Assembly (NCBI RefSeq): GCF_014652575.1
Contig: NZ_BMZB01000001.1
Location: 868,001 to 932,000, forward strand
DNA: 64,000 nt
Direction of reading: 5' to 3'
Source: Asticcacaulis endophyticus
GTDB taxonomy: Bacteria; Pseudomonadota; Alphaproteobacteria; Caulobacterales; Caulobacteraceae
Under the pieces are notes generated by a model. The model did no database searches. It had not been told where the DNA came from and was given only the letters and a program-made list of their open reading frames with translations. How positions within the stretch are numbered: position 1 is the stretch's first letter; every line of letters begins with the position of its first letter. The position numbers were made by a program, and so were the translations under genes. Of this stretch, positions 1-64,000 are shown in pieces.

Positions 1-664
1 AACCTGCGGCGGCTCCCAGGCCGATACGGGCTTTATAGGTGGCGATATAGGCCCCGGCCACGACGAACAGGAAGCTAAAGAAGGGGCCGTTGCGCGTATA
101 CCAATGAAAGCCCTTGATGCGCAGGGATGGCAGGCCCAGCATTTCCCGGTAGGGCCCGAACATCAGCCCCACGGCAAACAAAATGGCCGCCACCGCGAAC
201 ATGACTTTGAAGCCAAGGGGGCGCAAAATCAGATATACCACCAGGCTTGAGGCGAGTGTGGGTAGAAACCACAGGTGATATCCAATGGACCCGCCACCCA
301 CCAGAAACTCAGCAATCCTGTGGATGCCGGTGAACCATGGCCAGCCTTTGGGAAAGAAAACCAGATAGATCAAAAGCCAGAAAAAATAGACCGGCATGAT
401 CCTGAAAATAACTTTTTTGATGCCCTCAAAGGCAGGGCCGCTGAACCGGCAGAAAAAATAGCCGCTGACGATGAAGTAAAAAGGTACGGCAAAGCGTGAG
501 GCGTGCTGTGCCAGGCTGTTGATATTGATGACGCCTTCGGTTTGAGACACCGTATGGATTATAAGGACGGCGACAAAGGCCAAAAAGCGGAACAGATCGA
601 TACCGGCAAGCCGTGTGCTGCCGGTAATTTTTGGTATCGCGGCCTCTGATACGGCTCCGGTCAT
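1..664 (-). CDS. Acyltransferase 3 family membrane protein (3' part outside window)
   Basis: Read on the minus strand from an ATG at 664, the frame stays open to the left edge (221 codons), so the C-terminus is missing. The start has a good ribosome site (AGGGGAAG, three bases upstream). The protein begins MTGAVSEAAIPKITG, followed by RLAGIDLFRFLAFVAVLIIH. That is the typical opening of the OafA/YrhL-type acyltransferase-3 family, with the conserved R-x-x-x-x-D-x-x-R spacing and the helix-1 histidine. Further hydrophobic segments follow (FAVPFYFIVSGYFF, MPVYFFWLLIYLVFF, FSFLFVVAGAYIA). Family members move acyl groups onto sugars or glycans across the inner membrane. The substrate cannot be read from the sequence. 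Family call is confident, role is not. Confidence 0.85.
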   Translation of the reverse strand, partial: MTGAVSEAAIPKITGSTRLAGIDLFRFLAFVAVLIIHTVSQTEGVININSLAQHASRFAVPFYFIVSGYFFCRFSGPAFEGIKKVIFRIMPVYFFWLLIYLVFFPKGWPWFTGIHRIAEFLVGGGSIGYHLWFLPTLASSLVVYLILRPLGFKVMFAVAAILFAVGLMFGPYREMLGLPSLRIKGFHWYTRNGPFFSFLFVVAGAYIATYKARIGLGAAAG

Positions 665-702
665 GCACTTCCCCTAATCCCCAAATGGAATGCACATATA
701 AA

Positions 703-741
703 ATTGCCGCCAGACTAGCTATTAGGCTATCTGGCGGCAAT
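703..741 (-). terminator. Rho-independent terminator downstream of the dienelactone hydrolase
   Basis: Arms 703-714 and 730-741 are perfect 12-base inverted repeats (ATTGCCGCCAGA and its complement), with an inner TAGC/GCTA pairing. Read on the minus strand the stem is followed by TTTTAT. It lies between the end of the hydrolase gene (783) and the start of the acyltransferase gene (664), and so separates their transcripts. A smaller hairpin (CCCCTT/AAGGGG) sits at 747-766. Confidence 0.75.
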
Positions 742-782
742 AAATTTCCCCTTATACGTAAAGGGGTTTAGTCAAAAACATA

Positions 783-1742
783 TCAAAGATATTTATCGAA
801 CCATTTTAGCAACTCTTCCCACCCCTGTTTGGCGGCGGCTTCGGCATAGCTTGGGCGGTAGTCGGCATGGAAAGCGTGTTTGGTGCCGGGATAGACGATG
901 ATATGTGAGGGCTTACCCGACGCCTTGAGCGCGGCGTTCATCTTGTCGACATCGGCCTGCGGGATGCCCGCATCGTCCGACGCATAAAGCCCTAGCACCG
1001 GCTTGTTAAGGGCGGGCACGACATCAAGCGGCCATTTGCGATCTTCCTTGCCTAGAAACTGATCGGTCGGCGGCCGTTGCAGGCGGCCGTACCACGCCAC
1101 CCCCGCCTTGACGTCCGGTATATTGGCTGCCGCCATCCAGGTGACCGCCCCGCCCCAGCAAAAGCCGGTGACGCCCACGCGGGACATATCGGCAAAGTTC
1201 TTCTTGCCAAACATGGCGCGTTTCTGACCCAGATCCGGGTCGGTCTTGAGCCAGTTCAGCGTGGCAGTCATATCATCCATGACCTGACGATTGGTGGCGG
1301 GCTCAACCAGATCCTTGATCTTTTCAAAGTCGGTCACCGCCGCGGCATTGCCTTTGCGGGCAAAGAAATCCGGGGCCACGGCGACATAGCCCTTGTGGGC
1401 CAGACGGCGGCAGACATCGCGGATATAGTCATGGACGCCGAAAACTTCGGAAACGACGATGATCACCGGTCGGTTTTTAGCCTTTTCCGGCATGGCAATA
1501 TAAAGCGGGATCTCGTACTTGCCTTCAGGGCGTAGGGTCTTGATTTTCAGACTCTGGGTAAACAGGCCGTCAGTGGTCGTCGTTATGGCCTGCGCATGTA
1601 CAGGGCCGGTCGCCAGCGCATAGCCAGCGAAGAACAGACCGGCCACGCCGCGGCGGCTTAAGTGAAAATCCTGCGGCTCGGCGCCTTCTGGTCGCGTCAG
1701 GTTAAGCACGGGGGGCATATAACTCTCCAATAGTTTGGGCAC
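783..1742 (-). CDS. Dienelactone hydrolase family protein with Tat signal
   Basis: This 319-residue alpha/beta hydrolase has the DLH nucleophile motif GFCWGG (Cys195), an acid at Asp256/257 (LYASDDAG) and a catalytic His289 (GTKHAFH). The N-terminus has a twin-arginine motif (LSRRGVAGLFF, residues 28-38), a hydrophobic stretch and a probable cleavage site near VHA-QA (residues 48-52), so export in folded form is likely. Met9 is an alternative start. The family opens lactones or cleaves esters; classic members act in chlorocatechol breakdown, but most exported homologues have no known substrate. No pathway genes lie beside it. It ends at a strong terminator. Family call is secure; substrate unknown. 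Confidence 0.9.
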   Translation of the reverse strand: MPKLLESYMPPVLNLTRPEGAEPQDFHLSRRGVAGLFFAGYALATGPVHAQAITTTTDGLFTQSLKIKTLRPEGKYEIPLYIAMPEKAKNRPVIIVVSEVFGVHDYIRDVCRRLAHKGYVAVAPDFFARKGNAAAVTDFEKIKDLVEPATNRQVMDDMTATLNWLKTDPDLGQKRAMFGKKNFADMSRVGVTGFCWGGAVTWMAAANIPDVKAGVAWYGRLQRPPTDQFLGKEDRKWPLDVVPALNKPVLGLYASDDAGIPQADVDKMNAALKASGKPSHIIVYPGTKHAFHADYRPSYAEAAAKQGWEELLKWFDKYL

Positions 1743-1936
1743 GATCTGGCATGATTTTTATAAAAAAGCGGTATGGTAAATGGGCGTAAGGCTAAGACGG
1801 CTTATGATTTATTAACCTATTTTGCCCTGTGCGCCGCCAATGTGCAACCTCTTGTGAAACCGTATGGGCTACATATCTATGGGTGCGGTTGTGAAATTCC
1901 GACCCGAAAGACCGTAAGAAATTTGTGACTATAGGC

Positions 1937-1964
1937 CTTGCGCATCCTATGAGTGTTCCCATAT
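1937..1964 (+). promoter_or_regulatory. Candidate sigma-32 (heat-shock) promoter of dnaK
   Basis: CTTG at 1937-1940 and CCCATAT at 1958-1964 are separated by exactly 17 bases. This fits the alphaproteobacterial RpoH pattern CTTG-N17-CYTATNT with one mismatch. It lies about 130 bases upstream of the dnaK start inside a 353-base gene-free stretch (1743-2095), in which I see no other gene. DnaK operons of Caulobacter relatives are known to use both sigma-32 and housekeeping promoters. Read by eye. Confidence 0.5.
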
Positions 1965-2095
1965 CCGCTTTAGGTTTTCAGGAGACACCTCTTGAAAAAA
2001 TCCTCAATTTCAGCTTTTCGGGGATGGACATTCGCAGCGCTTAACGCATAAGGCTCGATAAACCCATTCGCCATAACGGAGTAGACTTAAACCTC

Positions 2096-3997
2096 ATGAG
2101 CAAGATCATCGGTATTGACCTCGGCACCACCAATTCGTGCGTGGCCGTAATGGATGGCAAGAATCCCAAGGTTATTGAGAACGCCGAAGGTGTGCGCACG
2201 ACCCCGTCCGTGGTTGCCCTTATGGACGACGGCGAGCGTCTGGTCGGTCAGCCCGCCAAGCGGCAGGCTGTGACCAACCCTTCAAACACCTTCTTTGCCA
2301 TCAAGCGCCTGATTGGCCGCAAGAGCAACGACCCTATGGTCGAGAAGGACAAGGGCATGGTGCCCTACGAAATCTCCAAGGGCCCGAACGGCGATGCGTG
2401 GGTTAAGGCCCACGGCAAGGACTATTCGCCCCAGCAGATTTCGGCCTTCACCTTGATGAAGCTTAAGGAAGATGCCGAAGCCTATCTCGGTGAAACCGTA
2501 ACTCAGGCCGTCATCACGGTTCCGGCCTATTTCAACGACGCCCAGCGTCAGGCGACCAAGGATGCCGGCAAGATCGCGGGCCTAGAGGTTCTGCGCATCA
2601 TCAACGAGCCGACGGCCGCTGCCCTGGCTTACGGCCTCGACAAAGACCACAACAAGAAGATCGCGGTTTATGACCTCGGCGGCGGCACCTTCGACGTGTC
2701 GATCCTTGAGATCGGTGACGGCGTCTTTGAGGTGAAGTCGACCAACGGCGATACTTTCTTGGGCGGTGAAGACTTCGACATGCGTGTCGTTGACTATCTG
2801 GCTGACGAGTTCAAAAAGGAAAACGGCGTCGATCTGCGCTCCGACAAGCTGGCCCTGCAACGCCTGAAAGAAGAGGCGGAAAAGGCCAAGAAGGAACTGT
2901 CGACCGTCGCGCAATACGACCTGAATCTGCCGTTCATCTCGATGAATGCGTCCGGCCCGCTGCACCTGAACCTCAAGCTGACCCGCGCCAAGCTGGAATC
3001 TCTGGTCGAAGATCTGATCCAAAAGACGATCGCGCCGTGCCAGCAAGCCATGAAGGATGCCGGTCTGAAGGCGTCCGACATTGACGAAGTCGTCCTCGTC
3101 GGCGGTATGACCCGTATGCCGAAGGTGGCTGAGGCCGTGAAAAACCTGTTCGGTCGTGAGCCGCACAAGGGTGTGAACCCGGACGAAGTGGTGGCCCTTG
3201 GTGCCGCTATTCAGGCCGGTGTTCTGCAAGGCGATGTCAAGGACGTGCTGCTGCTCGACGTTACCCCGCTGACGCTTGGGATTGAAACTCTCGGTGGCGT
3301 GTTCACCCCGTTGATCGAGCGCAACACCACGATCCCTACCAAGAAGTCGCAGACCTTCTCGACCGCCGATGACAATCAGTCGGCCGTGACGATCCGCTGC
3401 TTCCAGGGTGAGCGTCCGATGGCGGCCGATAACAAGCTGCTGGGTCAGTTTGATCTGGTTGGTATCCCGCCCGCACCGCGCGGTATTCCGCAGATCGAAG
3501 TGACCTTCGACATCGACGCCAACGGCATCGTGCAGGTTCACGCCAAGGACAAGGCGACGAACAAGGAGCACTCGATCCGTATTCAGGCCAATGGCGGCTT
3601 GTCGGATGCCGATATCGAGCAGATGGTCAAGGACGCCGAAGCCAACAAGGCTGAGGACGAAAAGCGCAAGGCTCTGATCGAAGCCCGCAATCAGGCCGAT
3701 GCCCTGATCCACTCGACCGAAAAGGCCGTCAAGGACTTCGGTGCCAAGATCGGTGCGGACGACAAGGCGGCGATTGAAACCGCTCTGTCTGACCTTAAGT
3801 CGGCCAAGGACGGCGAAGATGTCGAAGACATCAAGGCTAAGCATCAGGCGCTGCTGACCGCATCCATGAAACTGGGTGAAGCCATGTATGCCGCCCAAGG
3901 TTCCGGTGAAGAGGCCGAAGACGGTGCTCCTGCCGATGACGGCGTGGTTGATGCCGACTTTGAAGAAGTTGACGGCGACGACAAGAAAAGCGCCTAA
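2096..3997 (+). CDS. dnaK: Chaperone DnaK (Hsp70)
   Basis: This 633-residue protein is full length for DnaK. It begins [18 protein letters not shown] (ATPase phosphate loop 1) and contains [27 protein letters not shown] (phosphate loop 2) and [13 protein letters not shown] (adenosine site). A substrate-binding domain follows (from about residue 390, [18 protein letters not shown]), then the helical lid and an acidic tail ending [15 protein letters not shown]. It folds and protects proteins in an ATP cycle with DnaJ (next gene) and GrpE (encoded at 18380-19003). A GGAG ribosome site lies about 14 bases before the ATG. A terminator directly follows, so part of the transcription probably stops before dnaJ. 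Confidence 0.99.
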
Positions 3998-4016
3998 GCG
4001 GGCGTTTACCTAAACC

Positions 4017-4052
4017 GGGGGAGTCTTTGGAATCCGAAGACTCCCCTTTTTT
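4017..4052 (+). terminator. Terminator between dnaK and dnaJ
   Basis: Arms GGGGAGTCTT (4017-4026) and AAGACTCCCC (4037-4046) form a perfect 10-base stem followed by six T residues (4047-4052). It starts about 20 bases after the dnaK stop, so it would make dnaK more strongly expressed than the downstream dnaJ. Confidence 0.9.
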
Positions 4053-4146
4053 ATGAGTAGTGCGGGTTTAAGCTCTCTGTGGGTCTGCGGTTGGGTATGA
4101 CTTTTGCAGAGAAGTTAGAAGATTGAATCAAAGGACACGTCCTCAC

Positions 4147-5310
4147 ATGGCGCGTGATTATTACGAAATTCTGGGCGTTGCCCGCGATGCGGATGAGGCA
4201 GCGCTGAAATCGGCCTTTCGTAAAAAGGCGATGGAGCACCATCCTGACCGTAATCAGGGTGATGGCGACGCCGAAGGGCGCTTCAAGGAAGTTAACGAAG
4301 CCTATTCGGTATTGTCGGACGCTAATAAACGCGCGGCCTATGATCGTTATGGCCACGCAGGCGTCAATGGCGGCCAGGGCGGCTTTGGCGGTGGACGCGG
4401 GGGTGCCGGGTTTGACAATGTCGAAGATATTTTCTCGGAAATGTTCGGCGATATCTTTGGCGGCGGTGGACGCCGCCCGCAAGGCCCTCAACGCGGCGCT
4501 GACGTGCGCTTTGACTACGAAATCTCATTAGAGCAGGCCTATACCGGCGCCGATGTCGAGATCAATGTGCCGACGACGCTTACCTGTGAGGTCTGCGACG
4601 GTACGGGTGCCAAGGCGGGGTCAAAGCCTCAGACCTGTCATACCTGCGGCGGTCAGGGGCGTGTGCGCTCGACCAACGGTTTCTTTGCGGTGGAACGCAC
4701 CTGCCCGACCTGTAACGGTCAGGGCCAGGTCATTAAGGACCCTTGCACCAATTGCCGCGGCCACGGTCAGGTGCGCGCTGATCGTAAGCTCAATGTCCGT
4801 ATTCCGGCGGGTGTCGATGACGGTGCGCGTATCCGTCTGACCGGCGAAGGTCAGGCCGGGACGCGCGGGGGCCCCAAGGGCGATCTCTATATTTTCCTGA
4901 GCGTGGCCGAGCATGATTTGTTTGAACGCGACGGCCTTGATCTGCATTGTTCCATTCCGGTGGCGATGGCGACGGCGGTTCTGGGCGGCAATATCGAAGT
5001 GCCGTGCCTGATGGGCGGGGCAGGATGTGACGGTCAATGCAAGCTGGAGGTCGCCATCCCCGAAGGGGCGCAGACCGGCCATAAGGTCAAGATCAAGGGC
5101 AAGGGTATGCCCGCCCTCAATGGCCGCCAGAAGGGTGATCTGCTGGTTGAGCTGTTTGTTGAGACCCCGACTCGTCTTAATGTCCGCCAGAAAGAACTGA
5201 TGCGTGAGTTTGCGACCTTGGCCGAAGAAGAGCAAAACTCCCAAAGTCAGGGCTTTATGAAAAAGGCCAAACGCTTCTGGGAAGACATTACGGGTGCGGC
5301 GGCACAATAA
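4147..5310 (+). CDS. dnaJ: Chaperone DnaJ (Hsp40 co-chaperone)
   Basis: The J domain (MARDYYEILGVARDADEAAL) has the HPD motif (MEHHPDRNQG). It is followed by a Gly/Phe-rich linker (GFGGGRGGAGFDNVEDIF) and four zinc-binding repeats (CEVCDGTG, CHTCGGQG, CPTCNGQG, CTNCRGHG), then the C-terminal substrate domain. This is a type I DnaJ, 387 residues. An in-frame ATG lies 24 bases upstream, but the conserved start MARDYYE and the AAAGGA ribosome site (4130-4135) favour 4147. It stimulates DnaK ATPase and delivers substrates. A second CxxC-like cluster (CLMGGAGCDGQC) in the C-terminal domain is a feature I have not matched to standard DnaJ. The call is secure. Confidence 0.98.
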   Translation: MARDYYEILGVARDADEAALKSAFRKKAMEHHPDRNQGDGDAEGRFKEVNEAYSVLSDANKRAAYDRYGHAGVNGGQGGFGGGRGGAGFDNVEDIFSEMFGDIFGGGGRRPQGPQRGADVRFDYEISLEQAYTGADVEINVPTTLTCEVCDGTGAKAGSKPQTCHTCGGQGRVRSTNGFFAVERTCPTCNGQGQVIKDPCTNCRGHGQVRADRKLNVRIPAGVDDGARIRLTGEGQAGTRGGPKGDLYIFLSVAEHDLFERDGLDLHCSIPVAMATAVLGGNIEVPCLMGGAGCDGQCKLEVAIPEGAQTGHKVKIKGKGMPALNGRQKGDLLVELFVETPTRLNVRQKELMREFATLAEEEQNSQSQGFMKKAKRFWEDITGAAAQ

Positions 5311-5314
5311 ATCT

Positions 5315-5372
5315 CACCTAAAAGTTTTTCGCCCCAAGCAACTAACGAAGGGGCGAAAATACATTTTAGGTG
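5315..5372 (+). terminator. Long hairpin after dnaJ / before dapB
   Basis: The outer arms CACCTAAAA (5315-5323) and TTTTAGGTG (5364-5372) enclose inner arms TTCGCCCC (5328-5335) and GGGGCGAA (5350-5357). There is no long T run directly after it, so it may be a weak terminator or a structured leader of dapB, which starts 72 bases further on. The pairing is plain in the sequence; its function is inferred. Confidence 0.5.
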
Positions 5373-5444
5373 GTGTATATCGACAAAATCCGGCTAGGGG
5401 CGGCCCTTCGCCGGATTTTGACTTTATTTACAGGTAGTAAGATC

Positions 5445-6203
5445 ATGACCCAAACCCTCCGCTTTGCAGTTGCCGGTGCGCGCGGGCGCATGGGTCAGGC
5501 CGTGCTTAAGGTGCTGACTGAACGCGGGTTTGAGGTAGCACTTGCCTTCGATAAGGGCGATGTGATTGATTTGTCGGGCGCTGATGCGGTCATCGATTTC
5601 ACCACCCCCTATGCCAGTATCGACATTGCCCACGCCTGTGCCGATGAGGGCGAAGCACGCGGCAAACCTTTGGCCCATATTATCGGCTCGACCGGCTGGA
5701 TGCCCGCCGAAGAGCAGTCGCTGAAAACCCTGACTGACCGGGTGACCATTGTGCGTGCGGGCAATTTTTCGCTCGGAGTCAACATGTTGATGGGACTGGT
5801 CAAACAGGCCGCAGCCAAACTCCCCGCCGAAGACTGGGACATCGAAGTCCTTGAGGCTCACCATAAGCGTAAAGTGGATGCGCCGTCCGGCACCGCCCTG
5901 ATGCTGGGGCAGGCGGCGGCGATTGGACGTGAGGTCGATCTGGGGGAAGCCAAGGTCGCTGCCCGCGACGGCCTGACCGGGCAGCGCGTCGATGGCACGA
6001 TTGGTTTTAGCGTCATTCGCGGCGGCGGCGTTATCGGCGAGCACAGCGTGCTGTTTGCATCCGAAGACGAGATTATTACCCTCTCGCACTCGGCGCGTGA
6101 CCGCACCTTGTTTGCGCGTGGGGCGATCGAGGCCGCTCTGTGGGCCGTCGGTAAGTCTGCCGGGGCCTATGATATGCAGGACGTTTTGGGCTTCAACGGT
6201 TAA
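5445..6203 (+). CDS. dapB: 4-hydroxy-tetrahydrodipicolinate reductase
   Basis: DapB reduces the DapA product with NAD(P)H on the way to meso-diaminopimelate and lysine, feeding peptidoglycan and protein synthesis. The 252-residue protein shows the nucleotide-binding GARGRMG (residues 11-17), DFTTP, GSTG and the signature EAHHKRKVDAPSGTA with catalytic His139/His140 and Lys143. The open frame extends 25 codons upstream, but family alignment (MTQTLRFAVAGARGRMGQ) supports the ATG at 5445. The 3' end overlaps the convergent glycosyltransferase gene by 11 bases. Confidence 0.97.
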   Translation: MTQTLRFAVAGARGRMGQAVLKVLTERGFEVALAFDKGDVIDLSGADAVIDFTTPYASIDIAHACADEGEARGKPLAHIIGSTGWMPAEEQSLKTLTDRVTIVRAGNFSLGVNMLMGLVKQAAAKLPAEDWDIEVLEAHHKRKVDAPSGTALMLGQAAAIGREVDLGEAKVAARDGLTGQRVDGTIGFSVIRGGGVIGEHSVLFASEDEIITLSHSARDRTLFARGAIEAALWAVGKSAGAYDMQDVLGFNG

Positions 6204-7482
6204 GCCAACCATTAAACGGCAAAGCGCCCAAAGCCTCAGTTGTCCATGCGTCATTGACAGCCTTGATACGGGCCTTGGCAGCGTCTGCTTTGCGCGCCCG
6301 CAGCACCGGGTCATTTGTTACGCTCACAATAGCCTCTGCGGCGGCATCAACCTCCGGATCAGCCCAGACCTGTTCATGGTCGCGCGCAATCCAGAACGGG
6401 CGGAACGGTTCATAGGTGCCGGTCGGGTCTTTGATGTCAATCAGCCGTGACGGGATCAGATAAGCGGATTCTTCATCCATAAAATCGACATTGCCGGACC
6501 AGCCGGTGGCGATAACATTTACCCCCAGCGTCATGGCTTCGGCCAGAGTCAGCCCAAACCCTTCGGCCCGATGCAGCGAAATCAGGGCATCGAATGAGGC
6601 CATAAAATTATTGATATCTGTATCGCTCAGGCGCTCGGTGAAAAAGCGAATATCGTCACGTCCGGACATATAGCTATCAAGGCGGGCGGCAATATCTGGT
6701 TCACGGCTCAGATCCTGAACTTTTAAGGTCAGTCTGGCGGTATCACTGGATGCCGGAAAGGCTTTGATCCACGCCTCCAGCACCGCCCACGGGTTCTTGC
6801 GCGCCGAGGAGGACTTGGCATCAAACAGGCACAAAAACTCAGTCCGGTCATGCATCAACCCAAAGCGGTCGCGGTCGGGGCGCGCCTGATCGACATCGAA
6901 CATAGGGTGCGGCATGACCCGCAGGCGCGGCGTCAGATCTGGCCGGTTGGCGGCTTCAAAGGCCCGTTTAACCCCGTCGCGCACAAAGACGCTCGGCACC
7001 CAGATTTCATGCAGATAATCCGCCGTCCATACCCAGTAATCCGGAGCCTTGGGTGTTTCCCATGCCCAATAGGCAATGCGGTAACGATCCGCCCACTGAT
7101 CCGGCGAATTGGCCAGAAAGGCGACCATGACTTCCGGCGAATTGGCATGGATATACCACACCCCGCCGGGTGCTGTATCGGGCAGACGGGCCTTGCCGTC
7201 GATGAAATGCCGGAAGCCGGGACGCAGATCGTGAATAACAGGCGCGTAGCCCGCGGCCTGAAAGCCTTTCAGCGACAACTGACCGCCACGGGCGATGCCG
7301 GAGGACTCATTCAGAAAACCGGAAACCAGCAGCGGGCCCGAATGGGGCACATCACTGTCTGAGGCTTTGCGCCATGCGCCCGATTTCAGGCGCGCCAATC
7401 CCAAAATGCCGCCATGAATGAGGGGCAGGCGGTATTTCAGCGGAATACTGCGGATGTTAGGCCGTAAACTCATAAATTTCAT
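6193..7482 (-). CDS. Glycosyltransferase, GT4-like
   Basis: A 429-residue protein with the GT-B/GT4 C-terminal signature EGFGLTLAEAMTLGVNVIAT (the E-x7-E nucleotide-sugar motif) followed by GWSGNVDFM. The central CLFDAKSSSARKNP resembles the loop at the start of the C-terminal Rossmann domain. The N-terminal domain has VSGFLNESSGIARGG. It likely transfers a sugar from a nucleotide donor to a cell-envelope glycan. No neighbouring glycan cluster indicates which. The start at 7482 (MKFMSLRP) lacks a clear ribosome site; ATG at 7473 is an alternative. Its first eight codons lie inside an inverted repeat (see repeat 7459-7722). Family confident, substrate unknown. Confidence 0.85.
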   Translation of the reverse strand: MKFMSLRPNIRSIPLKYRLPLIHGGILGLARLKSGAWRKASDSDVPHSGPLLVSGFLNESSGIARGGQLSLKGFQAAGYAPVIHDLRPGFRHFIDGKARLPDTAPGGVWYIHANSPEVMVAFLANSPDQWADRYRIAYWAWETPKAPDYWVWTADYLHEIWVPSVFVRDGVKRAFEAANRPDLTPRLRVMPHPMFDVDQARPDRDRFGLMHDRTEFLCLFDAKSSSARKNPWAVLEAWIKAFPASSDTARLTLKVQDLSREPDIAARLDSYMSGRDDIRFFTERLSDTDINNFMASFDALISLHRAEGFGLTLAEAMTLGVNVIATGWSGNVDFMDEESAYLIPSRLIDIKDPTGTYEPFRPFWIARDHEQVWADPEVDAAAEAIVSVTNDPVLRARKADAAKARIKAVNDAWTTEALGALPFNGWLNR

Positions 7483-7722
7483 AGTATTGGTGTGAGGCCG
7501 TTTGTGCGGATACCAGAAGAAAAATTGCTGGAAATGCCTACATTTTCAAAATTTTACGACGCCGTAGTCCGTGCAGACGGGCCACATCCTTCGGACGGCG
7601 AAAGGGCGTCATCCTGTGTCGGAAATCGATTTGAACAGGGTAGGCCCTGATCTGCATCGATTTCCTAACATTATTTAGCCCTTTCAGCCGCCAATACCAT
7701 GAAATTTATGAGTTTGCGGCCT
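7459..7722. repeat. Inverted repeat pair (32-base arms) flanking a 200-base segment
   Basis: The arm at 7459-7490, read on the minus strand, and the arm at 7691-7722, read on the plus strand, match at 30 of 32 positions. Each contains an ATG and the same codons for MKFMSLRP. On the minus strand they start the glycosyltransferase. On the plus strand they start a 20-codon frame (7700-7759) ending in TAA. The 200 bases between the arms hold no gene but do hold another hairpin (arms 7621-7630 and 7656-7665, with inner CAGGG/CCCTG). Together with 7723-7784 this accounts for the 302-base gene-free gap. It could be a duplicated gene start or an invertible promoter segment. Confidence 0.8.
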
Positions 7723-7784
7723 CAGCATAAGCCTTTATGGCAAAGACCGGTAAATATTTAAAGAGCGGTCTTTCGTCAGGGCAA

Positions 7785-8012
7785 TTAAAGCCCAAGCCAA
7801 CGGCGGCGCTGCGACCAATAGGTCTCGAACTGATCAGCCAGACCGGCGTCTTCAAAGGTAATGACCTTGACCTGATGGTCACCGGCGGGATCGGAATGAA
7901 TCGAAATGGAATCCGCATCCTGCACGGCAGCGGCTTCAACAAACTTGAAAAACGCACCGAAGAAAGCGTCACTCTCAGATTCTGAACTCAAGTCGTACTG
8001 AAGGCTGACCAT
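7785..8012 (-). CDS. Small acidic protein of unknown function (75 aa)
   Basis: The ATG at 8012 has an excellent ribosome site (AAGGAG, six bases upstream), so I prefer it to the longer frame starting at 8105. The protein begins MVSLQYDLSSESESDAFFGAFFKFVEAAA and ends FETYWSQRRRWLGL. It is acidic in the middle with a basic, aromatic end; no signal peptide or membrane segment. I do not recognise a family. A perfect palindrome about 80 bases upstream (8091-8105) may be an operator. It reads towards the inverted-repeat region of the glycosyltransferase gene. A real gene is likely from start signals and composition; function unknown. Confidence 0.7.
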   Translation of the reverse strand: MVSLQYDLSSESESDAFFGAFFKFVEAAAVQDADSISIHSDPAGDHQVKVITFEDAGLADQFETYWSQRRRWLGL

Positions 8013-8090
8013 TGTGTTCTCCTTAACCGGCACAATAAAGCCGTACCCGATATAAATATGCGATATTGGACATAAATAATCGAAGCGGTT

Positions 8091-8105
8091 TTGTGCGATG
8101 CACAA
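8091..8105 (-). promoter_or_regulatory. Perfect palindrome TTGTGC-GAT-GCACAA upstream of a small gene
   Basis: Six-base arms with a three-base centre, 79 bases upstream of the ATG at 8012 and in an AT-rich stretch with TATA-like hexamers. The size and symmetry suit a dimeric regulator binding site. The regulator is unknown. Confidence 0.35.
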
Positions 8106-8273
8106 TGCGTTAATAGAACCCTAATATAGACCGGGAGTCAAAGGCCGAGCTAGCCTTTTCGCCCGTTAACCCCAATAAAATAAGGTAAACGGGTGCGGCT
8201 GTGACCATTAAGTCGCGAAACTGTCGCATATTGGGTCACGGCCGTTTTTAAATTCCCGTAAGAGGGATATTTG

Positions 8274-9485
8274 TCAGGACACGTCCGCTTTGTCGCGCGC
8301 AGAGGATTTGGTTTCGGGCAGAAGCAACTTCTTAATATTGCGCGCCGCTTGGCGAATCCGGTGCTCGTTTTCGACCAGTCCGATGCGCACAAAGCCTTCG
8401 CCATATTCCCCAAAGCCGAGACCGGGAGCGACCGCGACGTGGGCTTCTTCGATCAAAAGCTTGGCGAATTCGATCGAGCCCAGATGCTTGAACTTATCAG
8501 GTATCTCTGCCCAGGCGAACATTGACGCGGGCGGCGGCGGAATATCCCATCCGGCACGCTTCATGGAATCGATCAGCACATCGCGGCGGGATTTATAGAT
8601 GTTGCGGATTTCCTCAACATTATCCTGCGGGCCGTTTAGGGCCGCGGCGGCTGCGACCTGCATCGGGGTGAAGCCGCCGTAGTCGAGATAGGACTTCACA
8701 CGAGCCAGTGCCGCACAGATTTCCGAATTGCCGACGACCATACCGACGCGCCAGCCGGCCATGGCATAGGTCTTGGACAGTGAATTGATCTCGACCGAGC
8801 GCTTGATGGCGCCCTCGACCTGAAGGATTGACGGCGGCGGGTTGTTGTCGAAATAGATTTCCGAATAGGCGATATCCGACAGCACAATCAGGTCGTGCTT
8901 TTCAGCGATGCGGATGATTTCCTTGTAGAAATCAAGACCAACCCACTGGGCCGTCGGGTTGGACGGATAGGAGACGATCAGCACCGACGGCGTCGGCACG
9001 GAATGTTTCACCGCGCGTTCAATACCGGACAGATATTGCTCCGGCGACAGGGCCGGAACGTGGCGGATGACGCCGCCCGCCATCAGGAAGCCAAAGGCGT
9101 GGATCGGATAGGCTGGATTGGGGCAGATGACCGTATCGCCGGGGGCCGTTATCGCCATCGCCAGGTTGGCAAAGCCTTCCTTGGAACCCAGCGTGGCGAC
9201 CACTTCGGTATCGGGATTGAGCTTTACCCCGTAGCGGCGGTCATAATAACCGGCCATGGCTTTGCGCAGGCCCTGCACACCTTTGGAGACCGAATAGCCG
9301 TGGGTCTTGGGTTTCCTGACCGTCTCGACCAGCTTATCGACAATGTGCGGGGCGGTGTCCATGTCAGGATTGCCCATGCCGAAATCAATCACATCGGTGC
9401 CCGCCGCCCGCAGACGCGCTTTCACCTTGTTGACTTCTTCGAAGACATAGGGGGGCAGGCGGCGAATACGGTAAAAGTCACGCAT
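8274..9485 (-). CDS. alaC: PLP-dependent aminotransferase, AlaC/LL-DAP aminotransferase-like
   Basis: A fold-type I aminotransferase of 403 residues. It shows the PLP lysine in SLSKTYAMAGWRVG (Lys238), Asp204 and Tyr207 (VLSDIAYSEI) for the pyridine ring, and SYPSNPTAQW. The opening MRDFYRIRRLPPYVFEEVN is typical of the AlaC (YfdZ) group, which makes alanine from pyruvate and glutamate and is related to LL-diaminopimelate aminotransferases. The open frame extends 20 codons further (9545), but family alignment favours the ATG at 9485. A role in alanine synthesis is inferred; the exact substrate is not proven by the sequence. Confidence 0.85.
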   Translation of the reverse strand: MRDFYRIRRLPPYVFEEVNKVKARLRAAGTDVIDFGMGNPDMDTAPHIVDKLVETVRKPKTHGYSVSKGVQGLRKAMAGYYDRRYGVKLNPDTEVVATLGSKEGFANLAMAITAPGDTVICPNPAYPIHAFGFLMAGGVIRHVPALSPEQYLSGIERAVKHSVPTPSVLIVSYPSNPTAQWVGLDFYKEIIRIAEKHDLIVLSDIAYSEIYFDNNPPPSILQVEGAIKRSVEINSLSKTYAMAGWRVGMVVGNSEICAALARVKSYLDYGGFTPMQVAAAAALNGPQDNVEEIRNIYKSRRDVLIDSMKRAGWDIPPPPASMFAWAEIPDKFKHLGSIEFAKLLIEEAHVAVAPGLGFGEYGEGFVRIGLVENEHRIRQAARNIKKLLLPETKSSARDKADVS

Positions 9486-9630
9486 GACAAAGCTATCCAG
9501 ACGGCTAATGCAGGGCTGATGTGGCCTGCACATATACCCGATCACGGCGAATTGTCATCCCGATATTGGGTGTTTTTTAGGAAATTTTATCACGAAACAA
9601 TAAGGTTTATTGCGGTGTGCGTTTTCCGAA

Positions 9631-11472
<1,842 letters not shown>

Positions 11473-11669
11473 ATGAGAGGTCTCCGCTGTGGTGATTTCA
11501 GCCTGTAACGCGAATTTGCGATGTTTGATTAGCACGGATAAATTATTTTTGCCATAAATCCCTGTGACAAAACATTTCCATGTCGATGGTTATTGGGTTG
11601 AATAATAACAATCTTTTATTTTATGCTTAAATTTATGTGCGACTAAATTTACATGACGCAATGAATAAT

Positions 11670-11717
11670 TTGCAAAATATTTGGATTTTGTTGCAATCAT
11701 TTGGGGTGCGCTATAAA
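11670..11717 (+). promoter_or_regulatory. Candidate promoter and operator of the HTH-glmM gene
   Basis: A possible -35 TTGTTG (11688-11693) and -10 TATAAA (11712-11717) are separated by 18 bases, about 30 bases before the start codon. Overlapping the -35 is an imperfect inverted repeat: TTGCAAAAT (11670-11678) against ATTTTGTTGCAA (11685-11696). It includes two copies of the self-complementary TTGCAA. The region is strikingly AT-rich compared with its flanks. It lies between glmS and HTH-glmM, so a protein bound here could affect both. Confidence 0.4.
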
Positions 11718-11747
11718 TTGCGTGCACAAACGCTGTGGAGCCTTTAG

Positions 11748-13370
11748 ATGAGCGAACCTAAATGGGAAAGATTGCTAAGTGCTTTAGGCGCGTCCGGCAT
11801 TTCTATCAAGGATGTCGCTGATGCCGCCGGGGTGGCGCAATCGAGCATCTTTCGCGCCCTGAACGGGCAGACCAAGTCCCCGCGTCCTGAAACGGTCGAT
11901 AAGATGGAAGCGGCGTTTGTGACTCTGGCGACCCGGAAAATCAATGACTATCGCTCCGCCCTCACGCTCTACGGCTTTAACCCGATCAAATCCAAAAACG
12001 AAGAATTGGCCTCGCATATGACCAGCCTCAACAAGACCCGCAAATATTTCGGCACCGATGGTATCCGTGGCCGCGCCAATACCTTCCCCATGACCGCCGA
12101 AGTCGCTTACCGGGTCGGTATGGCGGCGGGCAAGATGTTCATGTCGTCGGACGATCGCCGCCATCTGGTGGTCATCGGCAAAGACACGCGCCTGTCGGGC
12201 TATATGATTGAGCCGGCGCTGGTGGCGGGCTTTACCTCGGTCGGCATGGATGTGCGCCTGTTCGGGCCGCTGCCGACGCCGGGGGTGGCCATGATGACGC
12301 GCTCGATGCGCGCCGATCTGGGGGTGATGATTTCGGCCTCCCACAATGCCTTTGCCGATAATGGTATCAAGCTGTTCGGGCCGGATGGCTATAAGCTGTC
12401 CGATGAAGTCGAACTGGCCATCGAAGCGCGTATGGACGGTAATATCCTTGATGGTGTGGCCGAGCCTCATCAGCTTGGGCGGGTGGTGCGCGTCGATGAC
12501 GCTCAATCGCGTTATGTCGAAATCACCAAGGCGTCGTTTCCGCGTCATTTGCGCCTGAAAGGGATGCGCATCGTCATAGATTGTGCCAACGGTGCGGCCT
12601 ATAAGGTGGCTCCGCTCGCGCTCTATGAACTGGGTGCCGAAGTGTTCCCGATCGGGGTGTCGCCCGATGGTCTGAATATCAACAATAAGTGCGGCTCGAC
12701 CTATCCGCAGACCATGGCCGAGGCCGTCAAGACCTACCGCGCCGATATCGGGATCGCGCTCGATGGCGATGCTGACCGGCTGGTGATCTGCGACGAAAAG
12801 GGTCAGGTCATCGACGGCGATCAGATCATGGCTATCATCGCCGCCGCCTGGGCCAAAAAGGGTCTGCTGCGCGGTGGCGGGCTGGTGGCGACGGTGATGT
12901 CCAACCTCGGCCTGGAGCGCCTGATGCAGTCAAATGGTCAAAGCTTAGAGCGCACCAAGGTCGGTGACCGCTATGTCATGGAACGGATGCGCGAAGGTGG
13001 CTTTAATCTGGGCGGCGAACAATCCGGCCACATTATCATGAGCGACTATGCCACGACCGGCGACGGCCTGATGGCGGCTTTGCAGGTGCTGGCGGTGCTG
13101 GTCGAATCGGATAAGCCGATGAGTGAGCTAGGCAAGCAGTTCGATACCGTACCGCAGTTATTAAAGAACGTCCGTTTTTCCGGCGACAACCCGATGGAAA
13201 AGGATGTCGTCAAAAAAGCCATTGCCGCCGGTGAAGCCGCCCTCAAGGGTGCCGGCCGGGTGCTGGTACGCCCCTCGGGCACCGAGCCGCTGATCCGTGT
13301 CATGGCCGAAGGGGATGATGAAAAGCTGGTCAAATCGGTGGTCGAAGATATCATCGCAACGATGGTTTAG
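11748..13370 (+). CDS. glmM: Phosphoglucosamine mutase with an N-terminal helix-turn-helix domain
   Basis: One uninterrupted 540-codon frame. Residues 1-60 form a helix-turn-helix domain ([20 protein letters not shown], then [19 protein letters not shown]) of XRE/LacI-like pattern. A linker of about 30 residues follows. From residue 91 there is a complete GlmM ([18 protein letters not shown]). GlmM converts glucosamine-6-P to glucosamine-1-P. Seen: the phosphoserine loop ISASHN (Ser198; 108 in core numbering), metal loop DGDADR and phosphate loop [11 protein letters not shown]. The loop reads ISASHNA where ISASHNP is usual. The first ATG has a TGGAG ribosome site eight bases upstream; the core ATG at 12018 has only a weak GAAGAA, so a separate shorter GlmM is possible. 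Enzyme identity is certain; regulation is inference. Confidence 0.95.
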
Positions 13371-13975
13371 TCCTCTCTGATCGTGCGTCGCCCGGCCTCG
13401 ATTTCCTTCTGTTTCTGCCAGTAGGCGGCCCCTTCATAGGGCTGAAACAGGGTGCGCGGCGCGCCTTTTTTGGTCATGACCGCGAAGATGTTTTGCGCCG
13501 GATCATAAAACAGCGTGTCGCCATTGTTGCGCATAATCGTCTGGGTGCCTTTTGGTGGATTGTGCACAAACCCATGCACAAAGGCGACATAGCCTTCATA
13601 GGTTTTAATGCCAAAAGTCGGGCCGTGTTTCTCGAAATGATAGGTGGCGTTTTCATAGGCCGAATATTTGCGGTTAACCGACCATAGCGGCCAGTCGGCA
13701 TAACGGGTCTTAGTGATTTCACCGGCGGGTTTGGGCACCTTAACCTTGAGCACTGGCCCATCAAAAGCGGGGGTGGTGCGTGGGGTGGTATCGGGCGGCG
13801 GCGTGGTCGGGGCGGCTTCTGGCTCAGCCCATACCGGTGGTTTGGCGGCGGGTGCTATCTGTTCAGACGGGGACGTACCCTGACCATCCGGTAATACTGC
13901 CGACGGTCCGGCATCGCAGGCCGCGATAAACAGTGCCAAAAAACCAATTAAGCGTAATGGTTTAAACCTGCCCAC
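13367..13975 (-). CDS. Lipoprotein with a BECR-type nuclease-like C-terminal domain
   Basis: The 202-residue protein has a lipoprotein signal (LFIAAC, lipidated Cys20), then a Pro/Ala/Thr-rich linker (residues 22-75). The globular C-terminal half has the pattern H-x3-H-G ([12 protein letters not shown], His113/His117), [29 protein letters not shown] and [12 protein letters not shown]. That arrangement resembles colicin D/CdiA-type RNase toxin domains of the BECR fold; this is my reading, not a search result. No immunity-like gene is adjacent. It overlaps the convergent glmM end by four bases. The lipoprotein call is firm; the domain call is moderate and it may be a non-toxic relative. Confidence 0.6.
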
Positions 13976-14011
13976 CTTGCTTTTCCTCCCCCGTCAGGCC
14001 ATGTAGGCTAA

Positions 14012-14054
14012 GCGCATTCCAAAAAGTGTAAGCGGTTTTTGGAATCAGATGCGC
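14012..14054. repeat. Intergenic palindromic element, copy 1
   Basis: An element of pattern GCGCATTCC-(A/G)AAAAGTG...GGTTTT-GGAAT-CA-(G/A)ATGCGC, able to fold into one hairpin. Similar copies lie at 19028-19082 and, in diverged form, at 62007-62067. It sits between the lipoprotein gene (minus) and coaBC (plus). Related GCATTCCGAAAAGTG palindromes are widespread between genes in alphaproteobacteria. Confidence 0.7.
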
Positions 14055-14100
14055 GACAAAATATGGCACAGGCGTTGCCACCGGAAAAGGGAATTACGGC

Positions 14101-15306
14101 ATGGCCGCACCGGCTCAAAAGCGCGTTCTGCTGATCATTGGCGGCGGGATTGCGGCCTATAAAAGCTTGAGCCTGATCCGGTTGTTGCGGACAGCCGGTA
14201 TCGGTGCGCGCGTGGTGCTGACGGATGCCGCCAAAGAATTTGTCACGCCGCTCAGTGCCGGTGCGCTCAGCAACGATAAGGTTTACACCGACCTGTTCGA
14301 CCTTAATGACGAGGCCGAGATGGGCCATATCGCCCTGTCGCGTTCCGCCGATCTGGTCGTCGTGGCCCCCGCGACGGCCAATATGATGGCAAAGCTGGCG
14401 AATGGGCTGGCCGATGATCTGGCCTCAACGCTCCTTCTGGCCACCGATAAGCGCGTCATGATGGCGCCCGCCATGAATGTGCGCATGTGGCACCACGGCG
14501 CCACCCAGCGCAATGTTGCGACCCTCAACGGTGATGGCGTTCTCATGGTCGGCCCCGAAGAGGGCGACATGGCCTGCGGCGAATTTGGGCTTGGCCGGAT
14601 GGCCGAGCCGGAAACGATCTTCAAGGCCATAATGGCCGAGCTTAACCCCCGCACCGGCGCGCTCAACGGCAAGCATGTCCTGATGACGGCAGGGCCGACG
14701 TTTGAGCCGCTCGATCCGGTGCGCGGCATTACCAACCGCTCATCGGGCAAGCAGGGCTATGCTATTGCGGAGGCTCTGGCGGCCGAAGGCGCAAACGTCA
14801 CCCTCATTTCCGGACCGGTGTCCTTGCCCACGCCCGAGGGGGTGGAGCGCATTGATGTCCGCACGGCGTTAGAGATGTTTGATACCGTCCATGCCCATTT
14901 GCCCGCCGATGCCTTCATTGGCGTGGCGGCGGTCTCTGACTGGCGCGCGCAAACCGTGGCGGCGGATAAGCAGAAAAAATCCGCAAACAGCGATGAACTG
15001 ACTATAACCTTGATCAAAAACCCGGACATTCTGGCCTCGGTCGGCCTGCACACGACGATGCGCCCAACCCTGGTGCTGGGTTTTGCGGCAGAGACCCAAA
15101 ATCTGGAAGTTTATGGCAAGACCAAGCTGCGCACCAAAGGGGCGGACGCTATTTTTGCCAATGAAGTCGGCGACGATAAGGTCTTTGATCAGGACACCAC
15201 CAATATGATGCTGATCGACGCCCACGGCCCGACCAGCGTCAAGCGCCTGACCAAGGCCGAAGTGGCGCAGGACATCACCCAATATATTATCAGCCGTTTG
15301 AATTGA
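14101..15306 (+). CDS. coaBC: Bifunctional phosphopantothenoylcysteine decarboxylase / phosphopantothenate--cysteine ligase
   Basis: Coenzyme A synthesis, two consecutive steps. The CoaC half (residues 1-185) is a flavoprotein with [23 protein letters not shown] (the P-x-M-N motif) and [11 protein letters not shown] with the catalytic Cys. The CoaB half has [23 protein letters not shown], the CTP/dimer motif AAVSDWR and IKNPDIL. 401 residues, full length. The ribosome site AAAAGGGA lies upstream of the ATG. dut follows after seven bases, the usual coaBC-dut pair. In many relatives these genes sit next to ubiB-ubiE, which here are about 10 kb away. Confidence 0.97.
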
Positions 15307-15313
15307 GTACCTT

Positions 15314-15766
15314 ATGACAATCACTGCCCAGATCATTCAACTTCCCCATTCCGCCGGTTTGCCGCTGCCTGCCTATGAAACCGAAGGCTCGGCGGGGCTC
15401 GATCTACGCGCCGCCGTGCCGGAAGGCGATCCCATAACCCTGAAACCGATGCAGCGGGCGCTGATCCCGACCGGCCTTAAGATGTCGGTGCCTCTGGGCT
15501 ATGAGATTCAGGTGCGGCCGCGTTCAGGGCTGGCACTAAAATTCGGCATTACCTGCCTCAATTCGCCGGGGACGGTCGACAGTGATTACCGCGGCGAAGT
15601 CGGCGTCATTCTGGTCAATCTAGGCTCAGAAGATTTCGTCATCAACCGCGGTGACCGCATCGCCCAGATGATCGTCGCTCAGCACGCCCGCATAGACTGG
15701 AGCGTGGTGGAGGTGCTCGACGACACCGCACGCGGTATGGGCGGATTTGGCTCTACGGGTCGCTAA
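15314..15766 (+). CDS. dut: Deoxyuridine 5'-triphosphate nucleotidohydrolase (dUTPase)
   Basis: Hydrolyses dUTP to dUMP and pyrophosphate, keeping uracil out of DNA and supplying thymidylate synthesis. 150 residues with all five trimeric dUTPase motifs: [46 protein letters not shown] and the C-terminal [11 protein letters not shown] that closes over the active site. It starts seven bases after coaBC with no separate promoter visible, so it is probably cotranscribed. Confidence 0.98.
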
Positions 15767-15884
15767 AATTTCCAGCTATCTGTGACACATTCAGCACGCC
15801 TAAAGCCTTTACGGCGGCACTGAAACGCGACACTCTGAAAACGGCGTTATCTTTGAGTCGCCGCTCAAACCCACAGGTGTGGCC

Positions 15885-16253
15885 ATGTCGCTGATGGTGG
15901 AATATCTCTGGCTGATTATGGACGGGGTGTGGGCCGCCCTTATGTCGCTCAATATTGTGCCTATGGTCGTGGTGGCGGGCCTTATCGGCCTTTTCCAGTC
16001 CAAACCCGCACATTTCGCCGTTAAAGCCCTGATTTGTCTGGGGTTGGCGATCCTGATTGATGCGCTGTGGCCATTGACCTTTGGGGGAGATATGGTCGTG
16101 CCGGCCATTACCCAGCTTGAGGTTCAGATCCAGATGATGATGCTCTGTGGGCTGGGCTATCTGATCCTGAAAGGCATGGTTCGAGTCAGGCGGGCCATTG
16201 CCCTGACCCCGTCTCAAAACACAGCTAAGCCCGAATCCACCAAAAGCGATTGA
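15885..16253 (+). CDS. Small membrane protein of unknown function
   Basis: About 122 residues with three hydrophobic segments (YLWLIMDGVWAALM; NIVPMVVVAGLIGLF; ALICLGLAILIDALW) and a fourth weaker one (MMLCGLGYLILKG), then a hydrophilic tail rich in Ser, Thr and Lys. The frame can also start at a GTG six bases upstream (15879). No family recognised. It lies 118 bases after dut and 33 bases before the radical SAM gene, so it could be in either transcript. Confidence 0.65.
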   Translation: MSLMVEYLWLIMDGVWAALMSLNIVPMVVVAGLIGLFQSKPAHFAVKALICLGLAILIDALWPLTFGGDMVVPAITQLEVQIQMMMLCGLGYLILKGMVRVRRAIALTPSQNTAKPESTKSD

Positions 16254-16286
16254 CGGTTTTGAATTAAGAACATATCATGAACAATT

Positions 16287-17519
16287 ATGAAAAAGTCGCT
16301 CAAACACCGTCTGGCCATATTATCGGATGCCGCCAAATATGACGCCTCCTGCGCCTCAAGCGGCACGACTAAGCGCGATTCGTCGCGCTCCGGGGGCTTA
16401 GGCTCGACCGAAGGGTCGGGCATCTGCCACGCCTATGCGCCGGACGGGCGCTGCATATCACTTCTGAAAATATTACTGACCAATTTCTGCATCTATGACT
16501 GCGCCTATTGCATCAATCGCTCTTCTTCCAATGTCGAACGGGCGCGCTTTTCGGTCGATGAGGTCATCTGGCTGACCCTGGAGTTTTACCGTCGCAACTA
16601 TATCGAGGGTCTGTTCCTGTCGTCAGGCATTATCCGCTCATCGGACTATACGATGGAGGAAATGGTGCGGGTGGCGCGCGATCTGCGCCTCAAGCACAAT
16701 TTTCAGGGCTATATTCACCTTAAAACCATCCCTGACGCCTCGGCGAAGCTGATCGAAGAGGCGGGCCTGTTTGCCGACCGGCTGTCGATCAATATCGAAC
16801 TGCCGACCGATGCCGGGGTTGAGGCCTTCGCCCCGCAAAAACATCCGGCCAATATCCGCCGCTCTATGGGCGAGTTGAAGCTCAAAATCGACGAAGCGCG
16901 GGAACCGACGCTGAAAACCAAGCGCCGCAAACGCTTTGTGCCGGCGGGACAATCGACCCAGATGATCATCGGCGCCGATGCCACCAATGACGCCACCATT
17001 CTGGGTACAAGCGCGCGGCTTTATGGTGGCTATCAACTCCGGCGGGTCTATTATTCAGCCTTCAGTCCCATCCCCGATTCCTCGCAACATCTGCCGCTAA
17101 TCAAGCCGCCACTGATGCGGGAGCATCGGCTTTATCAGGCCGACTGGCTTTATCGCTTTTATGGTTTTGATATCGCCGAAATCACCCACGGTCGGGCGGA
17201 CGGGATGCTTGATCTGGAGCTGGACCCGAAGCTGGCCTGGGCGCTGGCAAATCGTGATCGCTTCCCGGTCGATATCAACCGCGCCGACAAAGAAATGCTG
17301 CTGCGGGTGCCGGGATTTGGCGTCAAGACCGTAATGTCAATCCTGACGGCCCGCCGCCATAAGCGCCTGAAGATGGAGGATCTGGCGCGCCTCAAGGTCT
17401 CCCTGAAAAAGGTCAAAGCCTTCATTGTGGCCGATGGTCATACGCCCATGAACCTGCTGGATCGCAGTGACCTCAAGGCCATGTTTATGCCGCGTCCGGA
17501 GCAGTTGAGCCTGTTATGA
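16287..17519 (+). CDS. Putative DNA modification/repair radical SAM protein
   Basis: 410 residues with the radical SAM cluster C-x3-C-x2-C (NFCIYDCAYC: Cys68, Cys72, Cys75). Near the C-terminus is a helix-hairpin-helix segment (VDINRADKEMLLRVPGFGVK) of the kind that binds DNA. This matches the family always found next to a DUF4130 protein (TIGR03916/TIGR03915 pair), predicted to act in DNA repair or modification with an unknown reaction. The partner gene overlaps by four bases (ATGA), so the two are translationally coupled. Family call is confident; biochemical role is unproven. Confidence 0.9.
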   Translation: MKKSLKHRLAILSDAAKYDASCASSGTTKRDSSRSGGLGSTEGSGICHAYAPDGRCISLLKILLTNFCIYDCAYCINRSSSNVERARFSVDEVIWLTLEFYRRNYIEGLFLSSGIIRSSDYTMEEMVRVARDLRLKHNFQGYIHLKTIPDASAKLIEEAGLFADRLSINIELPTDAGVEAFAPQKHPANIRRSMGELKLKIDEAREPTLKTKRRKRFVPAGQSTQMIIGADATNDATILGTSARLYGGYQLRRVYYSAFSPIPDSSQHLPLIKPPLMREHRLYQADWLYRFYGFDIAEITHGRADGMLDLELDPKLAWALANRDRFPVDINRADKEMLLRVPGFGVKTVMSILTARRHKRLKMEDLARLKVSLKKVKAFIVADGHTPMNLLDRSDLKAMFMPRPEQLSLL

Positions 17520-18340
17520 GGATCGTAATCGACCGGCGCGGGGATTTTGAAGAATGGCGCGACCATGCCCGTCACCTGCTCAGTGCGGGCATCCGGCCGG
17601 ATGCGGTGGAATGGCTGGACAGGGCGGCGTTGGGCGACGATCTGTTCGGCGCGGATGAGGCGACCTTCGAGACTAAGGCCGCCTTGACGGTGCCGCGCGG
17701 CTTTGTCGAATGTGCGCAGGTGGTGGTGTGTCATGCCGATCTGGCGGCCTATGGCGTACTCTACAGGCTCTTGTGGCGGTTGCAAACTGAGCGCCATCTG
17801 TTGAGTATCACGACCGATCCTGATGTGGTCCGCGCCCATCAGATGGCTAAGTCGGTCGGGCGCGACAGCCATAAGATGAAGGCCTTTGTGCGCTTTAAGG
17901 AATTGCCCGCGGTTGAAGGCCGCACCCAGCGGCAGTTTCTGGCCTGGTTTGAGCCGGATCATTATATCGTCGGCCGCACCGCCGGTTTTTTTCAGCGGCG
18001 CTTTACCGATATGGATTGGGTGATCGCGACCCCGAAAGGATCAGCAAGCTGGGATGGCGACGCGCTGACGGTCTCTGCGCACCCTGCCTGTAATCCGGAA
18101 CTCGTCGATGATACCGACGATCTGTGGCGGACCTATTTTGCCAATATCTTCAATCCGGCGCGTCTAAAGGTGAAGATGATGCAGACCGAAATGCCGAAAA
18201 AATACTGGAAGAACCTGCCCGAAGCCGATCTGATCCCCGACCTCATCGCCGGTGCCGAAGAGCGGGTGCGGGCCATGGCGGCAAAGCCCGCGACCACGGC
18301 CCCGAAATTCCACTACAGCATCCATAAAATAAAAGGGTGA
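17516..18340 (+). CDS. DUF4130 protein, partner of the radical SAM protein
   Basis: 274 residues. The C-terminal half carries the DUF4130 pattern: RRFTDMDWVIATPKGSASWDG, DDLWRTYFANIFNPARLKVK and TEMPKKYWKNLPEADLIPDLI. In many bacteria this domain is fused to a uracil-DNA glycosylase-like (UdgX) domain; here it stands alone and no UDG gene lies in the window. It overlaps the radical SAM gene by four bases, indicating a joint role, presumably on damaged DNA. Its last bases overlap the grpE terminator on the opposite strand. Confidence 0.88.
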   Translation: MRIVIDRRGDFEEWRDHARHLLSAGIRPDAVEWLDRAALGDDLFGADEATFETKAALTVPRGFVECAQVVVCHADLAAYGVLYRLLWRLQTERHLLSITTDPDVVRAHQMAKSVGRDSHKMKAFVRFKELPAVEGRTQRQFLAWFEPDHYIVGRTAGFFQRRFTDMDWVIATPKGSASWDGDALTVSAHPACNPELVDDTDDLWRTYFANIFNPARLKVKMMQTEMPKKYWKNLPEADLIPDLIAGAEERVRAMAAKPATTAPKFHYSIHKIKG

Positions 18341-18358
18341 GCCGCAAAGCCCACCCTT
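18326..18358 (-). terminator. Terminator of grpE (and hairpin at the end of the DUF4130 gene)
   Basis: Arms AAGGGTG (18333-18339) and CACCCTT (18352-18358). Read on the minus strand the stem is followed by a T-rich run (complement of 18326-18334), about 20 bases beyond the grpE stop. The stem overlaps the stop codon region of the convergent gene. Confidence 0.65.
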
Positions 18359-18379
18359 AAATGCGAAATTTTTCAGCAC

Positions 18380-19003
18380 TTACGCTTTGGTATCAACCGC
18401 CGGGTCTTCGCTGGCGTCAGACTCATGGGCATAGGCGCTGGTGGCGGCAGCGGACGCGGCGGCGGAATTGGCGGAGGTCTTGGCGGCGGTGGCCACCATC
18501 GCCGGGCGAATGATGCGCCCAAACAGTTCGTAACCCGTCTGCATGACATTGACGACGGCGCCGCCGGTCACATCTTCGGCGGGGACTTCCATGACCGCCT
18601 GATGCAGGTTCGGGTCGAACTTGTCGCCCCTGAGCGGGTTGACCTTCTTGACGCCGTTTTTCTCAAACGCCTGCGACAGTTCCTTCTCGGTCATGTCGAT
18701 GCCAAGCACGAAGTTTTTGAACGCCGCATCTTCGATGTCCTTCGGCGCCGATTGCAGCGCGCGCGCCAGGATGTCAGCCACGCCCAAAAGATCGCGGGTG
18801 AAACGCTGAATGGCAAAGGCGCGGGCGTCATTCATTTCGCGCTCAGTGCGGCGCTTGACGTTTTCAACCTCAGCGGCATAGCGCAGGGCCTGTTCCTTTA
18901 GGGCCACGTTCTCGCTTTTGAGCGCCTCAAGTTCGGCCAGCAAGATTTCGGTGGCGTCCTGCTCCAGATCCGCGCCGCCCTCTTCCAAATTCTCGTCCGT
19001 CAT
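18380..19003 (-). CDS. grpE: Nucleotide exchange factor GrpE
   Basis: GrpE releases ADP from DnaK. The ATG at 19003 has the ribosome site AAGGAACAG, so the 15-codon upstream extension is discarded. The 207-residue protein has an acidic N-terminus, a long coiled coil (LLAELEALKSENVALKEQAL, then EVENVKRRTEREMNDARAF) and the C-terminal beta domain (NPLRGDKFDPNLHQAVMEVP, LFGRIIRPAMVAT). The tail is an unusual Ala/Ser-rich low-complexity stretch (TSANSAAASAAATSAYAHE). It lies downstream of hrcA on the same strand, as in related genomes. Confidence 0.96.
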   Translation of the reverse strand: MTDENLEEGGADLEQDATEILLAELEALKSENVALKEQALRYAAEVENVKRRTEREMNDARAFAIQRFTRDLLGVADILARALQSAPKDIEDAAFKNFVLGIDMTEKELSQAFEKNGVKKVNPLRGDKFDPNLHQAVMEVPAEDVTGGAVVNVMQTGYELFGRIIRPAMVATAAKTSANSAAASAAATSAYAHESDASEDPAVDTKA

Positions 19004-19027
19004 ATCTGTTCCTTGATAAATCACAGA

Positions 19028-19082
19028 GCGCATTCCGAAAAGTGCCAAAAATAGTCCTTGGGGTTTTCGGAATCAAATGCGC
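19028..19082. repeat. Intergenic palindromic element, copy 2
   Basis: GCGCATTCCGAAAAGTG at the left pairs with GTTTTCGGAAT-CAAATGCGC at the right, with a longer loop than copy 1 (14012-14054). It lies in the hrcA-grpE gap and is therefore probably transcribed. It could fold in the mRNA between the two genes. Confidence 0.7.
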
Positions 19083-19107
19083 GTTAAACAAATTAAACCA
19101 CCCGCTT

Positions 19108-20190
19108 TTAGTCCAGCAGGCGGCCTAAAATTTTGGCGGTGTAGTCAACAAGTGGGATGATCCGCGCGTAATTCAACCGTGCCGGGCCGATTACACCGAT
19201 GGCGCCCACGACCTTCTGACTTTGACCGGCCATGTAAGGCGCTGCAATAACAGCCGAACCGGATAAAGAAAACAGTTTCGATTCCGATCCGATGAAAATT
19301 CGCACACCCTGGGCGTCTTTCACATCATCGAGCAACTCGATCAGCTCTTCTTTTTGCTCCAGATCTTCAAATAATGATCTCACCCGCTCAAGGTCATCAA
19401 GGCTTGAGGCCTCCAGCAGATTGGCCCGTCCACGCACGATCAGGGCGCGCTTATTGCCTTCTTCACCCGACCAGGCCGCCAGCCCCTGATTGATCAGAAC
19501 CGAGGCGGCCTCATCCAATTTCTGACGCTCTTCGGCCAGTTCTGCCGCCAGTTCACGCTTGGCCTCCCCCAAAGTGCGGCCACGGATACGGGCATTAAGG
19601 TAGTTCGACGCCTCGATCAGCACCGACGGCGTGGTCCCAAGGGCCACGGTCATCAGGCGGTTTTCCACCCGCCCGTCATCATAGACCAGCACGGCCAGCG
19701 CCTGATCCGGCCCCAGCAGGATAAATTCGACATGCTTGACGCCAGCCTCAAAGCTGGGGGTCATGACGACGCCGGCCCCACCGGCCAGACCCGACAGCAT
19801 AGAGGAGGCTTCGCGCAGGGCGGTGTCGAAACTACGGCCTTTTGAGGTCAGCCGGGCTTCGATGTCGCGTTTGGCGTCTTCGCTCAGATCGCCGATCTCA
19901 AGCAAACCATCGACAAACAGGCGCAAACCATGATGGGTCGGCAACCGTCCCGATGAGGTGTGCGGGGCGGACAACAGCCCCAGATGGGCCAGATCCTGCA
20001 TGGTGTTGCGGATAGAGGCGGGGGACAACGACACGCCACTGCGCGATAAGGTCCGCGATCCGACCGGCTCACCGGTTTCCAGATAGGTCTCAACCACCTG
20101 CCGGAAAATATCGCGGGCCCGCGCATCCAGCTCGGTCAGGGAGGCGCCGGACGACAATATGGTGGACGCGCTTAACGGGGATCTGATCAT
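19108..20190 (-). CDS. hrcA: Heat-inducible transcription repressor HrcA
   Basis: HrcA represses chaperone operons by binding CIRCE elements and is kept active by GroEL. 360 residues. The N-terminal winged helix reads [24 protein letters not shown] then [18 protein letters not shown], followed by [21 protein letters not shown]. The C-terminal part has [18 protein letters not shown]-like and [25 protein letters not shown] segments. The ATG at 20190 has no strong ribosome site, and the family usually starts nearer LTELDARAR, so the true start may lie about 17 codons inside. I find no CIRCE element in this window, so its targets (probably groESL) are elsewhere. Confidence 0.95.
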
Positions 20191-20297
20191 TGCCTTTAAG
20201 GATAGGGGGCTTATGGGGCTATGGGAAGATATTTTTGTGTCTTCAAAATGCCATTAACGGGGTAAAATCTCGCTCATATACATAAGGAGGCGGGGTG

Positions 20298-20651
20298 ATG
20301 GGTAAGGGGATAATCCGGGCGTCGGTCATGGTGGTGGCGACATTTGCGACCGTATCGGCGGTGGCGCTGACGGTATCAAAACCGGATTCAGGAAAAACAC
20401 AGGTCTATGGCCCGTTGCGTGAAAGCGATGAGGTCATCAAACCTCTGCCGCCTGAATATGAAACTGAGGCGACCCCCGACAACAAAGGGGTTGAGCCGTT
20501 ACGGGCCGATATCATCCGTACCGACAAGTGGAAAAGGCGCGGCATCACCAAAGATAGCAGCGACAATGTCTTCCTGAAAGATAACGACACCTATATCTGC
20601 GCCAATTCGGACTGTTCGGTGGCGCGTAAACTGCCCGAACGTCGGGATTGA
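20298..20651 (+). CDS. Small secreted protein of unknown function
   Basis: The ATG at 20298 follows a near-perfect ribosome site (AAGGAGG, seven bases upstream), which decides the start over a GTG three bases earlier. 117 residues. The basic N-terminus and hydrophobic core (GKGIIRASVMVVATFATVSAVAL) are a signal peptide or anchor. The remainder is hydrophilic with two cysteines near the end (YICANSDCSVARKL) that could form a disulfide. No family recognised. It is divergent from hrcA and 80 bases before rph. Confidence 0.7.
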   Translation: MGKGIIRASVMVVATFATVSAVALTVSKPDSGKTQVYGPLRESDEVIKPLPPEYETEATPDNKGVEPLRADIIRTDKWKRRGITKDSSDNVFLKDNDTYICANSDCSVARKLPERRD

Positions 20652-20731
20652 TTAGCTGTTCTGCGCCTTGGGTTGTGATTTGCGGACAGACCTGATACGG
20701 CAGGGGCCATTGTTTTCGGGGTCTTAAGTCC

Positions 20732-21484
20732 ATGTCGCAGTTCGAAGCTTTAAACGCGCTCAAAACCATCCGTCCGTCGGGCCGCAAGCCGGATCAGTTG
20801 CGTAGCATTACGATTGAGACCGGCGTGACGCGCTATGCCGAAGGCTCATGCATGGTCTCGTTCGGGCATACCAAGGTTCTGGTGACCGCCAGCGTCGAAC
20901 AGGGCGTGCCGCCGTTCCTCAAGGGAAAAGGTCAGGGCTGGGTCACGGCTGAATACGGCATGTTGCCGCGCTCGACCCACACCCGTTCGCGCCGTGAAGC
21001 CGCCGCCGGTAAGCAGTCAGGGCGGACACAGGAAATTCAGCGCCTTATAGGTCGCTCCATGCGCGCGGTCGTTGACCTGAAAGCCTTGGGTGAGCGCCAG
21101 ATCACCATAGATTGTGATGTCATTCAGGCCGATGGCGGCACCCGCACCGCGGCGATCACCGGCGCATGGGTCGCTTTGTCGATGGCCTGTAATTATCTGT
21201 TGATCGAAAAAGTTATCTCTAAGAACCCGATTCTGGATCAGATCGCCGCCATTTCATGCGGGATTTTTGCGGGCACGCCGGTGCTTGATCTCGATTACGA
21301 AGAAGACTCGAACGCCGAAACTGACGCCAATTTCGTGATCACCGGCTCCGGCGATGCGGTGGAAATTCAGGCGACCGGCGAAAAGCGCGGCTTCTCTCGC
21401 GATGAATTTAATGCCCTGTTCGATCTGGCCCATGCCGGGGCTATAGAGCTGTTTGCCTTGCAAAACAAAGCGCTGGGCAAGTAA
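20732..21484 (+). CDS. rph: Ribonuclease PH
   Basis: A phosphorolytic 3'-5' exoribonuclease trimming tRNA 3' ends. 250 residues with the family core: [81 protein letters not shown] and the catalytic-domain end [20 protein letters not shown]. The N-terminus is about ten residues longer than usual. The usual start would be near RPSGRK, but the ATG at 20732 is the first plausible one. It lies opposite hrcA-grpE, as is common in alphaproteobacteria. Confidence 0.97.
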
Positions 21485-21697
21485 TTATTCGGGTGTGGTC
21501 TCTGTCCACTCCAGCAGGTCATGGGGCTGGCACTTTAACGCCCGACAAAGCGCATCAAGGGTACGCAACCGTACCGCCACCGCCGCCTGATCACGCAGGA
21601 CTTCGAGATTGTGCACGCTGATGCCGGTGCGGTCGGATAGCTCAACGATCGACAACCTGCGCTGGGCCAGAAGTTCGGTAAGACGTATACGGATCAT
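21485..21697 (-). CDS. Small XRE-family transcriptional regulator
   Basis: 70 residues, essentially only a Cro/C1-type helix-turn-helix: RLTELLAQRRLSIVELSDRT, GISVHNLEVLRD, then LDALCRALKCQPHDLLEW, the typical YozG-like ending. Its start overlaps the stop of the DUF2975 gene by four bases (ATGA), forming a two-gene operon. DUF2975 membrane proteins with a small XRE regulator are a common pair, probably self-regulating; their function is not established. Confidence 0.9.
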   Translation of the reverse strand: MIRIRLTELLAQRRLSIVELSDRTGISVHNLEVLRDQAAVAVRLRTLDALCRALKCQPHDLLEWTETTPE

Positions 21698-22215
21698 ATC
21701 GTGAGGTCAGCTTCCTGCCGCAGACGTGCGCCTTCTTTAAAGACCTCGGCCAGCACAAAGACCACCAGAACCGAAAACCATGTCGTGACGGCCCGCACAC
21801 CATAGACCGGCTCAAGATGCAGGCCGTAGGCGCGTTCGACCAGAAACCGCGCGCCGTACCCGAAGACCTCAAGGCCGCCCAGACCAAACCCGATCCAGCG
21901 CAGGCGGCGGGTATTATCGGGGTGAAAGACATCGCCTTCGGCAAGCGTGCGAAAGACCTGCCGCGTCCAGTGCATGATGATCATATATCCGCCCAGCGAT
22001 ATCCCAAAGGCCAACAGCAATACCGCTTGCGATCCAGCACCCAGCGGCACGGACACGTTCAGCCGGGTGACCACTTCGGTGGCGAGCGTGGGTACGGACA
22101 AAAGGCTCAAAGTCGCCAGAACCAGACCAATAATCAGCCCGAATAGGCCGAAATAGACGACATCCAGCGCCGTCTTCAGCAAGCTGGAAATCGATCTGGG
22201 CCCTAAAAACCGCAT
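21694..22215 (-). CDS. DUF2975 membrane protein
   Basis: 173 residues with four hydrophobic segments: ALDVVYFGLFGLIIGLVLATLS, AVLLLAFGISLGGYMIIMHW, LRWIGFGLGGLEVFGYG and VTTWFSVLVVFVLAEVF. Between segments two and three lies VFRTLAEGDVFHPDNTRRLR, the DUF2975 hallmark, and the end is EVFKEGARLRQEADLTI. The ATG at 22215 with an AAGG site is preferred to an upstream TTG (22236). It is the first gene of an operon with the XRE regulator. Role unknown; the family may sense or affect membrane state. Confidence 0.85.
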   Translation of the reverse strand: MRFLGPRSISSLLKTALDVVYFGLFGLIIGLVLATLSLLSVPTLATEVVTRLNVSVPLGAGSQAVLLLAFGISLGGYMIIMHWTRQVFRTLAEGDVFHPDNTRRLRWIGFGLGGLEVFGYGARFLVERAYGLHLEPVYGVRAVTTWFSVLVVFVLAEVFKEGARLRQEADLTI

Positions 22216-22385
22216 GGAAATTGCCTTAAACCTCAAGACTTAAGTGTCAGATGGTGCGCCACGATAATCATTTTTAACAAGGGCCGCCACCTAATGTTTT
22301 GTAATGTGCGCGATGTCACATTTGGGGCTTTTCATTTTGCGGCGCATCGTTACAAAGAAACAAACGTCCACAATCAGAGCCTTAC

Positions 22386-23000
22386 ATGAGCCTTAAACTG
22401 ATCTCCGGTGAACAACTGATCGCCGCCACCCATAATCCGGGCAAGGCGAAGGAGATATCGTCGCTTCTGGGCGGGCGGTTTGCGGTCATCAGCGCCAAAG
22501 ACGCGAACGTACCGGAACCGGATGAGACTGAAAGTTCCTTTATCGGCAATGCTATCCTGAAGGCCCGTCATGCGGCCATGACGGCGGGCATTGTGGCTCT
22601 GGCCGATGATTCCGGCCTCAGCATCACGGCTCTCAAAGGCGATCCAGGCATCTATAGCGCCCGTTGGGCCGGGCCGGATAAGGATTTTAAACGGGCGATG
22701 GAAATTATCGACCATAAGCTGCTGCAAGCGCAGGTCCATGACAGCGAAGTGTTCACCACCCATGCGTGGTTTACCTGTGCTTTGGCGGTGGCTTGGCCCG
22801 AAGGTCATGCGGTGGTGTTCGAAGGCCGTATCGACGGCGATATCGTCAGCCCCAGAGGCGAGGGCGGTTTTGGCTATGACCCGATCTTTCAGCCCAAAGG
22901 TTACGGCCTCACCTTTGCCGAAATGCCAGAGGCGCAAAAAGACGGCATCAGCCACCGCCATCTGGCGTTTGAGCAGTTAAAGGCCACGCTGTTTGACTAA
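22386..23000 (+). CDS. rdgB: XTP/dITP diphosphatase (non-canonical purine NTP pyrophosphatase)
   Basis: Removes dITP and XTP from the nucleotide pool to prevent mutagenic incorporation. 204 residues with the family landmarks ATHNPGKAKEISSLL, ADDSGLSITAL, GIYSARWAG, GRIDGDIVSPRGEGGFGYDPIFQP, FAEMPEAQKDGISHR. Its last eight bases overlap the hemW start. Together with rph upstream and hemW downstream it forms the conserved rph-rdgB-hemW order. Confidence 0.97.
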   Translation: MSLKLISGEQLIAATHNPGKAKEISSLLGGRFAVISAKDANVPEPDETESSFIGNAILKARHAAMTAGIVALADDSGLSITALKGDPGIYSARWAGPDKDFKRAMEIIDHKLLQAQVHDSEVFTTHAWFTCALAVAWPEGHAVVFEGRIDGDIVSPRGEGGFGYDPIFQPKGYGLTFAEMPEAQKDGISHRHLAFEQLKATLFD

Positions 23001-24126
23001 TACAGTCGCCCTTTATGTGCACTGGCCCTATTGTTCGCGCATCTGCCCCTATTGCGATTTCAATGTCACGCGTGACCGCGGGCAAACGGCGCGCCAGACC
23101 GCCCTGTTTGAAGCCATTCTCACTGATCTGAAAACTCATGCGGATTTGCTGGGGCCGCGGCGGTTGGTCAGTATTTTCTTTGGTGGCGGCACCCCGTCCC
23201 TGATGAAGCCCGAATGGGTGGCCGAAATCGTGGCGATGGCGCGGACTTTGCTTCCGCCTGATGGTGATATCGAGGTGTCTCTGGAGGCCAATCCGACCGA
23301 TGCCGAGATTGCCCGCTATGAGACGTTCAAAGCGGCCGGGATCAACCGGCTGTCGCTGGGGGTGCAGTCGCTGAATGATCAGGCGCTCAAATTTCTGGGC
23401 CGTAATCATTCGGCGCGTGAGGCTCTGATCGGGCTTGAGACGGCGCGGGCCGTGTTCGGGCGCGTGTCGATCGACCTGATCTATGCCTTGCCGGATCAGA
23501 CATTGGCCGCGTGGGCCGATGAACTGAGGACGGCGGCAAAGCTGGGGATCGAGCATATTTCGCCTTATCAATTGAGCCTTGAGCCGGGGACCGCGTTTGG
23601 ACGGGCGGCCCGGCGCGGTACGCTCAAAATCCCGCCGCCGGACATGGGCGAAGCTTTTTATAATAAGACCCAGTCTGTGCTGGAGGTGCTCGGTTTTGAT
23701 GCCTATGAGGTGTCAAACCATGCCAAGGGTCGTGCTGCTCAGTCAGCCCATAACCGCGCTATATGGGAGGGTGTCGATTATATCGGGATAGGCCCCGGAG
23801 CGCATGGGAGGGTGACAATAGATGGGGTGCGTTATGCAACCGTTGCCCTGTCCGATCTGCTGACCTATACGGCGCAGGTTCAGATGACCAGCACCGGTGT
23901 GGCGCGGGAAGCCTTAGGTCCGCAGGATGCCGACGAAGAAGCCCTGATGCTGGGTCTGCGGTTGCGTGACGGCGTTGATCTTGCGCGGTTTAAGACGCTC
24001 GATATTCGTGCGCGTGCCATGAGCCTGATCAAGGATCGCTTTCTTAACATCGAAAATAATCGCCTGAGCGCTACACCCAAAGGCCGGGTGGTTTTGGATC
24101 GTCTGATTTATGAGTTATTGTCGTGA
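22993..24126 (+). CDS. hemW: Heme chaperone HemW (radical SAM, HemN-like)
   Basis: 377 residues starting at a TTG that overlaps the rdgB stop. No ATG fits, because the conserved sequence begins at VALYVHWPYC. The radical SAM cluster is C-x3-C-x2-C (Cys14, Cys18, Cys21), followed by FFGGGTPSLM, LEANP and GINRLSLGVQS, and near the end the HemW-type HN segment (SAHNRAIWEGVDYIGIGPGAHG). There the usual Tyr of HNxxYW is Ile. HemW binds heme and is thought to insert it into respiratory proteins; it lacks coproporphyrinogen oxidase activity. Assignment is firm, physiological role known only from relatives. Confidence 0.93.
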   Translation: MTNTVALYVHWPYCSRICPYCDFNVTRDRGQTARQTALFEAILTDLKTHADLLGPRRLVSIFFGGGTPSLMKPEWVAEIVAMARTLLPPDGDIEVSLEANPTDAEIARYETFKAAGINRLSLGVQSLNDQALKFLGRNHSAREALIGLETARAVFGRVSIDLIYALPDQTLAAWADELRTAAKLGIEHISPYQLSLEPGTAFGRAARRGTLKIPPPDMGEAFYNKTQSVLEVLGFDAYEVSNHAKGRAAQSAHNRAIWEGVDYIGIGPGAHGRVTIDGVRYATVALSDLLTYTAQVQMTSTGVAREALGPQDADEEALMLGLRLRDGVDLARFKTLDIRARAMSLIKDRFLNIENNRLSATPKGRVVLDRLIYELLS

Positions 24127-24135
24127 GGGGCTGAG

Positions 24136-24501
24136 ATGGATTTATTTATGTTGTCTGAGCTTATAGGGTTTGCCAAATCGGATATTCTCGAAATTGAAGG
24201 CCGCTTATTCATAGACCATGACAATTTAGGACTTGAGGCCTTTCGAAATAAAATTGCCGAGCACTCTTCCGTGGCAGAAGCTCAATACTGGATGAATATC
24301 CTTTTACTGGAATCGTATATCGATAACATTGTTGGAGACGATTGGGAGTTCACGGATGAGCGTGCAAAAAGTATTTTGAAGTCGCTCCAATCGGCTTGGA
24401 CATTCCAAATTAATGCAAAATACCCTAATGCCATTTTTAGGATCGATACCTTCATAGATGAGGAAGCCAACGATTTTGGGCTTTGGCTCAGACAGGATTA
24501 A
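24136..24501 (+). CDS. Orphan protein, low GC (121 aa)
   Basis: Begins MDLFMLSELIGFAKSD behind a GAGGGG ribosome site and ends FGLWLRQD. It is acidic and probably helical and soluble, with no signal peptide. No family recognised; the size and acidity resemble immunity or antidote-like proteins but there is no other support. I counted 75 G+C in 180 bases at 24181-24360 (42%), clearly below the neighbours. It sits ten bases after hemW and nine before rsmI, inside an otherwise conserved gene run, suggesting insertion by transfer. Confidence 0.7.
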   Translation: MDLFMLSELIGFAKSDILEIEGRLFIDHDNLGLEAFRNKIAEHSSVAEAQYWMNILLLESYIDNIVGDDWEFTDERAKSILKSLQSAWTFQINAKYPNAIFRIDTFIDEEANDFGLWLRQD

Positions 24502-24510
24502 TAAAAAACT

Positions 24511-25374
24511 ATGCCCGAATCCCTGTTTGCTCCGCCCCCCCGACCTGTTGAGCCCGGCCTTTATTGTGTGGCGACGCCCATCGGAAACTTGCGCGATATT
24601 ACCCTAAGGGCGCTGGATGTGCTGAGGGCCGCCGATGTCGTGCTGGCCGAAGATACGCGCATGGCCGGAAAACTGTTGGGGGCCTATGATATCAAAAAGC
24701 CGCTGCTGCGGTATGATGACCATGCCGGGCCGCAGGTCTTGCCGCAAATACTTGACCGTCTGCGCGAAGGTCAGGTGGTGGCGCAGATATCGGACGCTGG
24801 CACGCCGCTGGTCTCCGATCCCGGTTTTCGGCTGGTACAGGCGGCGCACGACGCCGGGTTGAACATCCATCCCATCCCCGGTGCATCGTCGGTACTGGCG
24901 GCCCTGTGCATCGCCGGTCTGCCGACCGACCGGTTTATGTTCGCGGGCTTTACGCCCAACAAAACCACGGCTCGTCAGCGCTTTCTGGCCGAGTTCAAAT
25001 CGTTAGCCACAACCGTGGTGCTGTTTGAAACCGGCCCGCGTCTGCATGACAGCTTAAGCGATATGCTGGCCGTTCTGGGCGACCGTGAGGCGGCGGTGTG
25101 CCGCGAACTGACCAAGCTTTATGAGACCTGCGTGCGCGGGCGCCTAAGCGCGCTGGTGGCCGATCCGGCCCTGTTGGCGCCCAAGGGTGAGATTGTTGTC
25201 GTGCTTGGCCCGCCGGAGGATGTGGCGCCCTCTCAGGACAATATCGATGAGGCGTTGAAATCGGCGTTGGAGACCCTGTCGCCCTCGGAGGCCGCACAAA
25301 AACTGGCGCAGATTTACGGCCTGCCGCGCAAAGACATTTACAACCGCGCGCTGAAGCTGAAAGATCATGAATAG
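24511..25374 (+). CDS. rsmI: 16S rRNA (cytidine(1402)-2'-O)-methyltransferase
   Basis: Methylates the 2'-O of C1402 in the ribosomal P site, with S-adenosylmethionine. 287 residues with the tetrapyrrole-methylase-type fold: LYCVATPIGNLRDITLRAL, VLAEDTRMAGKLL, YDDHAG, QISDAGTPLVSDPGF, PIPGASSVLAAL and the end QIYGLPRKDIYNRALKL. The last eight bases overlap yraN, the usual neighbour of rsmI. Confidence 0.97.
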   Translation: MPESLFAPPPRPVEPGLYCVATPIGNLRDITLRALDVLRAADVVLAEDTRMAGKLLGAYDIKKPLLRYDDHAGPQVLPQILDRLREGQVVAQISDAGTPLVSDPGFRLVQAAHDAGLNIHPIPGASSVLAALCIAGLPTDRFMFAGFTPNKTTARQRFLAEFKSLATTVVLFETGPRLHDSLSDMLAVLGDREAAVCRELTKLYETCVRGRLSALVADPALLAPKGEIVVVLGPPEDVAPSQDNIDEALKSALETLSPSEAAQKLAQIYGLPRKDIYNRALKLKDHE

Positions 25375-25747
25375 GCGCTCTGAACGCGGCTCAAAGGCCC
25401 ATAGGCGCGGACACTGGGCGGAATATGTCGCCCTGATTCACCTGATGTTCAAAGGCTATCGCATACTGGGGTTTCGCCTGAAAATCCCACAGGGCGAAAT
25501 CGATATCTTGGCTTTGAAAGGCAACCGGCTGGCTATGGTCGAGGTCAAGCAGCGCCGCACGGTCGCCGAAGCCTTAGAGGCGGTTACAGCCGATCAGCAA
25601 AACCGGCTGTGGCAGGCGGGGCTGTCCCTACAGGCCAAACGCAAAAATCTGTCGCGGCTCGATCTGAATATCGACCTATACGCTATCGGGCCACGGGCCT
25701 GGCCGGTACATATCAAAAACGCTTTTATCGATATGCCCAATCTATAG
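25367..25747 (+). CDS. yraN: UPF0102 (YraN) endonuclease-like protein
   Basis: 126 residues with the family core GHWAEYVALIHLMFKGYRIL, GEIDILALKGNRLAMVEVKQRR. The E-x(n)-D-x(n)-E-V-K pattern is that of restriction-endonuclease-like folds and implies Holliday-junction-resolvase-like nuclease activity, though the cellular role is not established. It overlaps rsmI at its start and the convergent ubiB by six bases at its end. Confidence 0.9.
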   Translation: MNRRSERGSKAHRRGHWAEYVALIHLMFKGYRILGFRLKIPQGEIDILALKGNRLAMVEVKQRRTVAEALEAVTADQQNRLWQAGLSLQAKRKNLSRLDLNIDLYAIGPRAWPVHIKNAFIDMPNL

Positions 25748-27274
25748 GGATAGTATGATCACCGCCGCCAGCGTGATCAGAGACGCGGCAATGGCAATAA
25801 CCCCCAAGCCCTGGCTTTGTCTTAAGGCGGTTTTCAGTTCCTGAATCTTGAGCGCATTGGCCACCGTCAATGTACTCTCGCCCTCTTCGTCTTCGCGCAG
25901 GCGCTTGACCAGCCGGTCAAACAACCGCCGTCCTTCGGCCAGGGGCGACAGTTCGCGCGAAATCCACGCCTTGACAACGGGCTCGGCCGCTTCCCACAGA
26001 TTATGGGTCGGATACATGCGCCTAGCCACACCTTCGACGCTGACCATAGTTTTTTGCAGCAGCACCAGTTCGGGCCGCAGGTGCATGTCAAACTGAGCCG
26101 TGATTTCAAACAGTTGCTGTAACAACCGGCCCATCGACACATCGGTGGCGGCAAGGCCCAGAACCGGCTCACCCACGGCGCGCAGGGCCTGCGCAAAGGT
26201 ATCGACATCCTGATGCTTTGGGACATAGCCCGCTTCAAAATGGACCTCGGCTACGCGCTTATAGTCGCGCTGTAGGAACCCCCACAGCATTTCGGCCAGA
26301 TAGCGCCGCTCCTTGGGTTTGAGGCGGCCAATAATGCCAAAATCAATGGCGATCAGCTTATCAGGCGCTTCGCAGAACAGGTTGCCTTCGTGCAGATCGG
26401 CGTGAAAAACACCGTGATTAAGGGCCTGCGACAGAAACGCCCGGATCAGATTGTCGGCCATGGCTTTGCGTTCAATGCCGGGCTGGGTCATCGCGTCAGG
26501 GCGGCTTAAGGCGACACCGCGCGCCCATTCAGTGACCATGACACGCTTGGAGACATAGCTCCAGACGACCTTGGGCGCGCTCATGAACGATTCTTCGTTG
26601 ATGATCTTGCCCAGTTCGTCGGCGGCGGAGGCCTCAAGGCGTAGATCAAGCTCAAGCAGCAGCGATTTCGCGACCGCCTCGACAAAGGCCTGCGGCTCCA
26701 GACGGCGGGAGGCGGGCGACAGGGTGTGCACCATATTCGCCACCAGCCGCATCATGGCGGTGTCGCGGGCGATGGTGTCCTCAATGCCGGGGCGCAGGAT
26801 CTTAACCGCTACGGTCCGTCCGTCTTTCAGCACCGCCCTGTGGGCCTGCGCGATCGAGGCCGCGCCGATCACTTCGCCAAATTCGATAAATAACTGATCG
26901 ACGGGGCGCTCTAGCGCCGTTGCCACCGCCAATTCGGCCACAGATTTAGGAAACGGCGGCAACTGATCCTTAAGGTGGCGCAGATCGTCGGTGAATTCGT
27001 CACCGAAAATATCAGCCCGCGTCGATAAGACCTGCCCCAGCTTGATAAACGCCGGGCCCAGTTGCTCGAAGGCCGCCGCATAGCGCATGCCGACCCGCAG
27101 TTTTGGGCCTTTTTTGGTACCTTTTTGGGCAAACAGCGCCCGCAGCACATTGGCTGGAAAGCGCCAGATCGGCGGCAACTGATCACTGACCTCAACCGGG
27201 ATCAGGGCGTCATGCTTTAACAGCACAAGCCCTGAGCGGATCAGGCGCGATAAGGAACTAAAGGTGGAAACCAT
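25742..27274 (-). CDS. ubiB: UbiB, ubiquinone biosynthesis accessory kinase-like protein
   Basis: An atypical kinase (ABC1/ADCK family) needed for ubiquinone synthesis. 510 residues with KLGQVLSTRADIFGDEF (KxGQ motif), ASIAQAHRAVLKDGRTVAVKI (Ala-rich nucleotide loop and lysine), HADLHEGNLF (catalytic-loop HxDxxxGN) and IAIDFGIIGRL (DFG). The C-terminus is a hydrophobic anchor (LGVIAIAASLITLAAVIILSL). It follows ubiE after nine bases, so the two form an operon. mutM, often their neighbour, is not in the window. Confidence 0.96.
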   Translation of the reverse strand: MVSTFSSLSRLIRSGLVLLKHDALIPVEVSDQLPPIWRFPANVLRALFAQKGTKKGPKLRVGMRYAAAFEQLGPAFIKLGQVLSTRADIFGDEFTDDLRHLKDQLPPFPKSVAELAVATALERPVDQLFIEFGEVIGAASIAQAHRAVLKDGRTVAVKILRPGIEDTIARDTAMMRLVANMVHTLSPASRRLEPQAFVEAVAKSLLLELDLRLEASAADELGKIINEESFMSAPKVVWSYVSKRVMVTEWARGVALSRPDAMTQPGIERKAMADNLIRAFLSQALNHGVFHADLHEGNLFCEAPDKLIAIDFGIIGRLKPKERRYLAEMLWGFLQRDYKRVAEVHFEAGYVPKHQDVDTFAQALRAVGEPVLGLAATDVSMGRLLQQLFEITAQFDMHLRPELVLLQKTMVSVEGVARRMYPTHNLWEAAEPVVKAWISRELSPLAEGRRLFDRLVKRLREDEEGESTLTVANALKIQELKTALRQSQGLGVIAIAASLITLAAVIILSL

Positions 27275-27283
27275 ATCTCCGCC

Positions 27284-28114
27284 TTACGCCCATCCGTGAT
27301 GCAGCGCACAGACTCCGCCGGTAAAGTTGGTATAGGTGGCGCGTTTAAAACCGGCCTCAGTCATCATGTCGCGGAAACGGCCCTGATCGGGGAAGCGTTT
27401 GATGCTTTCGACCAGATACTGATAGGACTCGCGGTCACCGGCCACCATCTGGCCCATGAACGGGATGACCTTAAAGGCATAGGCATCATAGACCGAGGCG
27501 ATCACGCCCGATTTCGGATGCGAAAACTCTAAGCATAGGAACCGCCCGCCGGGTTTCAGCACGCGCTTGGCTTCACGCAGGGCCTGAGAGACATCAGCGA
27601 CATTACGGATGCCGAATGAGATGATGTAGGCGTCGATGCTGGCGTCATCGAGCGGCAGGTTCATGGCATCCCCGACCGTCCAGGTCAGCTCCGGCTCAGT
27701 GCCTTTGGCGATACCGGCTTCGATCATGGCCTGATTGTAGTCGATGATGCGGATCTGGGCGTCTTTGTCTGAACCCCGGCGGGCCTTAGCGCGCCGTGCC
27801 AGCTTGGCCAGCCTGCGGGCAATATCACCGGTGCCGCCCGCGCAATCGACAATGATTTCACCGGGCTGAGGGTTGAGGCGCGCGCAGGCGGCGTCTTTCC
27901 ACAGATGATGCACGCCGACCGACATGACATCGTTCATCACATCATATTTGGACGCGACGTTTTTAAAGACGCCGTGCACCAGATTGACCTTTTCCGTGGC
28001 CTCGACTTCGCGAAAGCCAAAGGTTGAGGTTTTACCGCCTGAGGCGGCGGAAACCGTGTCAGAAGAGGTAAGATGATCGGGTGAAATCTGGGACTGGCTC
28101 ATGGCCTTTGCCAT
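27284..28114 (-). CDS. ubiE: Demethylmenaquinone/2-polyprenylbenzoquinol C-methyltransferase
   Basis: Uses S-adenosylmethionine for C-methylation in ubiquinone (and menaquinone, if made) synthesis. 276 residues: [33 protein letters not shown], the SAM-binding [48 protein letters not shown] and the end [13 protein letters not shown]. An Arg/Lys-rich insertion ([17 protein letters not shown]) follows the SAM loop. The start could be 28114 or the ATG at 28102. It leads an operon with ubiB. Confidence 0.96.
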
Positions 28115-28171
28115 AGCCTGAAATCGTTACCTTGGCGATAAAAAATCTTGGCGAAAAAAACTGGGGGTTTC

Positions 28172-28675
28172 CTATGCTTTTCCTTCGGCCTTGTCTGAGG
28201 CGCGCCGGTAAGGGCCGGGATAGGCAGCATTTTTGCGGCGCCTGCGGTCCGGGCCGGTATAGGTCGAGCATTTGACCCAGGCGCGTTCATTTTCAATGAC
28301 GCTTTTCATACGGCTGATCAGGCCCTGCGCCGTCAGAGGCTTGGCCACAAACTCGTTGACCCCGGCATCGCGTGCGGCAATGACCTTGGAGCGGTCAGTG
28401 TGGCCGGTCATCATGATAATCGGCACATAAGGATGCGGGCTGTCGGTGCCGGTGCGCAACAGGCGGGTAAATTCGATACCGTCGATCGTTTCCATCACAA
28501 GGTCGACGATGATGACGTCTGGCCGCCAATCGCGCACGATCTCAAGGGCCTCAGCCCCGTCCGAGGCTTCGCGGATATTGGTGATCCCCATGGCACGCAA
28601 CATGGTGCAGACGATAACCCGCATGTAATGGTTATCATCCACTACCAACGCCATGACACGGGAAAAATTACTCAA
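28172..28675 (-). CDS. Single-domain response regulator with basic C-terminal tail
   Basis: 167 residues. A receiver domain with acidic pair Asp13-Asp14, phosphoacceptor Asp58 (VIIVDLVM), Thr90 (IIMMTGH) and Lys112 (VAKPL), so it should be phosphorylated normally. No output domain follows, only a short basic tail (YTGPDRRRRKNAAYPGPYRR) that recurs in alphaproteobacterial single-domain regulators. No kinase gene is adjacent. It reads towards ubiE with a 57-base gap. Signalling partner unknown. Confidence 0.9.
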   Translation of the reverse strand: MSNFSRVMALVVDDNHYMRVIVCTMLRAMGITNIREASDGAEALEIVRDWRPDVIIVDLVMETIDGIEFTRLLRTGTDSPHPYVPIIMMTGHTDRSKVIAARDAGVNEFVAKPLTAQGLISRMKSVIENERAWVKCSTYTGPDRRRRKNAAYPGPYRRASDKAEGKA

Positions 28676-28898
28676 AACCGTCTACCCAAAAGGCTATTCC
28701 TGATCCGAAAGTCTTAACCTCACCCCACAGGCCAAATCGGGCGCCTGAAAAGGGTTTGAATCTTCCTGTAAGATAATTTGGTTAATTCACAAAACAAAGA
28801 TTGATCTTTCATTAAATCAGCTATTCTTTTGCAACAAATATTGCCGATGAGCAAACCCTTGGGGTGCGTCATGGTGCAGCAAATAAGGCGGGGCAAAC

Positions 28899-31800
28899 AT
28901 GTTCGACTGGCAAAACCGTACCGTGATCACGGGGGCTGCGGCGGTACTTATCTCCGGGTTTTGCGTCGGGTTCCTGACCGCGAAGGCCACCGAAGGCGGC
29001 GGGCGGGCCAATCGCTCATCGGAAGCCGTGTCGATCAGTGAGACTGTAGGTAATCTCTACGGTAAGCCACGCGATAAAAATGCGCCCCGTGCCTCGGACA
29101 AAAAACCAGCCGGGTTTGCGGTCTGGAAACAAAGCCTTGATACGTCTGCGGCCTCACCGCGGGCCTGTATTGAGTTCAGCCGCGACCTTGATCCGTCGAA
29201 ACCCTACGGCGACTATGTGCTGGTCTCGCCCGAATTGCCGTCGGCCCCTGCCGTATCGGTCAAGGGCGCAAACCTGTGCGTGTCCGGATTTGGCTTTACC
29301 GACCGGCGCATCACCCTGCTAAAAGGTCTGCCGGGTAAGGGCAATGATAAGCTTGAGAAAAACGTCGATCTTGACTTTGCCTTTGGCGAAAAGCCGCCCT
29401 ATGTCGGCTTTGCCGGTGAGGGCGTCATTTTGCCGCGCGAAGATTCCGACGGGGTGGCGATTGAAACGCTGAATGTTACGTCGCTGGCGTTCGAAGTCTG
29501 GCGCGTCGCTGATCGCAATCTGGTCAGGCAAAATATCTCTGCCCCCGATCCGGTGTCCGAGGGCGATTATGATTATGAGTGGGGCGAGGACAGCCCCAAT
29601 GAAAACGGTGGTAAGGTCTGGTCGGGTAAGGTTGCGGTGCGCGCCGGTAATGGTGAGCGGATCACCACGGTTTTCCCACTGGGCGCGGTGCTGAAAAATC
29701 TGAAACCGGGCGCCTATGTCATTAAGGTGCGCGATGCGTCGGGTGGACGCGACAAATCCGAAAATGACCAGCCCGCTCAGGCCCGGCGCTGGATACTCTA
29801 TACCGACATGGCGCTGATGACCTATTCCGGCAATCCAGCGTCAGGCGCAGGCCTTGATGTGGTGGTGCGCTCCCTAAAATCCGCCAAGCCCTTAAGCGGC
29901 GTGCGGGTTGCACTCGTCGCGCGCAATGGTGAGGATCTGGCCGAAGGGCGCTCCGGCACCGATGGGCGGGTGCGCTTCAATCCGGCTCTGCTCAAGGGCG
30001 AAGGCGCGCTGACGCCCAAGATGGTCATGGCTTACGGCCCGGCTGAGGATTTTACCGCGCTTGATCTTGACCGCGCGCCGGTTGATCTGTCGGCCAAGGG
30101 TGTAGGCGGGCGCCAAGATGAGGCCGTAACCTCTGGTCGTGCCGGTGCGGGCATGGTCGATGGTTACCTCTATACCGATCGCGGTATTTACCGACCGGGT
30201 GAGACAGTGCATGTGGTCGCCCTTGTGCGCGATCCGCAGGGTAAGGCGATTAAGGACCGTAAAGGCGCGCTGATCGTTACCCGTCCGTCGGGGGTCGAGG
30301 CCTTCCGCGTCAAGTTTGATAAGTCCGAAAACGGCTATGTCGCTGCCGATATTGCCCTACCCACATCGTCCCCCCGCGGTCAGTGGCAGGCGCGAATTGA
30401 GGTCGAAGGCCTTGAGGGTGCCGCCGGTTCTGCGGCCTTTGCGGTTGAGGATTTCGCGCCTCAGCGTCTGGGGGTCGATATTGCGGCGGACGCCGATAAG
30501 CCCCTGACGCGGCCGGATGAAGCGCGCGCGGTGCGGGTCAATGCACGGTTCCTTTATGGGGCGGTGGGTTCGGGCCTAACGGTGGGCGGTGAAGCGCGGG
30601 TGCGGGCGGACACCAACCCCTTCCCGGCCTTTAAAGACTATCGCTTCGGCAATGAGCAAAACCCGTTTGAGGAAAAATATGTCAATCTGCCCGAAACCGT
30701 CACCGATGGTCAGGGGCAGGCGACCTTCCCGTTGGAGGCCTCTGTGGCGGGCGATACGGATCAGCCGCTATCGGTGCTGTTGACCTCATCGGTGTTTGAA
30801 CCGGGCGGGCGTCCGGTCAAGGAATCGGCGACGCTCCGCATACGGACAAAGCCGCTCTATCTGGGGGTTAAGATTGACGCTCAGGACACCAAGGGCAACG
30901 CCGCCCCGCGTCTTGGGTTCAATATCATTGGCCTGAATGCGCAGGGGCAAAAGATTGCGGCCTCTGGCGTTAAGGTACGGCTGGTCTCCGAGAACTGGAA
31001 CTATGACTGGTATCAACAGGACGGACGTTGGGCGTGGCGGCGCACCGCCCGCGATGTGGTCGTATCGGAAACCAGCTATGATCTCAACGCGGGTACCGGC
31101 CTGAACTTTGCCCGCAATCTCGACTGGGGCGACTACCGCTTTGAGATCGAACACCCCCAGACGGGGGCGCGCACGGTGGTGCGGTTTGCCTCCGGCTGGG
31201 GCAATCCGGCCAAATCCGCCGATGCGCCCGATTTTGTGCGTTTGTCGGCCGGTACCAAGGCCTATGTGCAGGGCGACACCATCACCCTGACCCTGAAACC
31301 GCCCTATGAAGGCGAAGCGCAGATTGCGGTGGCCTCTGACCGGCTGATCGACATGAAACATGTCCGCGTCGACGAAGACGGCACAACGGTGCGCCTGAAA
31401 TCCGACGCCAGTTGGGGCGGCGGGGTCTATATTATGGTCTCGGTCATGCAGCCGCGCGATCCGGTTGCCTCGCCCAAGCCGCGCAGGGCGATGGGCCTGA
31501 TTTACGTGCCGCTTGATCCCAAATCACGTAAGCTGACGGTCGCTGTCGATACCCCGAAAGGTGCGCCGCAAAAGCCAGTGATTGATAAGATGGGCGACGC
31601 CTGGCTTGAGGTGCCGGTTAAAGTATCGGGGGCCAAGCTGGGCGAACGGGCGCGTCTATCTCTGGCCGTCGTCGATCAGGGCATCCTCAACCTGACCAAG
31701 TTCAAGGCCCCTGATCCGATAAGCTGGTACTTTGGGAAACGCGCGCTCGGCGTCGATTACCGCGATGACTATGGCCGTCTGCTTGATCCCAATCTGGGTG

Positions 31801-33902
31801 CCCCTGCAGAGCTGAATTATGGCGGCGATCAGATCGGCGGCGAAGGCCTGACCGTCACCCCGATCAAGACCGTGGCCCTGTGGTCGGGCGTGGTGGAAAC
31901 CGGCTTTGATGGCAAGGCGGTGGTGCGCCTTAAGGTGCCGAAATTCAACGGTGAGCTTAAGGTCATGGCCGTCGCCTGGACCGATGAGGCGGTGGGCTCA
32001 TCACAGGAGACGATCACCGTGCGTGAACCGGTGGTAGCCGAACTGGCCCTGCCGCGTTTTCTGGCTCCCGGCGATAAGGCCTTCGCCACGCTGGAGCTTA
32101 ACAATGTCGACGGCAGATCAGGCCTCTACGAAGCGGTGGTGACCGGCCTTAAGGGGTTGTTTGTTCAATTCAAAAAAGCTTTTAACCTCGCCACCGGCCA
32201 GCGGATTCAGGAAGCCATTGAAATCAACGCGCCGCAGCGGGCCGGGATTTCAGCGGTCAATTTGTCGCTCAAAGCGGACGGTTACAGCTTCAATGAAGAC
32301 TACAATCTGCAAACCCGCAACGGCTGGGGCACGCGCACGCAAGTCTTCACCGAACAACAGGGCGTGAACCAGACCTATGCGCCCTCGCGCGCGTTACTTG
32401 ACGGGTTGCAACCCGGCACGATCAGTATTCAGGTCTCGTACTCGCCGTTCCGCGGGATTGATCCGACGCCGCTCGCCGCCGCGCTCAACCGTTATCCCTA
32501 TGGCTGCACCGAGCAGATATCGTCGGCGGCCTATCCGTGGCTTTATGTGTCGCCGTCCTTGACCGATGCCAAAACCGCCTCACGCGGGCAGACCATCCTG
32601 AAACAGGCTGTGGGCCGGATATTGGATCGTCAGTCGGCGGACGGTGCCTTTGGGCTGTGGAAAGCGGGCGATGGCGCGGCGGAAGGGTTTGTCGGCGCCT
32701 TTGCCACCGACTTTATCCTGGAGGCGCAAAAACAGGGCGTTTATGTGCCGCAAGAGGCCCTCGATAAGGCCATGAACGCCATGCGCGATATGTCACGGCC
32801 CGATGGGTTCACCAGCGTCAATTACCGACTGAAAGCCTATGACGGCGGCTGGTTTGGCCTGCAAAAGGACGACATTACAGCCCAGATCAGATCTCGTGCC
32901 TCGGCCTATGCCCTCTATGTTATGGCCAAGGGCGGCAACGGTGATCTGGCGCGTCTGCGCTGGTATCACGATGTGCAGTTTAAGTCTGAGCGCTCACCTC
33001 TGGCCCGCGCGCAGGTGGCAGCCGCCCTGTCCATGATGGGCGATAAGGCGCGTGCGCGCTCCGGCTTTAAACAGGCGGTGCAGGCGCTGGGCTACAAAGA
33101 CCCCCACGACTGGTATCAATCGCCCCTGCGTGATCTGGCCGGGGTGACAGCACTTGCCTATGAAGCCGGGGAGGCCACGATGGCGGCCGATCTGGGCAAA
33201 CGGCTGGAAACCTCGATGAAAGACCCTGAGCGGCTGAACACGCAGGAGCAGGCGTTCATTCTGCGCGCGGCGTCCTATATGCTGAAAGCCGCAGGGCCAA
33301 TCAAAATCGATGCCCAAGGGGTGGCGACCATCCCGTCGCAAGGCTCGCTGGCGCGTTACAATGTCGGTGCGGTGGCGCAGGCGCGTTTCAAAAATACCGG
33401 GTCAGGCGCGTTGTGGCGGACGGTGACGGTGACAGGTAATCCGCTGATAGCACCCCCCGCTGAGAGCAAGGGCTTTACGCTGGAGAAGGCCTATTACACG
33501 CTGGACGGGGCACGGATTAATCCGGCGCAACTGACTCAAGGCCAAAAGGTTCTGGTGGTCATTTCGGGCCGCTCATCCTATGCTCAGACCCGCCCGATCG
33601 TGGTTGACGATGCCCTGCCGGCGGGTTTTGAGATCGAGACGACCCTGACCAATGAGGACACGAGTGCTGGGCCGTTCCGGTTTGCGGGGTCTTTGTCGGC
33701 GCTGGACGTTCAGGAAGCGCGCGATGATCGCTATGTCGCCGCCCTTGATGTCAGTGCGGCCAATGGTTTTGCCATGGCCTATATTGCGCGGGCTACCACG
33801 CCGGGCGATTTCTATCTGCCGGGGGCGGAGGTGAAAGACCTTTACCGGGCCGATCTCTACGCCCGCACGGCGGGATCAAGGATCACCATTGCCGGACAGT
33901 AA
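28899..33902 (+). CDS. Alpha-2-macroglobulin family protein (YfhM/MagD type)
   Basis: A 1667-residue periplasmic protease trap. The N-terminus has a membrane anchor (VITGAAAVLISGFCVGFL); it does not form a standard lipobox, because Phe precedes the Cys. Macroglobulin-like repeats follow, with YLYTDRGIYRPGETVHVVAL (MG domain), RLSLAVVDQGILNLT, LKVPKFNGELKVMAVAWT and the thioester YPYGCTEQ (Cys1203, Gln1206). This thioester covalently captures attacking proteases. The alpha-alpha barrel follows it. The pairing with pbpC directly downstream is well known: the trap guards and PBP1C repairs a breached wall. Ribosome site AAGGCGGGG before the ATG. Confidence 0.95.
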   Translation: MFDWQNRTVITGAAAVLISGFCVGFLTAKATEGGGRANRSSEAVSISETVGNLYGKPRDKNAPRASDKKPAGFAVWKQSLDTSAASPRACIEFSRDLDPSKPYGDYVLVSPELPSAPAVSVKGANLCVSGFGFTDRRITLLKGLPGKGNDKLEKNVDLDFAFGEKPPYVGFAGEGVILPREDSDGVAIETLNVTSLAFEVWRVADRNLVRQNISAPDPVSEGDYDYEWGEDSPNENGGKVWSGKVAVRAGNGERITTVFPLGAVLKNLKPGAYVIKVRDASGGRDKSENDQPAQARRWILYTDMALMTYSGNPASGAGLDVVVRSLKSAKPLSGVRVALVARNGEDLAEGRSGTDGRVRFNPALLKGEGALTPKMVMAYGPAEDFTALDLDRAPVDLSAKGVGGRQDEAVTSGRAGAGMVDGYLYTDRGIYRPGETVHVVALVRDPQGKAIKDRKGALIVTRPSGVEAFRVKFDKSENGYVAADIALPTSSPRGQWQARIEVEGLEGAAGSAAFAVEDFAPQRLGVDIAADADKPLTRPDEARAVRVNARFLYGAVGSGLTVGGEARVRADTNPFPAFKDYRFGNEQNPFEEKYVNLPETVTDGQGQATFPLEASVAGDTDQPLSVLLTSSVFEPGGRPVKESATLRIRTKPLYLGVKIDAQDTKGNAAPRLGFNIIGLNAQGQKIAASGVKVRLVSENWNYDWYQQDGRWAWRRTARDVVVSETSYDLNAGTGLNFARNLDWGDYRFEIEHPQTGARTVVRFASGWGNPAKSADAPDFVRLSAGTKAYVQGDTITLTLKPPYEGEAQIAVASDRLIDMKHVRVDEDGTTVRLKSDASWGGGVYIMVSVMQPRDPVASPKPRRAMGLIYVPLDPKSRKLTVAVDTPKGAPQKPVIDKMGDAWLEVPVKVSGAKLGERARLSLAVVDQGILNLTKFKAPDPISWYFGKRALGVDYRDDYGRLLDPNLGAPAELNYGGDQIGGEGLTVTPIKTVALWSGVVETGFDGKAVVRLKVPKFNGELKVMAVAWTDEAVGSSQETITVREPVVAELALPRFLAPGDKAFATLELNNVDGRSGLYEAVVTGLKGLFVQFKKAFNLATGQRIQEAIEINAPQRAGISAVNLSLKADGYSFNEDYNLQTRNGWGTRTQVFTEQQGVNQTYAPSRALLDGLQPGTISIQVSYSPFRGIDPTPLAAALNRYPYGCTEQISSAAYPWLYVSPSLTDAKTASRGQTILKQAVGRILDRQSADGAFGLWKAGDGAAEGFVGAFATDFILEAQKQGVYVPQEALDKAMNAMRDMSRPDGFTSVNYRLKAYDGGWFGLQKDDITAQIRSRASAYALYVMAKGGNGDLARLRWYHDVQFKSERSPLARAQVAAALSMMGDKARARSGFKQAVQALGYKDPHDWYQSPLRDLAGVTALAYEAGEATMAADLGKRLETSMKDPERLNTQEQAFILRAASYMLKAAGPIKIDAQGVATIPSQGSLARYNVGAVAQARFKNTGSGALWRTVTVTGNPLIAPPAESKGFTLEKAYYTLDGARINPAQLTQGQKVLVVISGRSSYAQTRPIVVDDALPAGFEIETTLTNEDTSAGPFRFAGSLSALDVQEARDDRYVAALDVSAANGFAMAYIARATTPGDFYLPGAEVKDLYRADLYARTAGSRITIAGQ

Positions 33903-33909
33903 GGACATT

Positions 33910-34014
33910 CCCTCTCCCCGCATGCGGGGAGAGGGTAGGGTGAGGGGCTTTTTGCGTCTGTTTGCCCCCTCCGTCGCCGGTAACCGGCGACACCTCCCCC
34001 GTAAACAGGGGAGG
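33910..34014. repeat. Cluster of three palindromes between the macroglobulin gene and pbpC
   Basis: First, CCCTCTCCCC and GGGGAGAGGG around a GCATGC centre (33910-33935), followed by a GAGGGG run, of the widespread CCCTCTCCCCG repeat type. Second, GTCGCCGGT and ACCGGCGAC (33973-33991). Third, CCTCCCC (33993-33999) and GGGGAGG (34008-34014). The third hairpin contains the likely ribosome site of pbpC. Intergenic repeats are the only visible content. Confidence 0.75.
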
Positions 34015-34017
34015 AGG

Positions 34018-36072
34018 ATGCCGCACCTCCTCAAATCCCTGATCGTGTTCCTCACGGTTCAGGTGGTCGCGGCGGCGGTGAATCTCATCCTGCCGCCGGA
34101 TATGTCCAAGGCCCAAAAAGCCTCGGCGGTGGCGCTGGATCGCAACGGTATGTGGTTGCGGGCCTTGCCGGTCGATGACGGGCGTTGGCGTATCCGGGCT
34201 GATCTTCAGCGTACGGACAAAAGCTTTGTGCACCATTTGCTCAAGGTCGAGGATGAGCGCTTTTACCTCCATCACGGTGTCGATCCGGTAGCCCTTGTGC
34301 GGGCATTTTCATCCAATATGCAGGCAGGTTCCGTGGTGTCGGGCGGATCAACCATTACCATGCAGACGGCGCGGCTATTGTCGCCCAAGGACCGCACCTA
34401 TCTGTCCAAACTGATCGAAGTGTTTCGGGCGGTGCAGCTTGAGGCGCGCTATACCAAACGCGAAATCCTGTCGATCTATCTGACCCTGGCCCCTTACGGT
34501 GGTAATCTTGAGGGGGTACGGGCGGCCTCCCTGTCCTATTTCGGCCATGAGCCGGAAAGCCTGACCCTCGGTGAACAGGCCCTGTTGATTGCCCTGCCCC
34601 AAGCCCCCGAAGCGCGCCGTCCAGACCGCAACCCCAAGGCCGCGCTTAACGCCCGCAATGAGGTTTTGCTGCGCCTGCAGGACAAGGGCGCGGTTACGCC
34701 CGCCGTGGCGCAAGAGGCGATGGAGGAGCCGCTGGTAACGCGCCGGGCGGCCTTTCCGGCGCTGGCTTGGCACGCAGCGGGGCGTCTGGCGCGGCAGGTC
34801 AGGGGACTTGACGCGACCGTCATCACCACCATTGACGCCCCTTTGCAGGCCCGGCTTGAGGCCCTGGCACGGCAGACGGCGGCAGCACAAGGCCTTAACA
34901 GTTCGGCGGCCATCATGGTGGTTGACATCAAAACCCGCGCGGTGCGGGCCAGTGTCGGCTCCGCAGGGCTTGATCGCGCCGGGGGCTGGATCGACATGAT
35001 GCAGCGGGTCAGATCGCCGGGTTCCAGCCTGAAACCCTTTATCTATGGTATCGGCTTTGAAGACGGGGTGATCGCCCCTGAAACGCGCTTGATGGATGTG
35101 CCGACGCGCTTTGGCGACTATCAGCCCGAAAACTTCGACCGGGTATTCCACGGCGACGTGTCGGCCAAAGACGCGCTGGTCAATTCGCTCAATGTGCCGG
35201 CAGTGGCGGTGCTGAACCGTATCGGAGCCGAAGGGTTTTCGTCGCGGCTGGAAGGGGCGGGCATCCACCTAATCCGGCCCAAGGCGGGGTTGAAAGAGGC
35301 CGGTCTGGCGCTGGCGCTCGGCGGGGCGGGGATAAAACTGTCCGATCTGGCCTCGCTTTACGCGGCCTTGGGGGACAATGGGGTGGTCAAGCCGCTGGCG
35401 TGGACGGAGGCTGAGGCGCGGTTGCACACCCTTCAGCCGGGATCACGCCTGATGACGCAGGATGCGGCGCAAAAAACATTAGCGATTCTGCGTGAGACGC
35501 CTGCACCGGCGGGGCGGCTGCCGGGGGCGCTAATGAAATCAGCCAATCGTCCGGCCTATAAGACCGGCACGTCCTATGGGTATCGTGATGCTCTGGCCGT
35601 GGGGGTAGCAGGCGGTCATGCCATACTGGTCTGGACGGGGCGGCCCGATGGCGGGGCGCGGGCCGATATGACCGGACGCGATGCAGCGGCCCCTTTATTG
35701 TTCGATGTGGTTGATCAGCTACAGGCCCCTGCGCAGTTGCCCAATGTGCTGACGCCGGATCGTCCGCCGGAAGCGTTGAAAGAGATGAAAACCGTAAATG
35801 CGGGGCCGGTGATTCTGTTCCCACCCGATGGCGCGACCGTTTTTGTCGAGGTACGTGCGCGGGGGGCGCGTGGCGATTTTACGCTTAAACGCGGCCTGAA
35901 ATTGTCGGCGCGGGGTAAGGGGCTGCAATGGTATGTCAATGGCGAAGCCCTGCCCAAGGCCGACGGCGCACCGTTGTGGTATCCGGCGCAGGAGGGGTTT
36001 TATGATGTGGCGGTAGTTGATGGTGAAGACCGCGCCCGCCACGTCAAGGTGCGGGTCAAGGCGGTGGATTAG
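34018..36072 (+). CDS. pbpC: Penicillin-binding protein 1C
   Basis: A bifunctional peptidoglycan synthase, 684 residues from the ATG at 34018. The N-terminal membrane anchor is LIVFLTVQVVAAAVNLIL. The glycosyltransferase GT51 motifs are VEDERFYLHHGVD, GGSTITMQTARLL and REILSIYLTLAPYGGNLEGV. The transpeptidase has SSLK (Ser336-Lys339), SLN and KTGTSYGYRDA. The C-terminal BiPBP_C domain reads LWYPAQEGFYDVAVVDG. The frame stays open 43 codons upstream through repeat DNA, which I exclude. The GGGGAGG site is very close to the ATG. It forms the known pair with the alpha-2-macroglobulin gene upstream. Confidence 0.95.
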   Translation: MPHLLKSLIVFLTVQVVAAAVNLILPPDMSKAQKASAVALDRNGMWLRALPVDDGRWRIRADLQRTDKSFVHHLLKVEDERFYLHHGVDPVALVRAFSSNMQAGSVVSGGSTITMQTARLLSPKDRTYLSKLIEVFRAVQLEARYTKREILSIYLTLAPYGGNLEGVRAASLSYFGHEPESLTLGEQALLIALPQAPEARRPDRNPKAALNARNEVLLRLQDKGAVTPAVAQEAMEEPLVTRRAAFPALAWHAAGRLARQVRGLDATVITTIDAPLQARLEALARQTAAAQGLNSSAAIMVVDIKTRAVRASVGSAGLDRAGGWIDMMQRVRSPGSSLKPFIYGIGFEDGVIAPETRLMDVPTRFGDYQPENFDRVFHGDVSAKDALVNSLNVPAVAVLNRIGAEGFSSRLEGAGIHLIRPKAGLKEAGLALALGGAGIKLSDLASLYAALGDNGVVKPLAWTEAEARLHTLQPGSRLMTQDAAQKTLAILRETPAPAGRLPGALMKSANRPAYKTGTSYGYRDALAVGVAGGHAILVWTGRPDGGARADMTGRDAAAPLLFDVVDQLQAPAQLPNVLTPDRPPEALKEMKTVNAGPVILFPPDGATVFVEVRARGARGDFTLKRGLKLSARGKGLQWYVNGEALPKADGAPLWYPAQEGFYDVAVVDGEDRARHVKVRVKAVD

Positions 36073-36089
36073 CTTGCTTAGTTCCGGGT

Positions 36090-36115
36090 CAAGGGGGCTT
36101 GCCCCCTTGGATTTT
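36090..36115 (+). terminator. Terminator after pbpC
   Basis: Perfect nine-base arms CAAGGGGGC (36090-36098) and GCCCCCTTG (36101-36109) with a TT loop, followed by GATTTTA. It also lies at the 3' end of the convergent flagellar-like gene. Confidence 0.7.
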
Positions 36116-36117
36116 AG

Positions 36118-36133
36118 TGCGCTAACGCTTCGC
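36118..36133. repeat. 16-base repeat shared with 45695-45710
   Basis: The string TGCGCTAACGCTTCGC occurs identically here and at 45695-45710, both times at the 3' end of a minus-strand gene. Here it lies just after the stop of the flagellar-like gene. At the second site it encodes the last residues of the 98-residue protein. Confidence 0.6.
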
Positions 36134-36135
36134 GC

Positions 36136-36351
36136 TTAAGCCTTCATATCCAGCAAACGGCCAGTGACTTCGTTGACGGTTTTGATGACGCTGATATTGG
36201 CTTCAAAGGCGGTGCGGGCCTGAATCTGGTCGACGAAATCGCTGACCACATCCTTACCCTGAGCGATGTCCTGAACCGTTTTGACGGCACTTTTGTCAAA
36301 GCGCGCCTGTGCGCTCATCAGCCCGCCGATGGCTGTGTTTAATGCCAGCAT
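36136..36351 (-). CDS. Miniature flagellar rod/hook-like protein
   Basis: 71 residues. The C-terminal half (QIQARTAFEANISVIKTVNE, then VTGRLLDMKA) matches the conserved C-terminal helix of flagellar axial proteins (Flg_bbr_C: FlgB/C/E/G type). The N-terminus LALNTAIGGLMSAQARFDKS also resembles the start of rod proteins. So it looks like a rod protein reduced to its two terminal helices. No other flagellar gene lies near. It may be a minor axial component or an evolutionary remnant. Met12 is an alternative start. Function inferred only from similarity. Confidence 0.7.
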   Translation of the reverse strand: MLALNTAIGGLMSAQARFDKSAVKTVQDIAQGKDVVSDFVDQIQARTAFEANISVIKTVNEVTGRLLDMKA

Positions 36352-36445
36352 GGTACTCTACCCGAACTTAAAAGGCCCCGCCGCATGCGCAGGCTTTACC
36401 CTTCCACCATGCGCCGAAAAGATTAAGCTTGTGGATAAAAGTGCG

Positions 36446-36464
36446 GTTAAAAGGGTTTAAACCA
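36446..36464 (-). promoter_or_regulatory. Possible CtrA-type site upstream of the flagellar-like gene
   Basis: Read on the minus strand the site is GGTTTAAACCCTTTTAACC, which contains TTTA-N7-TTAACC, one mismatch from the CtrA consensus TTAA-N7-TTAAC. It lies about 95 bases upstream of the small rod-like gene and overlaps the stop codon of the DUF1501 gene. CtrA controls flagellar genes in Caulobacter. Weak evidence. Confidence 0.25.
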
Positions 36465-37860
36465 TAAAGCCCAAATTCGACGTGGCGAAATTGCCGAGGT
36501 TCGGCAACACCCCCGGCAGTTCGGTGTTCGAGACTCCGAACCAGCGCGCCAAGGTAGCTGCGAACTGATCGACCGACGTGGTCGGCAACAGTCGGCCCTG
36601 ACCCACCTGCTCATCGTCGGTTATGGACACCGTGGGAGCGGTGCCATAGAATTTCTTGCCGTTCACCGCGCCGCCCATGATGAAATGGTGCCCGCCCCAG
36701 CCGTGGTCGGTGCCGTCGCCGTTGGAGGCCAGCGTCCTGCCAAAATCGGAGGCGGTAAAGGTGGTGACCTGATTGGCCACACCTAGTTCAAGGGTAGCCT
36801 GATAAAAGGCCAGCATGGCTTCATCCAGCCGTGCCATCAGGCCAGGGTGATCTTCCATCAGGCCGTCATGGGTATCAAACCCGCCGAGCGACGCGAAATA
36901 GATCTGGCGCTTAGTGCCCAGCGTATTGCGCGCGCCGATCATACGGGCGATGATTTTAAGCTGATTGGCCAGCGAATTATTTTGGCCGTTCGGATCGAAA
37001 TTGGTAGTCAGATTGATAGGCGCGATAGCGTTGTTGACGGTGCCCTGAAGGTCGATGCTGCGGCGGACGACCTTGGCATATTCTTCTTCCATCAGATGGG
37101 TGCGGCTCTGGGTCAGCAGGGTATAGAGCGCGTCCTGAACATTATCATTACCGGTGGCAATATAGCGCAGGGCGTCGATTGAGACAGCGCCATTAGAGCC
37201 GACCTGATATTGCAGCGCGTTTTGCCCCGACAGGAAGACGGCGTTACCGGCGGCAGAAATACAGGTCATGGTCGACAGACCGTTCGACGATAACGCCAGA
37301 TCGCCCATCAGTCCGCCCCAGCCGACGGTCGCCCCTTCGGAGCCCAGCGCTTGCCACACCGACTGCTGATCATTGTGCGAAAAAAGCTTGGGCGGCAAGG
37401 GGTAGAGTGTGCGGTTGGGGTGCTCATATTGCGCTGCGGTTAGCGGCGTAATCAGCGGGCCGACATTAAGCTGCACGCCGAGACGGCCCTGATCGAACAG
37501 GGCTTTCAGGCCCGACAGGGACGGCGACAGGGCATATTGCAGGCCGTGCGGCAGTGTCTGCCCCGTCGGAGTCAGGGCTGTGGCGGCGAGGTCATTGCGG
37601 CTATAGGCAATGCTGCCGCGGATGTTGCTATAGAGCGCATGGTTGGTGGCATCATAGGGCACAACCGTATGGGCATGGTCGTTGCCGCCATACAAAAATA
37701 TGCAGACAATGGCCTTATAGTCGGTGGCATTAAAAGCGGCGGCTTCGCCAAAACTGGCGAGATTCATGGCCAGAGGGGCGGCGACCCCCATCCCGCCAAG
37801 GGCAGCGGCACGGCTAAACAAGGCGCGGCGAGTGAGATCTTTGGTGCGGTCGATGTGCAT
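36457..37860 (-). CDS. DUF1501 family protein with Tat signal
   Basis: 467 residues. The N-terminus carries a twin-arginine signal (DLTRRALFSRAAALGGMGVA, then PLAMNLASFGEAAAFN). The body has VCIFLYGGNDHAHTVVPYD, PKLFSHNDQQSVWQ, GGFDTHDG and TFTASDFGRTLASNGDGTDHGWGGHH. These are typical of the DUF1501 family, which resembles the sulfatase/alkaline phosphatase fold. It is encoded nine bases after a DUF1800 gene, an association seen in many bacteria. The two are thought to act together outside the cytoplasm, but their reaction is unknown. Confidence 0.92.
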   Translation of the reverse strand: MHIDRTKDLTRRALFSRAAALGGMGVAAPLAMNLASFGEAAAFNATDYKAIVCIFLYGGNDHAHTVVPYDATNHALYSNIRGSIAYSRNDLAATALTPTGQTLPHGLQYALSPSLSGLKALFDQGRLGVQLNVGPLITPLTAAQYEHPNRTLYPLPPKLFSHNDQQSVWQALGSEGATVGWGGLMGDLALSSNGLSTMTCISAAGNAVFLSGQNALQYQVGSNGAVSIDALRYIATGNDNVQDALYTLLTQSRTHLMEEEYAKVVRRSIDLQGTVNNAIAPINLTTNFDPNGQNNSLANQLKIIARMIGARNTLGTKRQIYFASLGGFDTHDGLMEDHPGLMARLDEAMLAFYQATLELGVANQVTTFTASDFGRTLASNGDGTDHGWGGHHFIMGGAVNGKKFYGTAPTVSITDDEQVGQGRLLPTTSVDQFAATLARWFGVSNTELPGVLPNLGNFATSNLGFMV

Positions 37861-37869
37861 CTTAAGGCC

Positions 37870-39651
37870 TCACTTCTGGATCAGATATTCAGGGCTGGCG
37901 ATCACCAGCAGGAAGGCCGACCACATGCGGTCGATCTTTTGGGCATCGGTCGAGGTGGCGCTGACCGGCACGGAGTCCAGCGCGGTTTTGATCAGGCTGA
38001 CCGTGGCGGGCGAAAGTTGGTCGCCGGTCATGTAAAGGTTCAGCCAGTTCACCAGCGCCGTCGTGTCGGCCACCATCGTCAGGGGCCGGGTATAGGTCAG
38101 GTCGATGTCGGCATAACCGTTCTTCATGACATGCAGGGTGAAGTTGATATAGCTGGCGATCGAGCTTTCATTGACCAACTGAAACTCCGGCGCCACGGCA
38201 TTGCGGTCGGCCAGAGTGGTATTGGGGGGCACGTAGCCGGGACGGAAGAAGTTGAACACCGATCCTGAGCGCAGCGGGCTTTGGCCCAGACCGAAATCAG
38301 GATTGGTCAGGTCGTAAATCTCATACTTACCGCTCCAGGACGCAAAACCGGCCGTGCGCAGCAATTGCACAAAGCGGATCATGGGCTCGCGCAGCTTACC
38401 CGCGGTGTCGGCGGTCGGCACGGTCAGCGCTTCCGGATCGGTGAACAGGGCCTTCCAGAACGCCTTAAAGTCGCCGCGCACGCCGGAGCCGTTATTGTTA
38501 AAGGCGGACGCCACGCGGTTGATATAGGCGGCACTTGGGTTTGAGGTCACCAGCCGCTGGATCATGGCACGCGCAAAGAACGGCCCGACATTGGGGTGGT
38601 TGAACAGGGCATCAAGTGCGGTTTTTAATGCGGCTGTGCCTTCGGTATTGGCGGGGATACTGGTGCCCAGAAAATTAACCGCCAGCATCGAATGTTTGCT
38701 GGCCGTCAGCTTCATTGGGTTGGTGACATAGCGGGTATTCGGGATTGGGTAGCCTAAACCTGCGGGATTAGGCGTGGTCGTCACGCCGGTCAGATCGCGA
38801 TCATAGCCGGTAAACACCCGCGCCAGATTGGTGACATCGGATTGGGTGTAGGTCTCTAACTTTGCACCGGTAAGGAGATCGGTCTTGATCGAGCCGTCAT
38901 TATTGAGCTGATAGAGGCCAAGGGTGAAAAGTTGCATCACTTCACGGGCATAGTTCTCATCCGGCTGGCGACCTTGAGCGTTTTCTTTTTCGTTGCCGAG
39001 CGTGTTGAGATAGATGCCCATGGCCACGCTTAAGGTCACGTCCTCCAGCAGGGTGCGGAAATTGCCAAAGGCGTTTTTGGCCAGCATGTCCCAGTAGGCG
39101 GCGATACAATAGGGCGGATAAAAGCCGTCAATGGGATTGAGCGACACCACAAAATGCTCGGACAGGGCCAGAGCGATGCGTTTGCGGAGCTGATCCGGGC
39201 TGGTCAGCACCTGATTCCAGATCATCCAGTCGCCAAACACCGGATTGAAGTAGGTCTGCTCAGACGTAATCGCATTGTGGCCGCGGGAATCGAGCCAGGC
39301 CACGCCCGTTGGCCCCGGCGCCTCAGCCATGCGGGCATCGAGCCAGCCGGAAATGCCCAAGGATTGAACATTGGTGACATCGGATTCTGAGGCTGAAAAC
39401 TGCGCTTGCAGCAGGAACCGTGCGGCCTGAGAGGCGGTGACTTGCGCGACCGGGGGCGGTGGGGGGCTGACGCCGCCACCGGAACCACCTGAAGACCCAC
39501 CGCCTCCACCGCCGCCGCAGGCCGACAAGAGCAGGGAGGCCGAAGCGATGGCAACCGCCGCTGGGTGTATATCCGGCGACATCTCAGCCGGTGCGGGATC
39601 GCCCGCACCCAAGCTGTCATTCTCAGGGAATGTTGTTTCCGACCTGTCCAT
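37870..39651 (-). CDS. DUF1800 family lipoprotein
   Basis: 593 residues from the ATG at 39651. A lipobox LLLSAC (Cys45) is followed by a poly-Gly/Ser/Pro linker, indicating an outer-surface or periplasmic lipoprotein. An ATG at 39582 would give a shorter, more typical signal. The body has ASQAARFLLQAQFSASESDV, KRIALALSEHFVVS, GRQPDENYAREVMQLFTLGL and VLRVFTGYD-like segments (LARVFTGYDRDL) of DUF1800. First gene of an operon with DUF1501. Function unknown. Confidence 0.92.
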   Translation of the reverse strand: MDRSETTFPENDSLGAGDPAPAEMSPDIHPAAVAIASASLLLSACGGGGGGGSSGGSGGGVSPPPPPVAQVTASQAARFLLQAQFSASESDVTNVQSLGISGWLDARMAEAPGPTGVAWLDSRGHNAITSEQTYFNPVFGDWMIWNQVLTSPDQLRKRIALALSEHFVVSLNPIDGFYPPYCIAAYWDMLAKNAFGNFRTLLEDVTLSVAMGIYLNTLGNEKENAQGRQPDENYAREVMQLFTLGLYQLNNDGSIKTDLLTGAKLETYTQSDVTNLARVFTGYDRDLTGVTTTPNPAGLGYPIPNTRYVTNPMKLTASKHSMLAVNFLGTSIPANTEGTAALKTALDALFNHPNVGPFFARAMIQRLVTSNPSAAYINRVASAFNNNGSGVRGDFKAFWKALFTDPEALTVPTADTAGKLREPMIRFVQLLRTAGFASWSGKYEIYDLTNPDFGLGQSPLRSGSVFNFFRPGYVPPNTTLADRNAVAPEFQLVNESSIASYINFTLHVMKNGYADIDLTYTRPLTMVADTTALVNWLNLYMTGDQLSPATVSLIKTALDSVPVSATSTDAQKIDRMWSAFLLVIASPEYLIQK

Positions 39652-39778
39652 TTGCCCCGCGCCCCATATGTTTGCACATAGGCTTAGGAGGCTGGCATGC
39701 AAAGGTTAAGGATTTTCAACATATGGGATATATGGTTGCCGTTAAGCCTACATTCCCAATGCCGTCCTTATAAACAGG

Positions 39779-42223
39779 CTATGACCTGAGCGTCGCCCCA
39801 GCTTTTTGGGCTGCGGCGATGATCTTTTGCGAGACGGCTTCGATATCCGCGTCGGTCAGGGTCTTATCCTGCGGGGTCAGGGTCACCTCGACCGCCACGG
39901 ATTTGTGACCCTCAGCCACGCCTGCACCTGTATAGATATCAAACACCTGAGCGTCGGAAATCAGCGCCTTATCCGCACCCTTAATGGCGCGCACCAGATC
40001 ACCGGCGACCAGAGCATCCTCAGCCACAAACGCGAAGTCGCGGGTTAGCGGCATGAGGTTCGAGATGGTCAAAGCCCCCTTCGATTTGCCCGACTTGGCT
40101 TTTGGCTGCGGCAGCAGGTCAAGCCTGATCTCAAAACCGACATAGGCCCCGTCAAGATCGAGGGTTTTCAGCACGCTGGGGTGCAGTTCGCCAAATTCGG
40201 CCAGCACCTGCTTTGGGCCCAGTTGCAGACGGGCTGAACGGCCCGGATGCCAATGGGCTGTGTTTGACCCTTGAACCAGTTGCAGGGAGGCTACTGGCAC
40301 ATTGATTTCTTCCAGCAGGCGTATCAGGTCGGATTTGAGCGCGAACAAAGCGTCTTCGCCCACCGCAGACCAATGCCGGGTTTTGGCGGGGGCCTTGATG
40401 GCGGAGATGACGGTTTTCTGGTCGTTTGGCTCATCACCGAAATAGACCGGCCCGATCTCGAACAATTGCGCGCCGGCAAAGCCCTTGGCCGCATTGCGCC
40501 CGGCTGCTTCCAGCAGGTTGGGCAGGACGCTGGGGCGCATACAGTTCAGTTCTGACGCAATCGGGTTGGCCAGCACCAGTGTGTCGTCGCCGCCACCAAA
40601 CAGTTTGGCCCAATCCTGACGCATAAATGACCATGTCACAGCCTCCGAATAGCCAAACGCGGCCAGAGCGCGGCGGGCCGTGCGGGCGCGGGCTTGTTGT
40701 GGCGTCAGCACGCCGCCGTTTTTCGGCGCGACCGTTGGCAAAGGCGTCGATGGGATTTTGTTGAAGCCATAGATGCGTGCGACTTCTTCGACCAGATCGG
40801 CCTTGCCGTCCACATCGCGGCGGAAGGACGGCACGGATACCGTCCACGGTGTACCTTTGGTGACGCCAAACCCAAGCGCGGTCAGGATGGTTTCTATCTG
40901 TTCGTATGGCACCTCAAGGCCGGTCAGTTGACCGACATATGCCGGATCGAAGGTCACATCGGCGCGGCGGGCCGGGGGTGCGCCTTCGACGACAATGTCG
41001 GAGGCTTCACCGCCGCACAGGTCAAGGATCAGGCGGGTGGCCAGTTCCAGCCCCGGCACGACCGATTCCGGGTCAACGCCGCGCGCGAACCGATAAAGGG
41101 CATCGGACGTGATCTTGGTGTCGCGGCCGGTCTGGGCGGTGCGGATCGGATCGAACCAGGCGCATTCTAGGAAGACATCGGTGGTGTCGTCGGATACGCC
41201 GGTACTCATCCCCCCCATAATGCCGCCGATGCCGATGGGGCGAAGCTTGCCGTTTTCAGTGTCAGCGATAACGCACATATCTGGCGTAAGGATATACTTG
41301 CTACCATCAAGGGCATCAAAAAGTCTTGCTGGTGGCGATCCTGTTATAGGAATGCCGTTGTAATGCCAAAGGATTCGCCAATCTTTGCCAACGACTGCCT
41401 CAATCACGTTGCCGGACAGCTTTTTCACATCATAGACATGCAGCGGGCGGGCGCGGTCAAACGACAGGTAGTTGGTGATATCGACCAGAGTTGAAATGGG
41501 TTTCAAACCAATCGAGGTCAGCTTATCCTGCAACCACTTGGGCGAGGGGCCGTTTGTGACGCCTCTGATGACGCGACCGGAAAAATAGGGGCAGGCGTCG
41601 CCATCGACCTTAACCGAAATGGGCGACGGGAAGGTGCCCTTGACCGGCTCTATGGCTTTGTCCTTGAACGCGCCCAAACCGGCGGCGGCCAGATCGCGGG
41701 CAATACCATGCACCCCCAGCCAGTCGGGGCGGTTAGGCGTGACTTCAAAATCGATGACGGGCTCGGCACCAAACACGACAGCTGCCGGTGTGCCGACGGC
41801 CAGATCGTCGGACAGCTCCAAAATGCCGTCGCTCTCATCGGAAAGTTGCAGTTCGGACGCCGAACACATCATACCGTTCGAGACCACACCGCGCACCGGC
41901 TTTTCGACCAGGGTGACATCAAGGCCCGGAACGTAAGCCCCGATGGGCGCATAGATGGTGGTCAGACCAGCCCGCGCATTGGGCGCGCCGCAGACGATTT
42001 CTTTGCGGCCATCGACCGTATCGACCTGCAAGACCTGCAAACGGTCGGCGTTCGGGTGCTGGGCGGCGGAGATGACCTTGGCGACGGTAAAGGGCTTAAG
42101 CAGCTTTGCCGGATCGTGAATGTCTTCGACCTCAAGGCCGGCCATGGTCATGGCGTTGGCCACCGCATGAATATCGGCGTCGGTGTCGAGGTGATCTTTG
42201 AGCCAGGAGAGCGAAAATTTCAT
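39779..42223 (-). CDS. pheT: Phenylalanine--tRNA ligase beta subunit
   Basis: 814 residues with the full domain set: N-terminal B1 domain ([19 protein letters not shown]), tRNA-binding/EMAP domain ([29 protein letters not shown]), B3/B4 editing, B5 ([20 protein letters not shown]) and C-terminal anticodon-recognising domain ([14 protein letters not shown]). It forms an alpha2-beta2 enzyme with PheS. The start overlaps the stop of the preceding small gene by four bases. Within the B3/B4 region, at about 41250-41400, the sequence [20 protein letters not shown] looks longer than the usual family sequence and its DNA is lower in GC. Confidence 0.96.
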
Positions 42224-42453
42224 TGAGCGAACTCGTCGTATTTAGTTGCGACTCCAAGGGAGCCATCAGTGATCTGCTGTTGTTCAATAGTTATCAAGGA
42301 ACCGGGGAGTACAGACCATTGTTCAGTATTTGGATCGTGATTTTCGTTGGTCAGAACGAACACGTTGCCGTCGACTTTTATGGCTGAAGATGGACGCCAC
42401 ACAGGTGTCCCTTCATCTAGAAGCTCTACATACACGACAACGCGCTCAATCAT
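42220..42453 (-). CDS. Small protein encoded between pheS and pheT
   Basis: 77 residues starting [20 protein letters not shown]. The pattern [20 protein letters not shown] then WSVLPGSLI resembles small uncharacterised bacterial proteins with VWRP and P-P-G-S motifs, often stand-alone. The start overlaps the pheS stop (TAATG) and the stop overlaps the pheT start (ATGA), so ribosomes should pass through all three genes. I counted 85 G+C in 180 bases (42241-42420, 47%), below the operon average. It is probably a later insertion. Function unknown. Confidence 0.75.
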
Positions 42454-43526
42454 TACGACAGACCGCTTGCCGAGTTCGGCGCACTAAACCCGCTAAAGCC
42501 ATAGTGGTTCAGCCAGCGGGTATCGGCGGCGAACATATCGCGCAGATCTGGCACGCCGTATTTGAGCATAGCCAGACGATCAACGCCCATGCCAAAGGCA
42601 AAGCCCTGATACTCATTGGGGTCGATCCCGCAGGCGGTCAGCACATTCGGATGCACCATGCCGGAGCCCAAAATTTCCATCCACTTATCGCCGTCCCCGA
42701 TTTTCAGCTCATTGCCGTTGCGGGTGTAGCGCACATCCATTTCCGCCGAGGGTTCGGTGAACGGGAAGTGGTGCGGGCGAAACTGGGTGATGACCTTATC
42801 GGTCTCAAAAAAGCGCGCGATAAAGGTGTCGAACACCCATTTCAGGTGGCCCATGTGGATGGTTTTATCGATCACCAGACCTTCGATCTGATGGAACATC
42901 GGGGTGTGGGTCTGATCGGAATCGTTGCGGAACACGCGCCCCGGCACGATCAGGCGAAACGGCGGCTTGCCGGAAATCATGGTGCGGATCTGCACCGGCG
43001 AAGTGTGGGTGCGCAGCAGTTTGCGCGTCCCGTCAGCGCCGGGATTGAAAAAGAAAGTGTCGTGCATTTCACGCGCCGGATGTTTTTCCGGGAAATTGAG
43101 CGCGGTGAAGTTATGGAAATCGTCTTCGATATCCGGCCCTTCAGCGACTTCAAAGCCCATGTCGGCAAAGATGGCGATCATCTCATCCATGACCTGCATG
43201 GTCGGATGGACGCCGCCTTTGGCGCGCGGGGCGGACGGCAGGCTGAGATCAACGCGCTCGCTCTCCAGCCGCTTGGTCAGGTGTTCGGCCTCAAGCACGT
43301 CTTTGCGAGCATCGAGTGCAGCCTGAACCTGATCGCGCACAGCATTGATGGCGGCCCCCGTGGCTTTGCGCTCTTCGGGCGGCAGGGCACCGAGCGTCTT
43401 CAACAGACCAGAGATGCGGCCGGTCTTACCCAGAGCCGATACCCGCACGGCATCAAGGGCTGTAAGGTCGCTGGCTGCGGCAATTTCAGCCTCTATTTCG
43501 GTTTGTAACGCGGAATAATCGCTCAT
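42453..43526 (-). CDS. pheS: Phenylalanine--tRNA ligase alpha subunit
   Basis: The catalytic subunit, 357 residues. A coiled coil at the N-terminus (tRNA contact) is followed by the class II core: motif 2 [33 protein letters not shown], and motif 3 [22 protein letters not shown]. The end is normal. It is cotranscribed with the small gene and pheT. I did not find a tRNA-Phe leader attenuator upstream. Confidence 0.98.
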
Positions 43527-43612
43527 GATCGGATCAACTCAAAGCCTTTGCAGGCCGGTTGTTTAGGCGAAACACTGTCCTCATGAAAGCAAAAAGTGAT
43601 CCTTGCGTCCGC

Positions 43613-45616
43613 TCAGGCCTGATCCAGCACAGCCGGACCGAACGCGGCGGGGTTTGACATTGACGGTTTGCCGTCTTCGATATGACCGCTTAGGCGCAAG
43701 GTGTTCGCATCCGAAGTCAGGCTCAGGTCGTACCAGTTATGGCTTATGGTCAGATCGATCGTGACGATGCGCGTCTCCTGCGGCGTCAGGGCGATAGTCT
43801 GGGCGGGCGCATTGTAAGCTTCGTCGCGGATGATAACGGTCAGCGGGGCTTTGGTCAGGTTACGTAGTTCCAGCCCCTTGGACCCCCACTCGCCGGTAAA
43901 GGCGGCCTGGCCAAAGATCCGACGATAAAAGCCATTCGGGCCTGATATCCAGAGATTTACGGTATCTTTCAGCGGCATGGCGATGGCCTTACCGGCGCTG
44001 ACCGTAAAGCGGCGCGGAATGGCGGCCAGATTATCCATGTCATAGACATGAAAGACGGCTGCCCCTGCGTGACTATTATTGGTTAAAACGATCTGGCCGT
44101 TGCTGATCCCGCACCCCAAAGCGTAGGGCGTCGCCCGGCGTAGACGTGGGCCTTTTTCCTGAACCGGCGCGATCAGGGCGTCCGGCGCCTGGGGTTTGGT
44201 CTCGCCGCCAAGTTTTCGAGCGCGGTCAGCCAGTTCAGTGGTTTGGGGCATGCCGGCAAAAAACGGCTGATCATTGGGCGTCTTGAAATCGAAACACGAG
44301 GTCAGATCGCCGCACACGGCCCGACGCCAAGGCGAAATATTGGGTTCATGTACTCCAAAACGGGCCTCGATAAAGCGGATGACCGAGGTGTGGTCGAACA
44401 CTTCCGAGGCGACATAGCCGCCCTTTGACCAGGGCGAAATCACATACATCGGCACACGCGGGCCAAGGCCGTAAGGGCGGTTACGATATTTATCGTCGCC
44501 CTGATGATATTCCGCATCCGCCCCTTCGGCAAAGCCAAGCGGCGCACCCGTGGCATCCAGCGACGGCGGAGCGGGCGGCGGCACATGGTCGAAATAGCCG
44601 TCATTTTCATCGAAATTGATCAGGAAAACGGTCTTTGCCCAGACTTCAGGATTGGCGGTGAGGGCATCAAGCACCTTGGCGGTATAGTCGGCGCCTTGGG
44701 CGGGGCTCGACGTCGACGGATGCTCAGACCCCTCAGCCGTGCCGACGATCCATGACACCTGCGGCAGTTTGCCCGCCAGCACATCCTCTTTGAGCTTATC
44801 GAGATCGCGTGTGCGCACGGATCTGTTGGCCAGTTCGGCCAGCTTGCCACCGGTGGCCTTATCCGCCGCCCGATAGGTCTTGAAACCAACAAGGGGATTG
44901 TCGGTGAAGTTGTCCTTCATGTCCTGATAGACCTGCCAGGATACGTCCGCGGCACTCAGACGCTCAGGATAGGTCGTCCAGTCATAGCCGCCGTGGCTCT
45001 TGGGGTCGGCTTTGATGTCGTCATAGCCGTTGTCGATAACCGGTCCATTCGGGCCGACATTTTTACCCGTCCAGTGGAACACCCGGTTGGGATTAGTACC
45101 TGAATGCATAGCGCAGAAATAGGCATCACACAGCGTAAAGGCATCGGCCAGCGCATACTGAAACGGCATATCGGCGCGCGTGAAATAGCCGAGCGAATGG
45201 TTGTGCTTGGCGGCAGGCCAGTTATCCATGCGGCCCTGATCCCAGGCAGCTTGCGCATCCTTAAAGCTGTGGGGGGTGCCTTCCACCCGCATCAGGCGGA
45301 AATCCCTGGCGGTATTGAGCGCAAAGGGCGCAATCAGACGCGTCTTATCCTCTTCGCGTGGCTGTGCGAAAACCGTGCGGTCATGCGCCACGGGGATGGG
45401 GAAGCGATCGCCAAAGCCCTGCACCCCGTTCATCGCCCCGAAATAGTGGTCGAATGAGCGGTTTTCCTGCATCAAAATGACGATGTGCTCGACATCCTTT
45501 ATAGTGCCGGTACGCACTTTCGCCGGAATATCAAGGGCGCGGGCGATAGCCGGAAAGGCAGCGAAGCCTGCGGCGGCCTTAAGCAGGGTGCGACGATTGT
45601 GGGGCATGGCGGTCAT
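43613..45616 (-). CDS. Phosphocholine-specific phospholipase C
   Basis: 667 residues. The N-terminal Tat signal is NRRTLLKAAAGFAAFPAIARA. The phosphoesterase core has HIVILMQENRSFDHYFGAMNG, the acid and histidine ligands of SHGGYDWTTYPE, LINFDENDGYFDHVPPP and SPWSKGGYVASEVFDHTSVI. Two small C-terminal beta domains of DUF756 type follow. It belongs to the acid-phosphatase-like (non-zinc) bacterial PLC group that releases phosphocholine from phosphatidylcholine or sphingomyelin. A Pho-box-like sequence upstream suggests expression under phosphate starvation. An ATG at 45607 is an alternative start. Confidence 0.93.
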   Translation of the reverse strand: MTAMPHNRRTLLKAAAGFAAFPAIARALDIPAKVRTGTIKDVEHIVILMQENRSFDHYFGAMNGVQGFGDRFPIPVAHDRTVFAQPREEDKTRLIAPFALNTARDFRLMRVEGTPHSFKDAQAAWDQGRMDNWPAAKHNHSLGYFTRADMPFQYALADAFTLCDAYFCAMHSGTNPNRVFHWTGKNVGPNGPVIDNGYDDIKADPKSHGGYDWTTYPERLSAADVSWQVYQDMKDNFTDNPLVGFKTYRAADKATGGKLAELANRSVRTRDLDKLKEDVLAGKLPQVSWIVGTAEGSEHPSTSSPAQGADYTAKVLDALTANPEVWAKTVFLINFDENDGYFDHVPPPAPPSLDATGAPLGFAEGADAEYHQGDDKYRNRPYGLGPRVPMYVISPWSKGGYVASEVFDHTSVIRFIEARFGVHEPNISPWRRAVCGDLTSCFDFKTPNDQPFFAGMPQTTELADRARKLGGETKPQAPDALIAPVQEKGPRLRRATPYALGCGISNGQIVLTNNSHAGAAVFHVYDMDNLAAIPRRFTVSAGKAIAMPLKDTVNLWISGPNGFYRRIFGQAAFTGEWGSKGLELRNLTKAPLTVIIRDEAYNAPAQTIALTPQETRIVTIDLTISHNWYDLSLTSDANTLRLSGHIEDGKPSMSNPAAFGPAVLDQA

Positions 45617-45648
45617 CCTTGGACAGGCTCCAAGCCATAACCGCGCCG

Positions 45649-45667
45649 TTTGTCATATTTGTTACAG
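45649..45667 (-). promoter_or_regulatory. Candidate Pho box upstream of phospholipase C
   Basis: On the minus strand, CTGTAACAAATATGACAAA resembles two Pho half-sites (CTGTCAY) spaced by AAAT; the first matches five of seven. It lies 33-51 bases before the start codon, suited to a -35 region. PhoB control of phospholipase C is known in other bacteria. Read by eye. Confidence 0.35.
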
Positions 45668-45691
45668 TTCAGGCCGCATGTGACTCTTTAT

Positions 45692-45988
45692 TTATGCGCT
45701 AACGCTTCGCTGCTTGAGCGCGGATTTTTTATCCGTATCGGCTTTGGTCACGGGGGCCTCATCGAAGAACGATGGGTGATGCTGACGGATATCGTCCAGC
45801 CACACTTCAACCTGCCCGGATTTCAGGGCAAAGGGTGAGGTTTTTTTGGCAAACATGTCCCGGAATCGGCGCTTGGCGGGCATAAGGCGCACCGCTTCAT
45901 GAGGGCCGCTCTCGCGCATCAGTTCACGTAGGATCTTGCGCGTGGCCGTTAGCTTTTGGGCGGATTTCATGATGGCATTCAGGTTCAT
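45692..45988 (-). CDS. Basic small protein, partner of the Ntn-hydrolase-like gene
   Basis: 98 residues, rich in Lys, Arg and Ala, largely helical (SAQKLTATRKILRELMRESG, VRLMPAKRRFRDMFAKKT). No signal peptide and no recognised family. Its start overlaps the stop of the upstream 431-residue gene by four bases, so the two are coupled and probably work together. The last ten residues (ALKQRSVSA) are encoded by a 16-base repeat also found at 36118-36133, suggesting the reading frame was extended by repeat DNA. Confidence 0.65.
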   Translation of the reverse strand: MNLNAIMKSAQKLTATRKILRELMRESGPHEAVRLMPAKRRFRDMFAKKTSPFALKSGQVEVWLDDIRQHHPSFFDEAPVTKADTDKKSALKQRSVSA

Positions 45989-47280
45989 GTCTTGGCTCCG
46001 TCGCGATAGGTCTGATAGCGGCCGCGTTCCATGCTGAGGATCGAGATCGGCCTCGCCACGCTCGACTCCCTCATCAGTTCGTGCTCAATCACCGGCAGTT
46101 CCATGAACTTTTGCGCATAGTCGGCTAAGATACCGGCATTGGCTGAATCCAGCAACGGCCCCAGCTTGGAACTGACCCGGTGCCAGCGTTCCATGCGCGC
46201 CACATGCAGACCGGCGTGCGGGGCCATTTGGGCGATCGGGCGCAAGGTTTTCACCAACTCATCGGACAGTTTGCGATTTGACTGGCCGATACTACCGCCG
46301 ATTTCCTTGATGACCGCCAGCAGGATATCTTCGGTGGCGTGCAGGGCGTGGTGCTCATATTCCGGCATGGCTCCGGTCAGGAAGGCGCGCGTCAGATCAT
46401 CCTGAGCATAGGTTTCAACAATGACAGGTTCTGAGGCGGCACTGGGGCTGTCGCTGCGCAATATGCGGTATTTGAGCGTGCCGCCGAACGCACCGATAAA
46501 CTCCATCGACACCATAGCGGGCAGGGCATCTGCGGCCCCGAAACCGGCGATCACCAGCCCGGTCGTATAGCCATAGGTATGTTCCGGCAGCCACTCCAGC
46601 AGCAGGGATTCCGCCGCCAGTTTCAACACGTCACGCACCAGCGATTCCGGATACTGAGCCCCCTCAAAAATGCGGCCCATTTCCTCGCTTAAGGTCGTGC
46701 CGATATGGGCATAGATATAGTCGGTCAGGGCTTGTCCGGCCTCGATCCGGCGGCGGGGCAGGGGATCGCGGGTCTTGCCGCTGTGGTCCGTGGCCGTGAT
46801 CGGATCGACCGCTTCAAACAGAATATCCTCACGCAAAGCACTCAAGGCCCGTGTGGCGATATCAGCGTTTACAGGTCGGGCAAACTCCCAGCCCAGCTTG
46901 ACCATACCCGCCGCGTAATCGAGCAGAAAGCCACGAATATAGGCGGAAAAACTCTGCTGTTCGGCGTTGGCATGGGGCGTCAGACCCAGTCCCGATATGT
47001 CGGACAGACCCGCAATCATCGCCTTGGCATAGGCCTTGACCGAACCGATATCGGGTTTGTGCTGAAGTTTAAACTGACCGAAAACTGTCTTCCACGGCAG
47101 ACCGCCGAAGTCTCCGCCGCCATAGATCATGGCCGCTATCGGCCCGCTGTCATCGATGACAAAGATCTTTTCGACGCCGGATTGTGAGACGCGGTAAGCC
47201 TCGCCGTCGGAAATGGTGACCGCGCTGTCGGCCCCCAGTACGACGGCCTCAAGATTCATCAGTAATACTTCGCTGGTCAC
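45985..47280 (-). CDS. Uncharacterised protein with proteasome-like (Ntn-hydrolase) N-terminus
   Basis: 431 residues. The opening SEVLLMNLEAVVLGADSAVT then EKIFVIDDSGPIAAMIYGGG, GLPWKTVFGQF resembles a widespread unstudied family whose first domain looks like a proteasome/HslV-type beta subunit (hydrophobic strand, A-D-S-A-V-T, then K-I-F and M-I-Y-G). The remaining part is helical with no motif I know. It lacks a signal peptide, so it is cytoplasmic. The N-terminal Thr/Ser nucleophile of a true protease is not evident. First of a two-gene operon. Function unknown. Confidence 0.65.
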   Translation of the reverse strand: MTSEVLLMNLEAVVLGADSAVTISDGEAYRVSQSGVEKIFVIDDSGPIAAMIYGGGDFGGLPWKTVFGQFKLQHKPDIGSVKAYAKAMIAGLSDISGLGLTPHANAEQQSFSAYIRGFLLDYAAGMVKLGWEFARPVNADIATRALSALREDILFEAVDPITATDHSGKTRDPLPRRRIEAGQALTDYIYAHIGTTLSEEMGRIFEGAQYPESLVRDVLKLAAESLLLEWLPEHTYGYTTGLVIAGFGAADALPAMVSMEFIGAFGGTLKYRILRSDSPSAASEPVIVETYAQDDLTRAFLTGAMPEYEHHALHATEDILLAVIKEIGGSIGQSNRKLSDELVKTLRPIAQMAPHAGLHVARMERWHRVSSKLGPLLDSANAGILADYAQKFMELPVIEHELMRESSVARPISILSMERGRYQTYRDGAKT

Positions 47281-47362
47281 GAAAACTCCCCCGCCGTCCC
47301 CATATGGTTAATCAACCACAGACATGGCCAAAAGGAAAGCGGGGCCGCACACAACTGGCATG

Positions 47363-47395
47363 AAAAAACCCCGCCACCTGCGGGTGACGGGGTTT
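47363..47395 (-). terminator. Terminator of rpmI-rplT
   Basis: On the minus strand AAACCCCGTCACCC pairs with GGTGGCGGGGTTT across a GCA loop (two mismatched positions at most), followed by TTTT. It lies about 22 bases after the rplT stop. Confidence 0.9.
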
Positions 47396-47417
47396 AATCT
47401 CAATCTTTTCAGATCAA

Positions 47418-47780
47418 TTAGGCTGCTTGCAGAGCGGCGCGAACCTTATCGGCAATGGCCTTGAAGCCATCAGCGTCGTGCATCGCGATGTCCGACAGAA
47501 CCTTACGGTCGATTTCGATCTCAGCTACGGTCAGGCCGTGGATGAACTGCGAATAGGTGTAGCCTTCGATCCGTGCAGCGGCGTTGATGCGCTGAATCCA
47601 CAGAGCGCGGAAGTTGCGCTTCTTGTTGCGACGGTCGCGGTACGCATATTGACCGGCCTTATCGACGGCGGCCTTAGCGGTGCGGATGGTATTCTTGCGG
47701 CGGCCGGAAAAACCCTTAGCCTGGGCCAGAACTTTTTTGTGCTTGGCGTGTGAAGTTACGCCTCTTTTAACGCGAGCCAT
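47418..47780 (-). CDS. rplT: 50S ribosomal protein L20
   Basis: 120 residues, very basic: [68 protein letters not shown] and LSDIAMHD. L20 is needed for early 50S assembly. It follows rpmI after 14 bases. The infC gene that usually heads this operon is 4.3 kb upstream on the same strand, with other genes between. Confidence 0.99.
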
Positions 47781-47794
47781 GTTTCAGGTTCTCC

Positions 47795-47992
47795 TTAGGC
47801 GTAGGGCATGTAGGATTTGATCTTGATGGTGTCGGCATCCGACATCACCTGCGTACCGCGGTTCTGGCGAATGTACTTGCCATTGTGCGAGATCAAACGG
47901 TGGCGTTTACCGGCAACGCCGGCCTTTACCTTGCCCGAGGCCGTGAAACGGAAACGCTTCTTGGCGCCCGATTTCGTCTTCAGTTTTGACAT
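47795..47992 (-). CDS. rpmI: 50S ribosomal protein L35
   Basis: 65 residues: [40 protein letters not shown], then [10 protein letters not shown]. Typical bacterial L35. It starts the rpmI-rplT operon here. There is a short gap of 128 bases to the end of the MFS gene upstream. Confidence 0.98.
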
Positions 47993-48120
47993 TTCATATA
48001 CAGCGGGATTAGCGCTGTCCTCTGGATAGAAGATTTATCCGCCAAGGCATGTCATGGGCCCGGCGAACTTGGGAAGGCGGGTCATTACAGGATAAGGACT
48101 TTGATGGCAAGCAGAGTCTT

Positions 48121-49437
48121 CTACCTGATACCCATCTTTTGTGCCGCCTTATCAACCTGAAGCGCCATCCACGCGGCGGGCAGGCACAGAACCGCGCCAA
48201 ACAGGATCGGGGCGTCCGGCCCGAACCGGCTGAACAGGAACCCGGCGAGTATAGGCCCGATGATACGGGCGACCGCACCCATCGACATATTGAACCCCAG
48301 CATCGCCCCTTGCCGGTCGGGCGGCGCGGCCTTTGAGATCAGGGCCGAGATGTTGGAAAAGACAACCGCTTGCCCGACCGTGCCGAACATGACGATCGGG
48401 GCAATCAGTATGGCCCACTGGTTGGCCCCCTGAAGGATAAAGCTGGCCCCAAACACCGCAAGCCCGCCCGCCATGACCTTGGCCTCACCATAGAGCCGGA
48501 CCAGCCGCCGCGTCAGCACCACCTGCATCAGGGCGGCGGTGATGCCGATGCACAAAAAGATCATGCCGATATCCTGCGGGCCCCAGTTGTAGCGGTGCTT
48601 GGCCCACAGAGCGAAGATCGACTCCAACCCCGCAAAGGCGCCCATATAACAAAGGGTGGCGATGATCACGCGGCTGATGACCGGATTGGCGCGGGCTTCG
48701 CTGAACGCCCCTAAGAAATCAGGCGGCTGGGCGTGGCTCTTGGGGCGGCTTTCCTTGACGAACAAAATGACACCGAGGGCGGCAAGGCCGGCCATAACCG
48801 CGGCGGCATAAAGCGGCAGGGCGTAGACCTCATCACCGGAATTACCGGCATCGCGCGCCAGAACCCCGCCGATAAACGGGCCAATGATGAAGCCGAGCGA
48901 GAACGCGGCCCCCAGCAGGCTCATGCGTGACGCCCGCTGATGGGGTTCGGACATATCGGAAATATAGCCCTGAATCGTCGAGATATTACCCGATCCCAGA
49001 CCGCTTAAAAACCGGATGAAGATCGCCAGCCAGATATTGCCGCACAGAGCCAAGGCTACATAGAACAGGACATTGGAGGCGGTGGTGACCAGCAGCACCG
49101 GTTTACGCCCCAGCCGATCGGACAGCCAGCCCCACAAAGGCTCGGCAAAAAACTGCCCCAGACTATAGGCCGAAAACATCAGGGCGACCTGAAACGGCCC
49201 GGCGTTGAGATGCTCGGCAAAGAATGGCAACAGCGGCATGACGATGCCGAAGCCTACCATATTGACGAACACCACTGAAAACAGCGCCACCAGCGCGCCA
49301 TTATCGCGCAATCCGTCCCTTATACCTTTGAAAAAAGGCGGTTTGGGCGCGTGAGGCGGAGGGGGCGGCGAGGATGCGCCCGTATCGGAAACCAAACGCG
49401 TTTCCGGTTTTTCGGGCTGGGGTACAGGGTTCGACAT
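48121..49437 (-). CDS. MFS transporter (TetA-like drug:proton antiporter family)
   Basis: 437 residues from the ATG at 49437; the frame runs 76 codons further upstream through low-quality sequence that I exclude. The N-terminus is a Pro-rich cytoplasmic stretch. Twelve hydrophobic segments follow, with the MFS motif A between TM2 and TM3 (EPLWGWLSDRLGRKPVLL) and the TM5-region motif GFIIGPFIGGVLA typical of the DHA1/TetA group. It probably exports a drug or metabolite; the substrate cannot be told. Divergent from the SOS-controlled polymerase gene, with the LexA site between. Confidence 0.88.
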   Translation of the reverse strand: MSNPVPQPEKPETRLVSDTGASSPPPPPHAPKPPFFKGIRDGLRDNGALVALFSVVFVNMVGFGIVMPLLPFFAEHLNAGPFQVALMFSAYSLGQFFAEPLWGWLSDRLGRKPVLLVTTASNVLFYVALALCGNIWLAIFIRFLSGLGSGNISTIQGYISDMSEPHQRASRMSLLGAAFSLGFIIGPFIGGVLARDAGNSGDEVYALPLYAAAVMAGLAALGVILFVKESRPKSHAQPPDFLGAFSEARANPVISRVIIATLCYMGAFAGLESIFALWAKHRYNWGPQDIGMIFLCIGITAALMQVVLTRRLVRLYGEAKVMAGGLAVFGASFILQGANQWAILIAPIVMFGTVGQAVVFSNISALISKAAPPDRQGAMLGFNMSMGAVARIIGPILAGFLFSRFGPDAPILFGAVLCLPAAWMALQVDKAAQKMGIR

Positions 49438-49564
49438 AGGGCCACTTTGCAGTATGGGGCGCGGACTATTGACAATTTGACCGCAGGTGCGAGGGCATTT
49501 GATGGAGGCGTTATGTACGCCGTGACGCGGCATATGACCAGTCATGACTTGACACAATTTACAT

Positions 49565-49579
49565 GTTCTTGTTATGTTC
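49565..49579 (+). promoter_or_regulatory. LexA (SOS) box of alphaproteobacterial type
   Basis: GTTC (49565-49568), seven bases, GTTC (49576-49579): an exact match to the alphaproteobacterial LexA consensus GTTC-N7-GTTC. It lies 21 bases upstream of the polymerase ATG at 49601. It indicates DNA-damage induction of the polymerase and argues against the upstream ATG at 49574, which lies within the box. Confidence 0.85.
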
Positions 49580-49600
49580 TTAACCGAAAGGTGCAAGAAC

Positions 49601-50881
49601 ATGCCCGCAGTCAGCCCCGAAGACGACATAAACTTGAGTAATCTCAACTGGTTATATCTCGACATGAACTCCTATTTCGCCAGTGTCGAGCAGCAGGACG
49701 ACGTGCGCCTGCGTAACCGTCCGATGATCGTGGTGCCGGTTAAATCCGATTACACCTCAGCCATTGCCGCCAGCTATGAGGCCAAGGCGCTGGGGATTAA
49801 AACCGGCACCAGCGTCAAGGAGGCGCGGGCGCTGTGTCCGGCGATTCAGATACGTGAGGCGCGGCCGGATCGCTATGTTCAGGTACATAACCGGATATTG
49901 GAAGAGGTTGATCGCACCCTGCCGATCGAAAAGGTCTGCTCGATTGACGAGGTGGCCTGCCGGTTGACGATGGGGCAACGTCATGAGGCGGCAGCGCGCG
50001 CTCTGGGCTATCGGATTCAGCAAAATATCATGGCCAATATCGGCGAATGTCTGCGGTCGTCTATCGGGATTGCGCCGTCGCGGATGCTGGCCAAGACGGC
50101 GGCGGATATCGTCAAGCCCCTGGGGTTGACGGTACTGCGTCAGGACGACCTGCCGGGGAAGTTGCTGGATCTGAAGCTCAATGATCTGCCGGGTGTCGGG
50201 GCATCGATGAACCTGCGGCTGAACAAGGCGGGCGTGTTCACCGTGGCGGAATTGTACGCCTTGCCTGCGCCGCGTCTGCGTCAGATCTGGGGCGGGATCG
50301 GCGGCGATAATTTTTGGTACAGCCTGCACGGCATCGACCCGGCGGAGGTGGATACCATCCGGGGTTCGATCAGCCATTCCCATGTGCTGGCCTCTGATCT
50401 GCGTCCGATTGAGGCGGCGCGCGGCGTGGCCCGGCGGCTGGTGGCCAAGTGCGGGTCGCGGCTGCGGCGGATGGGCTATAAATGCGGGGGCTTACACCTG
50501 TCGATCCGCGCCGACCGGGGCGATGGCCGCGCTCAGGCCGAGGCCCATTTCGATGTCACCGCCGACAGCTTTCGGATGATCGAAGTCATGGACGGTCTGT
50601 GGCGGCACTGTGCCGCTAAGCTGAACAGCCCGCGCGTGAAGAAGGTGTCGATCACCTGCACGCGCGTCATCCCGGCTGATCTGCCGCCTGACCTGTTTGG
50701 CTGGACGCCGGAAGTGGCCGAGGATGCCCGTCATATGCGGGTGCTAAAGGCGCTGGATGGGCTTAATCAGCGTTACGGCAAGGACGCGGTCACTATCGGT
50801 CCGCGCACCAAGGTGCATGGTTTTGTGGGGGCCAAAGTCGCCTTTAATAGGATACCGGAAAACGCCGAGTTCTGGGAGTGA
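49601..50881 (+). CDS. Y-family (DinB/UmuC-like) DNA polymerase, SOS regulated
   Basis: 426 residues from an ATG with an AAAGGTG ribosome site. The palm motifs are present: YLDMNSYFASVEQ (Asp21) and SIDEVACRL (Asp116-Glu117), plus the DNA-binding LPGVGASMNLRL (helix-hairpin-helix) and a little-finger domain. It should copy damaged DNA with low fidelity. The residues after SIDE (VACRLT instead of A-Y/F-LDVT) differ from DinB, and the C-terminus (RIPENAEFWE) lacks a clear beta-clamp motif, so it is a divergent branch. The LexA box just upstream indicates SOS induction. Confidence 0.92.
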   Translation: MPAVSPEDDINLSNLNWLYLDMNSYFASVEQQDDVRLRNRPMIVVPVKSDYTSAIAASYEAKALGIKTGTSVKEARALCPAIQIREARPDRYVQVHNRILEEVDRTLPIEKVCSIDEVACRLTMGQRHEAAARALGYRIQQNIMANIGECLRSSIGIAPSRMLAKTAADIVKPLGLTVLRQDDLPGKLLDLKLNDLPGVGASMNLRLNKAGVFTVAELYALPAPRLRQIWGGIGGDNFWYSLHGIDPAEVDTIRGSISHSHVLASDLRPIEAARGVARRLVAKCGSRLRRMGYKCGGLHLSIRADRGDGRAQAEAHFDVTADSFRMIEVMDGLWRHCAAKLNSPRVKKVSITCTRVIPADLPPDLFGWTPEVAEDARHMRVLKALDGLNQRYGKDAVTIGPRTKVHGFVGAKVAFNRIPENAEFWE

Positions 50882-50917
50882 AAATCGCGGTATTTGGCCA
50901 TCTAATACGCAGTCTGC

Positions 50918-50956
50918 GCTGGCAGGTACCTAAATGTACCTGCGGCGCTTGCCAGC
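50918..50956. other. Nested hairpin in the gap after the polymerase gene
   Basis: Outer arms GCTGGCA (50918-50924) and TGCCAGC (50950-50956); inner arms CAGGTAC (50923-50929) and GTACCTG (50936-50942). It begins 37 bases after the polymerase stop but has no T run. A second hairpin (TTGCATT/AATGCAA, 51029-51048) lies near the end of the convergent gene. Possible processing or termination structure; no gene is seen in 50882-51060. Confidence 0.4.
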
Positions 50957-51060
50957 TATTATATGACTCAAATCTCACGATTTTCAGGCCGGTGATTAGA
51001 TGCGGATGATGACCTGTGATCCGGAGCCTTGCATTTTGGTTAATGCAATATGCCCGTGCT

Positions 51061-51666
51061 TTACTTTGGCATAAGCGCCAAAAGACGCTGATATTCACTT
51101 TCTCCACCACATGCGAAAACATTCGCCTCCGGATCTGGCGCTATTAAAAGCGCCGCTACACAGGCCTCCGTTATCAGAATGGTGTCCGGGCTCATAGAGG
51201 AGGAGGTCCGATAAGAATAGCCCGTATAGGTTTGAGGGTCTCTCCCGGAGGTGGTGAAGGATTGAAATCCTGCTCCACGACTATACTTTTTATCTTCCAA
51301 ATAACGTGCGGGTTTTGATGAGGGTCCGCTTACGTTTGACGGTGATTGAGAGTATGAAGGGCGTTCAAAAGAATTGGTGGCTTTCCTGATCCATTTTTTG
51401 GCGTTTTTTTCCTGTCCGGGCCCCATTCGTCCAGCTTTCAACGCCAGTCCATACATAAGTTTATCGCGAGCATAGCCTTTCCGTGCCCGCTCTTCTAAGT
51501 CAGGCATGGGCTCGACCAGCGCGCTTTCAACAAAACTTACGGTTTCCGCCAGTTTAAGCTTTAGGCGCTCTGCCGGTTCCACCTCGTTGGCCTGCACAGA
51601 ATGCACTATCGACAGACCTATCGAAAGCGCCAGCACAAGATTGCTCAACAAGAAAAATCGGATCAT
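51061..51666 (-). CDS. Secreted protein of unknown function
   Basis: 201 residues from the ATG at 51666 (GGGGAGAC ribosome site); the 17-codon extension upstream is excluded. Signal peptide MIRFFLLSNLVLALSIGLSI then VHSVQA-NE. The body is hydrophilic with a helical start (AERLKLKLAETVSFVESALV), a YARDKLMYGLALKAGRMGPG segment, a Ser/Pro/Tyr-rich low-complexity middle, and two cysteines near the end (TEACVAALL, NVFACGGESE). No family recognised. The region seems lower in GC than its neighbours. Function unknown. Confidence 0.7.
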   Translation of the reverse strand: MIRFFLLSNLVLALSIGLSIVHSVQANEVEPAERLKLKLAETVSFVESALVEPMPDLEERARKGYARDKLMYGLALKAGRMGPGQEKNAKKWIRKATNSFERPSYSQSPSNVSGPSSKPARYLEDKKYSRGAGFQSFTTSGRDPQTYTGYSYRTSSSMSPDTILITEACVAALLIAPDPEANVFACGGESEYQRLLALMPK

Positions 51667-51851
51667 AAGTCTCCCCCATAAGGTAAAATCATAATACCTT
51701 AAAACATACACTGACAAGCCGTCGCCTCTACCTAGCAGGGCATTCCGGTCAACATCAGCCGCTTAACATGGCGCCATCTGAAACAAATTCCCCAGTCTAT
51801 TAAGTCTGACGCATTTAATATCTCATCTAAACTAAAGACTTTTTAGAGGGC

Positions 51852-52202
51852 TCAAAGGCGGATAACATACGATTTCAGCGTTGTCTCGACCACTTCCCAG
51901 ATGCCGGTAAAGCCGGGGCGGATAACGAACTGCGATCCGGGGGTGAGTGCCACCGATGCCCCGCCGTCTTCGTGCAGGACGGAGACGCCTTCAAGGATAG
52001 TGCAAAACTCCCATTCGTCGTAAGCGATGCGCCACGATCCCGGCGTTGATTGCCAGTACCCGCTGAACACCGTCTCATCTTCCGAGGTTTCCAGATTCCA
52101 CGTCAGATGTTTCGGATCACACGTGACTATCCGCTCAGGCAAAGGCCCGCCCACTTCCGGTTCCGGCAGCGTATTACGATCAAACACCAGCAGCTTAGAC
52201 AT
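51852..52202 (-). CDS. Cupin-domain protein (DUF861-like)
   Basis: 116 residues from the ATG at 52202 (AGGGG site); the upstream extension is excluded. The second half shows the cupin barrel pattern EWEFCTILEGVSVLHEDGG and ALTPGSQFVIRPGFTGIWEV, as in the DUF861/EutQ-like group, with SGYWQSTPGSWRIAY before it. Metal-ligand histidines of the classical cupin motif are largely replaced, so an enzymatic role is doubtful; such proteins often bind small molecules. It stands alone. Confidence 0.8.
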   Translation of the reverse strand: MSKLLVFDRNTLPEPEVGGPLPERIVTCDPKHLTWNLETSEDETVFSGYWQSTPGSWRIAYDEWEFCTILEGVSVLHEDGGASVALTPGSQFVIRPGFTGIWEVVETTLKSYVIRL

Positions 52203-52354
52203 GACAGCCCCTAAAACAAATGCCTCAAACTGTAAGTCTGAGGCATCTGAAAAGTAATGCAAAAATTATCGAAGAACCGCTTCGAGATAATTTTTTCAAA
52301 CCCGCAAACATCGAAAAGTATTTTGGCTTTAGCCAAAAACTTTATCGATGAGGT

Positions 52355-52888
52355 CTATTTCGGCGCCAAAATCATGATCATCTGACGGCCTTCCATACGG
52401 GGCTCGTATTCGACCTTGGTGGTAGCCTCAAAATCGGCCTTCACCTTTTGCAGCAATTTCATGCCCAGTTCCGGGTGGGCCATTTCACGGCCGCGGAAAC
52501 GCAACGTGACCTTGACCTTATCGCCTTCATCAAAGAAGCGGGTCATGGCTTTGGCTTTTACCTCATAATCGTGAATATCGATATTGGGGCGCAGCTTGAT
52601 TTCCTTGATTTCGACAACCTTTTGCTTCTTACGGGCTTCGGCCTTTTTCTTCTGCTCCTGGAAGCGGAACTTGCCGTAGTCGAGAATTTTGCAAACGGGG
52701 GGATCAGCAGTCGGAGACACTTCGACAAGATCAAGACCGGCTTCTTCGGCAGCTTCGATGGCTGCGGAGGTCGGCATGATGCCTTGTTTTTCGCCATTGT
52801 GGTCGATCAACAGAACGCGCGGAACCTTGATGTCCTGATTGATACGGGGGCCGTCCTTAGTGGGCGGTGTTTGAATGGGGCGACGAAT
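52355..52888 (-). CDS. infC: Translation initiation factor IF-3, rare ATT start codon
   Basis: 177 residues. The first ATG in the frame (52810) would remove about 26 conserved residues. Upstream the frame continues as [20 protein letters not shown] (the normal IF-3 N-terminus) and reaches ATT at 52888, eight bases after a strong AGGAG site. AUU starts are classic for infC, where IF-3 itself discriminates against them to limit its own synthesis. The C-terminal domain has [19 protein letters not shown] and [12 protein letters not shown]. It is not adjacent to rpmI-rplT as in many genomes. Confidence 0.95.
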
Positions 52889-53069
52889 AGTTAAGTCTCC
52901 TGATATTGTTTATACGGTTTGCGCGAAATTTTAAGGGTCGCGTCACGCGCGCGATTATGGACTATAGTAGGGCTGCCGATCAATCCCCTGCCGCCGGAAA
53001 ATAGGCGCAATCGGTTAATTTTCGGATATTAAGCCCTTGAGTGACATGTGGGCAGTCAGCTGAAGAGTT

Positions 53070-54236
53070 TCAAGACAGCAGACGGCGATAGATGTCAAGG
53101 GTTGCCGCACACATGGCCTCTAAAGTGAACTGAGCCCGGACATGCGCCATGCCTTTGGCGCCCATAGCGGCCCGCTCGGTTTCCGGCATATTCAGGACGC
53201 GCTCGATGGCGTTTGCCCATATGTCAGCATCACCGGGCGCAATCAGCCAGCCGGTTTCTCCGTCAATCACGGTCTCAGAGGTCGCGCCATGATCGGCGGC
53301 CAGAACGGGCTTGGCCATAGCCTGCGGCTCAACCGCCGTGCGCCCGAACGCTTCGGGCTCTACGGAAGGGGCCAGCGCAAAGTCACACAGCGTAAAGGCG
53401 GCGGGCATATCGGCGCAGTGGCCAACCATATAGACCTGATCGTTCAGGCTATAGGTATCAATTAGACCCTTAAGGTGGCGCTCATAGTCAACGCGCCCTT
53501 GGGAATCACCCGCAAATACGACGCGCACATCCGTGAGGCCGCGCTGTCTCAGGCGGTGCAGGGCTTCCAGGATCAGCTCATGGCCTTTCCAGCGCGTCAA
53601 CCGCCCGGCCAGCACAAACAGAGGGCGGGTATCGTCCGCACGCAGATCCCAGGCTTTGCGTAAGCTTTCGACCTGTTCTCCTGTGACGCGGGCAGGGTCA
53701 AAGCGCTGAATATCGACCCCACGCGGGACGGTTATGACCTTATCAGGACCTATACGGTAATGGCTGAGGATATGGCGGCGGGTAAATTCGGAATTGGCAA
53801 TGGTCACATCGGCGCGCACCATCCACGAATTGTACCAGCGTTTCAGCTTGCCCTTGGCCTTATAGATGCCGTGATAGGTGGTGAGGCTTTTGACCTTGCA
53901 GGCTTTGGCGGCGTTGATGGCGGCAAGTGCTGGCGCGCGTGAGCGGACGTGGACGATATCGACCTTAAAGGCGCGGATGATTTTCTTCAGGCGGAAATAA
54001 TTTTTAAGCTGTTTCAGCGGGTTTTTGGAATGCACCGGCAAAGGGATAAGGACGGCCCCAGCGGCCTTAAGACGGCCTTCCATGCGCCCGCCTTTTGAGG
54101 CGACGATCGCCCGACCACCGGCCTTGACGATGGCTTCGGCCATGTCGAGCGTTGTCTGCTCGACCCCGCCGGTGTCGAGGTTGGGCACGACCTGTAGCAC
54201 GCAGTGGGGGAAGGAGTTGTCCGGCGTATCCGCCAT
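53070..54236 (-). CDS. Glycosyltransferase, GT4 family
   Basis: 388 residues with the GT4 architecture: N-terminal QVVPNLDTGGVEQTTLDMAEA, DIVHVRSRAPAL and IANSEFTRRHIL, then VPRGVDIQRFDP, FVLAGRLTRWKGHELILEAL and the C-terminal E-x7-E-like EAFGRTAVEPQAMAKPVLA. It likely adds a sugar to a lipid-linked or LPS-core acceptor. Divergent from the alpha/beta hydrolase gene. The nearby kdsD (LPS Kdo pathway) makes an LPS role plausible but not shown. Confidence 0.9.
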   Translation of the reverse strand: MADTPDNSFPHCVLQVVPNLDTGGVEQTTLDMAEAIVKAGGRAIVASKGGRMEGRLKAAGAVLIPLPVHSKNPLKQLKNYFRLKKIIRAFKVDIVHVRSRAPALAAINAAKACKVKSLTTYHGIYKAKGKLKRWYNSWMVRADVTIANSEFTRRHILSHYRIGPDKVITVPRGVDIQRFDPARVTGEQVESLRKAWDLRADDTRPLFVLAGRLTRWKGHELILEALHRLRQRGLTDVRVVFAGDSQGRVDYERHLKGLIDTYSLNDQVYMVGHCADMPAAFTLCDFALAPSVEPEAFGRTAVEPQAMAKPVLAADHGATSETVIDGETGWLIAPGDADIWANAIERVLNMPETERAAMGAKGMAHVRAQFTLEAMCAATLDIYRRLLS

Positions 54237-54279
54237 TTTGATCTTTCAGGAAGGGTATTAAGTCTGATATGGCGACCTT

Positions 54280-55047
54280 ATGACCATGAAGCCTGATGAT
54301 AATCAAGATGAAGTGCGCGTTTGGCGAACGCAGAGCGGCCACGATATCGCCTATCGCCAAATCACGGGCGCTGGCCCGACCGTGCTGTGGTTGGGCGGGT
54401 TCAAATCCGACATGACCGGCACGAAGGCGCAAGTGTTGGCGGATATGGCGGTTCGCGCAGGGTTCGGGTTTGTGCGCTTTGACTATTTCGGTCATGGCGC
54501 AACTGGCGGAGACTGGAACGCGGCCCGCATCGGCCTGTGGCGCCAAGATGTGCTTGAGGTGGTTGATAACCTCACCAAAGGGCCGCTGGTGGTCGTGGGC
54601 TCCAGCATGGGCGGGTGGATGACGACCCTGCTGATCAAGGATCGGCCTGAACGGATCAAGGGTGCGGGATTTATCGCGCCTGCACCGGATTTTACGCACG
54701 CGCTGATGTTGCCGAACTTAAACCCGGAAGAACGCCACGCGCTGACGGTTTCCGGGGCCTTTGTCATGACCGGCTATGATCAGGGTGTGACGATGTCGCA
54801 GGCCTTTTTCGATGAGGCCAAAGATCATCTGGTATTCGGCGCGCCGCTGACCTTCGACGGGCCGGTGCGTATCCTGCACGGCATGAAAGACGATGTCGTG
54901 CCGTGGTCGCACGGCGTGAAACTGGCCGAACATATCTCTAGCGGTGATGTGCGCCTGACCCTGATCAAGGACGGTGATCACCGCCTGTCGGGGCCAGAGG
55001 ATCTTAAACTTCTGACCGCAATGGTTCAGGAACTTATTGACGCATAG
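54280..55047 (+). CDS. Alpha/beta hydrolase
   Basis: 255 residues with the nucleophile elbow GSSMGG, the oxyanion-region strand TVLWLGGFKSDMTGTKA, acid in ILHGMKDDVVPW and catalytic His in DGDHRLS. It resembles ABHD10-like thioesterases (carboxylesterase/palmitoyl-thioesterase type). The substrate is unknown. Its 3' end overlaps the convergent epimerase gene by 22 bases. Confidence 0.85.
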   Translation: MTMKPDDNQDEVRVWRTQSGHDIAYRQITGAGPTVLWLGGFKSDMTGTKAQVLADMAVRAGFGFVRFDYFGHGATGGDWNAARIGLWRQDVLEVVDNLTKGPLVVVGSSMGGWMTTLLIKDRPERIKGAGFIAPAPDFTHALMLPNLNPEERHALTVSGAFVMTGYDQGVTMSQAFFDEAKDHLVFGAPLTFDGPVRILHGMKDDVVPWSHGVKLAEHISSGDVRLTLIKDGDHRLSGPEDLKLLTAMVQELIDA

Positions 55048-55925
55048 ATAGCAGCTAGTCCGTCTTTGTATGTCGGATATTGCGGTCGCCAGCCCAATTC
55101 GGCCTTAGCCAAAGCGTTGGAAACGCGTTTGTTTTCGGCATAAAACCGCTTCATGCCGCCCGACAGGTTCGGATCATCGAAGGCGATTTCTGGCGGCATG
55201 TCAAACCCATAGGTGCGGGCGGCGTAGATTAGCACGTCATCGGCGGGGGCGGGTTCATCATCACACAGATTATAGATGCCGCCGGGACGCGGGCGGCGGA
55301 CACTGGCCATCAGGGCGGTGGCGCAATCGCTGTCATAAAGACGGCTGAACACCTGACCCGGCTTATGAATGCGCCGTGCCGTGCCATCCTTGAGGCGTTC
55401 CAGCACATTGCGGCCAGGGCCATAGAGTCCGGGCAAGCGAAACACGGTAACGCAATCGCCGGTTTGTTGCCCAAGTCCCAGCCACTGTTGTTCCGCATCC
55501 GCTCGGCGCTGGCCTTCGCGGGAAATGGGGTTGAGCGCGGTATCTTCAAACACCCAGCCGCCGCTGCGATCACCGTAAACCCCCGTCGTCGACAAATATC
55601 CAATCCAGCGGCGGCGAGGCGCCGCTGCCGAAACCAAAATGGGGCTAAGGGCGGTGAAGGCGGGGCAACCCTCGTCATTTGGGGCGGCGGTCAGCAGTAT
55701 GACCGTGGCCTGATCCGCTGCGATTTTAAGCGCTGCGGGATCGGCAGGATCAATCGCCATGATGCCCTGCGTCGTCAATTCGGCGCGTTTATTAGCCGTG
55801 CGGGCGGTGGCTGAAATCCCATAGCCGTCAGCCCGTAAAGCCTCGGCAAAGGCCGCGCCGATAAAGCCATAGCCGAAAATGAGCGCGTGTTTATACAACG
55901 CCGGCCCGCAGCACATCATGGACAT
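55026..55925 (-). CDS. NAD(P)-binding epimerase/reductase-like protein (YeeZ type)
   Basis: 299 residues of extended SDR type. The Rossmann glycine motif is GYGFIGAAFAEAL, with YLSTTGVYGDRSGGWVFEDT (S-T and Y-G-D pattern), FRLPGLYGPGRNVL and YNLCDDEPAPADDV. It matches the YeeZ-like group of nucleoside-diphosphate-sugar epimerase homologues of unknown substrate. The start is uncertain: the ATG at 55925 overlaps kdsD by 35 bases without a good ribosome site, and a TTG at 55898 would overlap by only eight. Confidence 0.8.
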   Translation of the reverse strand: MSMMCCGPALYKHALIFGYGFIGAAFAEALRADGYGISATARTANKRAELTTQGIMAIDPADPAALKIAADQATVILLTAAPNDEGCPAFTALSPILVSAAAPRRRWIGYLSTTGVYGDRSGGWVFEDTALNPISREGQRRADAEQQWLGLGQQTGDCVTVFRLPGLYGPGRNVLERLKDGTARRIHKPGQVFSRLYDSDCATALMASVRRPRPGGIYNLCDDEPAPADDVLIYAARTYGFDMPPEIAFDDPNLSGGMKRFYAENKRVSNALAKAELGWRPQYPTYKDGLAAIYASISS

Positions 55926-56856
55926 GCAATATACCGACCGGGATTTCGTTGTCGGTTACAAACAGCACGGTGATGCGCTTTTCGTTCATGATCTTGAGCG
56001 CTTCGGCGGCCAGCATGGACGGCGATACGGTCAGCGGTTTTGCGGTCATAACCTCAATGGCAGTCTTGTCCATCAGGCCGTTCATATGACGACGTAGATC
56101 GCCATCGGTGACGACTCCGATCAGGCGGCCATCGCCGTCCACCACACCGACCGCGCCGAAACGCTTTTCTGTCATGGTGATCAGCGCCACAGGCATGGGG
56201 GCGGATTGCGCGACCAGCGGCACTTCATCGATACCATGCATAAGATCGGACACGTTTTTCAGCGCCGCCCCCAGCTTGCCGCCTGGGTGATAGGTGCCAA
56301 AATCCTGCGCCGTAAAGCCGCGCTTTTTCATCAACGCTACCGCCAGACAATCCCCCAGCGCGATTTGCAGGGTGGTTGAGGTCGTTGGGGCATCGACGCC
56401 GTCAAACGCTTCGGGGGCATTGGGGAAAATGAGCGGAATATCAGCGGCCTTGCCCAGGGCGCTGTCCGCACGGGCGGTGATGCCGATCAGGGTAATGCCA
56501 AAGCGCTTGGAATAGGCGATGACATCGGCCAGTTCCTTGGTTTCTCCCGATTTCGACAGGGCCATGATGACATCATCAGGCCCAACCATGCCAAGGTCGC
56601 CGTGGCTGGCCTCAGTCGCGTGGACAAAAAACGCCGAGGTGCCGGTCGACGCAAAGGTGGCGGCAATTTTCTTACCCACATGGCCGGATTTACCGACACC
56701 GGTCAATATAACGCGGCCTTTGTGGTCAAACAGGGTGTCGATGGCCCGCTCAAAATTATCGGCCAGCGGGCCGTGCTCCAGAGCGGTGGCCATCTGCATC
56801 AGGGCATCGGCTTCGATTTTCAGAACATTGCGGGCGGCGTACAGGCTATCGGACAT
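55891..56856 (-). CDS. kdsD: Arabinose-5-phosphate isomerase (KpsF/GutQ family)
   Basis: Converts ribulose-5-phosphate to arabinose-5-phosphate, the first step to Kdo for LPS. 321 residues: the SIS domain (ILTGVGKSGHVGKKIAATFA, EASHGDLGMVGPDDVIMALS, KSGETKELADVI) followed by two CBS domains (VSDLMHGIDEVPLV onward and VMTAKPLTVSPSMLAAEAL). Full length. It lies 13 bases downstream of a small membrane-anchored gene and is followed by the epimerase-like gene. Confidence 0.95.
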   Translation of the reverse strand: MSDSLYAARNVLKIEADALMQMATALEHGPLADNFERAIDTLFDHKGRVILTGVGKSGHVGKKIAATFASTGTSAFFVHATEASHGDLGMVGPDDVIMALSKSGETKELADVIAYSKRFGITLIGITARADSALGKAADIPLIFPNAPEAFDGVDAPTTSTTLQIALGDCLAVALMKKRGFTAQDFGTYHPGGKLGAALKNVSDLMHGIDEVPLVAQSAPMPVALITMTEKRFGAVGVVDGDGRLIGVVTDGDLRRHMNGLMDKTAIEVMTAKPLTVSPSMLAAEALKIMNEKRITVLFVTDNEIPVGILHVHDVLRAGVV

Positions 56857-56869
56857 AAGATCTCGGAAA

Positions 56870-57136
56870 TTATTGAGCGGCGGCGGGATCGGCCGCGGTT
56901 TGGGCTTCGGTAGCTTTCAAAGCGGCTTTTTCAGCGGCAAGGCGCGCGGTCTCAGCCTGCTTGTTCGCTTCGCGGGTGGCGCGGTCGCGTTCCATACGCA
57001 CCACGTCGGGCAGTTCGACGGCCTTGCCAAACGGTGCGGGTGAGCGTGATCCGATCCCTTGCGGCCACACCAGACTAAGCGCGATCATGATCAGCGCCAC
57101 GGCGGCCATTACGGGATAAAACAGTTTGTCTGGCAT
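56870..57136 (-). CDS. Small single-pass membrane protein
   Basis: 88 residues from the ATG at 57136 (AAGGCGGTG site). One N-terminal membrane segment (LFYPVMAAVALIMIALSLVW) is followed by an exposed, charged alanine-rich helix (REANKQAETARLAAEKAALK) that may form a coiled coil. Read 13 bases before kdsD, so cotranscribed; it resembles small LPS-assembly-associated proteins of the LptC neighbourhood only in position and topology, so this is not a claim of identity. Function unknown. Confidence 0.65.
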   Translation of the reverse strand: MPDKLFYPVMAAVALIMIALSLVWPQGIGSRSPAPFGKAVELPDVVRMERDRATREANKQAETARLAAEKAALKATEAQTAADPAAAQ

Positions 57137-57246
57137 CTGCACCGCCTTGTGAATATGGAGGGCGTTATAGGCCCCCATTGGACATGGCGTCAATTATAAG
57201 CGTTTTCCCATCAAATGGAATCATTTGATGGATCAGAAAGAGCGAC

Positions 57247-57633
57247 CTAATTGTTCGGCCGATAAATATCGAACGCCACCTGAAAATCAGGGTCGGTGAC
57301 GATGGTGTCATCACTGAGGCCATAGCGGCCCGGCGGGATCAGTTTGAAGGCCCCCGGCACCAGCGGCAGGTTGAGCGTTTCGCCGGCCTTAGTGCCTGCC
57401 ATTTGCAGAACAAACCCTTCTTCGCGGTTGGCGCGGATCAGCCGTCCGGCCAGAATCTCATAGCCCATCAACTCATCATGGGCGTCAATGTCGTTCAGGC
57501 GCACGATCACCATGGCACCGCGCATGGCGGTCAATATGGGGTCATGACTTTCGGCAAACACCTCCGGCGCCAGCTCGTTCCACAACGATTTGGCGGGTTC
57601 AGGGGGCAAGTGTTTTTTCAGTCGCTGACGCAT
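57247..57633 (-). CDS. Hypothetical protein (128 aa)
   Basis: Begins MRQRLKKHLPPEPAKSLWNE and has MRGAMVIVRLNDIDAHDELM then EGFVLQMAGTKAGETLNLPL and PPGRYGLSDDTIVTDPDF. Predicted beta-rich and soluble; no signal peptide. I do not recognise the family. It is encoded 11 bases after the DUF1653 gene and is therefore probably cotranscribed with it. Confidence 0.7.
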   Translation of the reverse strand: MRQRLKKHLPPEPAKSLWNELAPEVFAESHDPILTAMRGAMVIVRLNDIDAHDELMGYEILAGRLIRANREEGFVLQMAGTKAGETLNLPLVPGAFKLIPPGRYGLSDDTIVTDPDFQVAFDIYRPNN

Positions 57634-57644
57634 CCGGAAATAAG

Positions 57645-57917
57645 TTAATCGGTATAGGCGAAACGCGGCACGGTTCCATCCTTAGTCTGAACGGATTCTA
57701 TGAACATGGAAAGCGGTCTGACCCACAACCGTGCCTCTCCCGCCGTCTGGGCCTCTGGGGCGTATAATACCATGATCTCTTCGGTCTCTGAGTGGGTAAC
57801 CGTGCCGAACACGATGTAATATTTGCCCTTATAGTGGCGGTAACGGCCCGGCGTTATGGTGCTTGCGTAAAAATTGGCCGCAAACGGCTTGCCCGTATCG
57901 AAAGCGGTCTCAGTCAT
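57645..57917 (-). CDS. DUF1653 family protein
   Basis: 90 residues. The core ITPGRYRHYKGKYYIVFGTV then HSETEEIMVLYAPEA and ARLWVRPLSMFIESV is the DUF1653 signature (YRHYKG...Y.V...A.HSET.E..V.Y). Function unknown; found widely as a small stand-alone protein. It precedes the 128-residue hypothetical gene on the same strand and diverges from thiD. Confidence 0.85.
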   Translation of the reverse strand: MTETAFDTGKPFAANFYASTITPGRYRHYKGKYYIVFGTVTHSETEEIMVLYAPEAQTAGEARLWVRPLSMFIESVQTKDGTVPRFAYTD

Positions 57918-57983
57918 GATATATGTTACCTATATGAACCGGGGGGATTATAGACAACGAAACTCAAAGTGAAGCCTTTAATC

Positions 57984-58772
57984 ATGCACCGCGTCCTTAT
58001 TATCGCTGGCTCTGACCCCTCTGGCGGGGCGGGTATTCAGGCCGATCTGAAAACCGTCACCTGTCTGGGCGCTTACGGCATGACGGCGATCACGGCGCTG
58101 ACCGTGCAAAATACGCTGGGGGTGACGGACGTGTTTCCGATCCCCGAAGAAATTATTGCCGCCCAGGCCATGGCCTGTATCGAAGACATCGGCGTTGATG
58201 CCGTCAAAACCGGTATGCTGGGCTCCATCGGCGTGGTCGAAACCGTGGCCAGCGTACTGGATCTGGCCGGTGATGCCTTTCGCGTCATTGATCCGGTCAT
58301 GGTGGCCAAGGGTGGGCACCGCCTTCTGCCCGAAGCCGCAATTGACGCCATTCGCCATCTGCTGATCCCGCGCGCTGATCTGTTGACCCCCAATGCGCCG
58401 GAAGCCGCCGTTCTGACCGGCATGGCTGTTGAGAATCACGACGACCTGCAACGGGCGGGTGAAGCTCTGCTGAAAATGGGGGCCAAGGCGGTGCTGATGA
58501 AGGGCGGACATGTCGAAGGTGATATCGTCTGCGACCTGCTGATGACCGGGAACCGCGTGGCGCGCTTTGAGGCTCAGCGCATTGAGACCCGCCATACTCA
58601 CGGAACCGGCTGTACGTTGGCCAGTGCCTGTGCCGCCCTTTACCGCGAGGATATGGCTCTTGATAGCGTGGTGGATAAGGCGCGGGCCTATGTGCTGAAC
58701 GCCATAAAGGCCGCCCCCGGTCTGGGGGGCGGCCACGGCCCGTTAAAACATAACTGGGCGTTTAATATCTAA
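57984..58772 (+). CDS. thiD: Hydroxymethylpyrimidine/phosphomethylpyrimidine kinase
   Basis: Phosphorylates HMP and HMP-P for thiamine synthesis. 262 residues: VLIIAGSDPSGGAGIQADLK, GAYGMTAITALTVQNT, DAVKTGMLGS, DPVMVAKGGHRLL, TPNAPEAAVLTG, LMKGGHVEG and the anion-hole HGTGCTLASACAA. A GTG 15 bases upstream is possible, but the ATG at 57984 follows a GTGAAG site. I see no TPP riboswitch upstream. The stop overlaps the convergent small gene by four bases. Confidence 0.96.
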   Translation: MHRVLIIAGSDPSGGAGIQADLKTVTCLGAYGMTAITALTVQNTLGVTDVFPIPEEIIAAQAMACIEDIGVDAVKTGMLGSIGVVETVASVLDLAGDAFRVIDPVMVAKGGHRLLPEAAIDAIRHLLIPRADLLTPNAPEAAVLTGMAVENHDDLQRAGEALLKMGAKAVLMKGGHVEGDIVCDLLMTGNRVARFEAQRIETRHTHGTGCTLASACAALYREDMALDSVVDKARAYVLNAIKAAPGLGGGHGPLKHNWAFNI

Positions 58773-59161
58773 TAACGACGACCATTATAGTCGCGGCTGT
58801 TATAGGCCACCGCGCGCGACAGGTCCTGGGTGCGCTGGTTGAGGATATGCAACTCGCGGCGGTCAAGTCCGCGGCCACTACGCTCAAACTGGTGCGACAG
58901 GCGCTCCAGATCGCGCAGTTCGGCCCGCAGGCGGTACTCTTCGCGTCGGCTCAGATTGCCGTGGCGCGCGCCGCGGTCAATCTGGCGATCCAGTTGATCA
59001 AGGCGGTAATCGATACGGTCGTCGCGGTGATCATGACGGTCTTCGCGGTAGTCGTGGAGGTTGTGATCGTAGCGGCTGTCAGCCATAGCGGGAACCGAGG
59101 CGGCGGCCATACCCGCGCAAGCAAACGCGGCAATGGCAAAGGTCTTAATCGAGGTCTTCAT
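58769..59161 (-). CDS. Small secreted charged protein, paralogue A
   Basis: 130 residues. Signal peptide (KTFAIAAFACAGMAAASVPA, cleaved at AMA-DS), then a highly charged Asp/Arg/His-rich region (YREDRHDHRDDRIDYRLDQL) and a helical part RREEYRLRAELRDLERLSHQ then FERSGRGLDRRELHIL. It is homologous to the gene 247 bases upstream (59409-59765), with RRLD..LD.DRIDRG and ELRDIEKL.FERSGRG in common. His/Asp richness could bind metal. Function unknown. Confidence 0.75.
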   Translation of the reverse strand: MKTSIKTFAIAAFACAGMAAASVPAMADSRYDHNLHDYREDRHDHRDDRIDYRLDQLDRQIDRGARHGNLSRREEYRLRAELRDLERLSHQFERSGRGLDRRELHILNQRTQDLSRAVAYNSRDYNGRRY

Positions 59162-59295
59162 TTTACGTCTCCTATTGTGGGTGGGCGCTGTCTCTCAGCG
59201 TTGAGATCATTTAAGCACCCGCCACCTGAGCCGTTCCTGAACGGTGCGGTTCATATTCAGTTCAGCCAGATGAATGGCGGTGGGGCTTTAGACAT

Positions 59296-59318
59296 GAAAA
59301 AACCTCCCGAAGGAGGTT
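59296..59318 (-). terminator. Terminator downstream of paralogue B
   Basis: Arms AACCTCC (59301-59307) and GGAGGTT (59312-59318) with a four-base loop; on the minus strand a run of T follows. A second GC-rich hairpin (GCGCGGGCCG 59340-59349 with CGGCCCGCGC 59368-59377) lies just before it. Together they fill most of the 247-base gap between the two paralogues. Confidence 0.75.
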
Positions 59319-59408
59319 CTGGTTTTTGTTGGCTTATCTGCGCGGGCCGTGGGGGATAAGGGACGGGCGGCCCGCGCAGACTAAGGGCCAGTTTCAGATC
59401 GTCAGAGC

Positions 59409-59765
59409 CTAGAAACGGCGGGTCTGACGGTCGTGGTTGTTGTACGCCACCTTTTGCGACAAGCGATCGATGCGTGAGGTCAGGATGTTCATTTCCTGAC
59501 GGTCGTAGCCGCGACCGGAACGCTCAAACTTGTTCGACAGCTTTTCGATGTCGCGCAATTCGTTGCGCAGGCGGCTGGCTTCGTTACGGTTCAGTTCGCG
59601 GGTGCGGACACCGCGATCGATGCGGTCATCAAGCGTATCGAGACGGCGCTCGACGCTGTTTTCGCGAACGTGCGAACGGGGCGAGTCGGCCAAAGCGGCG
59701 GTAGAGGCGGCGCCCATCGACAGGGCAACCAAAGCAGCGGCGGTGAAGGTCTTGATCGTTTTCAT
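59409..59765 (-). CDS. Small secreted charged protein, paralogue B
   Basis: 118 residues. Signal peptide (TIKTFTAAALVALSMGAAST, cleaved at ALA-DS), then RRLDTLDDRIDRGVRTRELN and RNEASRLRNELRDIEKLSNK followed by FERSGRGYDRQEMNILTSRI. It shares its layout and many residues with paralogue A (58769-59161) but lacks the His/Asp-rich stretch. Likely helical, periplasmic, possibly coiled coil. It is separated from paralogue A by terminator hairpins, so each may have its own promoter. Function unknown. Confidence 0.75.
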   Translation of the reverse strand: MKTIKTFTAAALVALSMGAASTAALADSPRSHVRENSVERRLDTLDDRIDRGVRTRELNRNEASRLRNELRDIEKLSNKFERSGRGYDRQEMNILTSRIDRLSQKVAYNNHDRQTRRF

Positions 59766-59965
59766 AACTTGGCTCTCCTTAAAAAAGATTAGCGCTTAAT
59801 CTCAGCGTTGAAGCCATATAAACATACCGCCCCTGAGCCGAACCTGAACGGTAAGGTTCATCTTCGGTTCATGAGCGTAAATGATTTTGGGATAAGACCC
59901 CTTGTGTTTGGCGGGCTTTGGTCGCACAAGGCGCTCACCGTTTTTATATATCCGGGGTGCCAAAT

Positions 59966-61135
59966 ATGACCGCCAAACCCGCCCGCTTTACCGAAAGACC
60001 GTGGTTCTCCTCCGGCCCGACCGCCAAGCGCCCCGGCTGGACGCCGCAGGCCTTAAGTGCCGCACCTGTGGGCCGCTCCAATCGCTCAAAAATCACGGTC
60101 GGTCGGATCAAGGAAGCGCTGGAACTGACCCGCGATATCTTAGGCATACCAGCTGACTATCAGGTCTTCATGACCCCGGCCTCGGATACCGGCGCGTTCG
60201 AAGCGGCGATGTGGAATCTGCTGGGACTGCGCAAAGTTCAGGTGGTCGCCTTTGAAAACTTTGGGCAATTGTGGGCCGATGACGCCGTAAAGCACCTGAA
60301 ACTGGATGCCGAGGTTTTGTCGGCACCTTACGGTCAGTTACCGGACTTAAGCCGGATTGATGCCGAGGCCGATCTTATCTTTCCGTGGAACGGCACGACC
60401 TCCGGCGTCAAGGTGCCGGACGCATCCTTCATCAGCGATAGCCACCAAGGGCTGGTGATGTGCGATGCGACGTCCGCCGCGTTCTGCATGGATTTGCCGT
60501 GGGAAAAGCTTGATGTCACGACCTTCTCGTTTCAAAAGGCGCTGGGCGGCGAAGCGGGCATTGGCGTGCTGATCCTGTCATCGAAGGCGGTTGAGCGGCT
60601 CAATACCTTCGATCCGGGCCGCGCCATCCCCAAGGTCATCCGCCTGCGCAAAGGTGATGCCGCCGACATGACCATTCTGGGCGGCGATGCCATCAACACC
60701 TATTCGTTTCTGGTCATTGAGGATTATCTCGATGCCCTGAAATGGGGTTTGCGCGAAGGCGGGCTTGAGGGGCTGATTGCGCGCTGCGAGCAGAATTTCA
60801 ACTATCTGCGCGAATGGGTTGAGGCGACGGCGTGGATCGATTTTGTGGCCGAAAAGGTTGAGACCCGCTCCACCACCTCGGTATGCCTGAAGTTTGTTGA
60901 TCCGGCCATTGTCGGCCAACCGGCCGATATGCAGGCCAAACTGGCAGCTAAAATCAATGCTTTGCTGGAAACTGAGGGGGTCGCTTACGATATCACCGGC
61001 TACCGCGCCGCCCCTCCGGGCCTGCGTATCTGGTGCGGCTGCACGGTCGATGCCGATGATATCTGCGCGCTGCTGCCATGGCTGGAATGGGCTTACGCTG
61101 AAGCATTAAACCAATTGGAACTGTCTGTAGCCTAA
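59966..61135 (+). CDS. serC: Phosphoserine aminotransferase
   Basis: Makes phosphoserine from phosphohydroxypyruvate, for serine synthesis. 389 residues; the opening MTAKPARFTERPWFSSGPTA and the family features TTSGVKVPD, FCMDLPWEKLDVTTFSFQKA with the PLP lysine in SFQKALGG, and GEAGIGVLIL belong to the alphaproteobacterial/archaeal SerC group. The 16-codon upstream extension is excluded. serA, normally next to it in relatives, is absent; the following gene is a PagL-like deacylase. Confidence 0.95.
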   Translation: MTAKPARFTERPWFSSGPTAKRPGWTPQALSAAPVGRSNRSKITVGRIKEALELTRDILGIPADYQVFMTPASDTGAFEAAMWNLLGLRKVQVVAFENFGQLWADDAVKHLKLDAEVLSAPYGQLPDLSRIDAEADLIFPWNGTTSGVKVPDASFISDSHQGLVMCDATSAAFCMDLPWEKLDVTTFSFQKALGGEAGIGVLILSSKAVERLNTFDPGRAIPKVIRLRKGDAADMTILGGDAINTYSFLVIEDYLDALKWGLREGGLEGLIARCEQNFNYLREWVEATAWIDFVAEKVETRSTTSVCLKFVDPAIVGQPADMQAKLAAKINALLETEGVAYDITGYRAAPPGLRIWCGCTVDADDICALLPWLEWAYAEALNQLELSVA

Positions 61136-61237
61136 AAGGCGCAGACGGGCGAAATCTTGCTGGTTTGGGTTAGGGCTATGGCGCCAATGCCCCAATCAGG
61201 TGATAACAGCGCGGCTGTATTTTCAGGGAATCATTTC

Positions 61238-61855
61238 ATGATCAAATCGGGTTTTGTGGGCGCATTGGCTTTGGGTGTTGTGGCGCTGGCCGGATCGGCC
61301 TCGGCGGGCGAGATTTACGGCGGGGCCTATGCCCATGACGTGACCTTTCTGGGCGAAGCGCTCGGTATCGGGGCGGCGGGTCGCGAAGGCGGAGCCGATA
61401 TTGAGCTCGGCTGGCGCTCCGATAAAAAGGAAAACTGGGATTTCCTGCGTCACCCCAGCGTCTATGTGATGGCCGCCGTCAACACTCAGGGCGATTCCAG
61501 CCATATCGCCACGGGCCTGACCTGGAAGGTCAATTTCGGGGAGACTAAAAAGTGGTTTGTGCGTCCGGGTTTTGGACTGGCCTACACTGATGGCTACGAT
61601 GAACTGCCGGATTTCCGCACACCGGGTCTGTCGCAGGAAGAAATCGCTCGCCGGGTCGCCATGCGTGACGACCATATCGAATTTGGCTCAAAGTTCCTGT
61701 TCCAGCCTAATATTGCGCTGGGTTATGACCTGAGCGAGCGCACCTCGATTGAACTGGCCTATATCCATCTCTCGAACGGCCAGATTCTGGGTCAGGGCAA
61801 GAATCAGGGCCTTGATGATCTTGGCCTGCGGGTTAGCTATAAACTCGGCAACTAA
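61238..61855 (+). CDS. PagL-like lipid A 3-O-deacylase (acyloxyacyl hydrolase)
   Basis: 205 residues from the ATG at 61238 (AGGGA site); signal peptide GFVGALALGVVALAGSASAG. The mature part reads as an eight-stranded outer-membrane barrel with alternating strands. The end IELAYIHLSNGQILGQGKNQ then GLDDLGLRVSY fits PagL: catalytic His and Ser in H-x-S-N. The expected acidic third residue looks to be Asp or lie elsewhere. PagL removes the 3-O acyl chain of lipid A. It lies between serC and purA, with its own terminator following. Confidence 0.75.
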   Translation: MIKSGFVGALALGVVALAGSASAGEIYGGAYAHDVTFLGEALGIGAAGREGGADIELGWRSDKKENWDFLRHPSVYVMAAVNTQGDSSHIATGLTWKVNFGETKKWFVRPGFGLAYTDGYDELPDFRTPGLSQEEIARRVAMRDDHIEFGSKFLFQPNIALGYDLSERTSIELAYIHLSNGQILGQGKNQGLDDLGLRVSYKLGN

Positions 61856-61869
61856 AACTAAACCATCAG

Positions 61870-61907
61870 AACCCATATTGTTTCTTTTGTAACGATATGG
61901 GTTTTTT
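61870..61907 (+). terminator. Terminator of the PagL-like gene
   Basis: Arms AACCCATAT (61870-61878) and ATATGGGTT (61895-61903) followed by T residues to 61907, 14 bases after the stop codon. Confidence 0.8.
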
Positions 61908-62006
61908 GTGCCTGTAAACCGCAGTTGGCGGAAAAGCCATCCGTCCCCACTCCAAACGGATTTGTGAGCCAATTAGCGGTTTCATTGCGCCCCGTTATGG
62001 TCTAAA

Positions 62007-62067
62007 GCGCATGCCGAAAAGTGTGAGCGGTTTTGGCTGCGCCGAACTTCGTTTCGGATAAATGCGC
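62007..62067. repeat. Intergenic palindromic element, diverged copy 3
   Basis: Starts GCGCATGCCGAAAAGTGTGAGCGG and ends GTTTCGGATAAATGCGC, matching the outer parts of the copies at 14012-14054 and 19028-19082 but with a longer middle. It lies upstream of purA, between a terminator and the purA start. Confidence 0.55.
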
Positions 62068-62162
62068 GTCTGATCAATTGCCTGCAACCGCTTGAATTAT
62101 GTATGTGCCCGCACCGGAAGTGTTATGCTCTCCGGCGGGCTTTTTTGCGGAGAACGTGAACC

Positions 62163-63452
62163 TTGGCCAATGTGACCGTTGTGGGCGCCCAGTGGGGCGA
62201 CGAAGGTAAGGGTAAGCTGGTTGACTGGCTGTCCAATCGCGCTGATGTCGTGGTGCGCTTTCAGGGCGGTCACAATGCCGGTCATACCCTGGTGGTCGAT
62301 GGTAAGGTTTATAAACTTTCACTGCTGCCATCGGGCGTGGTGCAGGGTAAGTTGTCGGTCATCGGCAACGGCGTAGTCGTTGACCCGTGGGCGCTGTTTG
62401 ATGAAATTGCCCGCGTTGAAGCGCAAGGCCTGAAGATCACCAACGAATTGCTGGTGCTGGCCGACAACGCCTGTTTGATCCTGCCGATCCACCGCGAACT
62501 GGATGCAGCCCGTGAAGCTGCTGCCGGTGCCGCCAAGATCGGTACGACTGGCCGTGGTATCGGCCCGGCCTATGAAGACAAGGTGGGGCGTCGTGCCATC
62601 CGCGTCGGTGACCTTGAGGATTTTGAGGCGCTGGATGCCAAGCTCGATCGTCTGCTGACGCACCATAATGCCCTGCGTCGCGGGCTCGATCTGGCCGAAG
62701 TCAATAAGGCCGAACTTCTGGCCGGCCTGAAAGAGATTGCGCCGCGTCTGCTGTCGTTCGCCAAGCCGGTCTGGTACGTGCTTGATAAGGCCAAGCAGGA
62801 CGGCAAGCGTATCCTGTTTGAAGGGGCGCAAGGGGCCTTGCTCGATATCGACCACGGCACCTATCCGTTTGTGACCTCCTCCAATACTGTGGCGGGGCAG
62901 GCGGCAGCCGGTTCCGGCATGGGCCCGCGCTCAGCCGGTTATGTGTTGGGCATCCTCAAGGCCTATACTACCCGCGTCGGCTCCGGCCCGTTCCCGACTG
63001 AGCTGTTTGATGACATCGGTGAGCGCATTGGCCGCGTGGGTCATGAGTTCGGCACCGTCACGGGCCGCGCCCGCCGCTGTGGCTGGCTGGACGCCGTGTT
63101 GGCCCGCCAATCCATTGCCATTAACGGCATTGACGGCATTGCCCTGACCAAGCTCGATGTGCTGGACGGGATCGAGACCCTGAAAATCTGCGTCGGTTAT
63201 AAACTGAACGGCGAGGTCATCGACTATCTGCCGTCGGGTATCAAAGCCCAGAGCGTGATCGAGCCGGTCTATGAAGACTTAGAGGGCTGGTCGGAATCGA
63301 CCCAAGGGGCGCGCTCTTGGAAAGACCTGCCCGGTAATGCGGTCAAATATGTCCGCCGGATCGAGGAGCTGATCGGGGCGCCGGTGGCCCTGCTGTCGAC
63401 TTCGCCTGAGCGCGAAGACACCATTTTGATGCGTGATCCGTTTCAGGATTAA
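62163..63452 (+). CDS. purA: Adenylosuccinate synthetase
   Basis: First committed step from IMP to AMP, using GTP and aspartate. 429 residues: [76 protein letters not shown] and [17 protein letters not shown]. The start codon is TTG (62163), 11 bases after a GGAG; the conserved [15 protein letters not shown] motif follows immediately, so no other start fits. A strong terminator follows. Confidence 0.98.
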
Positions 63453-63465
63453 ACCTGACTAAAAG

Positions 63466-63500
63466 AAAAAGGCCCTCAGAGATGAGGGCCTTTTTCTTTT
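63466..63500 (+). terminator. Terminator of purA
   Basis: Arms AAAAAGGCCCTCA (63466-63478) and TGAGGGCCTTTTT (63483-63495), a perfect 13-base stem with flanking A and T runs. Works in both directions in principle. Confidence 0.95.
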
Positions 63501-63578
63501 CAAAGACAGCGCTGGCATAAAATCTATTTTTACTAATAAGGCTTAGAGTGCCGTCATATTCACTGCGGCTGGAACACT

Positions 63579-64000
63579 GTGTTTTCTCTCGACCCAAAGC
63601 TCGAAGCCAAAATTAAACCCCACGTCAAGCGGGTGCTGGTGCTGGAAAGCAACCAGGCCTATGCGCGTATTCTCACGGATATGCTCCGGGTTCTGGGGAC
63701 TGAGAAAACGATCGTTGAGACCGATGACCGGCGCGCCATGATGATCTGCGAAGACATGGACCCTCAGTTGATTTTTTGCGATCTTCGGGCGCAAAATCTT
63801 GAAGGGGCGAAGTTCGTCACGGCCGTGCGCCGCTCCGAAATGAAATGCCGCAAGATCCCGATCATCATGATGGCGTCGAACGACTTGCCGGAAACGCTCA
63901 AAGAGGCGCGCGATTGCGGCGCCGATGAGATCATGAAAAAGCCGTTCGCGTCGGGTGATTTGCTGAAACGGCTTGAACATGCCGTCACAAAGTCGCCGCC
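63579..64000 (+). CDS. Degenerate receiver-domain protein (3' end outside window)
   Basis: A frame from GTG 63579 runs off the right edge (140 full codons seen). Receiver fold: VKRVLVLESNQAYARILTDM, LIFCDLRAQNLEG (Asp68 phosphoacceptor), IPIIMMASND and DEIMKKPFASGDL (Lys121). The two acidic residues that bind magnesium are replaced by Glu23-Ser24, and the conserved Thr/Ser is Ala99 next to Ser100. So phosphorylation chemistry may be altered. What follows beyond the window is unknown. Confidence 0.8.
   Translation, partial: MFSLDPKLEAKIKPHVKRVLVLESNQAYARILTDMLRVLGTEKTIVETDDRRAMMICEDMDPQLIFCDLRAQNLEGAKFVTAVRRSEMKCRKIPIIMMASNDLPETLKEARDCGADEIMKKPFASGDLLKRLEHAVTKSP

Follow-up and report, generated by a model that had tools for sequence, protein, structure and literature searches.

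The 64,000-nucleotide stretch of Asticcacaulis endophyticus DNA analysed here (the window) carries a gene in which a helix-turn-helix (HTH) domain is joined in one reading frame to a complete phosphoglucosamine mutase, GlmM. The HTH is conserved and under purifying selection, and the gap between this gene and the neighbouring glmS contains 18-bp dyads that are present in genomes with the fusion and absent from genomes without it. Together these observations make it probable that HTH-GlmM is an enzyme-regulator of the BirA kind, repressing glmS and its own gene through the dyads. We infer that the HTH would bind the dyads, that the outcome would be repression rather than activation, and that substrate or the state of the active site may exert control. 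A first-pass annotation had already proposed a self-regulating enzyme; its case is strengthened by the fusion itself, by its conservation and by the dyads (19/19 fused gaps as against 0/10 unfused), and is weakened by the loss of glmS adjacency as an argument.

In the proposed mechanism, the C-terminal part would act as the cell's only recognisable phosphoglucosamine mutase, and the N-terminal HTH would allow the GlmM dimer to bind candidate dyads in the glmS-glmM gap, one situated at the glmS start and the other either at the glmM promoter or upstream of it. The simplest effect of dyad occupancy would be repression of both glmS and the HTH-GlmM gene, placing the entry to UDP-GlcNAc and peptidoglycan synthesis under local feedback. 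According to a study of the Firmicutes enzymes, GlmM of Bacillus subtilis and Staphylococcus aureus is a dimer, with the contact in the B. subtilis protein lying between domains 1 (PMC8573169). Because the HTH precedes domain 1, where the GlmM dimer makes its contact, the dimer could by analogy present two HTHs that face a single dyad. A further step, which we hold to be possible but somewhat short of an even chance, is that substrate or phosphoserine state alters how the dimer presents its HTHs and so sets glmS and glmM transcription via both dyads.

Table 1. Coordinates of features in and around the glmS-glmM gap of the window
Feature	Position	Strand	Remarks
glmS	9631..11472	-	ATG start at 11472 (MCGIIGIIG), divergent
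Candidate operator 1, TGCGATGTTTGATTAGCA	11517..11534	.	glmS side; TGC-N12-GCA
glmS promoter-like TTGTCA-17-AATAAT	11542..11570	-	10 of 12 positions
Candidate operator 2, CGCAATGAATAATTTGCA	11657..11674	.	glmM side; gap comparisons
Shine-Dalgarno GGAG	11737..11740	+	7 nt ahead of long-form ATG
HTH-GlmM fusion gene	11748..13370	+	single frame, 540 codons + stop
HTH domain, residues 1-60 (Cro/C1, XRE type)	11748..11927	+	HTH_3, Foldseek, dN/dS
Predicted recognition helix, residues 31-38 (QSSIFRAL)	11838..11861	+	helix in model; invariant residues
Linker, residues 61-96: tail of long fourth helix (47-74) and fifth helix (79-94)	11928..12035	+	model
In-frame ATG, Met91	12018..12020	+	invariant in 19/19
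GlmM catalytic part, residues 97-540	12036..13367	+	TIGR01455, 3pdk, loops

The fusion is real. Its frame opens with ATG and encodes, in order, a Cro/C1-type HTH, a linker and a complete GlmM, an arrangement that the first-pass annotation had described correctly except that GlmM begins near residue 98 and not at residue 91. Pfam HTH_3 matches residues 15-57 with an E-value of 2.2e-6 in the whole protein and 1.1e-7 in residues 1-90 alone, scores of 28 and 32.2 bits that both exceed the gathering score of 23. This match is more than chance because HTH_3 is matched by every one of the 19 fused proteins (E 0.01 or better) and because of the model obtained for residues 1-96. Four PGM_PMM domains (Pfam) span residues 98-536, and the NCBIfam glmM model TIGR01455 scores 609 bits (cut-off 447.55) over residues 101-537 (model positions 1-438 of 442), a full-model match above the equivalog threshold. 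The translation contains the loops ISASHN, DGDADR, GGEQSGH and RPSGTEP, which we take to have their usual catalytic roles in GlmM. The closest solved structure to the catalytic part is 3pdk (E 1.4e-125, residues 98-536), and all six PDB hits that bear the name phosphoglucosamine mutase begin their alignment at query residue 98 or 99, none of them spanning the HTH. A search of the genome found no second GlmM, the one other match being a phosphohexomutase that is 27% identical; because it is the sole GlmM found, HTH-GlmM is expected to convert GlcN-6-P to GlcN-1-P.

The model of residues 1-96 (mean pLDDT 80.8) consists of helices at 5-16, 20-27, 31-38, 47-74 and 79-94, a fold of four to five helices in which the second and third form the HTH; the full-length model of HTH-GlmM, with a mean pLDDT of 34, was set aside. 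A Foldseek search of the PDB with the N-terminal model returned SinR, DdrO, 434 Cro and the Lac headpiece at 2.0-3.1 Å over 43-54 columns with E-values of 0.2-0.3, none of the 274 matches falling below E 0.001, and the top row by E-value, HNF-1A, superposed poorly (10.9 Å). A profile of the 19 domains run against PDB sequences retrieved remote HTHs only, of the Cro/C1, Lac and TetR types, at E 0.043 upward. A phage origin of the HTH was considered: phage records yielded no match to the domain at E 0.01; several PHROG families, mostly regulators, match it at 3e-8 to 1e-4, and phage HTH proteins resemble its fold weakly (E 0.03 upward).

The HTH domain is found in 19 of 25 Asticcacaulis genomes, in frame with GlmM each time (18 complete, one cut), and no copy was detected at E 1e-10 in the other six, one of which (G002) is unreadable at the locus. 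In G002, fragments of glmS and glmM on contigs C6, C7 and C13 end at contig ends, with one glmS end represented on two contigs. Over the HTH, the named relatives in the genome collection are A. machinosus (97% identical) and Asticcacaulis sp. UBA2476 (98%), and the 22 further loci returned by the same search are short HTH matches with E-values of 1e-6 or weaker. The HTH-GlmM frame of UBA2476 (G003; L062, at about 7070) is 725 residues long and passes, by eye, into a ribosomal-protein-S1-like repeat after approximately residue 358, probably a misassembly of this metagenome-assembled genome.

Conservation across Caulobacterales, a point raised by the first-pass annotation, holds within the genus and does not extend to any genome searched outside it. 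A domain profile found the window's own genome alone among 385 genomes drawn evenly from the class (E 1e-5), and again alone among 398 drawn evenly from the phylum (E 1e-6). In the order, a search with the single domain gave matches at E 0.01 in 52 of 299 genomes; among these, matches better than 1e-10 came solely from the two members of Asticcacaulis, the rest being 8.8e-6 or weaker, and many of the weaker matches sit in frames that, at 330-420 residues, have the size of LacI-type regulators. Alignment over residues 1-77 was obtained for none of 36 genomes outside the genus.

Within the genus, the HTH is under purifying selection. Across 11 pairs, dN/dS (Nei-Gojobori) is 0.01-0.24 for the HTH, 0-0.50 for the linker and 0-0.10 for GlmM residues 97-350. 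In and next to the predicted recognition helix, S32, S33, F35, R36, A37 and, just past the helix, G40 are invariant in all 19 sequences, residue 31 is Gln or Pro (Pro in six genomes), and residue 39 is Asn or Ser.

In a tree of GlmM with the domain removed (30 rows), the unfused G014, G006, G007 and G009 group with six fused genomes (support 93/93), the unfused G004 branching basally in the genus without resolution; a PheT tree of 19 of the 25 genus members also intermixes the fused and unfused states. Neither a topology that unites every fused row (p-AU 0.058 and 0.24) nor one that unites every unfused row of the genus (p-AU 0.11 and 0.15) is rejected. From the two trees and these tests, a single gain of the HTH within the genus with two or three losses appears likely, if not proven. 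A degraded HTH in G014, suggested by a match from residue 67 that includes a TAA, was considered and rejected: the gene has a normal start at MSATPNQRKYFG, and the additional match falls in the gap.

The first-pass description of a divergent glmS beside HTH-GlmM is accurate, the two genes sharing a gap of 275 bp (11473-11747). The start of glmS is presumed from the N-terminal Cys that directly follows Met, and the longer GTG frame was not taken. The same divergent neighbour accompanies the fusion without exception, in all 19 fused genomes, with gaps of 184-295 bp, answering the annotation's question of whether the two always occur together. Yet glmS and glmM are also divergent without the HTH, in four of the five unfused members of the genus whose locus can be read, and in all six genomes looked at from other genera (six out of 12 genomes of the family that lie beyond the genus). 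On this distribution, the divergent arrangement is older than the fusion, and because it also occurs without the HTH, glmS adjacency, which the annotation had offered as a sign of regulation, is rejected as evidence for it. In G004, glmS and glmM lie apart, so that adjacency was either lost or never present. An Rfam search of 11200-12100 gave no match at E 1, and thus no RNA element resembling the glmS ribozyme. A direct repeat of 17 nt, 76% identical, occupies 11485-11501 and 11731-11747, close to both gene starts.

In the sequence between the genes, the first-pass annotation had noted an inverted repeat at the promoter; repeats do exist, but the relevant ones are two separate dyads. Fused gaps carry 18-bp dyads resembling TGCNAT-N6-ATNGCA, the arms of which are perfect in other clades, for example TGCAATAAATTAATTGCA. 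On the glmS side, TGC-N12-GCA is present in 19/19 fused gaps versus 0/4 unfused genus gaps; anywhere in the gap it is found in one of six other genera, and it is lacking ahead of the separate glmS of G004. Some fused gaps hold extra matches, to a maximum of four in all. Because TGC-N12-GCA had first been spotted by eye, all 64 trinucleotides were counted at 23 spacings (2-24) in seven clade representatives of the 19 genomes. TGC at spacing 12 occurs in 7/7 representatives, tied with GCA at spacing 15, where 0.85 of 7 is expected for TGC at spacing 12; each of the two occurs in one of eight unfused gaps, and any dyad scoring 7 of 7 arose in 2 of 150 shuffles.

The fuller motif behaves similarly. 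With up to two mismatches in ten positions, TGCNAT-N6-ATNGCA identifies two sites in 17 of the 19 fused gaps and one in the remaining two, against none in ten unfused gaps and none in the 300 bp before glmS and glmM of G004, bearing in mind that at this tolerance the motif is not rare in a single gap, shuffles of the same gaps yielding two such loose sites in 0-26 of 300 cases. Exact matches are few, at 0-5 per whole genome in 14 genomes; G022, G016 and G024 have 4, 4 and 5 genome-wide, of which two lie within the gap each time, and two exact sites in the gap were seen in 0/4000 shuffles for G022 and 0/4000 for G024. An exact match in the gap is, at the same time, a property of only three of nine fused genomes searched, and in clades B and C (eight genomes) the strict motif matches a different 18-mer close by on the glmS side and not the TGC-N12-GCA one. 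A conserved dyad is tied to the presence of the domain, although the glmM-side dyad is absent in 2 of 19 genomes, those of clade C; where the glmM-side dyad is present, its position is constant within a clade.

The dyads also emerge from comparisons that make no use of a motif. In ungapped local alignments of gaps (21 pairs, 100 shuffles), the glmM-side dyad is the top stretch when G000 is compared with G020, G021 and G022, and G012 with G022 (scores 14.0-18.5; 0/100 shuffles), and site 1 comes next for G000-G022 and G012-G022 (1 of 100 shuffles). Site 1 with its neighbourhood ranks first for G005-G017 and G005-G020 (0/100 shuffles). The pairs G000-G005, G000-G024, G005-G022 and G017-G022 gave nothing above chance, and the best stretch for G000-G017 (5 of 100 shuffles) pairs unlike sites. 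A position weight matrix trained on glmS-side sites with one clade left out is a weak test: only 6 of 19 genomes yield a second site (p <=0.05), and of these six hits three are the glmM-side dyad and three are not. Independent phylogenetic contrasts between fusion and dyads, with trait b entered by hand, number one on starred branches and three on all branches, too few for a significant test.

Two further features of the sites were considered. Looping at a constant helical phase was rejected, the spacings of 129, 140, 173 and 182 bp (measured by hand) giving no constant phase. Residue 39 and dyad 1 (window 11838-11867 for the protein segment) vary together, clades with Asn39 having TGCTAA or TGCTAT and clades with Ser39 having TGCTAC; this covariation probably reflects one evolutionary event and is a hint at most.

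Promoters in the gap are less clear. A simple sigma-70 scan found one site, on the minus strand for glmS, where shuffles lead one to expect 1.4, and none for glmM, so the promoter-like sequence that the first-pass annotation had assigned to glmM was not recovered. The glmS promoter-like site is, by eye, not clearly kept in other clades; transcription from it would begin at the border of candidate operator 1. The half-site TGCTA of site 1 is present in unfused genomes too, 45-49 nt before glmS in three of four genus gaps, with TGATA at 44 in the fourth, and part of site 1 may therefore be the glmS -10. On the other side of the gap, inspection by eye places site 2 of the window's clade upstream of the likely glmM promoter and not over it, and in clades D and E the right arm of site 2, TTGCAA, could be a -35 hexamer. 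Separately, TAAATCCCTGTGACAAAACATTTC (11555-11578) is common to the fused G000 and the unfused G014 (score 14.0; 0/100 shuffles); because it is conserved against an unfused genome, it is probably a glmS promoter or regulator element that is older than the fusion and independent of the HTH.

Known regulators were compared with the dyads. Fur sites of Caulobacter are described as having a 19-bp palindromic motif, and the Zur motif of many proteobacteria is GTTA-5N-TAAC (PMC3751524, PMC4176598). The Zur motif differs from the 18-bp dyads, and Zur was rejected; Fur was set aside on 19 versus 18 bp, a comparison of described lengths that falls short of full exclusion. As for a wider regulon, a pattern built from the window's two sites has three matches in G000, namely the sites themselves and one inside an acyltransferase-like frame, and one match in G005 lies inside a long frame; because the pattern was built from both sites, its rarity is no evidence for function.

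Several other readings have to be set against that of an enzyme-repressor, beginning with the integrity of the gene. The first-pass annotation had allowed for an error that hides a stop or frameshift between two separate genes, and the chance of such an artefact is now negligible: 18 other genomes share the joined frame without an internal stop (17 of them full-length), which excludes a sequencing error, and residues are conserved on either side of the junction. Met91 raises a different issue, for it is possibly a relic or an alternative start of plain GlmM. If translation from this internal start supplied ordinary GlmM, the long form would be a minor regulator, and the invariance of Met91 and His90 in all 19 sequences is in keeping with such an arrangement. 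Against it, no Shine-Dalgarno sequence common to the seven representatives was seen by eye ahead of codon 91, and GGAG precedes codon 1 in the window, confirming the good ribosome site that the annotation had placed there, although a good one is not evident in every clade, G005 and G020 being examples; we judge two products of this kind very unlikely.

The remaining readings concern the dyads. They could belong to another transcription factor or to core promoters, leaving the HTH to serve in protein contact or at some other DNA target, and the resemblance of TGCTA to an older glmS -10 retained in unfused relatives, like that of the TTGCAA arm to a -35 hexamer, points in this direction. Unfused gaps must have promoters too, however, and all ten lack the dyads; moreover, whole dyads and not single hexamers are conserved between clade A and clades D/E, and exact matches outside the gap number 0-4 per genome (14 genomes), unlike the pattern of a global regulator. 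Assignment of the dyads to another factor or to promoters is accordingly improbable in our estimation. Harder to separate from the preferred reading is a plain dosage autorepressor, in which the HTH binds the gap without responding to substrate or active-site state and steadies GlmS and GlmM levels. All of the site evidence fits this equally well, and the linker is the least constrained part of the protein and so gives no indication of tight interdomain coupling. Selection for an enzyme as the regulator would nonetheless be easier to understand with sensing, and regulation by dosage alone we regard as possible, if on the unlikely side.

If the enzyme-repressor reading is true, a universal and essential peptidoglycan enzyme has been turned into a transcription factor of its own pathway by domain fusion, which would provide a mechanism for the control of amino-sugar entry in Caulobacterales and a testable model for the origin of enzyme-repressors such as BirA. 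Should HTH-GlmM also sense its substrate or active-site state, that ability would have arisen by fusion inside a single genus, some lineages of which have apparently since lost it; to our knowledge, no earlier regulator of this active-site-sensing kind is known in the phosphohexomutase superfamily. Asticcacaulis includes genomes that have the HTH and sites as well as genomes that lack both, and thus constitutes a natural experiment. The 18-bp dyads in the gap are new here, and HTH-GlmM would extend a known type of enzyme-repressor to a new enzyme. A search of titles and abstract openings in the open-access literature yielded no account of HTH-GlmM and none of glmS or glmM control in Caulobacterales. 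In a paper on peptidoglycan recycling in Caulobacter crescentus, glmS does not appear in the main text and GlmM appears once, in a gene table (PMC13046382).

Among known proteins, ordinary GlmM (TIGR01455; 3pdk, 6gyz, 7ojr) has the same whole catalytic part as HTH-GlmM and leaves the HTH uncovered. The HTH shares its fold and Pfam family with SinR, DdrO, 434 Cro and prophage Lp1 protein 11, which are stand-alone regulators, and its resemblance in sequence to such small Cro/C1 regulators is distant (best PDB profile E 0.043). In Escherichia coli, glmUS is controlled by NagC, which, unlike HTH-GlmM, is a separate regulator. As in recognised enzyme-repressors, HTH-GlmM has a DNA-binding domain fused to a complete enzyme and kept by selection. 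PutA and NadR are enzymes with a DNA-binding part that governs their own pathways, proline and NAD metabolism respectively; both are other enzymes than GlmM, and the DNA-binding fold of PutA is a ribbon-helix-helix, unlike that of HTH-GlmM. A regulatory role for GlmM of another sort comes from Firmicutes, where GlmM binds the c-di-AMP cyclase CdaA (PMC8573169) and so acts on a protein, not on DNA. The nearest parallel is BirA of E. coli and B. subtilis, a dimer that binds operators and controls genes of its own pathway (PMC4016012). The likeness is one of working mode only, no biotin ligase domain being among the Pfam and NCBIfam hits of HTH-GlmM. BirA carries a winged HTH where HTH-GlmM carries one of the Cro/C1 type, and BirA serves the biotin pathway with proven ligand control, as against an amino-sugar pathway in which ligand control of HTH-GlmM is a possibility. 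Within this comparison, unfused GlmM parallels Group I BirA, and HTH-GlmM parallels Group II.
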